DNA of 57,844 nucleotides from Anaerobranca gottschalkii DSM 13577 (GTDB lineage Bacteria > Bacillota > Proteinivoracia > Proteinivoracales > Proteinivoracaceae), in the NCBI RefSeq assembly GCF_900111575.1, contig NZ_FOIF01000006.1, forward strand, positions 17,258-75,101, in the 5' to 3' direction. This document shows positions 1 to 57,844 of this stretch, piece after piece. The translations under genes were made by a program, and so were the position numbers. Under the pieces are notes generated by a model. It saw nothing but the letters and a program-made list of their open reading frames with translations, was not told the origin of the DNA and did no database searches. Within the stretch, counting starts at the first letter, position 1. Every line of letters starts with the position of its first letter.

Positions 1-248
1 TTTTAAAGGCTGTAGTAATTAAACATTCTAACAAAGTCTCCGTCGAGATTTAAGGCTTCTATCTAAAAGGAAGAAGGGTACCGCTCTAATTCGCCATCCA
101 TGGCTCAATAGAGCTTTCGGAACGTCCTGTTCCTCACCCCTTCTTCCTTTTATCTAATCAGCTCTTAAATCTATCTCCTCGACTTAATCGTATCTTTGTT
201 TAATTACCACAGCTGATGATGACTTTGTCTATAGTTTGTCTTCAATCT
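1..248 (-). repeat. Structured palindromic repeat, copy 1 (cut by window edge)
   Basis: This is the longest of three copies of one repeat family in the window (others at 2703-2814 and 17026-17146). It is an imperfect palindrome with nested stems: 9-25 pairs with 197-213, 42-54 pairs with 164-183 around a bulge, and 65-78 (AAAAGGAAGAAGGG) pairs perfectly with 138-151. Inside that last stem lie two smaller hairpins, GGAAC/GTTCC and a nested GCTCTA/TAGAGC. Copy 3 shows that the outer end carries an ATGACTTTGTCTAC-type terminal inverted repeat, which for this copy lies to the left of base 1. No protein is encoded. It may be a non-autonomous (MITE-like) element or a structured RNA; the sequence does not decide. 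Confidence 0.75.
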
Positions 249-276
249 GGAGGACCCTATGGGGTCCTTTTATTTT
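249..276 (+). terminator. Terminator-like hairpin abutting repeat copy 1
   Basis: GGACCC and GGGTCC flank a short TAT/G loop and are followed by TTTTATTTT. The hairpin lies directly against the end of repeat copy 1 and probably terminates a transcript that starts left of the window. Confidence 0.6.
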
Positions 277-346
277 ATGTATAGATATGGAAGGAGTTGG
301 CTATGCTAAATTATGAAAAAAACATAATTATGAGGTGAAAGAATCT

Positions 347-1684
347 ATGGCAAAACAAAGGGAACAATGGGGTTCAAAATTAGGATTTATTTTAGCAGCT
401 GCAGGTAGTGCTATTGGTTTAGGAAATATATGGCGCTTTCCTACAGTTGTTGGTCAAAGTGGTGGAGGAATTTTTATACTCATATATCTGATAATTATCT
501 TTTTAATTGGTATTCCCTTAATGATTTGTGAGCTAACTATAGGTAGGAAGGGAAAAAGTAATATTGTTAGAGCTTTTAAAGGGATAAAACCTGGTAGTCC
601 TTGGTGGATAATTGGAGCATTGGGGGTAGCTGCAGGTTTTATCATCTTATCTTTTTATTCTGTCATAGCTGGTTGGTCAGTAGCTTATATATTTAAGTTT
701 TTAAGCGGGGGATTAAATAATTTAGATGTTAGAGATTCTAGGGAAATTTTCGTTAATTTTGTAGCTTCACCAGTTGAACCTCTAATATGGCATGGAATAT
801 TTATGGCAATGACCATTGGAATCGTCATTTTCGGGATAGATAAAGGGATTGAGAAAGCTAGTAAAATAATGATGCCTGTACTATTTGTACTGCTGCTATT
901 ATTAGCTTTAAGAAGTATTACCCTTCCTGGGGCATTAGAAGGTTTAAGATGGTATCTAACCCCTAATCTACAGGCAATAAATATTAAAATTATTTTAGGG
1001 GCATTAGGGCAAGTATTTTTTAGTTTAAGTCTAGGGATGGGTGCTATTATGACCTACGGAAGTTATTTAACCGATGATAATGATATACCTAATTCAGCTA
1101 TGTTTATATCTTTAGCTGATTTAAGTATTGCTATATTGGCAGGATTTATTATTATTCCAGCAGTTTTTGCCTTTGGCTTTGAACCCAATGCCGGTCCATC
1201 CTTAATTTTCATAACATTACCGGCGGTTTTTGCTTCCCTTCCTTTAGGGAATCTATTTGGAGGACTATTTTTTATCCTTCTAACTATCGCTGCTTTAACT
1301 TCAGCTATTTCATTGTTGGAGGTTCCTGTAGCGTACTTTATAGAAGAATTTAAGTGGTCGAGAAAACAAGCTTCAATAATATTAGGGATTATTATTTTCC
1401 TTCTAGGTATTCCTTCGTCTCTATCCATGGGAATTTTAGGTGAGACACTATTCTTCGGTAGAGGATTTCTAGATTTTATGGATTTCTTTTCATCTAATTT
1501 GATTTTACCCATAGGAGGTCTTTTAACAGCGGTATTTGTAGGATGGGTATGGGGAGCCCAGGGAATATTTAATGAATTAGAAAAAGCCAGGGTAACTTTT
1601 AGAGCAAAAAATATCTGGTTTAGTATCGTAAAATACCTTTTACCTGTAGTACTTTTTTATATTTTAATTACAGGGCTTATTTAA
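347..1684 (+). CDS. Sodium-dependent transporter, NSS/SNF family
   Basis: Integral membrane symporter of the neurotransmitter:sodium symporter (LeuT-like) family, expected to import an amino acid or similar small solute with Na+. The first membrane segment has the family hallmark GSAIGLGNIWRFP (about residues 20-32), and about 11-12 hydrophobic segments follow over 445 residues, a normal length for bacterial members. I place the start at the ATG at 347, preceded by GAGGTG (332-337) with 9 bases between; the in-frame GTG at 335 overlaps that ribosome site and is unlikely. It appears to be transcribed alone or with the downstream ylbF (60-base gap). The substrate cannot be told from the sequence. 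Confidence 0.9.
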   Translation: MAKQREQWGSKLGFILAAAGSAIGLGNIWRFPTVVGQSGGGIFILIYLIIIFLIGIPLMICELTIGRKGKSNIVRAFKGIKPGSPWWIIGALGVAAGFIILSFYSVIAGWSVAYIFKFLSGGLNNLDVRDSREIFVNFVASPVEPLIWHGIFMAMTIGIVIFGIDKGIEKASKIMMPVLFVLLLLLALRSITLPGALEGLRWYLTPNLQAINIKIILGALGQVFFSLSLGMGAIMTYGSYLTDDNDIPNSAMFISLADLSIAILAGFIIIPAVFAFGFEPNAGPSLIFITLPAVFASLPLGNLFGGLFFILLTIAALTSAISLLEVPVAYFIEEFKWSRKQASIILGIIIFLLGIPSSLSMGILGETLFFGRGFLDFMDFFSSNLILPIGGLLTAVFVGWVWGAQGIFNELEKARVTFRAKNIWFSIVKYLLPVVLFYILITGLI

Positions 1685-1744
1685 AAAAAGGAATATTTCT
1701 TTTTTTGTCAAAATATAAAAGTAAAAAAAAGGGAGGGGATTTTG

Positions 1745-2098
1745 ATGAATATTTATGACAAAGCCTACGAATTAGCTAAAAGCTTTAAAGAATTACCAGA
1801 GTATAAAGAATACCAGCGTTTAGCAGAAATTATCAAAAAAGATGTGGATACACAGGAGATGCTTTTAGATTTTAGAAAAAAGAATTATGAAATCCAAAAA
1901 ATGCAGTTAGCAGGGAAAGCAGCTGATCCAAAGAAAGTAGAAGAAGCAAAAAAACTATATGAGATTATAAAATTAAATAAAACGGCAAATGACTTTTTAG
2001 CAGTGGAATATCGTTTAGGTAAAATAATGTTAGATCTTCAACGGATATTAGGTGAAAATATAAAGATGGAGTTTCCAGTAGAAGATATTACCCATTAA
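1745..2098 (+). CDS. ylbF: YlbF family regulator (DUF964)
   Basis: Small, highly charged, mostly helical protein (117 residues) of the YlbF/YmcA family. In Bacillus subtilis these proteins form a complex with YaaT that affects RNase Y action, competence, biofilm formation and sporulation. The helices MNIYDKAYELAKSFKELPEY and the later KIMLDLQRILGE segment fit the family. The ATG at 1745 sits 6 bases behind GGGAGGGG; an in-frame TTG lies just before it. It is a separate cistron after the transporter and is followed by a terminator. Assignment of this copy to ylbF rather than its paralogue is likely but not certain. Confidence 0.8.
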   Translation: MNIYDKAYELAKSFKELPEYKEYQRLAEIIKKDVDTQEMLLDFRKKNYEIQKMQLAGKAADPKKVEEAKKLYEIIKLNKTANDFLAVEYRLGKIMLDLQRILGENIKMEFPVEDITH

Positions 2099-2123
2099 AT
2101 ATAATTCTCCATATGTATTTCAT

Positions 2124-2162
2124 AAAGTCTTCCTTAGATTGTATTGGGAAGACTTTATTCTT
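2124..2162 (+). terminator. Terminator after ylbF
   Basis: AAAGTCTTCC (2124-2133) pairs with GGGAAGACTTT (2146-2156) across a 12-base loop, followed by a T-rich stretch. Confidence 0.65.
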
Positions 2163-2265
2163 AAAATTTTTGTCGAAAAAAATCGAAAAAAGGGATTTAA
2201 GGGCGAAAAATAGAGGAAAATAAAGAAAGACAAAGATATTTTTTTAAAATGGGGGTTATTGGGGT

Positions 2266-2294
2266 TTGAGAGGGGAAAAAAAGTGGGTTATAAT
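2266..2294 (+). promoter_or_regulatory. Sigma-A promoter of candidate small RNA
   Basis: TTGAGA (2266-2271) and TATAAT (2289-2294) are spaced by 17 bases. A start site near 2301 would produce a short transcript ending at the terminator at 2341-2378. Confidence 0.75.
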
Positions 2295-2300
2295 ATGAAT

Positions 2301-2380
2301 GTAATTAGGACAAGCTCTTATAGATAAGCCTTCTCCTATGACCTTCCAGATTCCCCCCTCGTATCTGGAAGGTTTTTTCT
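2301..2380 (+). ncRNA. Candidate regulatory small RNA with anti-SD motifs
   Basis: A strong promoter and a strong terminator lie only about 80 bases apart with no open reading frame between them. The predicted RNA has a small 5' hairpin (CTTATAGATAAG, 2316-2327), a single-stranded CCTTCTCC stretch (2329-2336) and an 11-bp terminator stem (2341-2351 with 2363-2373) whose loop is TCCCCCCTCGT. Both C-rich segments are complementary to Shine-Dalgarno sequences, the layout used by Firmicute trans-acting RNAs such as RsaE/RoxS. The alternative is an attenuating leader for the ferredoxin gene downstream, which has no obvious promoter of its own. Confidence 0.55.
2341..2380 (+). terminator. Strong intrinsic terminator
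   Basis: ACCTTCCAGAT and ATCTGGAAGGT form an 11-bp perfect stem with an 11-base C-rich loop, followed by TTTTTTCTTTTTTT. Confidence 0.85.
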
Positions 2381-2469
2381 TTTTTTATGAATAATAATTT
2401 AAAAAAAGGTGATTATAACTGTAGGTGACTAACCTAATTTTGTCTTAAGAAGACTTGGAGGTGACAATA

Positions 2470-2652
2470 GTGACTTACTTTATTAATCACGACTGTATTT
2501 CTTGTGGAGCTTGTGAGCCAGAATGTCCAGTAGATGCTATAAGTGAAGGTGAAGACAAATTTGTTATTGATGCTGCAAAATGTATTGATTGTGGAGCCTG
2601 TGCAGATGTTTGCCCTGTAGATGCTCCTAAACCAGCGGATGAAGCTGAATAG
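2470..2652 (+). CDS. 2[4Fe-4S] ferredoxin
   Basis: Clostridial-type 60-residue electron carrier binding two [4Fe-4S] clusters. Two copies of the motif CxxCGACxxxCPVDA are visible ([15 protein letters not shown] and [15 protein letters not shown]), giving eight cysteine ligands. The start is the GTG at 2470, 5 bases after GGAGGTGA (2457-2464); an upstream in-frame TTG at 2455 precedes the ribosome site and is rejected. It probably serves low-potential redox enzymes of an anaerobic metabolism. The 90 bases before it lack a clear promoter, so expression may depend on read-through of the terminator at 2341-2380. Confidence 0.95.
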
Positions 2653-2670
2653 AACTTATAATAATGTAAA

Positions 2671-2698
2671 AAGGTGCTAAACTCTAGCACCTTTTTTT
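2671..2698 (+). terminator. Terminator after ferredoxin
   Basis: AAGGTGCTA and TAGCACCTT form the stem around AACTC, followed by a run of T. Repeat copy 2 starts four bases later. Confidence 0.9.
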
Positions 2699-2702
2699 AA
2701 TA

Positions 2703-2814
2703 CTTATCAGACATAAGTCATTTCTAATCATCTTAAATCTATCTCCTAAATTAAATAATATCTTTGTTAATCCACACGTAATGGTGACTTTGTCTATGGT
2801 TTTATCTTCAGTCT
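2703..2814 (-). repeat. Structured repeat, copy 2, left flank of the BREX island
   Basis: Read on the minus strand this is a diverged, short copy of the family: AGACTGAAGATAAAACCATA at one end, ATAGACAAAGTCA, GGAGATAGATTTAAGA in the middle, and AATGACTTATGTCTGATAAG at the far end. The large central hairpin of copy 1 is absent. It has the opposite orientation to copy 3 at the right end of the BREX genes and directly follows the ferredoxin terminator. From 2815 to 3017 there is only very AT-rich sequence, which must hold the BREX promoter; I could not pick a convincing -35/-10 pair. Confidence 0.7.
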
Positions 2815-3017
2815 CTACTGCTATTAATAGATTGGTGGAGTTATTCTGTATAAAATTTGCAAACAATTAAATACTATATATTTACGCTATTTCTAATATA
2901 TGCTATATTATTAATAAATTAGATAATTATTACTATTTTGGTATGCACAATTTTCAACTTATTAATTTTTATTTTAGTTATCAATAAGAGGTAAAGTGAA
3001 AGATCCAAGGAAAGGTA

Positions 3018-3470
3018 GTGAAGTTATTGAGTACTTTGATAAAGAGTTTTAATGTTAATATGGATCTTCTAAAGAAAATAACTATACCTATTATTTTTTG
3101 TTCATTAGAACCTAGACTAATAAAACTTATTGATGAGTGTAAATATCAAAAGTTGAGCTTAAATTTAGAGTTATCTAAAACCCTTTTGAAGAAGGAAATT
3201 CATAATAGGACACAATTTGTTACTGATGAAGTAATGGAAATAGTAAATTCAAAACATGGGCCAATTTTTCTTATAGATTATGAAATGTTATTTGATCCAA
3301 GGTATCAAATAGATGTAATAAAACTTTTTTGTGAACTTTCAAGGAAAACTCAAATTATTGTTAAATGGTGTGGTACTTTTGAAGATAATCACTTAATATT
3401 TGCAACACCGGATTATAGTGATTATCATTCATATAACATCAATAATTATCAAATTATTTGTGTAAATTGA
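3018..3470 (+). CDS. brxF: BREX-3 protein BrxF with degenerate P-loop
   Basis: Small first gene of the type 3 BREX operon (150 residues, usual length). The family's middle and end are well kept: LSLNLELSKTLL, the Walker B-like segment PIFLIDYEMLFDP, and SRKTQIIVKWCG. The stretch where the family name implies a Walker A P-loop reads PIIFCSLEPRLIKLIDECK and has no GxxxxGK(S/T). So this copy probably does not bind ATP in the usual way. The GTG start at 3018 follows AAGG by 7 bases; an in-frame stop at 2997 rules out a longer N-terminus, and the first internal ATG (3060) would shorten it. It lies 13 bases before brxC, which suggests coupled expression. Confidence 0.8.
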   Translation: MKLLSTLIKSFNVNMDLLKKITIPIIFCSLEPRLIKLIDECKYQKLSLNLELSKTLLKKEIHNRTQFVTDEVMEIVNSKHGPIFLIDYEMLFDPRYQIDVIKLFCELSRKTQIIVKWCGTFEDNHLIFATPDYSDYHSYNINNYQIICVN

Positions 3471-3483
3471 GGGGGTTGTTTTT

Positions 3484-6400
3484 ATGCGATATCGTGATTT
3501 AATTAATTTTAATCCAATTGAAAGTGTTATCCAACTTACTGCTGCAAATGATCGAGAAGAAGCAGTAAAACTAGTAAAAAGTTATGTTATGTCCAATGAT
3601 ATGGCTGACAAGTTGATTATTAATATGCTTTCACAACTTTCTTTAGAAGATGTTGTAGATAATAAAGGTGTTTTGCTGGTAGGTAATTATGGAACAGGTA
3701 AATCACACCTTATGTCAGTTATATCCTCTATAGCAGGAGATGCTGAAAATCTTAACTATGTTCAAAATCTAAAGTTTGCAGAGGCAGCGAGAAGTATTTC
3801 TGGTAAGTTTGAAGTTTTACGTATAGAGATAGGGGCATCTAAAATGTCCCTTAGAAATATAATCTTAACAAAAGTGAAACAGGATTTTGATAAACGTGGA
3901 CTTAAATTTGATTTTCCAGATGAAAAGGATATTATTTCAAATAAAGATGTACTTATAGATATGATGTCAATTTTTTCATCCAAATATCCAGATAAAGGAT
4001 ACTTGATTGTAGTTGACGAGTTCCTTGATTATCTGGGTGGACGCAAAGAACAAGAAATAAAACTTGACCTGGGCTTTATGCGGGAGATAGGTGAAATTAT
4101 TAAAAATTCTCGTTTAAGAGCTATTTTTGGGGTGCAGGAAAAACTTTTTGATAATCCTAGGTTTTCCTTTGTATCTAATTCCTTAAACAGAGTAAAGGAT
4201 AGATTTGAGCAAGTTATTATTCGTAAAGAAGATACCGCTTTTGTAGTATCTGAAAGAATACTTAAGAAAACATCAGAACAAAAAGCTTTAATTCGTGAAC
4301 ATTTACAAAAGTTTTGTAGTCTATATACCAATATGTCTGAGCGTATGGATGAATACGTAGAATTGTTCCCGATTCATCCTTCATATATTGATGTTTTTAA
4401 CAAAATATACATTATTGAAAATCGTCATATATTAAAAAATATTTCTGAGATTATAAAGAACATTCTAGACAAAGAAATTAATGATCAATCTCCTGGTATT
4501 ATATCTTTTGATAGTTATTGGTCTTTTATCAAGGAAAACCCTGCTCTGAGAACAGATTCAAATATCAAAGAAGTTGTTGAAAAGAGTGGTATTCTCGAGG
4601 ATATTATCAATCGTTCATTTCCTAAAAAAATTTATAAACCTTTGGCCTTGCAAATAATACATGCTTTAAGTGTATATAGATTAACTACCGGTGATATTAG
4701 TGTTCGTACAGGATTAACTGCAGAAAATCTACGAGATGATCTTTGTTTATATTTGAAAGGAATGCCTGACGAAAGCTCAGATACATTATGTTCAGTAATT
4801 CAAACTGTATTAAAAGATATTATGACAACTGTTAGTGGTCAATTTATTGAATATAATAGAGAAAATGGGCAATATTATTTGGATTTGAAAAAAGATATTG
4901 ATTTCGATGAAAAAATAATGCAAAGGGCAGCTATTATAGATGATGATAGTTTAAATAGTTATTTTTATGATGTAGTTTATTATTGTCTAGATTGGCAACA
5001 GAATGAATATGTTGATAATTTTAAAATTTACGAGCATAGGTTAAATTGGGTATCTCATAATATTTTCCGTTCAGGGTATTTATTTTTAGGAACACCTGAA
5101 TCACGGCCTACTGCCCAGCCTCCTGAAGATTATTATATATATTTTATTCCACCATATGGTAATGAAGATTACCAAGATGATAAAAAGGATGATGAGGTCT
5201 TTTTCCTGTTTAAGACTAATGAAGAATTTAAGAACAATTTAAAATTATATGGTGCTGCTCAGATATTGAAAGATTTAGCAGAAGAAAAAAATAAGCCTGT
5301 TTATAAAAATAAGGCTGAGGGTTATAAGAGGAATTTGACGAGATATCTTAGTGAAAACAAAAATACTTGTTTTGAGGTAATTTACAAAGGTCAAAAGAAA
5401 CAGCTGTTAGAAGTGATGAAGGGGAGATATAAAAGTAATACCCCCTTTAAAGAAACCATTGATCTGGTAGCTTCTATTTGTTTAGATGAATATTTCACTT
5501 CAAAGTATCCAGAAATTCCTAAATTTAAAATTCAAGTTACCCACCAAAACAGGGAAAGTATTATTAGAGCAGCTGTTGATAGATTTGCCGGGAGAAAAAA
5601 TCAACAAGCAAATTATTTCCTTGAAAGTTTTGGTTTACTCGATGGAGATAAAATTACCGTTGAGAACTCCAAATATGCACAATACTTTATAAATGAGCTA
5701 GAAAAATTGCCGGTCAATGCAGTAATTAATTTTAGCGATATTTATCAAGAAGTTGAGAATAAAGATGAATTATATATTGATAAGCGTTTCAGCATCTGTT
5801 ACGCATATTTACCAGTTGTTTTTCTTGCTTTGGTCTATACAGGTCATGCAGTTATAACTTTGAGAAATGGCACAATCTTAACTGCTTCAAATCTAGAATT
5901 ATTGCCCAAAACAGATCTAACTGATCTTTATGAATTTAAGAATATTTATAAGCCTAAGGAGCTGAGATTAGCAGAGCTGGTAAAACTCTATGAATTGTTA
6001 GAGCTCCCAACAGGTCTTATTACCAATCCCAGTCAGAGGGAAGTTGGTCTTGAAAAATTGTTGGCTAAAATTCAAGAGAAAGTTGAACTATCTTCCAAGG
6101 CAGTTAGCAAATTAAATAGAGATTTTGAGCTTTGGGGTGAACCGTTAATTCCTGAACATATTTCTCAAGATTATAAGGATTCTATTAAAAGGGTTATAGA
6201 TATACTGGGTAATTTCCAAAACAGATTTAATACCGTTGCTAAGCTAAATAATTTTAATTATACAATACAACAAATTGAGCAGATCGGAAAAGATATTATG
6301 AAATCAGTAATAGTCTTAGAATACGAAAAGTTTAAAAATGATTGTCTGGTAGATGTTAATTATATAATGAATTTGGAAGGGACTAATATTGATGGATTAA

Positions 6401-7170
6401 GAGATGAGATAAAAGAAGCTAAAGATAAGTTTCGTCAAATTAGAGAAGATATATCTGAAAAAATGAATGGAGAATACTCAGCAATAGAGGTTAAAAAAAT
6501 ACTTTCTGAAATTAAAAACAAATATATTGATATTTATTTTGCAGAGCATCAGAAAAAGCGTTTGGGGTTTTCAGAAGGAAAGCGTAAAGGAGAATTACTA
6601 GGTTCGATAAAATTAAATAACTTAAGACGTTTAAAAAATTTAAGCAATATTTTTTCAACTTTCAAACTAGATAGTATTGAAAGAGATCTAGCAGAATTAA
6701 AAGTTTGTTATGAGTTAACACCGGATATGCTTAAGTCAAACCATTTATGCACTAATTGTCATTTTTCAATAGGCGAAGAAGGGAAATCAGTAAAAGGAAG
6801 ATTAGATGAAATTGAAGATAGAATTGATGATTTACTTAGTGAGTGGAGCAATACCCTCTTTAATACTGTCACAGATCCTACTATTGAAGAGCAAAAACAG
6901 TATCTAAAACCAGAACAAAGGAAAATAATCGATGATTTTATAAAAACAAAGAAGTTGCCGGAAAAAATTGATCAATTTTTCGTTAATGCTATTGAAGATT
7001 TATTAAAAGGTTTTGAACCTGTTGTTATCACTGCCGATGAACTCATTGATAAGCTTGGTGCCATTGGGCCTTGTGACATCGATACCTTCCAAGATAAACT
7101 TAAAAAATTCTTAGATGATTATATTAGCGGAAAGGATAAAAATAAATTGCGGATTATTATAAAAAGATAA
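3484..7170 (+). CDS. brxC: BREX ATPase BrxC (PglY-like)
   Basis: Large core ATPase of BREX (1228 residues), a cytoplasmic protein thought to act with PglX and PglZ in restriction. The N-terminal AAA-type domain has Walker A GNYGTGKS (residues 67-74) and Walker B YLIVVDE (173-179). The C-terminal third is charged and helical, and a CTNC motif near residue 1088 may bind metal with partners I cannot identify. The start ATG at 3484 follows GAGGGGG. It lies between brxF and pglXI, 12 bases before the latter. Base use matches its AT-rich neighbours. The family call is strong; the molecular role is known only from the general literature. Confidence 0.92.
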   Translation: MRYRDLINFNPIESVIQLTAANDREEAVKLVKSYVMSNDMADKLIINMLSQLSLEDVVDNKGVLLVGNYGTGKSHLMSVISSIAGDAENLNYVQNLKFAEAARSISGKFEVLRIEIGASKMSLRNIILTKVKQDFDKRGLKFDFPDEKDIISNKDVLIDMMSIFSSKYPDKGYLIVVDEFLDYLGGRKEQEIKLDLGFMREIGEIIKNSRLRAIFGVQEKLFDNPRFSFVSNSLNRVKDRFEQVIIRKEDTAFVVSERILKKTSEQKALIREHLQKFCSLYTNMSERMDEYVELFPIHPSYIDVFNKIYIIENRHILKNISEIIKNILDKEINDQSPGIISFDSYWSFIKENPALRTDSNIKEVVEKSGILEDIINRSFPKKIYKPLALQIIHALSVYRLTTGDISVRTGLTAENLRDDLCLYLKGMPDESSDTLCSVIQTVLKDIMTTVSGQFIEYNRENGQYYLDLKKDIDFDEKIMQRAAIIDDDSLNSYFYDVVYYCLDWQQNEYVDNFKIYEHRLNWVSHNIFRSGYLFLGTPESRPTAQPPEDYYIYFIPPYGNEDYQDDKKDDEVFFLFKTNEEFKNNLKLYGAAQILKDLAEEKNKPVYKNKAEGYKRNLTRYLSENKNTCFEVIYKGQKKQLLEVMKGRYKSNTPFKETIDLVASICLDEYFTSKYPEIPKFKIQVTHQNRESIIRAAVDRFAGRKNQQANYFLESFGLLDGDKITVENSKYAQYFINELEKLPVNAVINFSDIYQEVENKDELYIDKRFSICYAYLPVVFLALVYTGHAVITLRNGTILTASNLELLPKTDLTDLYEFKNIYKPKELRLAELVKLYELLELPTGLITNPSQREVGLEKLLAKIQEKVELSSKAVSKLNRDFELWGEPLIPEHISQDYKDSIKRVIDILGNFQNRFNTVAKLNNFNYTIQQIEQIGKDIMKSVIVLEYEKFKNDCLVDVNYIMNLEGTNIDGLRDEIKEAKDKFRQIREDISEKMNGEYSAIEVKKILSEIKNKYIDIYFAEHQKKRLGFSEGKRKGELLGSIKLNNLRRLKNLSNIFSTFKLDSIERDLAELKVCYELTPDMLKSNHLCTNCHFSIGEEGKSVKGRLDEIEDRIDDLLSEWSNTLFNTVTDPTIEEQKQYLKPEQRKIIDDFIKTKKLPEKIDQFFVNAIEDLLKGFEPVVITADELIDKLGAIGPCDIDTFQDKLKKFLDDYISGKDKNKLRIIIKR

Positions 7171-7182
7171 GGGGAATCGGGT

Positions 7183-9714
7183 ATGAAATTAACTAAAAAA
7201 GATATTGATAAGGTTAGACATATTGAAGGTTTTCCAATAGCAAAGGATGAGGATATAATCGCTTTATCTAATCCTCCATATTATACAGCTTGTCCTAATC
7301 CTTTTATAGAGGATTTTATAAAGGAACATGGCAAACCTTATGATGAAGGGACTGATGATTATCATAGGGAACCTTTTGCTGCCGATGTGAGTGAAGGGAA
7401 AAATGATCCAATTTATAATGCCCATAGTTATCATACAAAAGTACCTCATAAAGCTATAATGCGATATATACTTCATTATACTGAACCAGGTGATATTGTC
7501 TTTGACGGATTCTGTGGTACTGGAATGACAGGGGTTGCTGCACAAATGTGTGGCAACCCAGACCCTGAATTTAAGGCTAAAATAGAAAAGGAAATGCCTT
7601 ATGTAAAATGGGGTGCCCGTAAAGCTATTTTAAATGATCTTTCACCTGCTGCAACATTTATAGCCTATAACTATAATTCTCCTGTAGATGTAGTGGAATT
7701 TCAGCGAGAAGCAAATTGCATTTTAGAAGAATGTGAAAAAGAATTAGGATGGATGTATGAAACTAGACATGTCATCGAAGGGAAAATCCAAAGGGATATA
7801 TATGGAAATCCAGTTATGGGTCGTATTAACTATACTGTTTGGAGCGATGTATTTATATGTCCTACCTGTTCTAATGAAATAGTATTTTGGGATGCTGCCG
7901 TTGATAAAGAAAATGGTAAAGTTAATGATAAATTCTATTGCCCCCATTGTCGTAGCCAACTGACCAAACGCAGCTGTACTAGGGCCCAGGAAACCCATTT
8001 TGATACCGGCTTGAACCAATTGGTAACTATGGCTAAACAGGTACCGGTTTTAATTAATTATTCTGTTGGTAAAAAACGTTTTGAGAAAGAGCCAGATGAA
8101 TATGATATAGAGCTAATTGAAAAAATCAACAATATGGAAATTCCCTATTGGTATCCTACGGATAGAATGTGCGAAGGGAGAGAAAGTCGTAGGAATGATC
8201 AAAATGGGATAACACATGTGCATCAGTTTTATACGAGAAGAAATAATGCTTTTATGGCAATTTTGTATTCAAAGATTTCAAGATCAAAGAATAGATTACC
8301 ATTATTATTCGCGTTTACTGCTTCAATTCAAAGAGCAACTAAAACAAACAGATTTAGATTCGGCGGAACTGGCAATCTAAGCGGAACTTTGTATATACCT
8401 TCATTACAGTATGAAAGAAGTGCGAATGCATTATTTGTTTCTAAATTTAATGATATTATGAATCAAAAGCAAATGTTAATTGATAAAAATTGTTTTGTAA
8501 ATACAGCATCGCTTTCTAATATTATCAATTTACAAGAAAATTCAATAGACTACATTTTCACAGATCCTCCCTTTGGCAGTAACCTAAATTACTCTGAATT
8601 AAGCTTCATCTGGGAAGCGTGGCTCCGGGTTTTTACTAATCAGAAACCAGAAGCGATTATAAACGCCGTTCAGGGGAAAGGTTTGTTGGAGTATCAGTCG
8701 CTGATGACTCAATGTTTTAGTGAGTGTTACCGCATCTTGAAGCCGGGCCGTTGGATGACAGTGGAATTTCACAATTCGCAAAACTCTGTTTGGAATGCTA
8801 TTCAGGAATCATTAATGCGAGGAGGCTTTATTATTGCCGATGTTCGAACGTTGGACAAAAAGCAAGGCAGTTTTAAACAGGTTACGACAACTTCTGCTGT
8901 AAAGCAAGATCTTGTTATTTCTGCATATAAACCAAAGGAAAGTTTCAAACGAGAATTCATTTCTCATGCTGGGAGTGAAGAAACAGCTTGGAGTTTTGTT
9001 AGACAACATCTTGAAAATCTTCCTGTAGTCGTAGTTAAAAATGGAAAAATTGAATTAATAGCAGAACGCCAAGCATTTTTGCTCTATGATCGCATGGTAG
9101 CTTATCATATCATGAATGGTATATCTGTTCCCTTGGATGCAATAGATTTTTATAAAGGTTTAGATGAAAGGTTCTTAAAACGAGATGGAATGTACTTTTT
9201 AGCAGAGCAGGTAAATGAATATGATACCGCTCGAATTATAAATGATGTGCAACCGGTTCAGTTTGAGCTTTATGTCACCAACGAGAAGACTGCTATTTCA
9301 TGGCTCTATCAGCAACTTGAAACACCGCAGACATATGCTGAACTACAGCCAAAATTCATGCAGGAAATAAAAGCATGGGACAAGTTTGAAAAAAGGCTTG
9401 AACTGGCTGTTTTACTAGAAGAGAACTTTTTGCAGGACGATAAGGGTAGGTGGTACATCCCAGATATAACAAAAACTGCTGATGTGGCTAAACTTCGTGA
9501 AAAGAATTTATTAAAGGAGTTTGAAGGTTATTTAAGTACAAAAGGTAAATTAAAACTATTCCGTACTGAAGCTATTAGAGTAGGTTTTGCAAAACTCTGG
9601 GCAGATAAAAATTATAAGCTTATTGTCGAAACCGCGGAGCGCTTACCGGAAAGTGTTATCCAAGAGGATGATAAGCTGTTGATGTATTATGATTTGAGTT
9701 TGGGGAGAGTGTAA
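7183..9714 (+). CDS. pglX: BREX-3 adenine-specific DNA methyltransferase PglXI
   Basis: N6-adenine DNA methyltransferase that marks host DNA for BREX. The SAM-binding motif I is VFDGFCGTGMTG (residues 106-117) and the catalytic motif IV is DPPF (461-464). A zinc ribbon made by C226/C229 and C253/C256 lies between them. The region from about 320 to 450 is a good candidate for target recognition. Length is 843 residues. GC content is uneven: by hand count about 47% over 8641-8760 against about 23% over 8461-8520, which suggests mosaic origin at the junction between the variable segment and the catalytic motif. No frameshift is seen. Confidence 0.92.
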   Translation: MKLTKKDIDKVRHIEGFPIAKDEDIIALSNPPYYTACPNPFIEDFIKEHGKPYDEGTDDYHREPFAADVSEGKNDPIYNAHSYHTKVPHKAIMRYILHYTEPGDIVFDGFCGTGMTGVAAQMCGNPDPEFKAKIEKEMPYVKWGARKAILNDLSPAATFIAYNYNSPVDVVEFQREANCILEECEKELGWMYETRHVIEGKIQRDIYGNPVMGRINYTVWSDVFICPTCSNEIVFWDAAVDKENGKVNDKFYCPHCRSQLTKRSCTRAQETHFDTGLNQLVTMAKQVPVLINYSVGKKRFEKEPDEYDIELIEKINNMEIPYWYPTDRMCEGRESRRNDQNGITHVHQFYTRRNNAFMAILYSKISRSKNRLPLLFAFTASIQRATKTNRFRFGGTGNLSGTLYIPSLQYERSANALFVSKFNDIMNQKQMLIDKNCFVNTASLSNIINLQENSIDYIFTDPPFGSNLNYSELSFIWEAWLRVFTNQKPEAIINAVQGKGLLEYQSLMTQCFSECYRILKPGRWMTVEFHNSQNSVWNAIQESLMRGGFIIADVRTLDKKQGSFKQVTTTSAVKQDLVISAYKPKESFKREFISHAGSEETAWSFVRQHLENLPVVVVKNGKIELIAERQAFLLYDRMVAYHIMNGISVPLDAIDFYKGLDERFLKRDGMYFLAEQVNEYDTARIINDVQPVQFELYVTNEKTAISWLYQQLETPQTYAELQPKFMQEIKAWDKFEKRLELAVLLEENFLQDDKGRWYIPDITKTADVAKLREKNLLKEFEGYLSTKGKLKLFRTEAIRVGFAKLWADKNYKLIVETAERLPESVIQEDDKLLMYYDLSLGRV

Positions 9715-9720
9715 TTATTT

Positions 9721-12078
9721 ATGATAAAAAAAATTAAGAAAATTGATGGTTTTGGTGTATATAATAATTTTTTGTGGGATTCGACAGTATTAGATAATGA
9801 AAATAGTCAACCATTATGTTTTAATAAAGTCAATATTATATATGGTAGAAATTATTCGGGAAAAACAACTTTATCAAGAATTATTCGCTCATTTGAAACT
9901 AGTTTTCTCGATTCAAAATATGATTCTTCAACTTTTTCGCTTGAAATGGATAATGGTACAATCTTAACTCAAGAAGATCTACATCAAAAAGATTTTCATT
10001 TCAGAGTTTTCAATAAAGATTTCGTCATAGATAACTTAAAATTTATTGTAGATCCCAATGAAAAAATAAAAGCTTTTGCTGTATTTGGAGAGGAAAATGT
10101 TCGACTCGAAAAAGAAATTCGTGAACTTAAAAATAAATTAGGTTCTAATGAAAAGGATAAAGAATCAGGTTTATATCATTTATTGAAAGAAGCGAAAATA
10201 AACGAAGAAAAAGAGAAAAATAAATTGAAAGATGAAAAAGAAAAACTTGAAAATAGACTACGTGATAAAGCAACTGACCCAAGTACTGGTATAAGATATA
10301 ATGTTGAAAAATTTGGAGATCAGAATTATGATATTAGAAAGATAAGAAAAGAGCTAGAACTCGTACTCTCAGATAATTACCGAGCTCTTACACCAGAGGA
10401 AAAAAATAAATATGAGGCTATTGTTAATGAAAAAGGTAAACCTCCAATTAGTGAATTGCCCAAAATCAATCTTTTATTTGATTCTTTTTGTGACGAAGCA
10501 CAAGTATTATTATCTAAGCAAATTGGTGAGTCGGATAAAATTCAGGAATTACTTAATGATTACGCATTAAACAAATGGGTAAAAGAAGGTGTTGGCTTGT
10601 TAAAAGGTAAAAAGCAATGTGCTTTTTGCGGTTCTGAAATAACAGATGAACGATGGGAATCTCTTAAAAAACATTTTGACGATGAATCCCAAAAACTTGA
10701 GAGTGATATCAAAAATTTGATTGATAGAATAGAAAACCATAAGAATGAAATAAACAATGGGTTTATATGGAAAGAGGAAGATTTTTATGTTAATTTCCTT
10801 CAACAATTGGAAACGTTAAAAACTAAATATAATGATGTCGCAAATAAATATTTAAAACATTTAGATGCTATAAGAGAGCAGCTTAGAGAAAGATTAACTG
10901 TTATTACAAAAAAAATTGAATTTATTAGACCCTGTGATAATAAAAACGACTTTGATGCTATATTGAATGAATGTAAAAGTTTTAAAAATGAGGTAAATGA
11001 ATATTGTGCTTCTAATAGAAATCATATAAAAGATGCACAAGAAAAGTTAAGGTTATTTGAAGTATATTCTTTTGCTAGAGATATTGGATATGAGGATATT
11101 TGCAAGAAAATTAAAGATTTAGAAGAGACGTGTACAAAAGCGGAAGAAGAGACAAAACGACTTCAAAAAAATATAGAAGATATAAAGGAAGAAATTAAAA
11201 AGAAAGAAAATTTATTGAGCAGTGAGCAAAATGCAGCAGACAAAATCAATTACTACCTGGACAAATATTTCGGCCATAAATATTTAACTCTTAAAGCTGT
11301 TGAAGATGATTCAACAAATGAAAAGAGTGTTTATTTTGAAGTGCATCGAAACGATGATATTGCGTTTAATTTAAGTGAAGGAGAATGTAATTTAATTGCT
11401 TTTTGCTATTTTATGGCTAAATTGGAAGATGTTAAAACCGCTGGTCAAAAACCTATAATTTGGATTGATGATCCTGTAAGTAGTCTTGATGATGATAATA
11501 TTTTTTATATGTATAGCCTAATAAGTGAGATAACAAAGAAAGAGTTATATACCCAATTAGTTATTTCTACACACAATTTAGAGTTTTTAAAATATCTAAG
11601 GAGATTAAAACCAAATAAAAAGGGATATTGGATAATACGTCGTACTGGGGAAAACTCTGTCATTAAACCTATGCCAAAACATTTAGTGAAATATGGTACA
11701 GAGTTTAACTACCTTTTTTCATGCATTTATAAATGTTCGCAGTTAAACGAAAATGATGATGATAATTATGAAATTATTTACAACTTTGGAAATAATGCAA
11801 GAAAGTTTTTAGAAGTCTACCTTTATTATAAATATCCGTATATCGACGAACGAGAATATAATCTAGAAGAAAGACTAGAAAGATTTTTTGCAGGTGATTC
11901 TTTAATTGCAGAAAAGGTTAATAGAGTTGTAAATGAACGTTCTCATTTACAAATGATAGAAAGGGGTTTAATTCCATTTGATAAGAAAAAAGAAATCATA
12001 AGCGTAGCAAAGCATATAATTGATAAAGTAAATGAAGATAATGAACAATATCAGGAATTACTTAATAGTATTAGCTAA
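9721..12078 (+). CDS. RloC-like anticodon nuclease (AAA_13 family)
   Basis: ABC/SMC-type ATPase with a C-terminal HEPN-like nuclease region, 785 residues, resembling RloC/PrrC toxins that cut tRNA anticodon loops during phage infection. Walker A is GRNYSGKT (42-49). Two long coiled-coil arms (about 120-540) flank a CAFC motif (300-303) that matches RloC's zinc hook. The signature is LSEGE (551-555), Walker B WIDDP (581-585), and the H-loop H618. Near the C-terminus R694, E698 and H742 (NARKFLE ... NERSHL) are candidates for the Arg-Glu-His nuclease triad. It sits between pglXI and brxHII, 6 bases after pglXI, so it is probably co-expressed with BREX and guarded by it. No specific substrate can be inferred. 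Confidence 0.8.
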   Translation: MIKKIKKIDGFGVYNNFLWDSTVLDNENSQPLCFNKVNIIYGRNYSGKTTLSRIIRSFETSFLDSKYDSSTFSLEMDNGTILTQEDLHQKDFHFRVFNKDFVIDNLKFIVDPNEKIKAFAVFGEENVRLEKEIRELKNKLGSNEKDKESGLYHLLKEAKINEEKEKNKLKDEKEKLENRLRDKATDPSTGIRYNVEKFGDQNYDIRKIRKELELVLSDNYRALTPEEKNKYEAIVNEKGKPPISELPKINLLFDSFCDEAQVLLSKQIGESDKIQELLNDYALNKWVKEGVGLLKGKKQCAFCGSEITDERWESLKKHFDDESQKLESDIKNLIDRIENHKNEINNGFIWKEEDFYVNFLQQLETLKTKYNDVANKYLKHLDAIREQLRERLTVITKKIEFIRPCDNKNDFDAILNECKSFKNEVNEYCASNRNHIKDAQEKLRLFEVYSFARDIGYEDICKKIKDLEETCTKAEEETKRLQKNIEDIKEEIKKKENLLSSEQNAADKINYYLDKYFGHKYLTLKAVEDDSTNEKSVYFEVHRNDDIAFNLSEGECNLIAFCYFMAKLEDVKTAGQKPIIWIDDPVSSLDDDNIFYMYSLISEITKKELYTQLVISTHNLEFLKYLRRLKPNKKGYWIIRRTGENSVIKPMPKHLVKYGTEFNYLFSCIYKCSQLNENDDDNYEIIYNFGNNARKFLEVYLYYKYPYIDEREYNLEERLERFFAGDSLIAEKVNRVVNERSHLQMIERGLIPFDKKKEIISVAKHIIDKVNEDNEQYQELLNSIS

Positions 12079-12148
12079 TATATTAGACCTTAAACATAAT
12101 TATAATTAATTTATATGTAAAGTTAATTATTAGAGGGGTCAATACAAC

Positions 12149-14824
12149 ATGATTACTTTTACTATAGGAGATTACGTTTTTGATAAAATCAAAAATGAGC
12201 GAGTGCAAATATTGGATGTCAGTGAAGTATGGGGCTTTGTTTCTTATAAGGTTTTTAATTCTTCTACTGGAGAAGTTTATAAGTTATCCATTGATGATAT
12301 TTGCACTGAAGTACCTGAAGATAATTTTAATGAAAATTATCTTCGGTATGTTGCTATGCTTTCTAAAATTAAAAATGAAATCTCTCAAGGTATTATATCA
12401 AAAATATCTAACAATATAATTCCTTTACCCCATCAGATTTATGCTCTTAATAGGGCGCTATCAAATAATAATATAAGGTATATATTGGCTGATGAAGTTG
12501 GACTTGGGAAAACTATTGAAGCAGGGCTTATTATCAAAGAATTAAAAACTAGGGGACTAATAAAAAGGATTTTGATTGTTTGTCCTACTGGTCTTGTAAC
12601 TCAATGGAGTTTTGAGATGGAGGATAAATTTAATGAGAAGTTTCATGTTATTTTACCAGAAGATTATAATTCTATACGTAAGATAACTGGTAAAGATGAT
12701 GTTTACGGACAATTTGAACAAGTTATATCACCAATGGATTCTATAAAACCATTGGTAAGACGGACTGGCTGGAGTGAAGAAAAGGTAATTAAATATAATG
12801 AGGAAAGGATCTATTCCATAATAAATAGTGGTTGGGATTTGGTGGTTATTGATGAAGCACATAGAGTTGCTGGGAGTTCAGGAGAAGTAGCTAGATATAA
12901 ACTTGGTAAACTTTTGGCAGCAGCCAGTCCTTATCTATTATTATTAACAGCTACACCCCATAATGGTAAAACAGAGCCGTTTTTACGCCTTATTCGTCTT
13001 TTGGATGAAAAGGCTTTTCCTAATATTAATGCTGTTGTTAGAGAACAGGTAGCTCCTTACATTATAAGGACTGAAAAACGTGAAGCTATAGATAATAATG
13101 GTAATAAGCTCTTTAAAAAGCGGGTGACTAAAGTTATTGAATTACATTGGGACGATAGACATTCCCTACAACGTAAATTGTATGGAATGGTATCTAATTA
13201 TGTTTCTAAAAATTATAACAAAGCAATGCGTAATCGTGGTAAAAATATGTGGTTTGTATTTTTGCTTATTATGATGCAGCGTTTAGTTACCAGTAGTACA
13301 AGGGCTATCAGAGAAAGTATGGAACGACGTGTAAAAATCCTAGAAGAGCAAAGTTTTAAGTACCAAACAATGAGTGAAGATGAACTTATAGAGATGGATT
13401 TTGAAGAAAATATAGAAGATGTCATTGCTGCTATTTCTTTAGATATAAAAGAAGAGATTGCTCAACTTAGAGATATTATTGCTGTTGCTAAGCAAGCGGA
13501 ATTTCAATATCTTGATGTAAAAGTTGAAACTCTTCTTGAAATAATTGATAACTTATTTGCAGAGGAAAGGGATAGAAAAGTTATTGTTTTTACAGAATTT
13601 GTTGCAACACAAAGCTATCTTGTAAAATTGTTAAAGGATAGGGGTTATTCAACGTCTATACTCAATGGTAGTATGAATATTGAAGAAAGGAATATTGTAT
13701 TAAAAGAGTTTAAAGAAGAAACTGATATCCTAATTTCCACCGATGCCGGTGGTGAAGGGTTAAACCTACAGTTTTCAAATTGTATTATTAATTATGACTT
13801 GCCCTGGAATCCTATGAAGATAGAACAGCGTATTGGTCGGGTTGATCGTATTGGGCAAAAAAGAGATGTATTGGTGTATAATTTAATTTTAGCAGATACT
13901 GTTGAAAATCGGGTTAGGGTCGTGTTGGAAGAAAAGCTTTCCGTTATACTTAAAGAATTAGGAATAGATAAGTATTCCGATATTCTGGATAGTGAAGCTG
14001 CTGAGTTAAACTTTACAGATGCTTATTTGAAATCAATCCACAATCCTAAGAATATTGAGACTAATATTCGTCCAGTAGAAGAGGATTTGAAAAAGCAAGT
14101 TGAAAATAGCATGCTTATTAAAGATTTAATAAAGGATGAAAAAGACCTTACATCAATGATTGGGAAGGAATCATCCTATGATATTGAAACTGCATTAAAG
14201 CAAATGTTTACATATTATCAAAACTATAAAGGATATTCCTCCTTACCTATAGAAGGTTTGAAAATTAACGATCCTGTGATTGATAGCCATCTAAAAAAGG
14301 AAATAGAGCAAGACATAGGAGGTAAAATCTTAAAAGTTTCTATAAGAGATTTTCCTAATGAGAAGGGTTATTTTATGTTATGGAAGATATCACTAACTAA
14401 TGAAAGTCATGGCCAGAAAATCATCCCAATTTTTATTAACCAAGAGTTTATAGTTCGTCCTATAGCTGGTAAGAAAATTTGGGATGCTATTCTTGATAAA
14501 GACAGGACTATCACTGTTTGGGAAGGGGAAAAGGTAGATATTGAGATACAGAATAAACTACGTATAATTTCACAAGAATTTGCTTATGATACTTTTTTAA
14601 TGATGAAAACAGAATTGGAAAAAAGGAATGAAGAAAAGTATAGGAAGTATTTGTATGCTTTAAATCTGCGTATTGAGGCTGCAGAACGAATAGGGATCGA
14701 AAACATTAGGAAGCACAAACTTATGGCTTTAAGCCGGGAAAAGGCAGAGATAGAAGCCAATTATCAGATGGGTAAGAAATTCTATCCTGATTTTAAATTA
14801 GTACTTTTGGCGTATATGGAGTGA
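12149..14824 (+). CDS. brxHII: BREX-3 helicase BrxHII (SNF2-type)
   Basis: Superfamily 2 helicase/translocase of 891 residues. Visible motifs: Walker A DEVGLGKTIEAG with GLGKT at 118-122, DEAH at 235-238, TATPHNGK (motif III region) and QRIGRVDRIGQ starting at residue 560 (motif VI). The C-terminal 250 residues are helical and specific to the family. It is expected to act on DNA in the cytoplasm as part of BREX. The ATG follows AGAGGGG. The preceding 70-base AT-rich gap is the largest in the operon, so a secondary promoter here is possible but not demonstrated. Confidence 0.9.
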   Translation: MITFTIGDYVFDKIKNERVQILDVSEVWGFVSYKVFNSSTGEVYKLSIDDICTEVPEDNFNENYLRYVAMLSKIKNEISQGIISKISNNIIPLPHQIYALNRALSNNNIRYILADEVGLGKTIEAGLIIKELKTRGLIKRILIVCPTGLVTQWSFEMEDKFNEKFHVILPEDYNSIRKITGKDDVYGQFEQVISPMDSIKPLVRRTGWSEEKVIKYNEERIYSIINSGWDLVVIDEAHRVAGSSGEVARYKLGKLLAAASPYLLLLTATPHNGKTEPFLRLIRLLDEKAFPNINAVVREQVAPYIIRTEKREAIDNNGNKLFKKRVTKVIELHWDDRHSLQRKLYGMVSNYVSKNYNKAMRNRGKNMWFVFLLIMMQRLVTSSTRAIRESMERRVKILEEQSFKYQTMSEDELIEMDFEENIEDVIAAISLDIKEEIAQLRDIIAVAKQAEFQYLDVKVETLLEIIDNLFAEERDRKVIVFTEFVATQSYLVKLLKDRGYSTSILNGSMNIEERNIVLKEFKEETDILISTDAGGEGLNLQFSNCIINYDLPWNPMKIEQRIGRVDRIGQKRDVLVYNLILADTVENRVRVVLEEKLSVILKELGIDKYSDILDSEAAELNFTDAYLKSIHNPKNIETNIRPVEEDLKKQVENSMLIKDLIKDEKDLTSMIGKESSYDIETALKQMFTYYQNYKGYSSLPIEGLKINDPVIDSHLKKEIEQDIGGKILKVSIRDFPNEKGYFMLWKISLTNESHGQKIIPIFINQEFIVRPIAGKKIWDAILDKDRTITVWEGEKVDIEIQNKLRIISQEFAYDTFLMMKTELEKRNEEKYRKYLYALNLRIEAAERIGIENIRKHKLMALSREKAEIEANYQMGKKFYPDFKLVLLAYME

Positions 14825-14828
14825 AATT

Positions 14829-16274
14829 ATGATAGAGAAACGGATAATTGAATTGTTTTCAATAGAATATGAAAAGCGTTTATTGATATTTGATATAAAT
14901 GGTTTTTCTGTTATTTACGATTATATTAAATTACTTATTTCTCGGAAATTTCAAGTAATTATTTACGAAGACATTGAAGCATTTCGGTTAAAGTATGAGC
15001 AAGAAATAAAGAATTCTAATGATAAATACGCAGTAATTGTACATTCTGATATTTATGTTCCTTATGATATAAGGAAACAGTTCTTTGAAGTTGAAATTTC
15101 TCTTAAAAGTATTTTTCCAAAACTTCATGAAGATACAGTGCGCAGGTATATTAAAGACATTGACTTGATTAGTTTTGCCTATGGGGAGCTTTATTCGTTT
15201 TGTGATACCAAGGAAAAGACTGAAAAATTTATTATAGATAAGGTCTTTTCAAGGGAAAATATAGAAAGTTATTGTGTGTTGTTAATTAAAAAACTCTTGC
15301 CTTCTAATGATAAATATGTTATAAATGCAAATGAATGGATTGAAATTGCCCGTAAAAAAGCACAAATTGATTATTACGCTTCCAAAGGAAACATTACTAT
15401 TGATACGAGATTTGTTGATGAGAAATTTAAAAACTTTATATTTAATGGTTATCAAAAACTTGCTGGTGAGATTTCAAAAGATGTTCCTGCTATTTTGACT
15501 AAAATAATTGATATAATTGCCAATGGTAAAACTGCTCTTATTATTATAGATGGGATGTCTTTGTTTGATTTTGAAGTAATATCCCGATATTGGGAAGGGA
15601 TTGACTATGATTTTTACTGCACTTACGCCGTTATACCGACGACGACAGCTATTTCAAGGCAATCTTTATTAACGGGCAAGTATCCACGGGAATTAAAAAA
15701 TCCTTTTTCTTTAAGCCAAGAAGAAAAAGAATTCTTAGAAGCTATAAAGAAAAAGGGGTATACAAAGAAGCAAATCTTATATTTTAAAGGTTATAATCCA
15801 CCGATTAGTTATTTAACCAAGTTTTTAGTTATTATAATTAATGATGTAGATGATTTAGTTCATGCCCAAAAGCAAGGGCGTGTAGGGATGTATAACGATC
15901 TTTCCCTTTGGGCTAAAAGTGGTAAATTGCAAAAATTAATTAAGGAATTGTATGAACAGGGTTTTAATATTTATATAACATCTGATCATGGTAATACTTG
16001 TTGTGTAGGAGTAGGAGATATTCGTAATGTTGGTGTTGAGGTTGAAACTAAGTCAAAAAGGATGTTAGTACTGAAAGATTTTGCAGAATACAAAGATTTT
16101 TTCACAGATAAAGTTATAAAGTATCCAGGATATTATTTAGATAAAGATTATCAATATTTTGTTTGCGAATCAGACTATTCATTTGATAATAAGGATAAAG
16201 AAACAATGACACATGGAGGCATATCTATAGATGAGGTTATTGTCCCATTTATTAAAGTAAAGGCGGTAATTTAG
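14829..16274 (+). CDS. pglZ: BREX-3 phosphatase-fold protein PglZ
   Basis: PglZ is the alkaline-phosphatase-superfamily core protein of BREX. The metal-site motifs are visible: TALIIIDGMS with D241, TSDHGN with D386/H387, and a late MTHGG. The protein is 481 residues, which seems short for a PglZ; I see no frameshift, so a compact form is more likely than a broken gene. It starts 4 bases after brxHII stops and its stop is immediately followed by the brxA start, indicating translational coupling. Its biochemical role in BREX is not established by the sequence. Confidence 0.88.
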   Translation: MIEKRIIELFSIEYEKRLLIFDINGFSVIYDYIKLLISRKFQVIIYEDIEAFRLKYEQEIKNSNDKYAVIVHSDIYVPYDIRKQFFEVEISLKSIFPKLHEDTVRRYIKDIDLISFAYGELYSFCDTKEKTEKFIIDKVFSRENIESYCVLLIKKLLPSNDKYVINANEWIEIARKKAQIDYYASKGNITIDTRFVDEKFKNFIFNGYQKLAGEISKDVPAILTKIIDIIANGKTALIIIDGMSLFDFEVISRYWEGIDYDFYCTYAVIPTTTAISRQSLLTGKYPRELKNPFSLSQEEKEFLEAIKKKGYTKKQILYFKGYNPPISYLTKFLVIIINDVDDLVHAQKQGRVGMYNDLSLWAKSGKLQKLIKELYEQGFNIYITSDHGNTCCVGVGDIRNVGVEVETKSKRMLVLKDFAEYKDFFTDKVIKYPGYYLDKDYQYFVCESDYSFDNKDKETMTHGGISIDEVIVPFIKVKAVI

Positions 16275-16979
16275 ATGGCAAAGATGATTGGAATGTCCCG
16301 TTCGATTAAATTAGAATGGTTGAATAAAACTGTAGAACTTATTTTAGAGGGAAAAAATGAAAAACAAATCAAAGATGAGTTAAATGAATATTTGTCTTTT
16401 GAAATAAAAGATCCTACTAACCTTATAAAAACTAGAGGAATTCTCATGAATATTTGGGTAAAGACTCCTGATGAGGTTACAGTTTTAAAAAAACTTGCAA
16501 TAGAAGCTTATAAGGATGAGAAGGCCAACAAATTGGCATTACATTGGAGTATGATGCTAGTTGCTTACCCTGTTTTTTCTGATATATGTGCTTTAATAGG
16601 AAAGCTTACTAACATCCAGGATACATTTACAGCCTCTTGGCTTAAAGAAAAGCTGTTTGAAATGTGGGGGGAAGGGACTACACTGTTATACTCTAGTCAA
16701 AAAATATTACAAACTTTAAAACAAATTGGAGTTATAGAAAATGAGAAAATTGGTGTATATAGAATAAAAAAATACCAGGTTACTGATGTAAAAACTATAC
16801 AAGTGTTGTTATTGGCTATTCTTTATTTAAGGGAAAGGGCTTACTATGAAATTGTAGAATTATCTTCAGTGCCCCAGGTTTTTCCTTTTGAATATAATGT
16901 TTCCTATGAATGGCTACATGATTCAAATTTATTTAATTTAAGTAACTTTGGAGGTAAAATTGTATTAACTGTAGATTAA
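16275..16979 (+). CDS. brxA: BREX protein BrxA (DUF1819)
   Basis: Last gene of the BREX operon, 234 residues, in the position where type 3 BREX carries brxA. BrxA proteins are small, helical, putatively DNA-binding proteins. The sequence starts MAKMIGMSRSIKLEWLNKTV and has a segment WLKEKLFEMWGEG typical of the family. It has no enzymatic motif. The ATG directly follows the pglZ stop codon. The call rests on size, position and family resemblance. Confidence 0.8.
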   Translation: MAKMIGMSRSIKLEWLNKTVELILEGKNEKQIKDELNEYLSFEIKDPTNLIKTRGILMNIWVKTPDEVTVLKKLAIEAYKDEKANKLALHWSMMLVAYPVFSDICALIGKLTNIQDTFTASWLKEKLFEMWGEGTTLLYSSQKILQTLKQIGVIENEKIGVYRIKKYQVTDVKTIQVLLLAILYLRERAYYEIVELSSVPQVFPFEYNVSYEWLHDSNLFNLSNFGGKIVLTVD

Positions 16980-17025
16980 GAATAAATATTCTTCTGGAAG
17001 GGAGCAGGTGTTAAAATACCGGCTC

Positions 17026-17146
17026 AGACTGAAGACAAACTATAGACAAAGTCATCATCAGCTGTGGTAATTAAACAAAGATACGATTAAGTTGAGGAGA
17101 TAGATTTTACCACAGCCTTTAAAAAATGACTTTGTCTACAAACTGA
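17026..17146 (+). repeat. Structured repeat, copy 3, right flank of the BREX island
   Basis: This copy runs AGACTGAAGACAAACTATAG, then ATAGACAAAGTCAT, GCTGTGGTAATTAAACA, GATACGATTAAGTTGAGGAG, a short junction, TTACCACAGCC, and ATGACTTTGTCTAC. The outer segments form terminal inverted repeats and GCTGTGGTAA pairs with TTACCACAGC. Compared with copy 1 the large central hairpin is deleted. It matches the reverse complement of 186-248 nearly base for base over about 75 bases. It is flanked by two related sequences, GCAGGTGTTAAAATACCGGC (17003-17022) and GCTGGTGTTAAACACCGGC (17147-17165). Confidence 0.85.
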
Positions 17147-17170
17147 GCTGGTGTTAAACACCGGCTTTTA
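17147..17170 (+). terminator. Terminator downstream of the BREX operon and repeat
   Basis: GCTGGTG and CACCGGC pair around TTAAA and are followed by TTTTATTT. It abuts the end of repeat copy 3. Confidence 0.75.
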
Positions 17171-17236
17171 TTTATACTTATAATAATAAAATGGAATACT
17201 AATATTTAAATTGATATTAATTTTACAAACTTTTCC

Positions 17237-17287
17237 TTGACATTAAAGAAATGAAAAATTATACTAACTATTGTATATGACATTAAA
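17237..17287 (+). promoter_or_regulatory. psuK promoter with direct repeat
   Basis: TTGACA (17237-17242), 17 bases, TATACT (17260-17265). The decamer TGACATTAAA occurs at 17238-17247, overlapping the -35, and again at 17278-17287 near the expected transcription start, 40 bases apart. This could be an operator for the helix-turn-helix domain of PsuK itself; that link is inference. Confidence 0.7.
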
Positions 17288-17308
17288 CAAAAGTTAAGAG
17301 GTGTGAGT

Positions 17309-18406
17309 ATGGAGAAGCTAACCGATAGGGAGGAACAAATTTTAAGGGTTTTAATGAATGAGCCGATGTTATCTCAAGATGAATTGGCGGAGAGATTGGA
17401 TATATCCCGTTCTGCAGTAGCTGTACACATTTCTAATTTAATCAAAAAAGGATACATTTTAGGTAGGGGATATGTATTTAATGAAGAAAAAAAGGTTGTA
17501 GTTGTAGGGGGAGCAAATTTTGACTTAATTGGTAAAGGTAAAGGTGGTTTAAAGTATAAAACATCTAACCCCGGTAAAGTCATGAAAACGGTGGGGGGAG
17601 TAGGAAGAAATATTGCTGAAAACTTGGGTAAATTAAAAATACCAACTACTTTACTAACTGCTGTTGGAAAAGATGGTTTAGGGGATAGTATTTTAAAAAG
17701 GACTAAAGAATCGGGAGTAGATGTCAGTTTAGTTTTAAAAACAGATAAATATCCATCAGGGACATACATAGCCATTTTAGATGAAAACAGTGATTTAGCC
17801 TTAGCTTTAGCAGATATGGATATAGTGGAGCTAGTAGATAGAAACTATATTAAAGAGCGGCTTTATACTTTGAAAACTGCCAATATAATAGTATGTGATA
17901 CCAATGTTCCCACAGATACAATTGAAGTATTGGCTGATTACTGTAAAAATACTGAAACTTTATTTGTAGTAGAGCCTGTTTCTGTGGAAAAGGCACAAAA
18001 GGTAAAAAATATCCTTTCATCTATTGATATTTTTACGCCAAATAAAGAAGAAATGGAATCTCTCTGTGGTTTTCCTTTAAATTCTTTGGAAGATTATAAA
18101 AAAGCAGGAAACTTTGCTTTGGAAAAGGGTATAAAAATTTTACTTTTAAAACTAGGACCACAGGGGCTATATATCCATAGTGAAAGTTATCAAAACATCT
18201 TCCCTTCCCTAGCTTCAAATATCGTCGATGTTACTGGGGCGGGAGATAGTTTGGTAGCAGGTTTTATAGCTTCATATTTTGAAGGCCACTCTTTAGAAAA
18301 GTGCTGTCAATATGCTTTAGCAGTTGCTGCATACACATTAGAGTTTAACGACACCGTAGCCTATGATTTAAGTTGGGCCAAAATACAGACAATATTGGGG
18401 GAATAG
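17309..18406 (+). CDS. psuK: Pseudouridine kinase with N-terminal HTH domain
   Basis: PfkB-family kinase expected to phosphorylate pseudouridine to pseudouridine 5'-phosphate, the substrate of the next gene. Residues 3-55 form a winged helix-turn-helix (LTDREEQILRVLM ... SQDELAERLDISRSAVAVHI), and the kinase domain follows from KKVVVVGGANFD at about 61. The catalytic GAGD motif ends at D313. The ATG at 17309 follows AGAGGTG by 5 bases; the GTG at 17303 overlaps that site. The fusion suggests a kinase that also regulates its own operon. The psuG start lies 3 bases after its stop. Sugar kinase specificity is inferred mainly from the psuG neighbour. Confidence 0.85.
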   Translation: MEKLTDREEQILRVLMNEPMLSQDELAERLDISRSAVAVHISNLIKKGYILGRGYVFNEEKKVVVVGGANFDLIGKGKGGLKYKTSNPGKVMKTVGGVGRNIAENLGKLKIPTTLLTAVGKDGLGDSILKRTKESGVDVSLVLKTDKYPSGTYIAILDENSDLALALADMDIVELVDRNYIKERLYTLKTANIIVCDTNVPTDTIEVLADYCKNTETLFVVEPVSVEKAQKVKNILSSIDIFTPNKEEMESLCGFPLNSLEDYKKAGNFALEKGIKILLLKLGPQGLYIHSESYQNIFPSLASNIVDVTGAGDSLVAGFIASYFEGHSLEKCCQYALAVAAYTLEFNDTVAYDLSWAKIQTILGE

Positions 18407-18409
18407 AAG

Positions 18410-19306
18410 ATGAATTTATCAATTAGTCCAAAAGTAAAAAAAGCTTTAGAGGAAAAGAGGCCTGTGGTGGCATTAGAAAGTACAATAATATCCCATGGCA
18501 TGCCTTATCCTAAAAATTATCAAACAGCTTTAGAAGTAGAAGAGATAGTTAGGGAAAATGGTGCTACCCCTGCTACAATTGCTATTATTGGTGGTACTAT
18601 AAAAGTAGGTTTATCAGCGGAAGAAATTGATTATTTAGCTAAAACACCGGGAGTTTACAAAGTAAGTAGAAGGGATTTACCATTTATTGTTGCTACAGGT
18701 AAAGATGGTGCTACTACCGTATCGGGAACAATGATTGTAGCAGCTATGGCGGGGATAAAAGTTTTTGCTACAGGGGGTATAGGTGGTGTCCATATCGAAG
18801 GGGAAAACACCATGGATATATCTGCCGATTTAACAGAATTAGGTCAAACGAATGTAGCGGTGGTTTGTGCAGGGGTAAAATCTATTTTAGATATCGGCAG
18901 AACTTTAGAATACCTTGAAACCTTAGGTGTTCCCGTTATTACTTATAAATCCAGTGAATTTCCTGCCTTTTTTAGTTCTAAAAGTGGATATTCCTCTCCA
19001 CTTACTACCGATAAAATAGAAGATATTGCTCAAACCATTAAGACAAAATACCACTTAGGGTTAAAAGGTGGGGTAGTTATAGCAAATCCAATTCCTGAAG
19101 AATTTGATTTTGATGGAGAAATTATCGGGAAGGCTATTAGGGAAGCTTTAAGTGAATGTAAAGAAAAAAATATAACAGGAAAAGAAGTTACACCCTTTTT
19201 ACTTCAAAAAATTGTAGATATAACAGGTGGTAAAAGTTTAGAATCTAACATTGCCTTAGTGAAAAATAATGCTAAATTGGCAGCTCAAATAGCAAAACTG
19301 CTTTAG
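18410..19306 (+). CDS. psuG: Pseudouridine-5'-phosphate glycosidase
   Basis: PsuG (IndA family) splits pseudouridine 5'-phosphate into uracil and ribose 5-phosphate, breaking the C-C glycosidic bond. The 298-residue sequence carries the well-kept family stretches [24 protein letters not shown] and [13 protein letters not shown]. It is the second gene of the psuKG operon with a 3-base gap. Together the pair salvages pseudouridine from RNA turnover. Confidence 0.95.
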
Positions 19307-19324
19307 TAACAGGAGGTAAAAATA

Positions 19325-20593
19325 ATGGAAAATATCTTCCAAAGGGAAGTAATTTCAGAGGGGATTAATCTTTATCTGTATCAAACGGAAAAGTATAAAA
19401 CTGTGGCCTTTCGAGTTTTTCTTTACAACAAAGCCGATGAAGATATTACAAAAACAGCCTTAATTCCCTTTGTTTTAGCTAGGGGAACGGAAAATTATCG
19501 GGATAATTTAACAATAAGGAGAAATTTAGCCCATTTATATGGTGCCCAGTTAGCCAGTGGTGTTACTAGGCGTGGTGATGCTATTTTATTAGATTTTAGA
19601 TTGGAAATGGTCAATCCTAAATTTGTGGAAGAAAAAAATTATTTAGTAAAGGGATTAGATATATTAAAAGAAGTAATTTTTAATCCTTTAACAATAGATG
19701 AAGGATTTAATCCCCTTTATGTAGACGGGGAAAAAGAAAATATTAAAAATAGGATCTTAGCGGTATTAAATGATAAAGGAAGATATGCCTTCGAACGGGC
19801 AGTGCAGTTAATGTGTCCTAACGATCCTTATCGCTTTTTTAAGTATGGTAAATTAGAAGATTTACCTGGAATTAATCCTAAAAACCTTTATCAAAAATAT
19901 AGAGGGATTGTGGAAAATTGTCCTATAGATATTTTTGTGGTGGGAGATTTTGAAAAAGAAGAGCTAATCGGAATTATTAAAGAGAAATTTAATTATCCTA
20001 GAAAAGGGGTACAGAGGATAGAAAAACCGAAAAGGGTAGAATTTCTAGGATATAAAGAAGAAGTAGAGGAAATGGAAGTGAACCAAGGGAAATTGGTAAT
20101 GGGTTTGAAAACCCCGATTACCCTAGAACATCCTTTATACCCTGCCCTATTGATGTACAATGGTATATTAGGGGCCTATCCCCATTCCAAATTATTTAAA
20201 AATGTCAGAGAAAATGCCAGCTTAGCCTATTATGCCGGTTCTAACTTAGAAAGTTTAAAAGGATTAGTATTTATCTTTGCAGGGATTGAACCTAAAACCT
20301 ACCACCAAACTGTCGAAATAATTAAAGGACAGTTAGAGGATATGAAAAATGGTAATATTTCAGAAAAAGAATTCCAGTACACATACGTAAGTTTAGAGAA
20401 TGGTTTATTGGAAACCTATGATGAAGTTGGTGGCCAGATAGGGTACTTTGTAGATGGGAAATTAGTAGGTAAAACAATAACGATACCGGATTTGCTTGAA
20501 AAGTTAAAAAGGGTAAAGGTAGAGGATGTAGTGGAAGTTGCAAAAAGTGTGGAACTAGAGTTGATTTATTTCCTTAAGGGAAAGGGTGATTAA
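19325..20593 (+). CDS. yfmF: M16-family peptidase-like protein YfmF
   Basis: Zinc-peptidase-fold protein (422 residues) of the M16 family, lacking the HxxEH zinc motif: the corresponding N-terminal region reads LIPFVLARGTENY. It is therefore likely the inactive partner of the next gene, as in other two-subunit M16 peptidases. In Bacillus subtilis the yfmF/yfmH pair is linked to the 5-aminopentanol modification of elongation factor P. The ATG at 19325 is preceded by AGGAGGT. Its stop lies just before the yfmH start. Confidence 0.85.
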   Translation: MENIFQREVISEGINLYLYQTEKYKTVAFRVFLYNKADEDITKTALIPFVLARGTENYRDNLTIRRNLAHLYGAQLASGVTRRGDAILLDFRLEMVNPKFVEEKNYLVKGLDILKEVIFNPLTIDEGFNPLYVDGEKENIKNRILAVLNDKGRYAFERAVQLMCPNDPYRFFKYGKLEDLPGINPKNLYQKYRGIVENCPIDIFVVGDFEKEELIGIIKEKFNYPRKGVQRIEKPKRVEFLGYKEEVEEMEVNQGKLVMGLKTPITLEHPLYPALLMYNGILGAYPHSKLFKNVRENASLAYYAGSNLESLKGLVFIFAGIEPKTYHQTVEIIKGQLEDMKNGNISEKEFQYTYVSLENGLLETYDEVGGQIGYFVDGKLVGKTITIPDLLEKLKRVKVEDVVEVAKSVELELIYFLKGKGD

Positions 20594-20594
20594 A

Positions 20595-21878
20595 ATGGCT
20601 GTCCAAACCTTAGAATTTAAAGAGGTACAAGAAAAAGGTTATAAATGGGAAATGGATAATGGCCTAACGGTATTTTACCTTCCTAAACCTAAATTTAAAA
20701 AAACCTTTGGGGTTTTTGCCACTAACTATGGGGCAGTGGATTTTGCTGAAGATAACTTTCCACCGGGAATTGCCCACTTTTTAGAACATAAGTTATTTGA
20801 AGAACCCCATGGTAATATAGAAGAGGAATTTGCTAAATTAGGGGTTACCGTTAACGCCTTTACTACCCATATCCATACTTGCTACTTCTTTTCTGCTACA
20901 GGGAATTTCTATCCCGCCCTTGAACTGTTATTAAACTTTGTTCAAGCTCCCCATTTTACAGAGGAAAATGTTAAAAAAGAACAAGGGATTATTACCCAAG
21001 AAATAGAAATGTATCGGGATGATCCTACTTGGGTCGTTTACTTAAATCTCTTAAAAGCCCTTTATCCTAATCATCCAGTAAGTAAAGATATTGCAGGGAC
21101 CGTTGATGATATTATGAAAATAACTCCAGAAATGTTATATAATTGTTATAACAAGTTTTACAATCCCCGTAATATGGTGTTGTTGGTGGCAGGGGACTTA
21201 GATCTAAATAAATTAAGGGAATTTATCGAAGAAAATCAAAAGGAAAAAGGATTTGGTGAGAAATACAAATACATCCGAAGTATACCCTATGATCCCTTTA
21301 TCCCAAATAAAAAATTGGTGGAAGAAAAAATGGAAGTAGCTAGACCTATACTTTGTTTAGGATTTAAAGACAAAGATGTCGGACAAAAGGGAAAAGATCT
21401 ATTTAAAAAGGAAATTGCTACACTATTGTTAATGGAAACTATTTTAGGTAGGGGATCTAAACTATATAATAGCTTATATGATGAAGGGATAATAGACAGT
21501 AGTTTCGGTGTGGAGTACACCGCTGAAGACGGCTTTGGACATACGATTTTATCTTTAGAAACCGATGATCCCCAAGGCTTTGTTGAAAGGTTGGAATTAG
21601 AAATTGAGAAAATCAAAGAACAGGGTCTAGATAAAGAAGAGTTTTTGTTAAATAAAAGAAAATTAGAGGGTCTTAATTTAATGGAATTAAATTCTATGGA
21701 AAATGTAGTATTAGGTTTTATGGGAGATTATTTTAGAGATTGTAATTATTTTGATAGGGTAGAGGCAATCAGGGAAGTTACCTTTGAAGATGTTCAACAA
21801 AGATTAGTAGAACATTTAGATTTTAAAATGAGTGCTATTTCAATAATTAACAATGGCATCTTGACAAAGAAAGGGTAA
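20595..21878 (+). CDS. yfmH: M16-family zinc peptidase YfmH
   Basis: Active partner of the M16 pair: HFLEH supplies the HxxEH zinc-binding and catalytic residues (about residues 61-65), and the downstream glutamate is expected in QGIITQEIEMYRDDP. Length 427 residues. I choose the ATG at 20595, 5 bases after AAAGGGTGA, over the GTG at 20586 that lies inside that ribosome site and overlaps yfmF. It probably forms a dimer with YfmF. No signal peptide is visible, so the pair acts in the cytoplasm. Confidence 0.88.
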   Translation: MAVQTLEFKEVQEKGYKWEMDNGLTVFYLPKPKFKKTFGVFATNYGAVDFAEDNFPPGIAHFLEHKLFEEPHGNIEEEFAKLGVTVNAFTTHIHTCYFFSATGNFYPALELLLNFVQAPHFTEENVKKEQGIITQEIEMYRDDPTWVVYLNLLKALYPNHPVSKDIAGTVDDIMKITPEMLYNCYNKFYNPRNMVLLVAGDLDLNKLREFIEENQKEKGFGEKYKYIRSIPYDPFIPNKKLVEEKMEVARPILCLGFKDKDVGQKGKDLFKKEIATLLLMETILGRGSKLYNSLYDEGIIDSSFGVEYTAEDGFGHTILSLETDDPQGFVERLELEIEKIKEQGLDKEEFLLNKRKLEGLNLMELNSMENVVLGFMGDYFRDCNYFDRVEAIREVTFEDVQQRLVEHLDFKMSAISIINNGILTKKG

Positions 21879-21903
21879 ATATGATAATATAAATTTTGCA
21901 AGT

Positions 21904-21989
21904 GCCGAAGTGGCGGAATTGGCAGACGCACTTGACTCAAAATCAAGCGGCCACAAACCGTGCCGGTTCGAGTCCGGCCTTCGGCACCA
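21904..21989 (+). tRNA. tRNA-Leu (CAA)
   Basis: Full cloverleaf with a long variable arm: acceptor GCCGAAG/CTTCGGC, anticodon loop CTCAAAA (anticodon CAA), GGTTCGAGTCC T-arm, encoded CCA. It reads UUG codons. Confidence 0.97.
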
Positions 21990-22009
21990 ATAAAATCTAC
22001 AGAAAGGTT

Positions 22010-22039
22010 AAAGGGTTTGCATTTGCAAACCCTTTTTTG
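22010..22039. terminator. Bidirectional terminator between tRNA-Leu and the zinc-ribbon gene
   Basis: AAAGGGTTTGC and GCAAACCCTTT pair around ATTT. It has T on its right side and A on its left, so it can end both the tRNA transcript and the convergent minus-strand gene. Confidence 0.85.
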
Positions 22040-22047
22040 TAACTGTA

Positions 22048-22209
22048 CTACCAAGTGTGTTGACAATCTTTGCATTTATATTCTTTTTCTAAGCTTCCTC
22101 TAAAATAGAAACCGAAAATTCCATGGACATTTTCTTTTGCTTCAAGTTTTTCAACGGATGTACTTTGGCATTTAGGGCATTGGATGTTATTCTCAGTTTT
22201 AACTTCCAT
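22048..22209 (-). CDS. Small zinc-ribbon protein (53 residues)
   Basis: A short minus-strand gene. It encodes MEVKTENNIQCPKCQSTSVE at the start and YKCKDCQHTW at the end, so two CxxC pairs (C11/C14 and C46/C49) make a zinc ribbon. A GGGGG Shine-Dalgarno lies 6 bases before the ATG at 22209, and the gene ends just before a bidirectional terminator. An AT-rich stretch with TATAAT lies upstream at about 22240-22250 on the minus strand. Many Clostridia have such tiny zinc-ribbon proteins of unknown function, perhaps nucleic-acid binding. Confidence 0.75.
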   Translation of the reverse strand: MEVKTENNIQCPKCQSTSVEKLEAKENVHGIFGFYFRGSLEKEYKCKDCQHTW

Positions 22210-22293
22210 AAAAATTCCCCCTTAATTAGAAGTTTGTATATATATTATATACAAAAATTTAGAAAATTAAAACAAAAATTTGTAATATTTGTA

Positions 22294-22319
22294 GGAACAA
22301 AATTACAAGATTTATCGTC
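22294..22319 (+). promoter_or_regulatory. ECF-type promoter of the sigma factor gene
   Basis: GGAAC (22294-22298), 17 bases, CGTCTAA (22316-22322). This is the classic ECF layout and is exactly repeated at 22955-22980 in front of the next gene. It implies autoregulation. Confidence 0.7.
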
Positions 22320-22388
22320 TAATTATTATCTAATTATGGGGTTTTTTAAGTAATATAAAGTAAATTGGTTTACAGGAGGTTCTAAAGA

Positions 22389-22967
22389 GTGGATCCTTTA
22401 TTAGAGAAAAAAATAGTTGAAGGCCTTAAAAAAGGTGAACTTTCCAGTTTTGAAGAGTTTGTTAAATATTATCAAAGGGATATATATAATATTGCCCTTA
22501 GATTTTTAAATAATGAACAGGACGCCCTAGATGTTACACAGGAAATTTTTTTAAAGGTATTAAAGAAGATAGATTCTTTTCAAGGTAATAGTAAACTTTC
22601 TACTTGGTTATATAGAATAACTATTAATTATTGCAAGGATTATGTAAAAAAATACTATAAACATACCAATTTATATATAGATAAAGGAATAGATGGGGAA
22701 GAAGGAGAAATTTATTACCAACTACCCAGTGATGAAGGAGAGCCTTCTATGGTTTTAGAAGAAAAACTAAAGAAAGAGGCTTTGTATAAATGTATAGAAC
22801 TATTGGAACCTGAATTCAAAGAGGTAATAATTTTAAAATATATTAACCAATTATCCTATGGAGAGATGGGAGAAATTTTAAACATTCCCGAAGGAACTGT
22901 AAAATCTAGATTACATCGGGGAAGATTAAATTTAGCAAAACTTTTAAAAGAACGGGAACTTTTATAA
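22389..22967 (+). CDS. ECF RNA polymerase sigma factor
   Basis: Sigma-70 family factor of the extracytoplasmic-function class (192 residues), SigW-like in size. Region 2 spans about residues 20-85 (LRFLNNEQDALDVTQEIFLK and LSTWLYRITINYCKDY), and region 4 is at 135-185 with the helix-turn-helix LSYGEMGEILNIPEGTVKSR. The GTG start at 22389 is 8 bases after AGGAGGT. The gene is followed 37 bases later by a membrane protein that is probably its anti-sigma factor. Matching GGAAC-N17-CGTC promoters in front of both genes suggest it recognises that sequence. The stress signal is unknown. Confidence 0.9.
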   Translation: MDPLLEKKIVEGLKKGELSSFEEFVKYYQRDIYNIALRFLNNEQDALDVTQEIFLKVLKKIDSFQGNSKLSTWLYRITINYCKDYVKKYYKHTNLYIDKGIDGEEGEIYYQLPSDEGEPSMVLEEKLKKEALYKCIELLEPEFKEVIILKYINQLSYGEMGEILNIPEGTVKSRLHRGRLNLAKLLKERELL

Positions 22968-22980
22968 CCAAATTTTCGTC
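22955..22980 (+). promoter_or_regulatory. Second ECF-type promoter, in front of the anti-sigma gene
   Basis: GGAAC (22955-22959), 17 bases, CGTCTAAA (22977-22984). The -35 overlaps the last codons of the sigma gene. It allows extra synthesis of the downstream protein from the sigma factor's own activity. Confidence 0.7.
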
Positions 22981-23004
22981 TAAATTTTAAAAGGTGGTGA
23001 TACC

Positions 23005-23487
23005 ATGGAATATAAAGATTGGGATGAGTTAAAAAAGGTTGATCAGATGTTAAAAAATATGGAAAAGGTAGAAGTGCCTATAGATTTAACTGCAAGAATA
23101 GTTAAAAGGGCAAAGGAACAAGGACTTATCGATAAAAAACCTAAGAAAAGAACTTTCTCAACCCTTGTATCTCCTATATCAAGATTGTCTAAAATTTCTT
23201 TAACTGCTGCTTGTATATTATATCTAATATTATCTATAAATTTACTAGGTTTAAATTTCTGGGGACCTACTACTGTTTTGGAAAAATCAGGACAGTATGA
23301 AATTGCTAGAAAAAATTTAGCCATTGATGGGGTAGAAGATTACTCACAAATAGAATCTGAAATAGAGAATACCAATATTGTAACTAAAGAAAAGGATGTA
23401 GATACTAATATAATTATTTTTCTTTTAGCTACGGGACTTTCTATACCTTATTTAATAGAAGTAATAAAAATAAAGAAAAACCTTTAA
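23005..23487 (+). CDS. Putative membrane anti-sigma factor
   Basis: Protein of 160 residues following the ECF sigma gene. Its N-terminal 65 residues are cytoplasmic-type and charged (LKKVDQMLKNMEKVEVPIDL), then come two hydrophobic segments (about 67-85 and 134-153) with an external loop between. The layout fits a membrane anti-sigma factor, but I do not see the HxxxCxxC zinc motif of the ZAS family, and the family cannot be named. The position and separate ECF promoter support the role. The ATG follows AAAGGTGGTGA. A terminator follows. Confidence 0.6.
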   Translation: MEYKDWDELKKVDQMLKNMEKVEVPIDLTARIVKRAKEQGLIDKKPKKRTFSTLVSPISRLSKISLTAACILYLILSINLLGLNFWGPTTVLEKSGQYEIARKNLAIDGVEDYSQIESEIENTNIVTKEKDVDTNIIIFLLATGLSIPYLIEVIKIKKNL

Positions 23488-23515
23488 AAGTTCATCGGCT
23501 TTTAAAGGTTTTCTT
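23474..23515 (+). terminator. Terminator after the sigma/anti-sigma genes
   Basis: AAAACCTTTAAAAG and CTTTTAAAGGTTTT pair around TTCATCGG, ending in a T-rich tract. It overlaps the end of the anti-sigma gene. Confidence 0.8.
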
Positions 23516-23567
23516 CTGTTTTTGGTGTATAATATACATATAGCTATGGGTTTAAGGAGAGTGAAAA

Positions 23568-26063
23568 ATGATGAAAAAAGCGGTAATAATTGATGGTAAT
23601 AGTTTAATATACAGGGCCTTTTTTGCCTTGCCATTATTACAAACATCTAAAGGTGAATATACCAATGGACTTTATGGTTTTACAACTATGTTATTTAAAG
23701 TTATAGAAGAAGAAAAACCAGATTATATCGCTGTGGCTTTAGATAAAGGTAAGAAAAATTTTAGACATGAAACCTTTCCTGAATACAAAGGTCATCGTCC
23801 CAAAATGCCTGTAGAACTTATAGGACAATTTAAGTTACTTAAAGAAATGCTAGAACTGATGAAAATTAATTATTTTGAATTAGATAACTATGAAGCCGAT
23901 GATATCATAGGCACCTTTGCCCAAAGGGCAAAAGAACAAGGTTACTATACCCTTATAGTCAGTGGTGATAGAGATGTTTTACAGCTAGTAGACCAAAATG
24001 TCGATGTAATGTTAACTAAAAAAGGAATTAGCCAAACTATAAAGTATGACGAGAAAAGTTTAGAAAAGGAATTTGGTATTTCTTCTAAAATGTTAATTGA
24101 TGTAAAGGCACTTATGGGTGATACTTCTGACAACATTCCAGGTGTTAAAGGAGTAGGGGAAAAAACAGCTCTTAAACTAATTCAAACCTTTGGCTCTTTA
24201 ACAGAAGTCTATAATAACCTTGATAAAGCAGGGGGACCTAAATTAAGGGAAAACTTAGAGAAAGATAAAGAAATGGCCTTTATTAGCCAAAAATTAGCTA
24301 AAATCAAATTAGATGTACCTTTAGATTTTGAATTTAACAACTTAACCCTTAAAGACTTTGACCAAGGTTTATTAGCTTTTTTTAGAAGGGTAGAATTTAA
24401 TAGTTTAATTCCAAAAATTAATATTTTAGTTGATGAACAGGAAAATGATTTTGAAGTAAAAGAAGGCAAACTAAATATTAAAGAATTGTTAGGTAATGAG
24501 TATGGGATTCTTTGGCAAGGAGATATCCTCTATATTGGTAGTTATGATGAATTTTACAAAACCACTGACTTTGAAAAGATAAAAGAAATACTTGAAAATG
24601 AGGAAGTTAAAAAAATCTGTTTTGATTATAAAAATCTATTACATAAATCTAAAGAAAGTGGCATTGAAGTAAAAGGGGTAATTTTTGATACTCTATTAGC
24701 CGCTTATCTTCTAGAGCCAGATAAAAGTAGTTATTCTATCGAGGATTTAGCCCAAAATTACTTAAATTTTTCCTTAAATAGTGAAGATTTTGAAAGAAAA
24801 GCTAGTTTGTTACCTATAATCTATCTTGAACAACGGAATCGAATTGAGGCTATGGGTGGAGAATTTTTGCTATATCAAATAGAAATGCCTTTAAGTAAAG
24901 TATTATGTGATATGGAACGGGAAGGAATTCATGTAGATAAAGATTATTTAGAAAAGTTAAGTAAAGAGTTTGATGAGCAATTGGGGATATTACAAGAAAA
25001 AATCTGGAGTTATTCTAAAGAAAAATTTAACATAAATTCACCTAAACAATTGGGAACAGTGTTATTTGAAGAGTTAAACCTTCCCCCCCTTAAAAAAACT
25101 AAGACCGGATACTCTACAGATGTTACGGTGTTAGAGGGGCTTAAAGAAGCTCATCCTATTATTGATTATTTATTACAATATAGAACTTTGGCGAAATTAA
25201 AATCTACCTATGCCGATGGTTTAATAGCTTTAATAAAAGAAGATGGCAAACTTCACACTACCTTTAACCAGACTATAACAGCAACAGGAAGACTTTCTAG
25301 TACAGAACCTAATTTACAAAATATACCAATAAGGTTGGAGGAAGGGAAAAAAATCCGAAAAGCCTTTATTGCCCCTGAAGGCTATACGTTACTTTCCTTT
25401 GATTACTCCCAAATTGAGCTGAGGATTTTAGCCCATATGTCAGGGGATAGTAATTTAATTGAAGGTTTTTTAAAGGGACAGGATGTCCACCAAAGAACTG
25501 CTTCTGAGGTTTTTGGTGTTCCATTAGCACAGGTAACTGAACAACAGCGTAGACATGCAAAGGCCGTTAACTTTGGAATAGTTTATGGAATGAGTGATTT
25601 TGGATTAGCCCAAAGCCTTTCTATCCCGAGAAAAGAGGCTAAAGATTATATCGAAAGGTATTTCCAACGCTATCAAGGTGTAAAAAGATTTATTGATTCT
25701 ACAATATCCCTTTGTAAAGAAAAGGGTTATGTGGAAACATTATTTAACAGGAGAAGGTATATCCATGAAATAAATAGCTCTAACTTTAATAGAAGGTCCT
25801 TTGCAGAAAGGGCAGCTATCAATACCCCTATACAAGGAACAGCTGCAGATATAATTAAAAAGGCCATGGTAGATATCTATAACAGTAAACCTAATGCTAA
25901 AATGTTACTACAAGTTCATGATGAACTGGTGTTTTTAGTGGAAAACTCAAAGGTTAATGAAGTGATTCCAAAGATTAAAGAAATAATGGAAAATACCATT
26001 AAACTAGCAGTTCCATTAACAGTAGATTACAAGATAGGTAGGAATTGGATGGAAATGGAGTAA
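23568..26063 (+). CDS. polA: DNA polymerase I
   Basis: Repair and Okazaki-processing polymerase, 831 residues. The N-terminal 5'-3' exonuclease domain shows DGNSLIYRAFFAL, SGDRDVLQLV and MGDTSDNIPGVKG. The middle 3'-5' exonuclease domain appears inactive: the DxE motif is missing (WQGDILYIGSYDE region) although FDTLLAAYLL remains, as in other Gram-positive PolI. The polymerase has motif A FDYSQIELRI with D612, motif B RRHAKAVNFGIVYG, and motif C VHDE with D785. The ATG at 23568 follows AAGGAGA by 7 bases. It begins the polA-mutM-ytaF-coaE cluster seen in many Firmicutes. Confidence 0.97.
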   Translation: MMKKAVIIDGNSLIYRAFFALPLLQTSKGEYTNGLYGFTTMLFKVIEEEKPDYIAVALDKGKKNFRHETFPEYKGHRPKMPVELIGQFKLLKEMLELMKINYFELDNYEADDIIGTFAQRAKEQGYYTLIVSGDRDVLQLVDQNVDVMLTKKGISQTIKYDEKSLEKEFGISSKMLIDVKALMGDTSDNIPGVKGVGEKTALKLIQTFGSLTEVYNNLDKAGGPKLRENLEKDKEMAFISQKLAKIKLDVPLDFEFNNLTLKDFDQGLLAFFRRVEFNSLIPKINILVDEQENDFEVKEGKLNIKELLGNEYGILWQGDILYIGSYDEFYKTTDFEKIKEILENEEVKKICFDYKNLLHKSKESGIEVKGVIFDTLLAAYLLEPDKSSYSIEDLAQNYLNFSLNSEDFERKASLLPIIYLEQRNRIEAMGGEFLLYQIEMPLSKVLCDMEREGIHVDKDYLEKLSKEFDEQLGILQEKIWSYSKEKFNINSPKQLGTVLFEELNLPPLKKTKTGYSTDVTVLEGLKEAHPIIDYLLQYRTLAKLKSTYADGLIALIKEDGKLHTTFNQTITATGRLSSTEPNLQNIPIRLEEGKKIRKAFIAPEGYTLLSFDYSQIELRILAHMSGDSNLIEGFLKGQDVHQRTASEVFGVPLAQVTEQQRRHAKAVNFGIVYGMSDFGLAQSLSIPRKEAKDYIERYFQRYQGVKRFIDSTISLCKEKGYVETLFNRRRYIHEINSSNFNRRSFAERAAINTPIQGTAADIIKKAMVDIYNSKPNAKMLLQVHDELVFLVENSKVNEVIPKIKEIMENTIKLAVPLTVDYKIGRNWMEME

Positions 26064-26080
26064 ATTTGGAGGTAGAAAAA

Positions 26081-26899
26081 ATGCCAGAGTTACCAGAAGT
26101 GGAAACAATTGTGCGGGGATTAAGGTCTAAGCTTGAATGTAACAGATTTATAGAAGTAGAAGTTTACAATGAAAACACTATCAAAAATCCTAAGTGTATC
26201 AAGGAATTTAAAGAAAGAATAGAAGGAAAGAAAATTAGAGAAGTTAAGAGGCGGGGGAAGTACATCCTCTTGATTTTAGAAGATCTGGCCCATGTTATTA
26301 TCCATTTGCGAATGACAGGGCAATTGATATACAGTGAGGATCAGTTGAATTTTAGTCATTTGTGCCTCTCTGCAAAGCTTTCTAAGGGCTATTTGTATTT
26401 TAATGATATCCGAAAATTTGGTACTATCTCCTTATTGCCTAAAGATGACTTGGCTAAAGAAAAGGGATTTTGGACTTTAGGGGTGGAACCCTTAGAAGAA
26501 AGCTTTGGAATTGAATATCTCAAAAGTAAATTAGATACTGGTAGGCCTATAAAAAGTTTGTTATTAGATCAAAGGGTCTTAGCAGGTTTGGGAAATATTT
26601 ATGTTGATGAAAGCCTCTTTTTAGCAGGTATTTCCCCTTCTAAGCCCGCCAAAACTTTATCTGATGAAGAGATTTCTAAGTTAGTTTCAGCTATAAAATT
26701 TGTTTTAACTAAAGGAATTGAAAATAAGGGAACATCCTTTAGTGATTTTGTAGATTCTTATGGAGATAAGGGTACTAATCAAAATTTCTTGCAAGTTTAT
26801 GGCAGAGGTGGGGAAAAGTGTAAGGTATGTGGTAATGTATTAGCAAAAGACAAAATAGCAGGTAGAACAACGGTATTTTGCCTATATTGCCAAAAATAA
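26081..26899 (+). CDS. mutM: Formamidopyrimidine-DNA glycosylase (Fpg/MutM)
   Basis: Base-excision repair enzyme that removes 8-oxoguanine and formamidopyrimidines and cuts the abasic site. The start must be the ATG at 26081, since the mature N-terminus needs Pro2 and Glu3 (MPELPEVETIVRGL), and GGAGGT lies just before it; the longer frame starting at 26045 inside polA is rejected. The C-terminal zinc finger is CKVCG ... CLYCQK. Length is 272 residues. It lies 17 bases after polA and is likely co-transcribed. Confidence 0.96.
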   Translation: MPELPEVETIVRGLRSKLECNRFIEVEVYNENTIKNPKCIKEFKERIEGKKIREVKRRGKYILLILEDLAHVIIHLRMTGQLIYSEDQLNFSHLCLSAKLSKGYLYFNDIRKFGTISLLPKDDLAKEKGFWTLGVEPLEESFGIEYLKSKLDTGRPIKSLLLDQRVLAGLGNIYVDESLFLAGISPSKPAKTLSDEEISKLVSAIKFVLTKGIENKGTSFSDFVDSYGDKGTNQNFLQVYGRGGEKCKVCGNVLAKDKIAGRTTVFCLYCQK

Positions 26900-26989
26900 A
26901 TAGGCTTTTGGGAAAAACAGAAAATCTATCACATAAAAAGCCCAAATCCATAAAATGAACTAGACCTAATCCTTCGAGGTGGTGATTTT

Positions 26990-27613
26990 ATGGAACTTTG
27001 GGCAGTATTTTTTTTAGCTCTAGCTGTTTCTTTAGATGGTTTTGGTGCTGGTTTTGCCTACGGGCTCAACAGAATAACTATAAATTTCTCCGCAAAAATA
27101 TTGATAAGCTTAGCATCTGCCTTTGCAATATACTTATCTTTATTGGCGGGGGTATTGATTATAAAAATATTACCACCTAATTTAGCAGAGAAATTAGGTG
27201 GAATTCTACTCTGCGTTATGGGAATATATATAATTTATCAAAACTTGAGGAATTTAATAAATAACCAACCCTTTGATGAAGAATTTTTAAAGAAAAATTT
27301 TATTCAAAAGTTATTTATCTTGTTAAAAGAACCTAAGAAAGCAGATTTTGATAAATCAGGGAATATTTCTGGGATTGAAGTGTTTTTTTTAGGGTTTGCT
27401 TTAGCAATGGATGCCTTTGGAGCAGGATTTGGTGCAGCCTTAGCAGGGAGTAACCCCTTATTAATGGCAGTTTCTGTAGGAATTTTAAAGTTTATTTTAG
27501 TATCCCTTGGAATTATTTTAGGTAAAAAGTTAACGGAAATTCCATGGCAAGGAGTAATAGTTATAATTCCTGGAATAATTTTTTTGTTAATAGGGTTGAC
27601 AAATTTAAAATAA
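26990..27613 (+). CDS. ytaF: Sporulation membrane protein YtaF
   Basis: Small membrane protein of the MntP-like family (207 residues) with two related halves; each half opens with a DxFGAGF segment (SLDGFGAGFAYGLN, AMDAFGAGFGAALAG), and about six hydrophobic helices are visible. It is found in spore-formers between mutM and coaE, as here. A role in sporulation is known from the family name only; transport of a metal ion is possible from the MntP relationship. The ATG follows GAGGTGG. Confidence 0.9.
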   Translation: MELWAVFFLALAVSLDGFGAGFAYGLNRITINFSAKILISLASAFAIYLSLLAGVLIIKILPPNLAEKLGGILLCVMGIYIIYQNLRNLINNQPFDEEFLKKNFIQKLFILLKEPKKADFDKSGNISGIEVFFLGFALAMDAFGAGFGAALAGSNPLLMAVSVGILKFILVSLGIILGKKLTEIPWQGVIVIIPGIIFLLIGLTNLK

Positions 27614-27639
27614 TTAGTAAAATTAAATACTAAGTAACA

Positions 27640-27670
27640 AATCGGAAGCTTCAAGCTTCTGATTTATTTT
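27640..27670 (+). terminator. Possible terminator after ytaF
   Basis: ATCGGAAGCTT and AAGCTTCTGAT pair around a very short loop, followed by TTATTTT. If used, coaE has its own promoter in the AT-rich 150 bases that follow. Confidence 0.5.
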
Positions 27671-27828
27671 AAACATCTTACCCTGTTTCATTAAAGAAAT
27701 AAAGGGATAAAGGAAATAGTACTTTTATAGAAATATAAAAAATTAAAAAAAATTAAAAGGAAAAAATAATTTTTTATCGAATAATTAATTTATAAATATA
27801 ATATATTTTCAGTGAGGAGGTAGCTTTC

Positions 27829-28431
27829 TTGAAAAAAATCGGCTTAACAGGTGGAATAGCTAGTGGTAAAAGCACTATTTCTAAAATATTAAAGCGGCTA
27901 GGGGCAGCAATTATAGATGCAGATTTAGAGGCAAAGGCCACTCTTAAGCCAGAGACAAAATGCTGGGAGTTGTTGGTTAAAGAATTTGGTAGAGAAATTT
28001 TAAAACCTGATAATACAATAGACCGTAAAAAGCTAGGAAATTTAGTTTTTGGTAAAGCTGAAAAGTTACAAAAATTAAACCAAATTGTTCATCCTTTTGT
28101 TAAAGAAAGGATTAAAAATAAAATGGTAGAGATAGAAAGGAAAGGTAAATATAAAGCTATTGTTCTAGATGCCCCTCTACTTATAGAAACCGGTTTTCAT
28201 AATTTAGTTGACGAAGTTTGGGTAGTAGATGTAGATAGAGAAACTCAAATACAGAGGGTAATGAAAAGGGATAATTTAAATAGAGAACAAGCAATAGCCC
28301 GTATAAATTCCCAACTACCAAGGGAAGAAAGGATTAAATACGCCACAGCAATTATCGATAATATGGGGACGAGGAAACATACTAGGGAACAAATAATCAA
28401 ACTTTGGCAAACTAAAGTTGAAGAAAAATAA
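27829..28431 (+). CDS. coaE: Dephospho-CoA kinase
   Basis: Last step of coenzyme A synthesis: ATP-dependent phosphorylation of the 3'-OH of dephospho-CoA. The P-loop is GGIASGKS (residues 6-13), and DAPLLIETG and KRDNLNREQAIARI are typical. Length is 200 residues. The start is a TTG at 27829, 8 bases after GAGGAGG; no upstream ATG exists in frame near a ribosome site. It closes the polA cluster. Confidence 0.95.
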   Translation: MKKIGLTGGIASGKSTISKILKRLGAAIIDADLEAKATLKPETKCWELLVKEFGREILKPDNTIDRKKLGNLVFGKAEKLQKLNQIVHPFVKERIKNKMVEIERKGKYKAIVLDAPLLIETGFHNLVDEVWVVDVDRETQIQRVMKRDNLNREQAIARINSQLPREERIKYATAIIDNMGTRKHTREQIIKLWQTKVEEK

Positions 28432-28485
28432 ACTGAATATTTCTCTCTGAGAGAAAAATGTCGAAATTTTTATAGATTCAAACCG

Positions 28486-28514
28486 TTGACAATTTTTAAA
28501 ATGTATATTATCAT
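28486..28514 (+). promoter_or_regulatory. Promoter of the binding-protein gene
   Basis: TTGACA (28486-28491), 17 bases, TATCAT (28509-28514). Transcription would start near 28521, leaving a 160-base leader. Confidence 0.7.
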
Positions 28515-28608
28515 ATGAAATAACTTAAAATATAAAGTTACATACTTTATAATTATAATTTTTTAATAATAATATTTAGAATCTTCTGTATTATTGCTGT
28601 GACTTACC

Positions 28609-28641
28609 TTTAAGTGATTGATCCCTAATCAATCACTTAAA
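28609..28641. promoter_or_regulatory. Perfect 14-bp inverted repeat in the leader
   Basis: TTTAAGTGATTGAT and ATCAATCACTTAAA flank CCCTA. No T-run follows, so it is not a normal terminator. It could be an operator or a 5' mRNA-stabilising hairpin, 20 bases upstream of the ribosome site. Confidence 0.6.
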
Positions 28642-28680
28642 AATAAAAAAAGAAAAGAAAATAGGAGGGAGAGTAATTAC

Positions 28681-30504
28681 ATGAGAAAATTATTGACAGT
28701 ATTATTGATCTCCGTCATGGTGCTTTCTTTGGCAGCATGTGGAGGGAAACAGGAGGAAGCCCGTAAAATCGGTGGTACTTTAATTATCGGTAATACCACT
28801 GAAATGACCGGGGACTGGATAACAGCATTCTCCAATATCGCTTCTGACAGCGAAGTACTAAACTTAATTACAGGGTATTATACAGTTGATTTAACTTCTG
28901 CTGGGGAGTATGTAATCAACAAAACTGCTGTAAAGGATTATGAAAGGATTGTAAATGACGACGGTTCTATAACCTATGAGTTCGAGATCAACAAAGGGTT
29001 AAAATTTAGTAACGGAGTTGAAATTACTGCGAAAGACTATGTTGCTGATATTTTACTTTGGAACTCTAAGTTTATAGCCGATTTAGGTGGTTCTAACACC
29101 GTTTCTTTTAGGCTTAAAGGACATGGACCATATTCAAAAGGTGAAACTAAAGAATTTTCAGGAGTTCGCCTATTAGATGACTATAAATTCTCTGTAACTA
29201 TCGATGCTGCCCACTTACCATACTTCTATGAATTACCTCTAGTTAGGTATAGTCCAGAATTTTTACCTTTCTGGTTAGGGGACGGTGTAGATGTTGCTGA
29301 TGATGGAAATGGTGCTTATTTTACCGTAGAAGTTACCGAAGAAGCTTTTGGAGATATCTTTAAAGCAGCAAGGGAAAATCCTATATATGTATCTAGTGGT
29401 CCATATGTAGTAGAAGAATATGATGTTGCTTCTAAAATGGTTACTTTAAAAATCAATGAAAACTTTGCTGGTAACTATGAAGGACAAAAACCTTCAATAG
29501 AAACAGTGATCTTAAAGTTAGTTCAGCAAGATACAATGATGGATGAGTTAAGAACCGGTGGTGTAGACTTACTTTATGGTGTAGTTGCCGGTGGAACAAT
29601 CCAAGCAGGTCATGACTTAGTAGAAGAAGGTATCGGTATTACTTTCAGTGCTTATCCCCGTTCTGGTTATGGTAAAATCCACTTTGTAACTGACCATGGT
29701 CCAACACAATTTAAAGAAGTACGCCAAGCTATTGCCCACTTAATCAATAGAGATGAGTTTATTCAAGCCTTTGCTAGAGGTTATGGTTCAGTTGTCCATG
29801 GGCCATACGGAGAAGGTCAGTGGTTCTATCAAGAAACAAGACAAGAATTGTTATCTAAAGTTAATCTATATCCTTATAGCTTAGAAGATGCAGTTAGAGT
29901 TCTTGAAGAAGGTGGCTGGACTTTAGATGCCAACGGTAATCCATACACCGGCGAAGGTTTACGCCACAAAATGGTAGATGGCCAATTAATGCCTTTAGTA
30001 ATCGAATGGTTTGGTTCTGCTAATAACGAGTTTACAGATTTATTAGCTATCCGTTTACTAGAAAATCCTGATATCGCTGCTGCTGGTATGAAATTCAATC
30101 AAACAGTTGGTGATTTCGGTGAATTGATTAACTGGTATACCCGTACCGGTGGAGAGCAATACACAGTACCAACTTATCATATGTTTAACTTAGCTACTAG
30201 CTTTACCCCAATGTACGACTTAGAAAGAACTTATACACCTGGTGGTAGTGTAAACTACAATAGAATTAACGATGAAGAATTATATAGATTAGCAAAAGAA
30301 CTAGTTAGAAGAGATGGTACAGACAGAGATGGATTTAAAAAGGCCTTTGTTGATTTCATTGTTCGCTGGAATGAGTTACTACCTGATATTCCACTCTACT
30401 CTAACACCTTACACGATTTCTTCAATGAAAAATTAAAAGATTGGAATTTAACTGCTAATATCAGACTAGTTCATGCTATCCTCTATGCATATATCGAAGA
30501 ATAA
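28681..30504 (+). CDS. Peptide-type ABC transporter substrate-binding lipoprotein
   Basis: Family 5 (OppA/DppA-like) extracellular binding protein, 607 residues. The signal peptide MRKLLTVLLISVMVLSLAAC ends in a lipobox with the cysteine at residue 20, so it is lipid-anchored on the outer face of the membrane. The start is the ATG at 28681 behind AGGAGGGAG; a longer frame from 28618 would run through the leader hairpin. It is followed by a terminator and then the permease genes, so more binding protein than membrane parts can be made. The ligand may be peptides but could be a sugar or metal complex. Confidence 0.9.
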   Translation: MRKLLTVLLISVMVLSLAACGGKQEEARKIGGTLIIGNTTEMTGDWITAFSNIASDSEVLNLITGYYTVDLTSAGEYVINKTAVKDYERIVNDDGSITYEFEINKGLKFSNGVEITAKDYVADILLWNSKFIADLGGSNTVSFRLKGHGPYSKGETKEFSGVRLLDDYKFSVTIDAAHLPYFYELPLVRYSPEFLPFWLGDGVDVADDGNGAYFTVEVTEEAFGDIFKAARENPIYVSSGPYVVEEYDVASKMVTLKINENFAGNYEGQKPSIETVILKLVQQDTMMDELRTGGVDLLYGVVAGGTIQAGHDLVEEGIGITFSAYPRSGYGKIHFVTDHGPTQFKEVRQAIAHLINRDEFIQAFARGYGSVVHGPYGEGQWFYQETRQELLSKVNLYPYSLEDAVRVLEEGGWTLDANGNPYTGEGLRHKMVDGQLMPLVIEWFGSANNEFTDLLAIRLLENPDIAAAGMKFNQTVGDFGELINWYTRTGGEQYTVPTYHMFNLATSFTPMYDLERTYTPGGSVNYNRINDEELYRLAKELVRRDGTDRDGFKKAFVDFIVRWNELLPDIPLYSNTLHDFFNEKLKDWNLTANIRLVHAILYAYIEE

Positions 30505-30524
30505 GATTTTAGTAGATTTAAAAG

Positions 30525-30562
30525 AAAAATAGGGTATATTGTAAAATATACCCTATTTTTAC
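30525..30562 (+). terminator. Terminator between binding protein and permease genes
   Basis: AAAATAGGGTATATT and AATATACCCTATTTTT pair around GTAA. The T-run is short but present. It probably allows partial read-through. Confidence 0.8.
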
Positions 30563-30658
30563 CATATAAAGTAATTTTCCTTAAAGTTATAAATATTAAT
30601 AATGTTAACTAGTTAATAATTTTTCAGATTATACTAAGAGATGAAGGCAGGTAATAAT

Positions 30659-31645
30659 ATGTTAAAATACTTTATAAAAAGAATTGCCTATATGATCCTA
30701 GTTTTCTTTATTATGTCTATTGTTCTTTTTGGGTTGTATAGTCTAATACCTGGTGACCCGGCGATGATGAATGTTTTCCACTTGAAGGAACAAATGTCTC
30801 CTGAAGAATTTGAGGCTAGATATCAACAAGAACGGCAGAATTTAGGGCTAGATGATCCCGTACATGTCAGGTATTATCGTTGGGCAAGTAGATTTTTTAG
30901 GGGAGAATTTGGTAGGTCAAACTATTACAAAAAAGACGTTATTGATGTTGTTAAAACACCTTTGAGGGTAACAGTAACTTATAATATTTTTGTCGTCTTA
31001 TTAACCTTTTTAATCACTATACCTCTAGGTATAGCTTCTGCTGTTTATAAAAATTCTACCTTTGACAAAGTTGTACAAGTTGTAACTGTGGTTGGTTACA
31101 GTATTCCTTCCTTTATATTTGCGTTAATTTTTATTTACCTATTTGCAGTAAGGTTAGGTTGGTTTCCAGTTAGTGGTATGAGGACCCCTGGATTTTCAGG
31201 AACTCAGTTTCAAGAGTTTTTAGATTTGGTTAAACATATGGCACTTCCTGTTATAGCGTTAACTTTTGCATCATTAGGAGCGATGACCCGCTATGTTAGA
31301 GCTTCTATGATAGATGCTTTAGCTTTAGACTGTATTAGAACTGCTAGGGCAAAGGGTCTCAAAGAAAGGGTTGTTATTTTATCCCATGCTTGGAGGAATG
31401 CTTTGTTAGGTGTTATCACTTTGATGATAGCTTATGCTATGTCACTATTTAGTGGTGCATTGATCTTAGAAACTATGTTTAATATTCATGGAATGGGTAA
31501 ATTTTTATATGATTCTCTCCGGAACATGGATTATAATGTAACTTTGGCAATCCAGTTGTTCTACGTAGTTATCGCATTGGTGACTAATATCTTGATAGAT
31601 TTTAGCTATGGGCTTGTTGACCCAAGGGTAAGAGTAGATAAATAG
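30659..31645 (+). CDS. ABC transporter permease, OppB/DppB type
   Basis: First membrane subunit of the peptide-type importer, 328 residues with six predicted helices. It opens MLKYFIKRIAYMILVFF and has SLIPGDPA and YIYLF-type family sequence; the ATPase-contact loop is seen in RTARAKGLKERVVILSHAWRNAL (EAA-like). I prefer the ATG at 30659, 7 bases after AAGGCAGG, to the ATG at 30641. The next gene starts 12 bases after the stop. A normal family member without unusual insertions, unlike its partner. Confidence 0.92.
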   Translation: MLKYFIKRIAYMILVFFIMSIVLFGLYSLIPGDPAMMNVFHLKEQMSPEEFEARYQQERQNLGLDDPVHVRYYRWASRFFRGEFGRSNYYKKDVIDVVKTPLRVTVTYNIFVVLLTFLITIPLGIASAVYKNSTFDKVVQVVTVVGYSIPSFIFALIFIYLFAVRLGWFPVSGMRTPGFSGTQFQEFLDLVKHMALPVIALTFASLGAMTRYVRASMIDALALDCIRTARAKGLKERVVILSHAWRNALLGVITLMIAYAMSLFSGALILETMFNIHGMGKFLYDSLRNMDYNVTLAIQLFYVVIALVTNILIDFSYGLVDPRVRVDK

Positions 31646-31657
31646 GGAGGGGAAAGA

Positions 31658-33487
31658 ATGTCTAAAACAGAAAAAAACATCGAACAAAAGGCCCATAAGC
31701 GGTTGGCTATGTTTTCCTTTCTTTTTGGAGGGAAAAGTAAACTATCTATTTTAGAAGAGGAGCATATTGAAAGTCCAACTAGAACAATTATAAAAAACTT
31801 TGTTAGTAATAAAATGGGGATGACTGCTTTAATTATTTTTTTGAGTATTTTCTTAATAGTATCTATAGGACCTATTTTCATGCCTTTAGACTTATCTTTT
31901 TCAGATGCTAGTCAAATTGATACCCCCCCTGGTTTTGATATGATGAAGGTTCCTAGGGAACTCCAGGGAAATGTTAAACAAATTTCTGTAGGGCCTACTT
32001 ATTCTATAGGTTTATCCAATGATGGTCAAGTCTATGTTTGGGGCAAGAGTAGAAGGACTAGAACTAATGACTTGAAAAATATCCCTGAGAACATGGGACG
32101 GGTAGTTCAAGTAGCAGCAGGTTTTGATCACGCTTTAGCATTAAATGAACAAGGGAAGCTATTTGCTTGGGGTAGTAACCGTCATGGCCAAACGAATATT
32201 CCTGCAGAAGTCCAAAATTTAACTAATATTAAAGCTATTTATGCCGGATATTTATCATCATTAGTTTTAACTGAAGATGGTCATTTGTATTACTTTGGAA
32301 ATACAATGCTCAATGATTATAATGAGTTTCATCCTTATCAAGGGCAAATTAAAAAAGTAGCTTTATCTGAAAATCATTTTATAGCTTTGACCTTTGATGG
32401 GGAAGTGGTATTTTTAGGAAACCAACGGGCTTCTTATGCCAATATTCCACAAAATATGGGGAATGTAATAGATATAGCTTCTACATCTTTGACCTTTGCT
32501 GCTTTAAATGACAAAGGGGATGTTTTTATTTGGGGTAATCCCTCTGGGGCTAGAGGTGAAAGGGAGATCCCTGAAACTGAAAATAAAATTGTAGAAATTT
32601 ATGGTGGGAGACATCATTATGTTGCTAAAACCGATAAGGGAGAGCTGTTAAGTTGGGGACTTGACAATTACGGACAAGCCTCTATCCCAAGAAGGGTACA
32701 AAATGCTGAAATAGCTACTGTATATAATGGTTTTTACCAAAATTATGCTGTGACTAAAGATGGTAGAGTATTGACTTGGGGATTAAAAGGTTATCTTTTA
32801 GGTTCCGATGAATTAGGAAGAGATCTTTTCCAACGTATATTAAATGGTGGAAGGTTGAGTATGACAATAGGTGGAGTTGCAGTATTGATTTCCACTTTCA
32901 TAGCTATTGTTATTGGTGGTGTCTCCGGATACTTCGGTGGTAGAGTCGATATAATTTTACAAAGGATATCAGAAATGGTAGCATCATTGCCATTCCTTCC
33001 CTTAGCTATGATTTTGTCTGCTTTAATAGGTAATATGCTTACAACAACCCAAAGGGTATATTTGATAATGGTCATATTAGGACTTTTATCATGGCCTGGG
33101 CTATACCGTTTAATTAGGGCTCAAGTTCTTTCAATCCGTGAACAAGAATATGTTACTGCAGCAAAGGTATTGGGAGTTAAACAAAGTAGTATTATTTTTA
33201 AACACATTATTCCCAATGTTATTTCAGTTATTATCGTTTCCGCTACTTTATCCTTTGGTGGTAGTATGATAACTGAGGCTAGTTTGTCCTTTTTAGGTTT
33301 TGGAGTACAACCACCCTATCCTACTTGGGGTAATATGCTAAATAGTGCGAGAAACAGTGTTGTAATTCAAAATTTCTGGTGGAGATGGGTCTTTCCATCA
33401 ATAGTTCTATCTGTTTGTGTAATTTGTATTAATATAATCGGTGAAGCATTAAGAGCTGCTATAGACCCGAAATCTCAAGAACGTTAG
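31658..33487 (+). CDS. ABC permease, OppC/DppC type, with an inserted RCC1-like propeller
   Basis: Second membrane subunit, 609 residues, about twice the family's usual length of roughly 300. The N-terminus (1-75) has the first helix, and from residue 381 the usual sequence resumes (GSDELGRDLFQRIL, five more helices, EAA loop REQEYVTAAKVLGVK). Between them, residues 105-378 (31970-32791) form seven repeats of about 40 residues with RCC1 features: hhxhxxGxxxxhhLxxDGxhhhWG, such as QVAAGFDHALALNEQGKLFAWG. RCC1 proteins are seven-bladed propellers, so this looks like a complete one. It lies in the first outside loop. No frameshift is present. The propeller may bind the ligand, the binding protein or the cell wall; this is inference. 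Confidence 0.9.
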   Translation: MSKTEKNIEQKAHKRLAMFSFLFGGKSKLSILEEEHIESPTRTIIKNFVSNKMGMTALIIFLSIFLIVSIGPIFMPLDLSFSDASQIDTPPGFDMMKVPRELQGNVKQISVGPTYSIGLSNDGQVYVWGKSRRTRTNDLKNIPENMGRVVQVAAGFDHALALNEQGKLFAWGSNRHGQTNIPAEVQNLTNIKAIYAGYLSSLVLTEDGHLYYFGNTMLNDYNEFHPYQGQIKKVALSENHFIALTFDGEVVFLGNQRASYANIPQNMGNVIDIASTSLTFAALNDKGDVFIWGNPSGARGEREIPETENKIVEIYGGRHHYVAKTDKGELLSWGLDNYGQASIPRRVQNAEIATVYNGFYQNYAVTKDGRVLTWGLKGYLLGSDELGRDLFQRILNGGRLSMTIGGVAVLISTFIAIVIGGVSGYFGGRVDIILQRISEMVASLPFLPLAMILSALIGNMLTTTQRVYLIMVILGLLSWPGLYRLIRAQVLSIREQEYVTAAKVLGVKQSSIIFKHIIPNVISVIIVSATLSFGGSMITEASLSFLGFGVQPPYPTWGNMLNSARNSVVIQNFWWRWVFPSIVLSVCVICINIIGEALRAAIDPKSQER

Positions 33488-33498
33488 GGGGATAAATA

Positions 33499-34491
33499 AT
33501 GGCATTATTAGAATTGAAAAATTTACACACATACTTCAAAACCAAAAAAGGAATTATAAAAGCGGTAAATGGTGTCAGTTATTCAGTTGAAGCAGGGAGG
33601 ACCCTTGGGATAGTAGGGGAAAGTGGTAGTGGAAAAAGTGTATCAGCTATGAGTATCTTAAAATTATTAGACGGCAATGGTTATATAGCTGATGGTGAAA
33701 TACTCTTTAATGGAGAAAATTTGGTAGATATCCCTGTAAGTCAGATGACTAGAATTAGGGGAAATGAAATATCAGTAATATTTCAAGAACCAATGACATC
33801 ATTAAACCCTGTATTTTCTGTAGAAAGGCAGTTATCAGAACCTTTCATTATTCATCAGGGAATGAGTAAAAAAGAGGCAGCAGAAAAAGTGGTAGAAATG
33901 CTAGCATTAGTTAAAATTCCTAATCCAGAAACTGTTGCCAAACAATACCCCCACCAGCTTTCCGGTGGAATGAGACAGAGGGTAATGATTGCTATGGCTT
34001 TAGCATGTCGACCTAGGGTGTTGATTGCTGATGAGCCTACAACGGCATTAGATGTTACTATTCAAGCTCAAATCCTTAAATTGATGAACGAACTTAAAAG
34101 TACAGTTGGAACATCGATATTATTTATTACCCATGACTTAGGTGTAATAAATGAGATGGCCGATGATGTTGCTGTTATGTATTGTGGTCAGGTTGTGGAA
34201 AAAGCCACTGCTAGAACCATTTTTGGAAAGGATAGTAAATACTCCCATCCTTACACAGAAGGTCTTATGACTTCTATACCTAGACTAGATACCCCAAAAG
34301 GAACAAGGTTAGAAGCTATTCCTGGAGCTGTTCCCCATCCCTTAAATTTACCTAAAGGTTGTAAATTTGCCCCTAGATGCAAATATGCTACAGATAAATG
34401 TAGGGAACATGAACCCCAATTACTTGAAGTGGAGCCAGGGCATCAAGTTCGTTGCTTCTATCCAGTGAAAGGAGTAAGACAAAATGGCTAA
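33499..34491 (+). CDS. ABC transporter ATPase, OppD/DppD type
   Basis: First nucleotide-binding subunit, 330 residues, normal for the family. Walker A GESGSGKS at about 39-46, signature LSGGMRQRV, Walker B LIADEPTTALD, and the H-loop ITHDLGV are all intact. The C-terminal cysteine-rich extension GCKFAPRCKYATDKC fits the peptide-importer family, where it can bind an iron-sulfur cluster. It overlaps the next ATPase gene by 8 bases. Confidence 0.95.
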   Translation: MALLELKNLHTYFKTKKGIIKAVNGVSYSVEAGRTLGIVGESGSGKSVSAMSILKLLDGNGYIADGEILFNGENLVDIPVSQMTRIRGNEISVIFQEPMTSLNPVFSVERQLSEPFIIHQGMSKKEAAEKVVEMLALVKIPNPETVAKQYPHQLSGGMRQRVMIAMALACRPRVLIADEPTTALDVTIQAQILKLMNELKSTVGTSILFITHDLGVINEMADDVAVMYCGQVVEKATARTIFGKDSKYSHPYTEGLMTSIPRLDTPKGTRLEAIPGAVPHPLNLPKGCKFAPRCKYATDKCREHEPQLLEVEPGHQVRCFYPVKGVRQNG

Positions 34492-36040
34492 GATACAAAA
34501 TGGTAAAAAGGTCTTAATCCGTATTGAAAACTTAAAACAATACTTTCCATTAAAAAAGAAATCAATTTTTGCAGAACAGTTATATGTAAGGGCAAATGAT
34601 GATGTTTCTTTAGATATTTACGAAGGTGAAACTTTAGGGCTAGTAGGGGAAAGTGGTTGTGGTAAATCGACCCTAGGTAGGACGTTATTACAACTTTATA
34701 ATCAGACCGATGGTAGAACAATTTATTATGGTAGAGAATTAGATGAAATTGCTCCCCAGTATGTAGTTAAGACTTTGAAAAATTTAGAAAAAATTCGGGA
34801 AAAGTATAAAGAAGCTAAAAAAGTTGAAGAAGAGGCAAGGAAAGCCTATGAAAAAGCGGCAGAAGGTGAGGAGAAATACAAAGCTATTAACAAACTGAGG
34901 GCTGCAGAGAAAGTTAGTAAAGATTATTTCTTAGATATGGTACAGCTTATAGGTGGATTTTATTTAGCTGAAGATTTAAAACCAGTAGCGGATATCCTAT
35001 TAAAAGAGCATAATGCAGCTATTAAGGTAAGAAGAATTAAGAATAAAATTCAAGATTATCAATTAAAATTAGATAATAAAGTAGCTAAGTTGAGGGATAA
35101 AGGAAACAGTGAAAAAGAAATAGAAGAAAAAGTAAAAACCTTGAAGGAAAAAATAGCTGAACAAAAGGCTGCTTTAAAAGAAGCAGAGAAGAAGCTAGAA
35201 GAAATATTGGCTACTATAGAAAAAATGTTAGACCCATATAGGGATCATCCTGATTTTGAAAGATTAGAATCTTATAGAGATAAAGGGATAGACTTAGCTA
35301 AGCTTACCGTAGATGAAATGAGGATAGTAAGAAAAGATTTACAATTAATTTTCCAAGACCCTTATTCATCTTTAAATCCGAAGATGACAGTTGGTCAAAT
35401 TATTTCCGAAGGGTTGTTTGCCCATAAGATGTTTTCTCCAAATGATCCCAAATTACAAGATTACGTTTTAGATGTTATGGATAAGTGTGGGTTACAAAAT
35501 TACTTTGTTCACCGTTATCCCCATCAGTTCTCTGGTGGTCAAAGGCAGCGGATAGGTATTGCCCGTTCAGTTGCTCTAAAACCTAAATTTATTGTCTGTG
35601 ATGAAGCGGTTTCTGCACTAGATGTTTCTATTCAATCACAAATTCTTAACTTATTACAAGACCTTAAAGAGCAAGAAAAATTAACGTATCTATTTATATC
35701 CCATGACTTATCAGTTATTAAACATATTAGTGATAGGGTAGCAGTAATGTATTTAGGTAATGTAGTGGAGTTAGCAGAAACAGAAGAATTGTATCAGAGG
35801 CCAATGCATCCATATACTGAGGCATTGTTAATGGCAATACCTACTACTGATATCGATGTAGATAAAAAAGAAGTTTATGTATTAGAAGGAGATATACCAA
35901 GTCCTATTCGCCCGCCAGCAGGCTGTAAATTCCACACCCGCTGTCGCTATGCAACGGAAATTTGTAAGAATGTACCACCAAAACTTGAAGAAGCTTCACC
36001 TGGACACTTTGTAGCTTGTCACCATAAACTAAATCAATAA
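34484..36040 (+). CDS. ABC transporter ATPase, OppF/DppF type, with coiled-coil insertion
   Basis: Second nucleotide-binding subunit, 518 residues instead of about 320. Walker A GESGCGKS (55-62), signature FSGGQRQRI, Walker B FIVCDEAVSALD and the C-terminal cysteine motif are normal. Between Walker A and the Q-loop (LIFQDPYSSLNP, 288-299) is an extra segment of about 190 residues (86-275, DNA 34739-35308) that is rich in Lys, Glu and Ala and shows heptad patterns in two arms, as in a coiled-coil hairpin. It would project from the ATPase core into the cytoplasm. The start ATG overlaps the previous gene, with AAAGGAG upstream. Confidence 0.92.
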   Translation: MAKIQNGKKVLIRIENLKQYFPLKKKSIFAEQLYVRANDDVSLDIYEGETLGLVGESGCGKSTLGRTLLQLYNQTDGRTIYYGRELDEIAPQYVVKTLKNLEKIREKYKEAKKVEEEARKAYEKAAEGEEKYKAINKLRAAEKVSKDYFLDMVQLIGGFYLAEDLKPVADILLKEHNAAIKVRRIKNKIQDYQLKLDNKVAKLRDKGNSEKEIEEKVKTLKEKIAEQKAALKEAEKKLEEILATIEKMLDPYRDHPDFERLESYRDKGIDLAKLTVDEMRIVRKDLQLIFQDPYSSLNPKMTVGQIISEGLFAHKMFSPNDPKLQDYVLDVMDKCGLQNYFVHRYPHQFSGGQRQRIGIARSVALKPKFIVCDEAVSALDVSIQSQILNLLQDLKEQEKLTYLFISHDLSVIKHISDRVAVMYLGNVVELAETEELYQRPMHPYTEALLMAIPTTDIDVDKKEVYVLEGDIPSPIRPPAGCKFHTRCRYATEICKNVPPKLEEASPGHFVACHHKLNQ

Positions 36041-36054
36041 AGGAATGAAATGAC

Positions 36055-36267
36055 GTGTTATATCAAAGGGAGAAAATAGAAAAAATCTTACAAATTAAAA
36101 AAGAAAAGGCTGAAGCAATTAAGAAAAGTAGAGGTTATAGTGAAGATTATGATGAAAAATTAACCTTTGATGATATCTTGGCTATTATAATTTCAGCAAC
36201 AATTGTATTTGGACCTATCTTTTTAGTCTTAGGGATAATATTATACTTATTAATAAGAACATGGTAG
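36055..36267 (+). CDS. Small single-span membrane protein
   Basis: Protein of 70 residues: a charged, helical N-terminal half and one hydrophobic segment near the C-terminus (about 43-66, LAIIISATIVFGPIFLVLGI). The GTG start lies about 10 bases after AAAGGA and 14 bases after the transporter ATPase, and a terminator follows, so it is the last gene of the transporter operon. No family is recognised. It may be an accessory subunit, but nothing in the sequence proves it. Confidence 0.6.
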   Translation: MLYQREKIEKILQIKKEKAEAIKKSRGYSEDYDEKLTFDDILAIIISATIVFGPIFLVLGIILYLLIRTW

Positions 36268-36272
36268 AAAAT

Positions 36273-36300
36273 TTGCGGGGTAACTTTATCCCGCAATTTT
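36273..36300 (+). terminator. Terminator after the transporter operon
   Basis: TTGCGGG and CCCGCAA pair around GTAACTTTAT, followed by TTTTAATT. Confidence 0.85.
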
Positions 36301-36313
36301 AATTAAAATTCAA

Positions 36314-36343
36314 TTGACATAATACAAATAAATGGTATATAAT
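36314..36343 (+). promoter_or_regulatory. tRNA-Leu promoter
   Basis: TTGACA (36314-36319), 18 bases, TATAAT (36338-36343). The tRNA starts 12 bases after the -10 box. Confidence 0.8.
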
Positions 36344-36354
36344 AATAAAGGAAT

Positions 36355-36439
36355 GCGAGAGTGCTGGAACTGGCAGACAGGCACGTTTGAGGGGCGTGTG
36401 GTCAATACCGTACGGGTTCAAGTCCCGTCTCTCGCACCA
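36355..36439 (+). tRNA. tRNA-Leu (GAG)
   Basis: Acceptor GCGAGAG/CTCTCGC, anticodon loop TTGAGGG with anticodon GAG, long variable arm, T-arm GGGTTCAAGTCCC, encoded CCA. Confidence 0.95.
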
Positions 36440-36463
36440 AAATTTATTTTTTATAAAAAAGTG

Positions 36464-36492
36464 TTGACAACACATAAAATAAATGATAGAAT
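36464..36492 (+). promoter_or_regulatory. Stable-RNA promoter with GTCG start motif
   Basis: TTGACA (36464-36469), 17 bases, TAGAAT (36487-36492), then GTCG at 36500-36503 where transcription should begin. Downstream at 36528-36557 are three tandem copies of ATGAAAG(C/T)AA. Confidence 0.8.
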
Positions 36493-36581
36493 AAATCTTG
36501 TCGTTGTGACAGAGCACCACAAATTAGATGAAAGCAAATGAAAGTAAATGAAAGTAAAAAAATTAAAAATAAAATAAAGTA

Positions 36582-36610
36582 TTGACAAAACAAAATAAAC
36601 GAGTTATAAT
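36582..36610 (+). promoter_or_regulatory. Promoter of the main tRNA cluster
   Basis: TTGACA (36582-36587), 17 bases, TATAAT (36605-36610), then GTCG at 36618-36621. Perfect consensus boxes; it should drive the following five or six tRNAs strongly. Confidence 0.9.
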
Positions 36611-36636
36611 AATAAATGTCGCTGAGATGAAGAGTT

Positions 36637-36713
36637 GGAGCTGTGGTGTAGAGGCCTAACATGCCTGCCTGTCACGCAGGAGATCGCGGGTTCGAATCCC
36701 GTCAGCTCCGCCA
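36637..36713 (+). tRNA. tRNA-Asp (GTC)
   Basis: Acceptor GGAGCTG/CAGCTCC, anticodon loop CTGTCAC with anticodon GTC, T-arm GGGTTCGAATCCC, discriminator G, encoded CCA. Confidence 0.97.
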
Positions 36714-36726
36714 GTAAAGTATATGT

Positions 36727-36802
<76 letters not shown>

Positions 36803-36812
36803 TTTAAAACAT

Positions 36813-36887
36813 GCGGAAGTGGCTCAGTGGTAGAGCATCGCCTTGCCAAGGCGAGGGTCGCGGGTTCAAATCCCGTCTTCCGCTCCA
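36813..36887 (+). tRNA. tRNA-Gly (GCC)
   Basis: Acceptor GCGGAAG/CTTCCGC, anticodon loop TTGCCAA with anticodon GCC, T-arm GGGTTCAAATCCC, encoded CCA. Confidence 0.97.
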
Positions 36888-36897
36888 ATAAAAGTCT

Positions 36898-36972
36898 GGC
36901 GGCATAGCCAAGTGGTAAGGCAGAGGACTGCAAATCCTTTATTCCCCAGTTCAAATCTGGGTGCCGCCTCCA
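36898..36972 (+). tRNA. tRNA-Cys (GCA)
   Basis: Acceptor GGCGGCA/TGCCGCC, anticodon loop CTGCAAA with anticodon GCA, T-arm CCAGTTCAAATCTGG, encoded CCA. Confidence 0.97.
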
Positions 36973-36993
36973 AGATCTTACCAAATACACCCT

Positions 36994-37082
36994 GCCGGGG
37001 TGGCGGAATAGGCAGACGCAAGGGACTTAAAATCCCTCGGGCTTTACGGCCCGTACCGGTTCGACTCCGGTCCTCGGCACCA
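36994..37082 (+). tRNA. tRNA-Leu (TAA)
   Basis: Acceptor GCCGGGG/CCTCGGC, anticodon loop CTTAAAA with anticodon TAA, long variable arm GGGCTTTACGGCCC, T-arm CCGGTTCGACTCCGG, encoded CCA. Confidence 0.97.
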
Positions 37083-37093
37083 ACTAAAAATTA

Positions 37094-37121
37094 ACACCTG
37101 AGACAAAGTTCTCAGGTTTTG
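37094..37121 (+). terminator. Hairpin between tRNA-Leu and tRNA-Val
   Basis: ACCTGAGA and TCTCAGGT pair around CAAAGT, followed by TTTTG. The T-run is short; it may be a weak terminator or a processing site, since the tRNA-Val gene starts only 14 bases later. Confidence 0.65.
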
Positions 37122-37134
37122 TTATACTAAAAAT

Positions 37135-37209
37135 GGGTTCGTAACTCAGGGGGAGAGTGCTACCTTGACAGGGTAGAAGTCGCGCGTTCGATCCGCGCCG
37201 AACCCACCA
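37135..37209 (+). tRNA. tRNA-Val (GAC)
   Basis: Acceptor GGGTTCG/CGAACCC, anticodon loop TTGACAG with anticodon GAC, T-arm CGCGTTCGATCCGCG, encoded CCA. Confidence 0.96.
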
Positions 37210-37220
37210 TAAATGATAAT

Positions 37221-37251
37221 AAACAGCTAAAAGGCTGTTTTTCCTTTTTTT
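37221..37251 (+). terminator. Terminator of the tRNA cluster
   Basis: AAACAGC and GCTGTTT pair around TAAAAG, followed by TTCCTTTTTTT. Confidence 0.8.
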
Positions 37252-37397
37252 AAGAAGTTTTCTAGTCCTTTGATGATGCCAGAGTTTTGGAAAGAAAGTT
37301 AAAATTTCAATTATTTTTATTGACAATTTAACTGTATATAACAACTTCACCCCTCATATACTAAATTTAGGTAGATTATCTTAAGGGGGGAAGAAAT

Positions 37398-38282
37398 ATG
37401 AAAAGTCTTACGATAGGTACTAAAAGATATCTAGAACAATTTAGATATTGTTTAGAAGATAAACTAGAACCTTTACGGCAACTAGGGATGGAAATTAACT
37501 TAACAGAAGAATCTAAAGGTAACATAACTTTTTTGGGATGTTCAATTCATAATACCACCATTAGTAATCATGATTATGAAAAAATTGCAGTTAAACAAAT
37601 AGCCTTTGCTTTAGCAACATACATAGTAGATGTTTTGGAAAAACCTTTATTAGAAAAAAATATTAAAAACTTTTACCCTACTTTATCGGAAAAAGAACAA
37701 AATAAATTGTATATAAAGTCATTAGAAATTATAAAACAAAAGAATAAGGTTTTTAAAAGAGATGAAACAATAAAAGCTGATATTGCAGAAAAACTTATAG
37801 AATATTTCGAGAAACAATGGCAAATCAATATTGAAGGTTTTATTAGGTTTAGACTACAAGATTATATGGATAGTTTATTAGAAATAATTCAAGAGGCTCA
37901 AGAAGAGCTGAATATAGAAAAAGAGTATAATGACTTTATTAAATTACTTAGGTATTTTGTGGATATCCAAGAACCTAAAGTAAATGAAGCCCATTTATTA
38001 AAAAAGGGTGGTAAATATTTAATTTTAGGAGATAATCATGAAATAATAACAGAGGAAAATTATGGTGATGTAAATGGTTGTGATGGAATTATAAGTTGTT
38101 TAGTAACCTATGCTCCTCAAAAAATAGTTATCCATATAAAAGATTTTTATTTTGATGATGAAGTGTTAACAACTGTAAATAGTATCTTTGATGAGAAAGT
38201 TGTTTTATGTTTAGGTTGTAATCACTGTGCTGACCCTGTAGATACAATGGAAAAAAGTAATGAAGAAATAAAAACAACTTGA
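37398..38282 (+). CDS. ytxC: Putative sporulation protein YtxC
   Basis: Protein of 294 residues that fits the YtxC family, found near thrS in spore-forming Firmicutes, as here. The N-terminal part is mixed, the middle is long and helical (KKIDSLLEIIQEAQEELNIE-type charge pattern), and the C-terminal region has a CLGCNHCAD motif with three cysteines. No catalytic domain is seen and no membrane segment is present. The ATG follows GGGGGGAAGA. Its stop codon overlaps the -35 box of the thrS promoter. The function is unknown beyond the family name. Confidence 0.8.
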   Translation: MKSLTIGTKRYLEQFRYCLEDKLEPLRQLGMEINLTEESKGNITFLGCSIHNTTISNHDYEKIAVKQIAFALATYIVDVLEKPLLEKNIKNFYPTLSEKEQNKLYIKSLEIIKQKNKVFKRDETIKADIAEKLIEYFEKQWQINIEGFIRFRLQDYMDSLLEIIQEAQEELNIEKEYNDFIKLLRYFVDIQEPKVNEAHLLKKGGKYLILGDNHEIITEENYGDVNGCDGIISCLVTYAPQKIVIHIKDFYFDDEVLTTVNSIFDEKVVLCLGCNHCADPVDTMEKSNEEIKTT

Positions 38283-38307
38283 CTTTTAGAATAAATAACA
38301 ATATAAT
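38279..38307 (+). promoter_or_regulatory. thrS promoter
   Basis: TTGACT (38279-38284), 17 bases, TATAAT (38302-38307). The -35 overlaps the ytxC stop codon. Confidence 0.85.
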
Positions 38308-38337
38308 ATTTTCAAAAAATATTGCTTAAAAATTATG

Positions 38338-38550
38338 AAGGGGAAAAGTACTTTGTGGAACTTTTCAGAGAGGGTATACCGTGGCTGAAAGTATACCTAA
38401 AGGGAAACTTAGGAAAAACCACCCTGGAGTTGAAGGCGATGAGCCTTTTCGGTTAATAGCCGTTATCCTATTTAAAGTGGAAGGATAGTATCCTTCAACT
38501 AGGGTGGAACCGCGGTGTATAATCGTCCCTTTTTCAAGGGACGATTTTTT
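38338..38550 (+). promoter_or_regulatory. T-box riboswitch controlling thrS (Thr)
   Basis: tRNA-sensing leader. The T-box core AGGGTGGAACCGCGG is at 38501-38515. Stem I is at about 38338-38440, with the likely specifier ACC (38418-38420) followed by A, matching tRNA-Thr(GGU). The terminator stem ATCGTCCCTT/AAGGGACGAT with a T-run spans 38522-38550. Uncharged tRNA-Thr should favour the antiterminator and switch on thrS. Confidence 0.95.
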
Positions 38551-38601
38551 ATACATACTAGAAAAAAGATTTTGTTATTTTAGAAAGGAGTTGAGGTTTA
38601 A

Positions 38602-40506
38602 ATGATTAAAGTTACTCTAAAAGATGGATCAGTTAGGGAGTATGAAGTAGGAGTTACAGTAGAAGAAATAGCTAAAGATATTAGCCCAAGGTTAGCTAAA
38701 GAAGCTTTAGCAGGAAGGGTTAACGGAAAACTAGTAGATTTAAATTTTAAGTTAGAAAATGACAGTACATTAGATATCATTACCTTTCAAAGTCCAGAAG
38801 GGGAAGATATCTATAGGCATAGTTCTGCCCATATAATGGCACAAGCAGTTACAGAACTTTATCCAGGGGTGAAACTGGCAATAGGTCCAAGTATCAAAGA
38901 TGGTTTTTATTATGATTTTATGGTAGATAAGACCTTTACCCCCGAGGATTTAGAAAAAATTGAAAAGAAAATGGAGGAAATTATTAAAAGGGATCTTCCC
39001 TTTAAAAGACATGTTATCTCTAGGGAAGAAGCTATTAAATTCTTTAAAGAATTAGGACAAGATTTTAAAGTTGAGTTAATTGAAGGGTTATCAACTGATG
39101 AAGAAATCACTTACTATAAACAAGGAGACTTTGTGGATCTCTGTTCAGGCCCCCATATACCTAGTACAGGGAGGTTAAAAGCCTTTAAACTTCTCAATGT
39201 GGCAGGTGCTTATTGGAGAGGGGATGAAAAAAATCCAATGTTACAGAGGATTTATGGTACATCATTCCCTAAAAAATCAATGTTAGACGAATATTTATAC
39301 AGACTTGAAGAGGCCAAAAAGAGGGATCATAGAAAATTAGGTAGGGAGCTAGACCTCTTTAGCTTCAGTGAAGAAGCGCCAGGTATGCCCTTTTACCATC
39401 CAAAGGGAATGATCCTCAGAAATGAAATTATCAATTTTTGGAGAGAAAAACATAAAGAGTATGGTTACGATGAAATTCAAACACCTCTTATTATGAACCA
39501 AAGGCTATGGGAGCGTTCAGGTCACTGGCAAAATTATCGGGAAAACATGTACTTTACAGAAGTTGATGATGAGACCTTTGCTATAAAACCGATGAATTGT
39601 CCTGGTGCCATGTTAGTATATAAAACAAGTCACCATAGTTATAGGGATTTACCCCTTAGGATGGCAGAATTAGGGTTAGTCCATCGTAGAGAACTTTCAG
39701 GTGCCCTCCATGGAATGATGAGGGTAAGGGCTTTTACCCAAGATGATGCCCATATCTTCATGACACCAGAGCAAATTGAAGAAGAAATAGGAAAAATAAT
39801 GGAACTAATCGATGATGTATATAAAGTTTTTGGTTATTCCTATAGAGTTGAGCTAAGTACTAAACCAGAAAAAGCCATTGGTAGTGATGAGATATGGGAA
39901 ATAGCCACCAATGCCCTTAAAAAGGTATTGGAAAACCGTAATATGGATTATGTGATAAATGAAGGGGATGGAGCTTTTTACGGTCCCAAAATTGACTTCC
40001 ATATCGAAGATTGTTTAGGTAGAAGTTGGCAGTGTGGAACAATTCAGTTAGATTTTATGTTACCTGAAAGATTTGATTTAACCTATGTAGGGGAAGATGG
40101 TCAAAAACACAGGCCTGTAGTGGTACATAGGGTAGTACTTGGTGCTATAGACAGGTTTATTGGGCTGTTAGTAGAACATGTGGGAGGAGCTTTCCCCCTT
40201 TGGTTAGCACCAGAACAGGTGAGAATTATTGCTATTAGTGAACGACATCTTCCTTATTGTAAAGAGTTAGAGAAGAAGTTAAAAGATAAAGGAATTAGGG
40301 TTTGGGTAGATGGTAGAAGTGAAAAAATAGGGTATAAAATCAGAGAAGGTCAATTGCAAAAAATACCATATATGTTGGTTGTAGGGGATAAAGAAGTGGA
40401 AAATGGAGAAGTAAATGTTAGAAAAAGGGGAGAAGGGGAAATAGGCTCTAAAAAGGTTGAAGAGCTAATAAATGACCTTTTAGAAGAAATAAAAAATAAA
40501 AGGTAA
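38602..40506 (+). CDS. thrS: Threonyl-tRNA synthetase
   Basis: Class II synthetase charging tRNA-Thr, 634 residues, full length. Order: TGS domain (1-60), editing domain with HSSAHIMAQAV at about 73, catalytic core with KPMNCPGAMLVYK and the motif 2 region LRMAELGLVHRRELSGALHG, motif 3 WLAPEQVR, and a C-terminal anticodon-binding domain. The zinc ligand Cys is in MNCPGAM. The ATG at 38602 follows AAAGGAG. Regulation is by the T-box leader just upstream. Confidence 0.97.
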   Translation: MIKVTLKDGSVREYEVGVTVEEIAKDISPRLAKEALAGRVNGKLVDLNFKLENDSTLDIITFQSPEGEDIYRHSSAHIMAQAVTELYPGVKLAIGPSIKDGFYYDFMVDKTFTPEDLEKIEKKMEEIIKRDLPFKRHVISREEAIKFFKELGQDFKVELIEGLSTDEEITYYKQGDFVDLCSGPHIPSTGRLKAFKLLNVAGAYWRGDEKNPMLQRIYGTSFPKKSMLDEYLYRLEEAKKRDHRKLGRELDLFSFSEEAPGMPFYHPKGMILRNEIINFWREKHKEYGYDEIQTPLIMNQRLWERSGHWQNYRENMYFTEVDDETFAIKPMNCPGAMLVYKTSHHSYRDLPLRMAELGLVHRRELSGALHGMMRVRAFTQDDAHIFMTPEQIEEEIGKIMELIDDVYKVFGYSYRVELSTKPEKAIGSDEIWEIATNALKKVLENRNMDYVINEGDGAFYGPKIDFHIEDCLGRSWQCGTIQLDFMLPERFDLTYVGEDGQKHRPVVVHRVVLGAIDRFIGLLVEHVGGAFPLWLAPEQVRIIAISERHLPYCKELEKKLKDKGIRVWVDGRSEKIGYKIREGQLQKIPYMLVVGDKEVENGEVNVRKRGEGEIGSKKVEELINDLLEEIKNKR

Positions 40507-40511
40507 ATTCC

Positions 40512-40540
40512 TTGACATTACCCTAAATAAGTATTATACT
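40512..40540 (+). promoter_or_regulatory. infC operon promoter
   Basis: TTGACA (40512-40517), 17 bases, TATACT (40535-40540), directly after thrS. Confidence 0.85.
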
Positions 40541-40546
40541 AATGAA

Positions 40547-40662
40547 GTAGCAAGAAGAAGCCATCCGCTTCTCACCTTACGACCACAGGTTGTTGGGTTA
40601 CCTATAAGATCGGTATTTACGTATCTTTATGGGCGGGTGGTTTAACCTGCCCATTTTTATTA
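40547..40662 (+). promoter_or_regulatory. L20-type autoregulatory leader of infC-rpmI-rplT
   Basis: A structured leader of about 115 bases with GAAGC/GCTTC-type pairing at 40553-40583 and a terminator (GGGCGGGT/ACCTGCCCA, 40631-40653, then T-run). In Bacillus the L20 protein binds such a leader and causes early termination. Assignment to the L20 leader family rests on position, size and terminator; I cannot run a covariance search. Confidence 0.75.
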
Positions 40663-40695
40663 TTATTTTAAAGTATTTTTAGGAGGTGAAAAACT

Positions 40696-41202
40696 ATTAG
40701 TAAAGACTTATTGATTAATGAGGAAATTAGGGCTAAAGAAGTGCGATTAATTGATGAAGCAGGAAATCAAATTGGAATCGTACCAATAAAAGAAGCTCTA
40801 AAGGCAGCAGGACAAAAAAATCTTGACCTTGTGGAAATTGCTCCTATGGCTAACCCGCCAGTTTGCCGTATAATGGATTATGGTAAATTTAAATATGAGC
40901 AAAGTAAAAGGGAAAAAGAAGCGAGAAAGAATCAACATGTTATCACAGTAAAAGAAATGAAATTAAGACCTAAAATTGATGAACATGATTTTCAAACAAA
41001 ACTAAGGAATATTATTAAGTTCTTAGAATCAAAGGATAAAGTAAAAGTCACTGTTATGTTCAGAGGTCGCGAAATTGCTTATGTTGAACAAGGTCAAACA
41101 TTATGTGATAGAATAGCTGAAGCGGTAAAGGACATAGCAGTAGTAGAGAAACCAGCTAAAGTTGAAGGTAAAAATATGATAATGGTTCTAGCTCCAAAAT
41201 AA
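40696..41202 (+). CDS. infC: Translation initiation factor IF-3 (AUU start)
   Basis: IF-3 binds the 30S subunit, prevents 50S joining and checks start codons. Protein length is 168 residues. The start is the rare ATT at 40696, 7 bases after AGGAGGTG, which restores the family N-terminus [20 protein letters not shown]; the first TTG (40711) has no ribosome site. An AUU start lets IF-3 limit its own synthesis, as known in other bacteria. It is followed by rpmI and rplT. Confidence 0.95.
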
Positions 41203-41225
41203 ACACTTGGAAGGAGGCTTTTATT

Positions 41226-41417
41226 ATGCCAAAAATGAAAACTCATAGTGGTGCTAAAAAGAGATTTAAAAAGAATAAAAATGGTAAAATTAAAAGAAGT
41301 CATGCTTTTACTAGTCACATTTTAACTAAGAAAACTCCAAAGAGAAAAAGAAATCTTAGAAAGAGTACTCTAGTAAGCAAGGCTGATTATAAGCGTATTG
41401 CTCAATTACTACCATAG
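41226..41417 (+). CDS. rpmI: 50S ribosomal protein L35
   Basis: Very basic ribosomal protein of 63 residues with the family start [20 protein letters not shown] and end [12 protein letters not shown]. It sits between infC and rplT with normal ribosome sites and short gaps (23 and 31 bases), in the conserved three-gene operon. Confidence 0.98.
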
Positions 41418-41448
41418 TTCTTAATAACAGATAAAGGAGGTATTACTA

Positions 41449-41802
41449 ATGCCAAGAGTGAAATCAGTTGTACAAGCCAGAAAACGTCATAAAAAAATCT
41501 TAAAGCTTGCAAAAGGCTATTATGGTTCAAAAAGCAAGCTTTTCCGTAGAGCTAACGAACAGGTATTAAAATCTTTATCATATGCATATAGAGATAGAAA
41601 AAATCGTAAAAGAGATTTCAGGAAGTTATGGATTGCCAGAATTAATGCTGAGGCAAGAAACAATGGTTTATCTTACAGCAGAATGATTAACGGACTAAAA
41701 AAAGCGGGTGTTGACATTAACCGTAAAATGTTAGCTGACTTAGCAGTTAATGATAGCAAAGCTTTTGCCCAATTAGCTGAATTGGCAAAAAGTAATCTAT
41801 AG
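41449..41802 (+). CDS. rplT: 50S ribosomal protein L20
   Basis: Ribosomal protein of 117 residues, essential for early 50S assembly and the likely repressor of its own operon through the leader at 40547-40662. The start [19 protein letters not shown] and the segment [19 protein letters not shown] are hallmark sequence. The ATG follows AAAGGAGG. A terminator follows. Confidence 0.98.
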
Positions 41803-41805
41803 TAA

Positions 41806-41833
41806 TAAAAAGCGTCTAATGACGCTTTTTTGC
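41806..41833 (+). terminator. Terminator of the infC operon
   Basis: AAAAGCGTC and GACGCTTTT pair around TAAT, with a T-run. Confidence 0.9.
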
Positions 41834-41858
41834 AATTTTCTCATCTTTATCATATAAT
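41830..41858 (+). promoter_or_regulatory. ktrB promoter
   Basis: TTGCAA (41830-41835), 17 bases, TATAAT (41853-41858). The -35 overlaps the T-run of the previous terminator. Confidence 0.75.
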
Positions 41859-41903
41859 ATATTTAAATACCAAAAAGGAATTGCCTCAGAGAGGAAGGTT
41901 TAA

Positions 41904-43241
41904 ATGGTAAAAGAGAAAAAGTCCCTTACCCCTGCACGAATCTTAGCAGGAGGTTTTCTAAGCCTTATATTACTAGGTACAATTTTATTAAGCCTTCCCA
42001 TTTCCTCGGTGGAAGGGAGTATAAGTGTTATAGATGCTCTATTTACCGCCACATCCGCCGTATGTGTGACGGGATTAGTGGTGGTAGATACAGGAACTCA
42101 TTTTACCTTATTTGGCCAACTTGTAATTTTAGGCCTTATCCAAGCTGGTGGTCTAGGTTTTATGACTATGGCTACTTTGATATTTTTGTTGTTAGGTAAA
42201 AAAATAACCCTTAAAGAGAGATTAGTAATCCAAGAAGCATTAAATCAGTTTTCTTTAGAGGGTCTTGTTCGGCTAACAAAATACATAATAATTTTTACAA
42301 TAACTATTGAGTTAATTGCAGCTTTGCTTTTGGGACTAAGGTTTTCAATGGATCATGGTTACAAATTAGGGATGTACATGGGTTTGTTCCATTCAATATC
42401 AGCTTTTGCCAATGCAGGCTTTGATATTATGGGGATTGTAGGAGAATCCAGTTTAACGGCATATGGAAACGATCCTGTAGTTGTCTTTATTATTATGGGC
42501 TTGTTTATTATAGGTGGTTTAGGATTTACAGTTATTGTCGATATTTATAAAAGACATTCTTTTGGGAAAATGGCATTACATAGCAGGTTTGCTTTAGTTC
42601 TTACAGGTATTTTACTCTTAATAGGATTTTTAGGTGTTTTTTTCTTAGAGTATAGTAATCCAAATACCTTAGGGGAAATGCCTTTCTATAGAAAAATATT
42701 ACCTTCTATTTTTACCGGGGCTACTACGAGAACTGCTGGATTTAATACACTAGATACAGGTTCATTGACGTCAGCGACCCTATTTTTCATGTCTGTTCTG
42801 ATGTTTATTGGAGCTTCCCCTGCCTCAACCGGTGGAGGTATAAAAACGACTACTTTTGGAGTATTACTAGTTTCTGTTGTAGCAATGATAAAAGGGGATA
42901 GGGAAGTACATATCTTTAATCGGAGATTACCCTATGAAATAGTGTTAAAAGCCTTATCAATCATTATGATATCCTTGGTTATAATTGGTTTAGCAACTAT
43001 TATTCTAAGTAGAACAGAACAACAAGAATTTTTACATATCCTTTTTGAAGTGGTTTCCGCCTTTGGTACAGTGGGACTTTCCACTGGAATTACATCAGAG
43101 CTTACTACTATAGGTAGAATTATTATAATCATCATTATGTTCATTGGAAGGGTAGGACCTTTAACTTTAGCTTTAGCTTTTAGTCAAAGGATGAAAAATA
43201 GTAAGATTAGATACCCTGAAGAAAAAGTACTGGTAGGTTAG
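41904..43241 (+). CDS. ktrB: Potassium uptake channel subunit KtrB (TrkH family)
   Basis: Membrane subunit of a Na+-dependent K+ uptake system, 445 residues. The four pore repeats of the TrkH/KtrB fold are visible as hydrophobic hairpins, with selectivity-loop sequences such as ATSAVCVTGLV, SAFANAGFDIMG, ATTRTAGFN and SAFGTVGLSTG. It is followed 11 bases later by the regulatory subunit. The ATG follows AGAGAGGAAGG. Confidence 0.95.
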   Translation: MVKEKKSLTPARILAGGFLSLILLGTILLSLPISSVEGSISVIDALFTATSAVCVTGLVVVDTGTHFTLFGQLVILGLIQAGGLGFMTMATLIFLLLGKKITLKERLVIQEALNQFSLEGLVRLTKYIIIFTITIELIAALLLGLRFSMDHGYKLGMYMGLFHSISAFANAGFDIMGIVGESSLTAYGNDPVVVFIIMGLFIIGGLGFTVIVDIYKRHSFGKMALHSRFALVLTGILLLIGFLGVFFLEYSNPNTLGEMPFYRKILPSIFTGATTRTAGFNTLDTGSLTSATLFFMSVLMFIGASPASTGGGIKTTTFGVLLVSVVAMIKGDREVHIFNRRLPYEIVLKALSIIMISLVIIGLATIILSRTEQQEFLHILFEVVSAFGTVGLSTGITSELTTIGRIIIIIIMFIGRVGPLTLALAFSQRMKNSKIRYPEEKVLVG

Positions 43242-43252
43242 GGGGTAAAATT

Positions 43253-43900
43253 ATGAAACAATTTGTTGTTATCGGTTTAGGTAGATTTGGAACTGCCGTT
43301 GCTAAAACCCTATTTGATATGGGGTATGATGTTATGGGTATTGATATAAGTGAAGAGAGAATTCATCAAGCTATGGGTTGTACTACCCATGTGGTTCAAT
43401 TAGATGCCATAGATGAAGGGGCATTACAATCAGTGGGAATCCGCAATTTTGATGTAGCTGTTGTCGCTATAGGTCAAGATATTCAAGCTAGTATACTAAC
43501 CACAATGATTTTAAAAGAGATGGGAATAGAGTATGTTGTAGCTAAAGCCCAAAATGATTTACATGCTAAAGTCCTTTATAAAACAGGGGCAGATCGGGTG
43601 GTTTTTCCAGAAAGGGATATGGGTGTCAGAGTTGCTAATAATTTAACAAGTACTAATATTCTAGACTATATAGAATTAGCACCAGATTATAGTATTGTTG
43701 AAATAACTGCTCCAGAATTTATGCATAATAAATCTTTAAAAGAGTTGGATTTAAGGGCTAAATTTGGTATAAACGTCGTTGCAGTAAAATCAGGTAAAAA
43801 TATCATAGTTTCTCCAACTGCCGATGATGTGATAAAACCTGGTGATATAGTGGTAGCTATTGGTAGTAATGAAAAGCTAAATAAAATAAAGGAGCGGTAG
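43253..43900 (+). CDS. ktrA: Potassium uptake regulatory subunit KtrA
   Basis: Cytoplasmic RCK protein of 215 residues that opens KtrB depending on nucleotide binding. The N-terminal Rossmann site is VVIGLGRFGTAVAKTL (residues 4-19), and the C-terminal RCK_C domain begins near 140 (YSIVEITAPEFMHNKSL). It forms an operon with ktrB. Its TAG stop overlaps the GTG of the next gene. Confidence 0.95.
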   Translation: MKQFVVIGLGRFGTAVAKTLFDMGYDVMGIDISEERIHQAMGCTTHVVQLDAIDEGALQSVGIRNFDVAVVAIGQDIQASILTTMILKEMGIEYVVAKAQNDLHAKVLYKTGADRVVFPERDMGVRVANNLTSTNILDYIELAPDYSIVEITAPEFMHNKSLKELDLRAKFGINVVAVKSGKNIIVSPTADDVIKPGDIVVAIGSNEKLNKIKER

Positions 43901-44652
43901 TGGTGTTAATTACCTCTATTGAAAACAAGATTGTAAAAGAAATTTTAGAAATTAAAAGAAAGGGGAAAAAAAGCAAAAGTCCACTCCTATTTTTTGAAGG
44001 ATATCGCTTAGTAGAAGATATATTAAAATCCGGTGCTAAAGTAGAAAAACTTATTATAAGAGAGGGAGACTTGGGAAAATATCGCCATATAATCCAAGAT
44101 AAGAATTATGTGATTGTAACAGATAAAGTCTTTAAAGAAATTTCTGGTACTGTTAATAGTCAAGGAATAGGGTTATTAGCCTATAAACCGCTTCCCCCTG
44201 AACTTAATCTAGGTACCCTTGCCTTGGCTGTAGATGGAGTACAAGACCCTGGAAATTTAGGGACGATAATTAGAACAGCGGTGGCAGCTGGAGTTAATTC
44301 CCTGTTTTTACTAAAAGGAACGGTAGACCTTTATAATGAAAAAGTTTTAAGAAGTACTATGGGTGCCTTATATAAAATTCCAATCTATCTTGATATGGAA
44401 ATAGAGGATCTTAAAGAAATTATCGATAAATATTCACTGACACCTGTTAAAACTTCTGTCCATGGAGAATATTTATATAATTCTATTCCTAAAGGAAAGT
44501 ATTTAGTTTTTGTTGGTAATGAAGGAAACGGTCTTTCTCAAAGGGTGGAAAATTTACCGGGTATCACAGTAAAAATTCCTTTATATGGTGATATAGAATC
44601 TTTAAATGTAGCTGTAGCAACGGGAATTGTACTGTATGGGATAAGAGGTTAA
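43900..44652 (+). CDS. rlmP: 23S rRNA 2'-O-methyltransferase, YsgA/RlmP type
   Basis: SPOUT-family RNA methyltransferase of about 250 residues. The three SpoU motifs are VDGVQDPGNLGTIIRTA, VFVGNEGNGLS and IPLYGDIESLNVAVATGI, which form the SAM-binding trefoil knot. In Bacillus subtilis the gene ysgA, just before pheS as here, encodes RlmP, which methylates a guanosine in the 23S A-loop; I transfer that name by position and motif. The start is a GTG at 43900 or at 43903, both behind AAAGGAG (43888-43894); the difference is one residue. Confidence 0.85.
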   Translation: MVLITSIENKIVKEILEIKRKGKKSKSPLLFFEGYRLVEDILKSGAKVEKLIIREGDLGKYRHIIQDKNYVIVTDKVFKEISGTVNSQGIGLLAYKPLPPELNLGTLALAVDGVQDPGNLGTIIRTAVAAGVNSLFLLKGTVDLYNEKVLRSTMGALYKIPIYLDMEIEDLKEIIDKYSLTPVKTSVHGEYLYNSIPKGKYLVFVGNEGNGLSQRVENLPGITVKIPLYGDIESLNVAVATGIVLYGIRG

Positions 44653-44670
44653 AAATTACCTACATAAAAA

Positions 44671-44699
44671 TTGCCAATTATCTGTAAATATGGTATAAT
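44671..44699 (+). promoter_or_regulatory. pheS promoter
   Basis: TTGCCA (44671-44676), 17 bases, TATAAT (44694-44699), with an extended TGG before the -10. Confidence 0.8.
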
Positions 44700-44754
44700 A
44701 TTTGCAAATTATTCAATACCCTTTTCTTTTATATAAATTGAATAATTCAAAAGA

Positions 44755-44980
44755 TAATGCGAAAGTAAAGTAGGCTACAGTTCATGCCATACAGGGAGTG
44801 GTATCTAGACTGAGAGTACCATTGGTATGAAGTAGTTGAAGTTCCCTTTCAAATCGGTAGAGTGAACTAATAGTAGCTTTACCCGGTTAAGCACCGTTAA
44901 CGGCTCTAGAGTGGCTTTTAAGCAATTTGGGTGGTACCGCGGAAATCTCCGTCCCATTGGGATAGGGATTTTTTTATTTA
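44755..44980 (+). promoter_or_regulatory. T-box riboswitch controlling pheST (Phe)
   Basis: The T-box core TTTGGGTGGTACCGCGG is at 44925-44942. Stem I is built from GAAAG (44760-44764) with CTTTC, and CTAC with GTAG; the likely specifier TTC is at 44842-44844, matching tRNA-Phe(GAA). The terminator AAATCTCCGTCCC/GGATAGGGATTT with T-run spans 44944-44976. Uncharged tRNA-Phe should raise pheS-pheT transcription. Confidence 0.93.
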
Positions 44981-45004
44981 TCTTAAATTAAAGGAGGAGT
45001 AAGG

Positions 45005-46036
45005 ATGAAGGAAAAATTATCTGGTTTATTATCCACTGCCCTTGAAAAAATAAAGGGAGCAGAAAGGATAGAAGAATTAGAAGGATATAAAGTCCAATAC
45101 TTAGGAAAAAAAGGGGAATTAACTGGGATTTTAAGGGGTATGGGTTCTTTGGCACCTGAGGAAAGGCCAATTATCGGTCAAATTGCAAACGAAGTTAAAG
45201 AACAAATACAAAGGGCCATTGAAGAAAAAATTTTTATTTTGGAAGAAAAGTTATTAGAGGATAGATTGCAAAGGGAAACAATAGATATTTCCTTACCAGG
45301 ACTTAAAAGAGAAATAGGAGCCCTTCATCCCCTTACCATTGTTCGTAGGGAAATAGAACAAATTTTTATGAGTATGGGCTATGAAATTGTGGAAGGACCA
45401 GAAATAGAAACAGATTATTACAATTTTGAAGCATTAAATTTACCTCCTAATCATCCTGCAAGGGATATGCAAGATACCTTTTATATTACAGAAAATATTC
45501 TTCTGAGAACCCACACATCTCCAGTTCAAGCTAGAACAATGGAGAAGAGGGCAGAAGCTATTCCTTTAAAAATAATCAGCCCAGGTAGAGTTTTTAGGAA
45601 AGATGATGATGCCACCCATTCCCCTATGTTCCATCAAGTAGAGGGATTGGTCATAGATAAAAATATTACTTTAGGAGATTTAAAAGGAACACTTTTATTA
45701 TTTGCAAAGGAAATGTTTGGTGAAAAACAAAAGGTTCGTCTCCGTCCTAGTTTCTTCCCTTTTACAGAGCCATCGGCAGAAGTAGATATAAGTTGTTTTC
45801 TTTGTGAGGGTAAAGGATGTAGTTTATGCTCTAATACTGGCTGGATAGAAATATTAGGTGCAGGTATGGTCCATCCTAATGTACTTCGGGCAGGTGGATA
45901 TAATCCCGATGAAGTACAGGGTTTCGCATTCGGTATGGGTGTAGAAAGAATAACTATGCTTAAATACGGAATAAGTGATATAAGGGAATTGTTCAATGGT
46001 GATTTAAGGGTAGTAAAACAATTTGCAAGGGGGTAA
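45005..46036 (+). CDS. pheS: Phenylalanyl-tRNA synthetase alpha subunit
   Basis: Catalytic subunit of the heterotetrameric class II enzyme, 343 residues. After an N-terminal coiled coil (about 1-85) come [34 protein letters not shown], the motif 2 region [20 protein letters not shown] and motif 3 [17 protein letters not shown]. The ATG at 45005 follows AAAGGAGGAG. It is followed 5 bases later by pheT. Confidence 0.97.
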
Positions 46037-46041
46037 TAAAG

Positions 46042-48417
46042 GTGAAAATATCTTACAATTGGTTAAAAGAGTATGTAAAAATAGATTTATCACCAGAAGA
46101 ATTAGCTGAAAAACTGACAAAAGCAGGGGTAGTAGTAGAACATATTTCCCCGGCCTTTGAAGAAATAAAGGGTGTAGTAGTGGCGGAAATTTTAGAAATA
46201 GAAAAACACCCTGATGCCGACAAATTGTCAGTAACTAAAGTAAATAACGGTTCAGAAGTATTACAAGTAGTGTGTGGGGCAAACAATATAAAAGTTGGTC
46301 AAAAAGTACCATTAGCCCAAATAGGTACTGTTCTACCAGGTAACTTTAAAATCAAAAAATCAAAAATAAGGGGAGTAGAATCCTTCGGAATGTTATGTTC
46401 TGCAGATGAATTGGGATTAGAATTAGATGTAGAAGATGGAATATTGATTTTACCTGAAGACACTCCTTTAGGGTTAGAAATCAGTGAAGTACTAGGTTTA
46501 AATGACTATATTTTACTACTAGATTTAACCCCAAATAGAAGTGATTGTTTAAGTTTACTAGGGGTAGCAAAGGAAGTAGCCGCTTTAACAGGGGCTGAAT
46601 TTGTTGCTCCAGCCATTTATGACGGTAAAATTAATCCTAGCAGTTTTTCAATAAAAATTGAAAGTCCAGAATGTAGAAACTACATTGGTGGAGAGATTTC
46701 TAATATTCACATAGCACCTTCCCCTCTATGGTTACAAGTTAAATTATTAAAGGCAGGTTTAAGACCTATTAATAATGTAGTAGATATAACCAACTACGTT
46801 ATGTTAGAATACGGTCAACCTCTCCATGCCTTTGATAGAAAAAAGATCTCTACATCAGAAATTGTCGTTAAAAATATAACTGAAGAGAGGGAATTTAAAA
46901 CATTAGATGAACAAATAAGAAAAATACCCAAAGGATTATTAGTAATAACTGATGGTGTTAATCCTTTAGCTGTTGCAGGAGTAATGGGTGGCGCTGAAAG
47001 TGAAGTAGATTCAACTACCGAAGAAATTATTCTAGAATCAGCCTATTTTCAAGGTGAAGCTGTAAGAAGAAGTGTTAAAGGAATGAATTTAAGGACAGAA
47101 GCTTCTTCTAGATTTGAAAAGTCGGTAGCACCTTTATATGTTAAAGATGCAGCATTGAGGACTATAAAATTATTGATAGATCTCTGTGGTGCTAATTTAG
47201 TAGGTTTAAGTGAAGAAGGTGACTTTTCATATCAACCTGTTTCCATTAAAATTTCTCCACAAAAAGTTAAAGATTATTTAGGTTTAACTATAGAAAGGGA
47301 AGAAATAGTAAAGATTTTGAGTAATCTTGGTTGTAATGTAGAAGGAAAAGATCCTTTGATTGTTCAACCTCCCCACCATAGAGTGGATTTATCTTTAGAA
47401 GTAGATTTAATTGAAGAGGTTGCCAGGATTTATGGGTATGATAACATACCGGCTACATTACCCCAAGGTGTTACTACAGTTGGAAAAATTCCTTATAAAG
47501 AGAAGGTCTATACAAAAATTAAGGATTTGTTAATAGGATATGGTGTTAATGAGGTAATAACATACCCCTTTATTTCACCAGATAGTTTTGTTAAATGTAA
47601 TCTAGAACCAGAACAAGCAATTCCCTTAGCAAATCCTTTAGGAAAAGAAAACAGTTTGATGAGGACTTCTTTATTGCCCTCTGCCTTAAGTTGTGTTACT
47701 TTCAACCTTAACCGACACAATGAAAGGGTTCAGTTTTTCGAATTAGGGAAAGTTTATTTAGGGAAATTACCACTAGAAAAACTTCCCGAAGAACGGGACT
47801 CCTTAATTGTAATTTTACAAGGTGAAAGTAAAAGGGTACATTGGTTAACCGGTAAAGAAAGGGTAAATGATTTTTATACAATAAAAGGGATATTAGAAAG
47901 TATTTTCGCTTTATGTAATATTATTTCTTGGGAAATACGTAAAGAAGAAAATGTAAATTACCATCCCGGCCGTAGTGGAGCAATTTATATTCAGGGAGAA
48001 AAAGTAGGTTTTATAGGCCAACTCCATCCCGCCCTTATGAAAAACTGGGAAATAGAAGATGAAATATATTCTCTAAAATTGGACTTAAATTCAGTTGTTA
48101 AACATAGTAATGAATATTACAACTATAAATCCATAGTTAAATATCCTGTAGTAGAAAGGGATTTAGCAGTAGTAGTTGATGCAGACCTTCCTGGAGATCA
48201 ATTAATTAAAGAAATTAAAGGTATTTCCCCGATAATTTCTAAGGCTGAAATTTTTGATGTTTATCAAGGAAAGGGTATTGAAGAAGGTAAGAAAAGTATA
48301 GCAATTTCCATTACTCTACAAAAAAATGGAACTTTAACAGATGAGGAAATTAACTTCTTCATAAACAAGGGATTGCAGACTTTAGAAGAAAAGTATAATG
48401 CAAAGTTGAGAAGTTAG
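46042..48417 (+). CDS. pheT: Phenylalanyl-tRNA synthetase beta subunit
   Basis: Structural and editing subunit, 791 residues, full length. It has the N-terminal tRNA-binding (EMAP-like) fold (about 40-150, EKHPDADKLSVTKVN), a B3/B4 editing domain, a B5 domain, an inactive catalytic-like core, and the C-terminal FDX-ACB anticodon domain (YPVVERDLAVVVDADLPG). The start is a GTG at 46042. Translation is coupled to pheS. Confidence 0.97.
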   Translation: MKISYNWLKEYVKIDLSPEELAEKLTKAGVVVEHISPAFEEIKGVVVAEILEIEKHPDADKLSVTKVNNGSEVLQVVCGANNIKVGQKVPLAQIGTVLPGNFKIKKSKIRGVESFGMLCSADELGLELDVEDGILILPEDTPLGLEISEVLGLNDYILLLDLTPNRSDCLSLLGVAKEVAALTGAEFVAPAIYDGKINPSSFSIKIESPECRNYIGGEISNIHIAPSPLWLQVKLLKAGLRPINNVVDITNYVMLEYGQPLHAFDRKKISTSEIVVKNITEEREFKTLDEQIRKIPKGLLVITDGVNPLAVAGVMGGAESEVDSTTEEIILESAYFQGEAVRRSVKGMNLRTEASSRFEKSVAPLYVKDAALRTIKLLIDLCGANLVGLSEEGDFSYQPVSIKISPQKVKDYLGLTIEREEIVKILSNLGCNVEGKDPLIVQPPHHRVDLSLEVDLIEEVARIYGYDNIPATLPQGVTTVGKIPYKEKVYTKIKDLLIGYGVNEVITYPFISPDSFVKCNLEPEQAIPLANPLGKENSLMRTSLLPSALSCVTFNLNRHNERVQFFELGKVYLGKLPLEKLPEERDSLIVILQGESKRVHWLTGKERVNDFYTIKGILESIFALCNIISWEIRKEENVNYHPGRSGAIYIQGEKVGFIGQLHPALMKNWEIEDEIYSLKLDLNSVVKHSNEYYNYKSIVKYPVVERDLAVVVDADLPGDQLIKEIKGISPIISKAEIFDVYQGKGIEEGKKSIAISITLQKNGTLTDEEINFFINKGLQTLEEKYNAKLRS

Positions 48418-48479
48418 CAGGAATTAGTTAAATTATGTTGAATATTAAAATAATAAGCTGAATACTAGGAGGGGTGTTT

Positions 48480-48764
48480 ATGGGGAATAAGGAGAATGTA
48501 ACCAGAACTACAGTCCGTATTTTTGGGGAAGATCACATTATTATTGGTAATAAATCCCCTGAATATATTAAAGGTCTAGCAAATAGTATAGATAAGCAAA
48601 TGTGGGCTATAAAAGAAAAGAATCCTAAGTTAAGTTCAACTAAAATAGCAATAATGACAGCAATGATTTTGGCAGACAAACTCCATAGTTTAAAAGAGGA
48701 GTGTGACCAACTTTACTCCATGTTAATAGAATATGAGGAGAAGAAAAGTGAGGGGAAAAAATAA
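48480..48764 (+). CDS. zapA: Cell division protein ZapA
   Basis: Small protein (94 residues) that binds and bundles FtsZ at the division ring. The N-terminal beta-rich region (RTTVRIFGEDHIIIGNKSPE) and the C-terminal coiled coil (LADKLHSLKEECDQLYSMLI) fit the family. I choose the ATG at 48480, 5 bases after AGGAGGGG; the GTG at 48474 overlaps that site. It lies between pheT and cvpA, the Bacillus order without rnhC. Confidence 0.9.
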   Translation: MGNKENVTRTTVRIFGEDHIIIGNKSPEYIKGLANSIDKQMWAIKEKNPKLSSTKIAIMTAMILADKLHSLKEECDQLYSMLIEYEEKKSEGKK

Positions 48765-49295
48765 ATGTTAGATTTATTACTCATTATTTTTATCTTTTTT
48801 TCCATTGTAAATGGTAGAAAAAAGGGTTTAGTAAGAGGGCTTTTAGAGCTTGGAAGCATAGTTATTGCCTTTATGGTAGCTTCAAGATTTGGTTCTGAAG
48901 TTGGAAATTTATTAGATAATATTTTTAATATAACTCCTAAAATAAAAGAATCCATAAACATTCCTTTTATAGATATCACCGACGAAATAGCTAAAATTAT
49001 CGGTGTTATCGGCTATATAGTGATTTTCTTTATAGCTCGATTTGTTTTAAGTATAATAATTGCTCAGACATCTTTTATTAACCATATCCCCTTGATAGGA
49101 ACTGCTAATAAATTGTTAGGAGCAGCTTTAGGTTTTATTAAAGGTTATCTTTTAAGTTTAATGACTGTATGGTTATTATCTTTCATAGCTGTAGACTGGG
49201 CCCAAAATTTATTGAATAAATCATTTTTAGCCCCTATACTCCTTGATTCCTTCCCTAGTATTTATTCTAAGTTAAATCTTTGGTTATCTAATTAA
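48765..49295 (+). CDS. CvpA family membrane protein
   Basis: Membrane protein of 176 residues with about four hydrophobic helices and the family N-terminus LDLLLIIFIFFSIVNGRKKG. In Bacillus the equivalent is yshB, between zapA and polX. It starts immediately after the zapA stop. The function is not established; the name comes from colicin V production in E. coli. Confidence 0.88.
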   Translation: MLDLLLIIFIFFSIVNGRKKGLVRGLLELGSIVIAFMVASRFGSEVGNLLDNIFNITPKIKESINIPFIDITDEIAKIIGVIGYIVIFFIARFVLSIIIAQTSFINHIPLIGTANKLLGAALGFIKGYLLSLMTVWLLSFIAVDWAQNLLNKSFLAPILLDSFPSIYSKLNLWLSN

Positions 49296-49308
49296 TAGTT
49301 TAAGTTTA

Positions 49309-49350
49309 AGCATGATTTATTGTTGGAAAAACAATAAGTCATGCTTTATA
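49309..49350 (+). terminator. Terminator after cvpA
   Basis: AGCATGATTTATTGTT pairs with AACAATAAGTCATGCT around GGAA, followed by TTATAATT. The T-run is poor. Confidence 0.65.
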
Positions 49351-49369
49351 ATTATATAAGTTTCCCTGT

Positions 49370-49399
49370 TTGAAAATAGCCATAATTTCAGTGTATAAT
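49370..49399 (+). promoter_or_regulatory. polX-mutS2 promoter
   Basis: TTGAAA (49370-49375), 18 bases, TATAAT (49394-49399). Confidence 0.7.
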
Positions 49400-49449
49400 T
49401 TACTCTATTTTTTCCGGAAAATAAAATAGAATATTTGGGAGGTAAAATT

Positions 49450-50748
49450 ATGGATAACAGGGAAATTGAAAATAAACTTACATCACTAGAAGGTATAGGT
49501 GAAAAAATTGCCAAAGAAATAATTGATATAGTTAATTTAGGATATAGTCCTAAACTAGAAAAATTACAAAAAGAGCTACCTCAAAATTTAAAAGAAGGAC
49601 AACAACAAAAATTTTTATTAGGTTTAGCACTACCTTTAGCAAATGAGTACATTAAAATTTTAAATAAATGTACAGGTGTAAAAAAAGTAGAAATTGTTGG
49701 AGAAGTCAGGAGAAGGAAAGAAATAGTATCTTCTATTGATTTATTGTTAATCTTAGATAGACCTTTAGAAGACAAGATAAGTTTTATAGGAAAATTTGGT
49801 ATACCTGTTAATATATATTTGTCCTCTACTGAAAAAATAGGTTATAATAAAATTATTCATACTGGAAGTGAAAAACATCTAGAACTGTTAAAAGAATTGG
49901 GCTTAACAGCTCGAGAAGGTACTGAGGAGGAAGTCTATAGTAGTTTAGGTCTTGAATATATACCACCATACCTTAGGGAAGGTAGACAGGAAATTTTATT
50001 GGCTAAGGAAAGAATGTTACCTAAACTAATTTCTATAGGAAATATTAAAGGAGATTTACACATTCATACTAATTATAGTGATGGATTATCTCCAATGGAG
50101 GATTTAGCTAAGGAGGCCATAAGGTTAGGTTATCAGTATATAGCCATTACTGATCATTCTCAATCCTTAAAAATTGCTAAGGGTTTAACTAAAGAGAGGA
50201 TAATAAAACAGTGGAAAGAAATTGATAATTTACAAAAAAGTTTGAATATAAGAATTTTAAAGGGAATTGAAGTGGATATTCTTTCTGATGGTTCCTTAGA
50301 TTTTGATGATGATTTCTTAGCACAGTTTGATGTGGTAGTAGCTTCTGTTCATAGTAATTTTAAGCAAGGAAAAGGGGAAATGACAAGTAGAATAATTAAG
50401 GCTATCCAAAATCCCCATGTGGATATCATTGGTCATTTAACGGGTCGCCTTTTACTTAAAAGAAATCCCTATGAATTAGATATTGAAGAAATTTTCCAAG
50501 TTGCTAAAAATGAAAAAATAGCTTTCGAAATCAATAGTTCTCCTGATCGTTTGGATTTGAAAACAGAACATCTTTGGAAAGCAAAAAAATTGGGGATTAA
50601 AATAGCCATAAATACTGATAGTCATAGTAGGATAGAACTAGCTAATATAATTTTAGGTGTTGGAGTAGCCCAAAGGGGATATTTAGAAGAAAAAGATATT
50701 ATTAATTGTTGGGAGATAGAGGAATTAGAAAGATATTTAAGGGGATGA
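49450..50748 (+). CDS. polX: PolX-family protein with intact PHP domain and degenerate polymerase domain
   Basis: Homologue of PolX, a repair DNA polymerase fused to a PHP 3'-5' exonuclease. At 432 residues it is about 140 shorter than usual. One helix-hairpin-helix region (EGIGEKIAKEI) remains, but the second is missing. The polymerase nucleotidyl site normally reads GSxRR...GDID; here it is VGEVRRR (83-89) and SSID (94-97), so the GS serine and the first catalytic aspartate are lost. The PHP domain (from about 200) is complete: DLHIHTNYSDG, ITDHSQS, GIEVDI, SVHS, IIGH, NTDSHS. It probably works only as a nuclease or phosphoesterase. Start ATG at 49450, behind GGGAGG. Confidence 0.88.
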   Translation: MDNREIENKLTSLEGIGEKIAKEIIDIVNLGYSPKLEKLQKELPQNLKEGQQQKFLLGLALPLANEYIKILNKCTGVKKVEIVGEVRRRKEIVSSIDLLLILDRPLEDKISFIGKFGIPVNIYLSSTEKIGYNKIIHTGSEKHLELLKELGLTAREGTEEEVYSSLGLEYIPPYLREGRQEILLAKERMLPKLISIGNIKGDLHIHTNYSDGLSPMEDLAKEAIRLGYQYIAITDHSQSLKIAKGLTKERIIKQWKEIDNLQKSLNIRILKGIEVDILSDGSLDFDDDFLAQFDVVVASVHSNFKQGKGEMTSRIIKAIQNPHVDIIGHLTGRLLLKRNPYELDIEEIFQVAKNEKIAFEINSSPDRLDLKTEHLWKAKKLGIKIAINTDSHSRIELANIILGVGVAQRGYLEEKDIINCWEIEELERYLRG

Positions 50749-50752
50749 TTTA

Positions 50753-53104
50753 ATGGATAAAAAATACTTACAAACACTAGAATTTTACAAAATAGTAAAG
50801 ATGTTAGAGAATAAAGCTTTAACACCTATGGGGAAGGAAAAATGTCTAGGAGTTTTTCCAGAACAAGATAAAGACAGATTATTAGAACTACTAAATTTTA
50901 CTTCTGAAGGGGTGATTTCATATAACTATGGAAATCCGCCATTAGTAGAGTTAAAGGATATTTCTTCATCCCTCTATAGGGCAGGTAAAGGTGGATTATT
51001 AAACGGATTAGAACTTTATGAAATTCAGCGAACCCTACAAGGAGCTAAAGAACTAAAAATTTTCTTTACTAAAATAAAAAATTTAACTCCTAGAATAAAT
51101 AACTTATTACAGTTAATGGATGAGTGTAAGGAATTGAAAAGCCAACTCTCTATTAGTATAGGTGATAATGGTACTATTTTAGATACTGCATCTAGCGAAT
51201 TAAAGGCTATAAGGAAACAGATCTTCCGTTCTGAAGGTGAACTTAAGGAAAGGTTAGAGAGATTTGTAAAGTCTCCTCAAAATCAGAAGTATTTACAAGA
51301 AGGACTTGTTACCCAAAGAAATGATAGATATGTGGTTCCGGTAAAAGTTGAACATAAAGGGCAAGTAACAGGGATTGTCCACGATTTTTCTGCCAGTGGT
51401 TCTACAGTTTACGTGGAACCTAGTTTTGCTGTAGAAATAGCTAATAAAATTCAAGAATTGAAAATAAAAGAAAAACAAGAGATAGAAAGGATTCTCTATA
51501 ATTTAACTAACTTAGTATCACAAAATAAAGGAGCATTAGAATATATCAATAATCTTATTGGTGAACTAGATTTTATTTTAGCAAAAGCAAAATTAGCTAA
51601 GGAACTTAGGGGTACTGAACCGGTAATAAATGATGAGGGTTTTATTCATATAAAGGAAGGAAGACATCCGCTAATTCCCTTTGAGGAAGTTGTCCCTATA
51701 ACTTTAGAATTGGGAAAAGATTTTACAACTTTAGTAATTACTGGTCCTAATACTGGGGGGAAAACCGTTACATTAAAGACAGTGGGATTATTGACCTTAA
51801 TGGCACAAAGTGGTATGTTTGTACCTGCTCAAGAAGGTAGTAGTTTTCCTATCCTTGAAGGGGTATATGCAGATATAGGAGATGAACAAAGTATAGAACA
51901 GTCTTTAAGTACTTTTTCTTCCCATATGACAAATATAATCAATATTATCGAGAATGCTACTACTAATTCTCTGGTATTATTTGATGAATTAGGTGCAGGA
52001 ACTGACCCCTTAGAAGGTTCGGCATTAGCTACAGCCATCCTTGATTTTTTTAAAGAAAGGGGAACATTGACAGTAGCTACCACCCATTATAGTCAATTGA
52101 AAAGTTATGCTTATGAAAACAGTGGTGTTGAAAATGCATCGGTAGAATTTGACCATCTGACATTAAGACCTACATATAAGTTGTTAATAGGAATTCCTGG
52201 TAAAAGTAATGCCTTTGAAATTTCTAAAAGGTTAGGTCTTAGTGAAGAGATAATCCATAGGGCAAAGGAACTTATTAGTAAAGATACCCTTAAAGTAGAT
52301 GAAATGATAAAAGATTTAGAAGAAAAAAGAATGTTTTACGAAAAAAAGTTAAAAGAACTAGAACTATCTGTACAGCAATATAATCAAAAAAATAGTGAAT
52401 TACAAGAAAAGCTAGAAGAACTTTCCGCTAAAAAAGAAACAATAATACAAAAAGCGAAGGAAGAAGCAAATAAAATTCTTCGCTTAGCTAAAAGGGAAGG
52501 GGAAAGCCTTATTGAAGAATTGAAACAAATTCATAAAGAAGTGGAAAAAGGTGAAGTTCAAAGGTATTTGCAAGAAGCAAGGGAAAAAATGAAAAATATT
52601 TCCCCCATAAAAGAAGAATCTACTTTAAAAGGAAATTTAACAAAAGAGAAAATAAAAGTAGGTATGGAAGTAAAACTGTTAGATATTAATCAAAAGGGAA
52701 TTGTTTTAGAGTTGCCAGATGAAAATAATCAAGTATTATGCCAAGTAGGGATTATAAAGGTAAAAACAGCTTTAGAAAATTTAGAAGGAGTTCCCCAATC
52801 TGCTAAAGTCTCCTTTAATAATAAAGGTGGAACTAAAACTGTGACTTCAAAAGGAGAGCATTCTAGTACTACCTTAGATATCAGAGGTCAAAATGTCGAA
52901 GAAGCCATTTTAAATATTGATAAATTTTTAGACAGTTGTTTTATATCAGGGTTTAAAGAGGTAACAATAATCCATGGTAAAGGTACAGGAGCATTAAGGG
53001 CAGGAGTTCAACAATATTTAAAGAAACATCCCCATGTTAAGTCTGTCCGTTTAGGTGGCTATTATGATGGGGGAGAAGGTGCTAGTATTGTCACTTTAGA
53101 TTAG
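50753..53104 (+). CDS. mutS2: Endonuclease MutS2
   Basis: MutS-related ATPase with a C-terminal Smr domain, 783 residues. It has a clamp/lever region, Walker A GPNTGGKT (331-338), Walker B LVLFDELGAGTDP, a long coiled coil (about 520-620), and the Smr nuclease domain at the end with LDIRGQ, HGKGTGALR and GGEGASIV. MutS2 acts on recombination intermediates and in ribosome rescue in Bacillus. It begins 4 bases after polX, in the usual order. Confidence 0.95.
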   Translation: MDKKYLQTLEFYKIVKMLENKALTPMGKEKCLGVFPEQDKDRLLELLNFTSEGVISYNYGNPPLVELKDISSSLYRAGKGGLLNGLELYEIQRTLQGAKELKIFFTKIKNLTPRINNLLQLMDECKELKSQLSISIGDNGTILDTASSELKAIRKQIFRSEGELKERLERFVKSPQNQKYLQEGLVTQRNDRYVVPVKVEHKGQVTGIVHDFSASGSTVYVEPSFAVEIANKIQELKIKEKQEIERILYNLTNLVSQNKGALEYINNLIGELDFILAKAKLAKELRGTEPVINDEGFIHIKEGRHPLIPFEEVVPITLELGKDFTTLVITGPNTGGKTVTLKTVGLLTLMAQSGMFVPAQEGSSFPILEGVYADIGDEQSIEQSLSTFSSHMTNIINIIENATTNSLVLFDELGAGTDPLEGSALATAILDFFKERGTLTVATTHYSQLKSYAYENSGVENASVEFDHLTLRPTYKLLIGIPGKSNAFEISKRLGLSEEIIHRAKELISKDTLKVDEMIKDLEEKRMFYEKKLKELELSVQQYNQKNSELQEKLEELSAKKETIIQKAKEEANKILRLAKREGESLIEELKQIHKEVEKGEVQRYLQEAREKMKNISPIKEESTLKGNLTKEKIKVGMEVKLLDINQKGIVLELPDENNQVLCQVGIIKVKTALENLEGVPQSAKVSFNNKGGTKTVTSKGEHSSTTLDIRGQNVEEAILNIDKFLDSCFISGFKEVTIIHGKGTGALRAGVQQYLKKHPHVKSVRLGGYYDGGEGASIVTLD

Positions 53105-53118
53105 GAGGAATAATAAAT

Positions 53119-53152
53119 TAAAAAGAGCCCAAAAGTGGGCTCTTTTTTAATT
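53119..53152. terminator. Bidirectional terminator between mutS2 and the PBP gene
   Basis: AAAAAGAGCCCA and TGGGCTCTTTTTT pair around AAAG. The symmetric A and T runs serve both convergent genes. Confidence 0.9.
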
Positions 53153-55969
53153 ACCATTACCATTACCGTTATTTTTGGGAATTTGAATTGACTTAGTTGG
53201 AGATGGTGAAGCACCTTCAGCAACTATATAATAGTAATATGTTTTACCTTTTTCTATATTTGTATCTAGATAGAAGAGATTAGAAGTAGAATGTATTTCA
53301 GTAAAGCCAGAGTTTTCTTCGGTACTCCGGAAAATACGATAATTTGTCGCATTGAAAGCTGGCTCCCAACTTATTTCCACCCTATTATTTCTAAATTCTA
53401 GCTTAAAGTTTGTAACCCTTTGGACAGAAGATGGGAGGGTTATTTTAATAGTATTTGAACCTCTGGTTTCAGTTCCATCACTAGTCAAACCCGTTACATA
53501 GTAGGAATATTCTACATCTTTATCTACATCTTTATCTAAATATTCTTTAACATTTAATGGTATATTGTTGAGAAGAACAAAATTGGAATCTGGGGTTTTT
53601 CGGTAAATATTAAATCCTAAAAGGTCGCTAGGAGCATCCCATTTTAATTTAATACCTTGAGGAGTTAACTCAGCAGTTAAGTTTCGAGGTAACGGGATAT
53701 TGCCATCACCTTCGTGCATATCACAAACTTCTGTAGGTGCCATTAGATCAACATCTTTAGCTCTTCTGCCAGGACCTCTACTCCATATGTCTGTTGTAAC
53801 TCGATAATCTCTAGGAGCTAACATAATTTTAGTTTGGCGGTGATGGGGGGGACAGGAATCACTGGCTAATTTACCACTTACTCTGCAAACAGTAACTTCT
53901 ACAAAGGCATCACACATTTCAACAGGTTCGTATCCTCTGATGAATAAGTCTGTTCTGATATATTCTTCAGGGGTTAAAGGACTAGGTAATTTACCTGATT
54001 TTATACTGATTGGTATTTCCACAATATTATTAGGTTTTTCAAAGGGTGTGTCAGGTATATTTTTATGAACTCCCTCCATTATTTTACCCCATATTGTAGA
54101 AATCCATGGTTGACCTGCTGCTACACCTCTATTATTTAGGTCCCAACCAAGCCAAACCCCTAAACTATAGTGGGGGGTATAGCCAACTAACCATAAATCT
54201 TTTCTGCCATCGGTAGTACCAGTTTTTAATGCAGCTGTTTTTCTAAAATAGTTTCTGACATTAGGAGCTGTTCCTGGAGGTCTTGAAACACCTGTTAAAA
54301 CATCAGTTATTAAATAGGCTGTTTCTTCACTCATCACTACCCTTTGTTTCGGTTCGTTTCTATAAATTACCCTGCCATTTCTATCAGTTATTTCTTTAAT
54401 AAAGTAGGGCTCAGCTAAAATACCTTTATTTGCAAAGGCGGAATAGGCAGCGGTAATTTCAAGGGCAGTAACTTCTCTAGATCCAAGGGCTGCAGCACCT
54501 GAGATGTTTTGATATTTTGAAAGCCCCATATTATAAGCAAACCTTTCCCCATTCCTGATACCTACAATCTCTAATAATGACACAACTGCAGGGACATTTA
54601 ATGATCTTACTAATGATTCCCTTATAGTGACCAGTCCGAAAAAATTGCTAAAAGGATTTTCAGGGGTCCAAAAACCTGTTTTTGAACTAGGATCGGGATA
54701 TTTTATCGGCTGATCATCTAATACAGAGCCAGGGAATAACAATCTTTGTTCAAAGGCTGGTGCATAAGAAAGGATAGGTTTAATAGTTGAACCAGGCTGT
54801 CTAAAAGAAGTAACTGGCCTTAAAACGGCATTTCGATGTGGATGGGCATTTCTACCAGTAACCAAAGCCAAGATTTCTCCTGTTTTTACATCAATAAGGG
54901 TGGCACTGGCTTCTTCTTGTTGATTAGGTCCTTCGTATTTAGTTGGGAAATTACTATCGTCATTTATAACACTTTCTGCTACTTTTTGATAATCTAAATT
55001 AATTGTAGTTTTAATTGTAAAACCATGGTTATAAACGGCATAATGGGCTTCTTGTGGAGTATAATCGTATAGTTCTATTAGTATTTTTTTTGCTTCCTCA
55101 ATTGCATACATGAATGGACCCCAATGATAATTTTGATTTACAGTATTTTCCTTTTCTCCTTTAGCTCTTGAAGCTAAGATTAATTCTTCGTTTCTTGCTT
55201 CTTCAAACTGTTCTTTGGTAATGTAACCGGCATTGTACATCCGTGATAATACATAGTTTCTTCTATTTATAGCATCTTCTATTCTACCGACACGGGGGTC
55301 AAAACGTACCGGCCAATTAGGAATACCGGCAAGAAGGGCCATTTCAGCTAAAGTTAGTTCATCTAAAGTTTTATTAAATAAGGCATCAGCAGCTGCTCCT
55401 ACACCAAATTCATTAAAACCATATACTACGGCACTATTTAAGTAAAATTCCAGTATTTCTTCTTTGGTATAAAGTTTTTCAATTTTTAATGCGAGATAAA
55501 GTTCTTGAATTTTTCTGTCCATTACTTTTCCTTGATGTAAAAAAACTTGTTTAGCTAGCTGTTGAGTTATTGTACTACCTCCAGAGATACTACCACCTCG
55601 GAGATTTGACAAAGCTGCCCTGGCCATACCTCTGATATCAAAGCCTGGATGTTCAAAAAAGTTGCGGTCTTCGGTAGCTAAAAAAGCATTAATTAAATCT
55701 TGAGGAAATTCATCAAAGGTGTGGCGAATTCTCTTTTCATTATAAGCTTCACCAATAAAAGCACCATTTCTGTCTAAGACTGTTGACGGCAATGAAGGAT
55801 TTTCTAAGCGGTCTCGATTAAATTCTGGTAAATCCTGCAAAGCGGCGACTACCATACCTAAAGCTATACCACCGCCTAAAAAACCTATAAGTAAAGATAG
55901 TACTAATACTAATTTAAAAACTTTTAATAAAACCTTCCCCTTTTTTGGAGGCCTTTTCTTATCTTCCAT
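53147..55969 (-). CDS. Class A penicillin-binding protein with two fibronectin III domains
   Basis: Bifunctional cell-wall synthase (940 residues) of the PBP1A/PonA type. Domains in order: cytoplasmic basic tail, membrane anchor (18-42), GT51 glycosyltransferase (about 60-240, with ATEDRNFFEH and E100), transpeptidase (about 340-640, STIK at 394-397, SLN at 456-458, KTGTT at 582-586), then two fibronectin type III domains (about 758-845 and 848-930) and an Asn/Gly tail (NNGNGNGN). Several cysteines (686, 695, 706, 749) lie outside. It is the only minus-strand gene among the long genes here. The ATG follows AGGAGAG by about 10 bases. Confidence 0.93.
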   Translation of the reverse strand: MEDKKRPPKKGKVLLKVFKLVLVLSLLIGFLGGGIALGMVVAALQDLPEFNRDRLENPSLPSTVLDRNGAFIGEAYNEKRIRHTFDEFPQDLINAFLATEDRNFFEHPGFDIRGMARAALSNLRGGSISGGSTITQQLAKQVFLHQGKVMDRKIQELYLALKIEKLYTKEEILEFYLNSAVVYGFNEFGVGAAADALFNKTLDELTLAEMALLAGIPNWPVRFDPRVGRIEDAINRRNYVLSRMYNAGYITKEQFEEARNEELILASRAKGEKENTVNQNYHWGPFMYAIEEAKKILIELYDYTPQEAHYAVYNHGFTIKTTINLDYQKVAESVINDDSNFPTKYEGPNQQEEASATLIDVKTGEILALVTGRNAHPHRNAVLRPVTSFRQPGSTIKPILSYAPAFEQRLLFPGSVLDDQPIKYPDPSSKTGFWTPENPFSNFFGLVTIRESLVRSLNVPAVVSLLEIVGIRNGERFAYNMGLSKYQNISGAAALGSREVTALEITAAYSAFANKGILAEPYFIKEITDRNGRVIYRNEPKQRVVMSEETAYLITDVLTGVSRPPGTAPNVRNYFRKTAALKTGTTDGRKDLWLVGYTPHYSLGVWLGWDLNNRGVAAGQPWISTIWGKIMEGVHKNIPDTPFEKPNNIVEIPISIKSGKLPSPLTPEEYIRTDLFIRGYEPVEMCDAFVEVTVCRVSGKLASDSCPPHHRQTKIMLAPRDYRVTTDIWSRGPGRRAKDVDLMAPTEVCDMHEGDGNIPLPRNLTAELTPQGIKLKWDAPSDLLGFNIYRKTPDSNFVLLNNIPLNVKEYLDKDVDKDVEYSYYVTGLTSDGTETRGSNTIKITLPSSVQRVTNFKLEFRNNRVEISWEPAFNATNYRIFRSTEENSGFTEIHSTSNLFYLDTNIEKGKTYYYYIVAEGASPSPTKSIQIPKNNGNGNGN

Positions 55970-56160
55970 ATTATTTTATCTCTCCTTTCCCATTTAGGAA
56001 ATAAGATTATTTTCCTCTTGATTTAAAATATTATAGCATAGTTTAACCTAAAAGTTAAGAAATACAAATCTTAATATTTTATTAACTGTATAAAAAAGGA
56101 AAAAATGCATATGCTAAAGATAATCCATAATTAAATAATTATTTAAAAGGAGTTTGTGAT

Positions 56161-56634
56161 ATGGTTAGAAAAAGACTGACTTTACTAATTATTATATTGA
56201 TCTTATCTTTTAGTTCAAATGTTTTTGCTATACCGATGAATGAAAGACTTCTTATAGTAGATGGTGAACAACATGGAATTAGTTATCAAATATTTAAAAC
56301 AAATGAGCATTATGTTATAAGATTTTATAAGGAAGAGGAAAACATTTTTAAATGTTTAATTACAGAATTAGAAATAAATTTAGAAATAGAAAACGGTAAG
56401 TTATTAAGTGTTGCGCCAACGGGGAAATTAGAAAATAATAGATCGACATATAAATTTTCTTCCCGTAAGGGCTTGAACAAGCAGTTAGAAGATAAAGGTG
56501 TATTTTTAATATTTAAATTTATCCCTGAAGAGAATTGTTTAGGTAAACTTACTTTTTCAATAACAGAATATACTTCAGTTTCAAAAACTAGTGTTACAAG
56601 GCAAAGTAATTTAATAACTTTTTCTTTACAGTAA
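56161..56634 (+). CDS. Secreted protein of unknown function
   Basis: Protein of 157 residues with a clear signal peptide (LTLLIIILILSFSSNVFA, cleavage expected after AFA near residue 23). The mature part is rich in beta-strand-like sequence and has two cysteines. No family is recognised. The ATG follows AAAGGAG. Its position just before yunB, with only 49 bases between, hints at a spore or envelope role, but nothing else supports that. Confidence 0.65.
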   Translation: MVRKRLTLLIIILILSFSSNVFAIPMNERLLIVDGEQHGISYQIFKTNEHYVIRFYKEEENIFKCLITELEINLEIENGKLLSVAPTGKLENNRSTYKFSSRKGLNKQLEDKGVFLIFKFIPEENCLGKLTFSITEYTSVSKTSVTRQSNLITFSLQ

Positions 56635-56683
56635 TTTTTTCCCCTCCTGCTTAATATATTTATTTTAGTTAGGGGGGGAAAAT

Positions 56684-57385
56684 ATGTTTAGAAGAAGGAA
56701 GTATTCCGTTTTTAGAGGTATAAAGTTTAAACCTAAGTTAATAGTTTTTACTATATTGATATTATTTATTTATTCTTCCATTAAAACATTTATATTTATA
56801 GAAACAAATTTAAGACCTTCTATTATTGCAATTGCCGAGGCACGGGCTAAAGTAATTGCTACTGAAGCTATTAACAGTGCTATAGATATGCATATTGCTA
56901 GGGAAAGTCGCTATGAACATCTCATATTTATACAAAAAGATTATCAAGGTAACATAGCGATGGCAGAAGTCAATAATATGGAAGTAGCTAGGATACAAAC
57001 ACTAACAACAATGAATGTTCAAGATGCATTAAAAAGAATTAAATCTGAGAAAATCCGCATACCTTTAGGCCAAGCATTAGGTAGTGAAATATTAGCTAAC
57101 TATGGGCCGAGAATTCCTGTAACCCTAGTTCCAATTGGAACAGTAAATGCAGGTATTGACCAGAAATTTAAAACAACGGGAATAAATATAGTTTCCCATG
57201 AAGTAGGAATTCAGATAGAAGCGGAAGTTCAGATTATTATTCCCTTTGTTTCTTCACAAATTACTGTTTCTACATATACACCTATTGTAACTGCCACATA
57301 TTTTGGAAAAGTTCCCGAAACGGTAATTAACTTACCCTTAGGACAAAATTTTAAAATACCATTCATAGAAGGTGGTGGAGAGTAA
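56684..57385 (+). CDS. yunB: Sporulation protein YunB
   Basis: Membrane-anchored protein of 233 residues of the YunB family, which in Bacillus is made in the mother cell during sporulation. One N-terminal membrane segment (about 19-38) is followed by family sequence IAEARAKVIATEAINSAID and IPLGQALGS, GPRIPVTLVPIG. The ATG follows AGGGGGGGAA. Its stop lies only 11 bases before the first rRNA promoter. Confidence 0.9.
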   Translation: MFRRRKYSVFRGIKFKPKLIVFTILILFIYSSIKTFIFIETNLRPSIIAIAEARAKVIATEAINSAIDMHIARESRYEHLIFIQKDYQGNIAMAEVNNMEVARIQTLTTMNVQDALKRIKSEKIRIPLGQALGSEILANYGPRIPVTLVPIGTVNAGIDQKFKTTGINIVSHEVGIQIEAEVQIIIPFVSSQITVSTYTPIVTATYFGKVPETVINLPLGQNFKIPFIEGGGE

Positions 57386-57396
57386 AAAATTTCCTC

Positions 57397-57425
57397 TTGC
57401 ATAAGAGAAAAAAATATGCTAATAT
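57397..57425 (+). promoter_or_regulatory. rRNA operon promoter P1
   Basis: TTGCAT (57397-57402), 17 bases, TAATAT (57420-57425) with extended TGC, then GTCG at 57433-57436. Confidence 0.7.
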
Positions 57426-57487
57426 AATTTTCGTCGTTGTCACACTAGAAGTTTTAAAAAAGAAAAACAAAAAAACAAAAAAAGGTG

Positions 57488-57516
57488 TTGACAAAGAAAA
57501 CAAAAAATGATAAGAT
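57488..57516 (+). promoter_or_regulatory. rRNA operon promoter P2
   Basis: TTGACA (57488-57493), 17 bases, TAAGAT (57511-57516), then GTCG at 57524-57527. Confidence 0.85.
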
Positions 57517-57550
57517 AAGTTTTGTCGCCGCGAGGTGACAAAAAAGAAAA

Positions 57551-57576
57551 AAGTTCTTTGAAAAAGTTCCTTGAAA
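57551..57576 (+). promoter_or_regulatory. Tandem boxA-like antitermination sequence
   Basis: AAAGTTCTTTGAA (57551-57563) is followed directly by AAAGTTCCTTGAA (57564-57576). The core GTTCTTTGAAAA resembles the boxA of Bacillus rRNA leaders, which binds NusB/S10. Two copies in tandem is unusual. Confidence 0.6.
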
Positions 57577-57645
57577 GAAAAACCTTTCAGGAAAGAATAT
57601 AGCATCGAAAAAACTTTGAGTTTAAGTCAGGGAAAACTTTCAATT

Positions 57646-57844
57646 TTTATGGAGAGTTTGATCCTGGCTCAGGACGAACGCTGGCGGCATGCCTCACACA
57701 TGCAAGTCGAACGGGGTTAGGTTGAGAGCTTGTTTTTGACCTAACCTAGTGGCGGACGGGTGAGTAACGCGTGGGCAACCTACCCTACAGACTGGGATAC
57801 CATCGGGAAACTGATGTTAATACCGGATACACTTAAGATAACGC
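57646..57844 (+). rRNA. 16S ribosomal RNA, 5' end (partial)
   Basis: The conserved AGAGTTTGATCCTGGCTCAG begins at 57654, then GACGAACGCTGGCGGC and GTGGCGGACGGGTGAGTAACGC. The 5' end is set at about 57646 by alignment to E. coli numbering. The gene runs off the right edge. Confidence 0.98.

Follow-up and report, generated by a model that had tools for sequence, protein, structure and literature searches.

Why should the permease of a peptide importer carry a block of repeats the size of a whole domain? The window analysed here is a 57,844-nucleotide stretch of Anaerobranca gottschalkii DSM 13577, and coordinates are positions in this stretch. An operon within it encodes a lipoprotein solute-binding protein (SBP), the permeases OppB and OppC and the ATPases OppD and OppF (Table 1). 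Its OppC is interrupted between the first transmembrane segment and the rest of the permease.

An OppC permease interrupted by a repeat domain

An earlier note on this DNA had claimed that RCC1-like repeats interrupt OppC without a frameshift. The reading frame is indeed open across all 609 codons (31658-33487). The combined RCC1 and BPD_transp_1 architecture that the note proposed to look for was recovered by Pfam, with each part above its cut-off and permease domains on either side of the repeats. OppC_N matches residues 39-91 (1.4e-7; 31.7 bits against a cut-off of 23.9), RCC1_2 matches seven stretches (5.2e-44; 147.4 bits against 22) and BPD_transp_1 matches residues 416-605 (1.2e-32; 113.5 bits against 26.4). 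WD40_RLD also matches the protein, with 159.6 bits against a cut-off of 150. Of the features that define the OppC/DppC family, the protein shows PF12911 and PF00528, six transmembrane segments and the second permease slot of an A-B-C-D-F operon. The best curated NCBIfam permease model for the core is Opp4C (NF045476; 294 bits, below its cut-off of 350), which covers the permease core but lacks the insert; no NCBIfam model for a propeller-bearing OppC was found. In the whole genome, RCC1_2 matches are confined to this single gene. Frameshift fusion was rejected as its source, and so was recent foreign insertion, the GC content of the insert being equal to that of its surroundings.

The repeats had been placed at residues 105-378 (31970-32791), which is right to within a few residues. 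Counted against ordinary OppC, however, the permease sequence breaks off after 'PP' (residues 90-91) and is taken up again at 'LGSDELGRD' (residues 381-389), and the insert appears best delimited as about residues 93-380.

Table 1. Features of the importer operon in the window, with the predicted parts of OppC and OppF.
Feature	Position	Strand	Basis
SBP, family 5 solute-binding lipoprotein, OppA-like, lipobox LAAC	28618..30504	+	Pfam SBP_bac_5 9.5e-39
OppB permease	30641..31645	+	Pfam BPD_transp_1 1.7e-39, BPD_transp_1_N
OppC permease with propeller, 609 aa	31658..33487	+	Intact ORF, Pfam
OppC TM1, residues 57-75; N-terminus probably inside, by homology to DppC	31826..31882	+	Hydropathy, OppC_N, DppC topology
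Predicted seven-blade RCC1/BLIP-II-type propeller, residues 106-375, probably outside	31973..32782	+	AF2, Foldseek, repeats
GSDELGRD motif at residues 382-389; restart of ordinary OppC sequence	32801..32824	+	Alignments
BPD_transp_1 permease core, residues 416-605	32903..33472	+	Pfam; PDB OppC/DppC 8z21, 8z1v
OppD ATPase, ordinary length	33499..34491	+	Pfam
OppF ATPase, long form, 518 aa	34484..36040	+	Pfam, length
OppF predicted helical insert, residues about 86-262	34739..35269	+	Alignment, AF2

The repeats start at residues 106, 149, 191, 231, 270, 311 and 352, and the summed pairwise identity of the blades is 150/504, compared to a maximum of 50 among 2000 shuffles. An AlphaFold2 model of OppC was built on 13 orthologues. 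In this model the insert forms 21 strands grouped into seven triplets, one triplet per blade, with pLDDT values mostly above 80 (ten-residue means mostly 81-94, dipping to 55-78 at some blade links). Since the membrane part was of low confidence (model pTM 0.53), the model was used for the propeller only, and the orientation of the propeller to the membrane was not taken from it. The top Foldseek match in the PDB was BLIP-II (1jtd, E 8e-19; 3qi0_A, E 3e-18, TMt 0.85, 2.6 Å), followed by RCC1 domains such as that of UVR8, and the matches also included OppC of E. coli (8z21_B) and of M. tuberculosis (8j5s_C). Sequence profiles agree with this partition, the core leading to OppC/DppC and the insert to UVR8, HERC2 and BLIP-II. 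The predicted structure confirms the insert as a complete seven-blade propeller of the RCC1/BLIP-II type that would close into a ring, as the earlier note had expected. The modelled blades are three-stranded, unlike the four-stranded blades of eukaryotic RCC1 proper. BLIP-II blades are three-stranded as well.

Hydropathy analysis gave six peaks in total. The first transmembrane segment (57-75) comes before the insert and the other five come after it, while the insert itself contains none. Both permeases of E. coli DppBCDF span the membrane with six helices, and their TM1-TM2 region faces the periplasm (PMC12136057). Profile alignment equates TM1 with DppC residues 16-57 and restarts at DppC residue 75, which places the insert outside. 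Homology to DppC, with the single hydropathy segment before the insert, thus supports the proposed extracellular location, and the propeller probably stands outside the cell in the TM1-TM2 loop.

Distribution and single origin of the propeller-bearing OppC

The sister species carries a propeller OppC with 77% identity, and at least 61 distinct sampled genomes of the phylum, overlaps removed, encode one. The architecture is therefore not an artefact, as the comparison with related genomes suggested in the earlier note now establishes; together with a repeat identity far above that of shuffles, this leaves a negligible likelihood for an assembly or cloning error or a chance run of repeats. Propeller OppCs were found in 13/398 genomes sampled from the phylum, in 16/391 genomes of the class of G203, and in 39/180 genomes (17 of 73 genera) of the order of G203. 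The class count leaves out G564 and G606, whose matches were rejected as propeller permeases because they are stand-alone RCC1 proteins. Except in G010, where the contig ends, the frames are 609-707 aa long, and nearly all matches cover both junctions. The match in G607 is partial; Pfam still detects all three parts in that protein. Two carriers are named: L053 is Clostridium sp. Cult1, and L054 is the MAG of an uncultured Eubacterium. L055-L058 were rejected as propeller relatives, as their OppC lacks the propeller. One genome holds a pair of propeller-OppC genes separated by about 8 kb (G844:C1:1669595-1678559).

The order SBP-OppB-OppC-OppD-OppF was conserved in 29/29 loci examined, with absent or truncated genes solely where a contig ends, and a cognate SBP was present in the same operon at every locus with enough contig. 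In the window, the SBP probably starts at an ATG near 28681; the solved OppA nearest to it is 9p48.

A maximum-likelihood tree was calculated from the permease core alone, with the insert removed, for 30 propeller rows and 53 other OppC rows (short, with other inserts, or with an N-terminal extension). All 30 propeller rows fell on one side of a single branch (support 100/100) and none of the 53 others lay inside. Moreover, a core search of 391 genomes ranked the 16 propeller types first, non-propeller cores following at no more than 53% identity. These computations show a single origin of the propeller OppC in the OppC tree, and no loss was seen among the 30 clade members. The window row nests with rows of other classes, including Clostridium sp. 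Cult1, and not with family f3, which belongs to the same class as the window; horizontal transfer of the propeller OppC is therefore likely. Elsewhere, the OppC proteins of family f164 (L169, L174-L176) are extended at the N-terminus by a long stretch that contains additional hydrophobic segments.

The dN/dS ratio of the insert is well below 1 (least saturated pairs 0.045/0.285 and 0.054/0.615), and purifying selection on the propeller is shown by computation. The dN of the insert exceeds the core value by a factor of 1.7 to 9, with about 2.5 in mid-range.

The long OppF and the OppC insertion loop

The OppF insert was located by alignment between Walker A and the Q-loop, and is predicted to form four long helices (AF2; pLDDT mostly 84-97, mean 89 for the whole protein). 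Outside the insert the protein matches E. coli OppF. Among the 29 propeller loci OppF is 474-556 aa long wherever its frame is intact, whereas OppF frames in eight sister-branch operons, with short or other-insert OppC, are 327-408 aa long and lack the four-helix insert. A search of 398 genomes for the OppF insert retrieved 13 genomes, of which 12 have a propeller OppC, so that the pairing with long OppF, which the earlier note had advised checking, is near strict. The exception, G006, has only OppD and long OppF, adjoining kbl/tdh genes. In G007 the propeller OppC is present and the contig stops before OppF. From this joint occurrence and the ordinary OppF of the sister operons it follows that two clade-specific insertions go together. 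The best explanation is that these operons form a subfamily of their own among the Opp-type (Type I) peptide importers, with a putative extracellular propeller on OppC and a putative cytoplasmic helical bundle on OppF.

The orphan pair of OppD and long OppF next to kbl/tdh genes, with neither SBP, OppB nor OppC, lies at L155:6221-8825 (-). In the sister species the OppF frame is broken at an A run inside the helical insert (L082, about 8990-9060), and OppF is also split in some MAG copies (L088, L092 and L095); the cause may be sequencing error, decay or slippage.

The TM1-TM2 loop of OppC is an insertion hot spot. A Big-like Ig domain occupies the same loop in G001, a genome that belongs to the same family as the window, and 19 OppC rows forming a separate group carry there an unrelated, repeat-like insert without Pfam match, about 280 aa in its commonest form, for which no PDB match was found. 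The propeller is thus one of at least three independent occupants, and the loop has acted as a bay receiving unrelated domains several times. OppC proteins of 507 aa with the Big-like Ig insert occur at L111:5864-7384 (-) and at L014; in carriers of the Pfam-less insert, including L167, L179, L181 and L188, the OppC frame spans 394-658 aa.

The variety of inserts in this loop, with three or more unrelated types, would fit a passive insertion of the propeller, a compact domain with meeting termini accepted by a permissive loop and contributing little beyond shielding or stabilisation. However, the single old gain with no loss among 30 members, the purifying selection on the insert and its near-strict pairing with long OppF all speak against such neutrality, which we regard as rather unlikely.

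Candidate roles of the propeller and comparison with known importers

Covariation was analysed in 23 complete operons with 999 permutations. Distances of the propeller correlated with those of the SBP when OppD and the OppC core were controlled for (partial r 0.64; 0/999 permutations), and the partial r was 0.41 given all other subunits. Values for the other partners were 0.39 for OppB, 0.28 for the OppF insert and 0.46 for the OppF core. The OppF core cannot touch the propeller and still reaches this value; correlations of this kind are raised when two proteins are both exposed at the surface and have a common operon history. The signal is consistent with contact between propeller and SBP, yet shared exposure and fast evolution may produce the same signal.

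From the anatomy shown by computation we infer each of the functional steps that follow. A large folded extracytoplasmic domain in a Type I importer permease has a precedent in MalF P2 of MalFGK2; this domain occupies another loop, has another fold and is not homologous to the OppC propeller. MalF P2 reportedly contacts MalE throughout the transport cycle (Daus 2009, cited in PMC3150292). By analogy, the propeller may offer the lipoprotein SBP a place to dock on the outside. It would stand by the outer mouth, where the SBP lands, as a fixed platform that docks and orients the lipid-anchored SBP and holds it near the translocator throughout the cycle, as MalF P2 does MalE. The position of the insert in a region that is periplasmic in DppC, on the SBP-docking face, would support this role; in E. 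coli, DppA docks on the outside with the DppB scoop motif in its cleft (PMC12136057). RCC1 and BLIP-II propellers are general binding scaffolds, and BLIP-II binds a protein (PMC9218822); a BLIP-II-like fold would suit a docking surface. The cognate SBP in the operon, its covariation with the propeller and the purifying selection also point this way. Against it, the insert evolves faster than the core. Moreover, sister OppCs with other inserts or none have their own SBPs, so the propeller is not required for Opp function. Docking of the binding protein, as first proposed, stands as the best-supported function on position, analogy and covariation, and we put it forward tentatively, as somewhat short of probable.

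A binding scaffold that changes faster than its permease core would fit a variable ligand. The propeller could be an independent extracellular ligand-binding domain that captures a protein, a long peptide or a wall component, and so either raises the local substrate concentration or ties the importer to the wall. No wall-binding Pfam domain was found in the propeller OppC, and covariation is strongest with the SBP; we consider this reading unlikely, though credible.

In E. coli DppC pairs with DppF (PMC12136057), so the OppF bundle would lie on the same half of the machine as the propeller-bearing OppC, where, speculatively, it may tune the ATPase. The two clade-specific insertions, on subunits whose counterparts pair physically, could also form a transceptor, the propeller sensing a signal from outside and the bundle relaying it inward or gating the ATPase. 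However, propeller and OppF insert covary weakly, the partial r falling to 0.05 given all other subunits, and the operon contains no signalling partner, which makes signal relay quite unlikely. A coupled outside-inside regulatory pair, making the importer also a receptor, built once and kept across many families, appears to us distinctly improbable.

The proteins of A. gottschalkii, the sister species and Clostridium sp. Cult1 offer directly testable cases of how an importer holds its binding protein, and of why some lineages gained a second outside domain. A Type I peptide importer can accommodate an entire extracellular propeller within one loop of a permease, together with a matching clade-specific ATPase bundle. 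The earlier note knew of no ABC importer built in this way, and our full-text search of 5.4 million open-access papers likewise found no description of an RCC1 propeller within an ABC permease.

The nearest known systems, E. coli DppABCDF and OppBCDF and M. tuberculosis OppABCD and DppABCD (8z1v, 8z21, 8j5q, 8wd9), have a related subunit set and six transmembrane segments. Their OppC/DppC cores align with the propeller OppC over 220-230 residues, but these proteins are 287-302 aa long, lack a propeller and have only a short loop between TM1 and TM2. Similarly, E. coli OppF and DppF are of ordinary length, in contrast to the long OppF described here. BLIP-II (1jtd, 3qi0) shares the seven-blade RCC1-like propeller, with 25-26% identity and TMt 0.80-0.85, but is a free secreted beta-lactamase inhibitor outside any transporter. 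The eukaryotic RCC1, UVR8 and HERC2 domains belong to the same repeat family by sequence; they are, however, intracellular, have larger blades and show no transporter link. The parts of this importer all come from known families, and their combination appears to be new.
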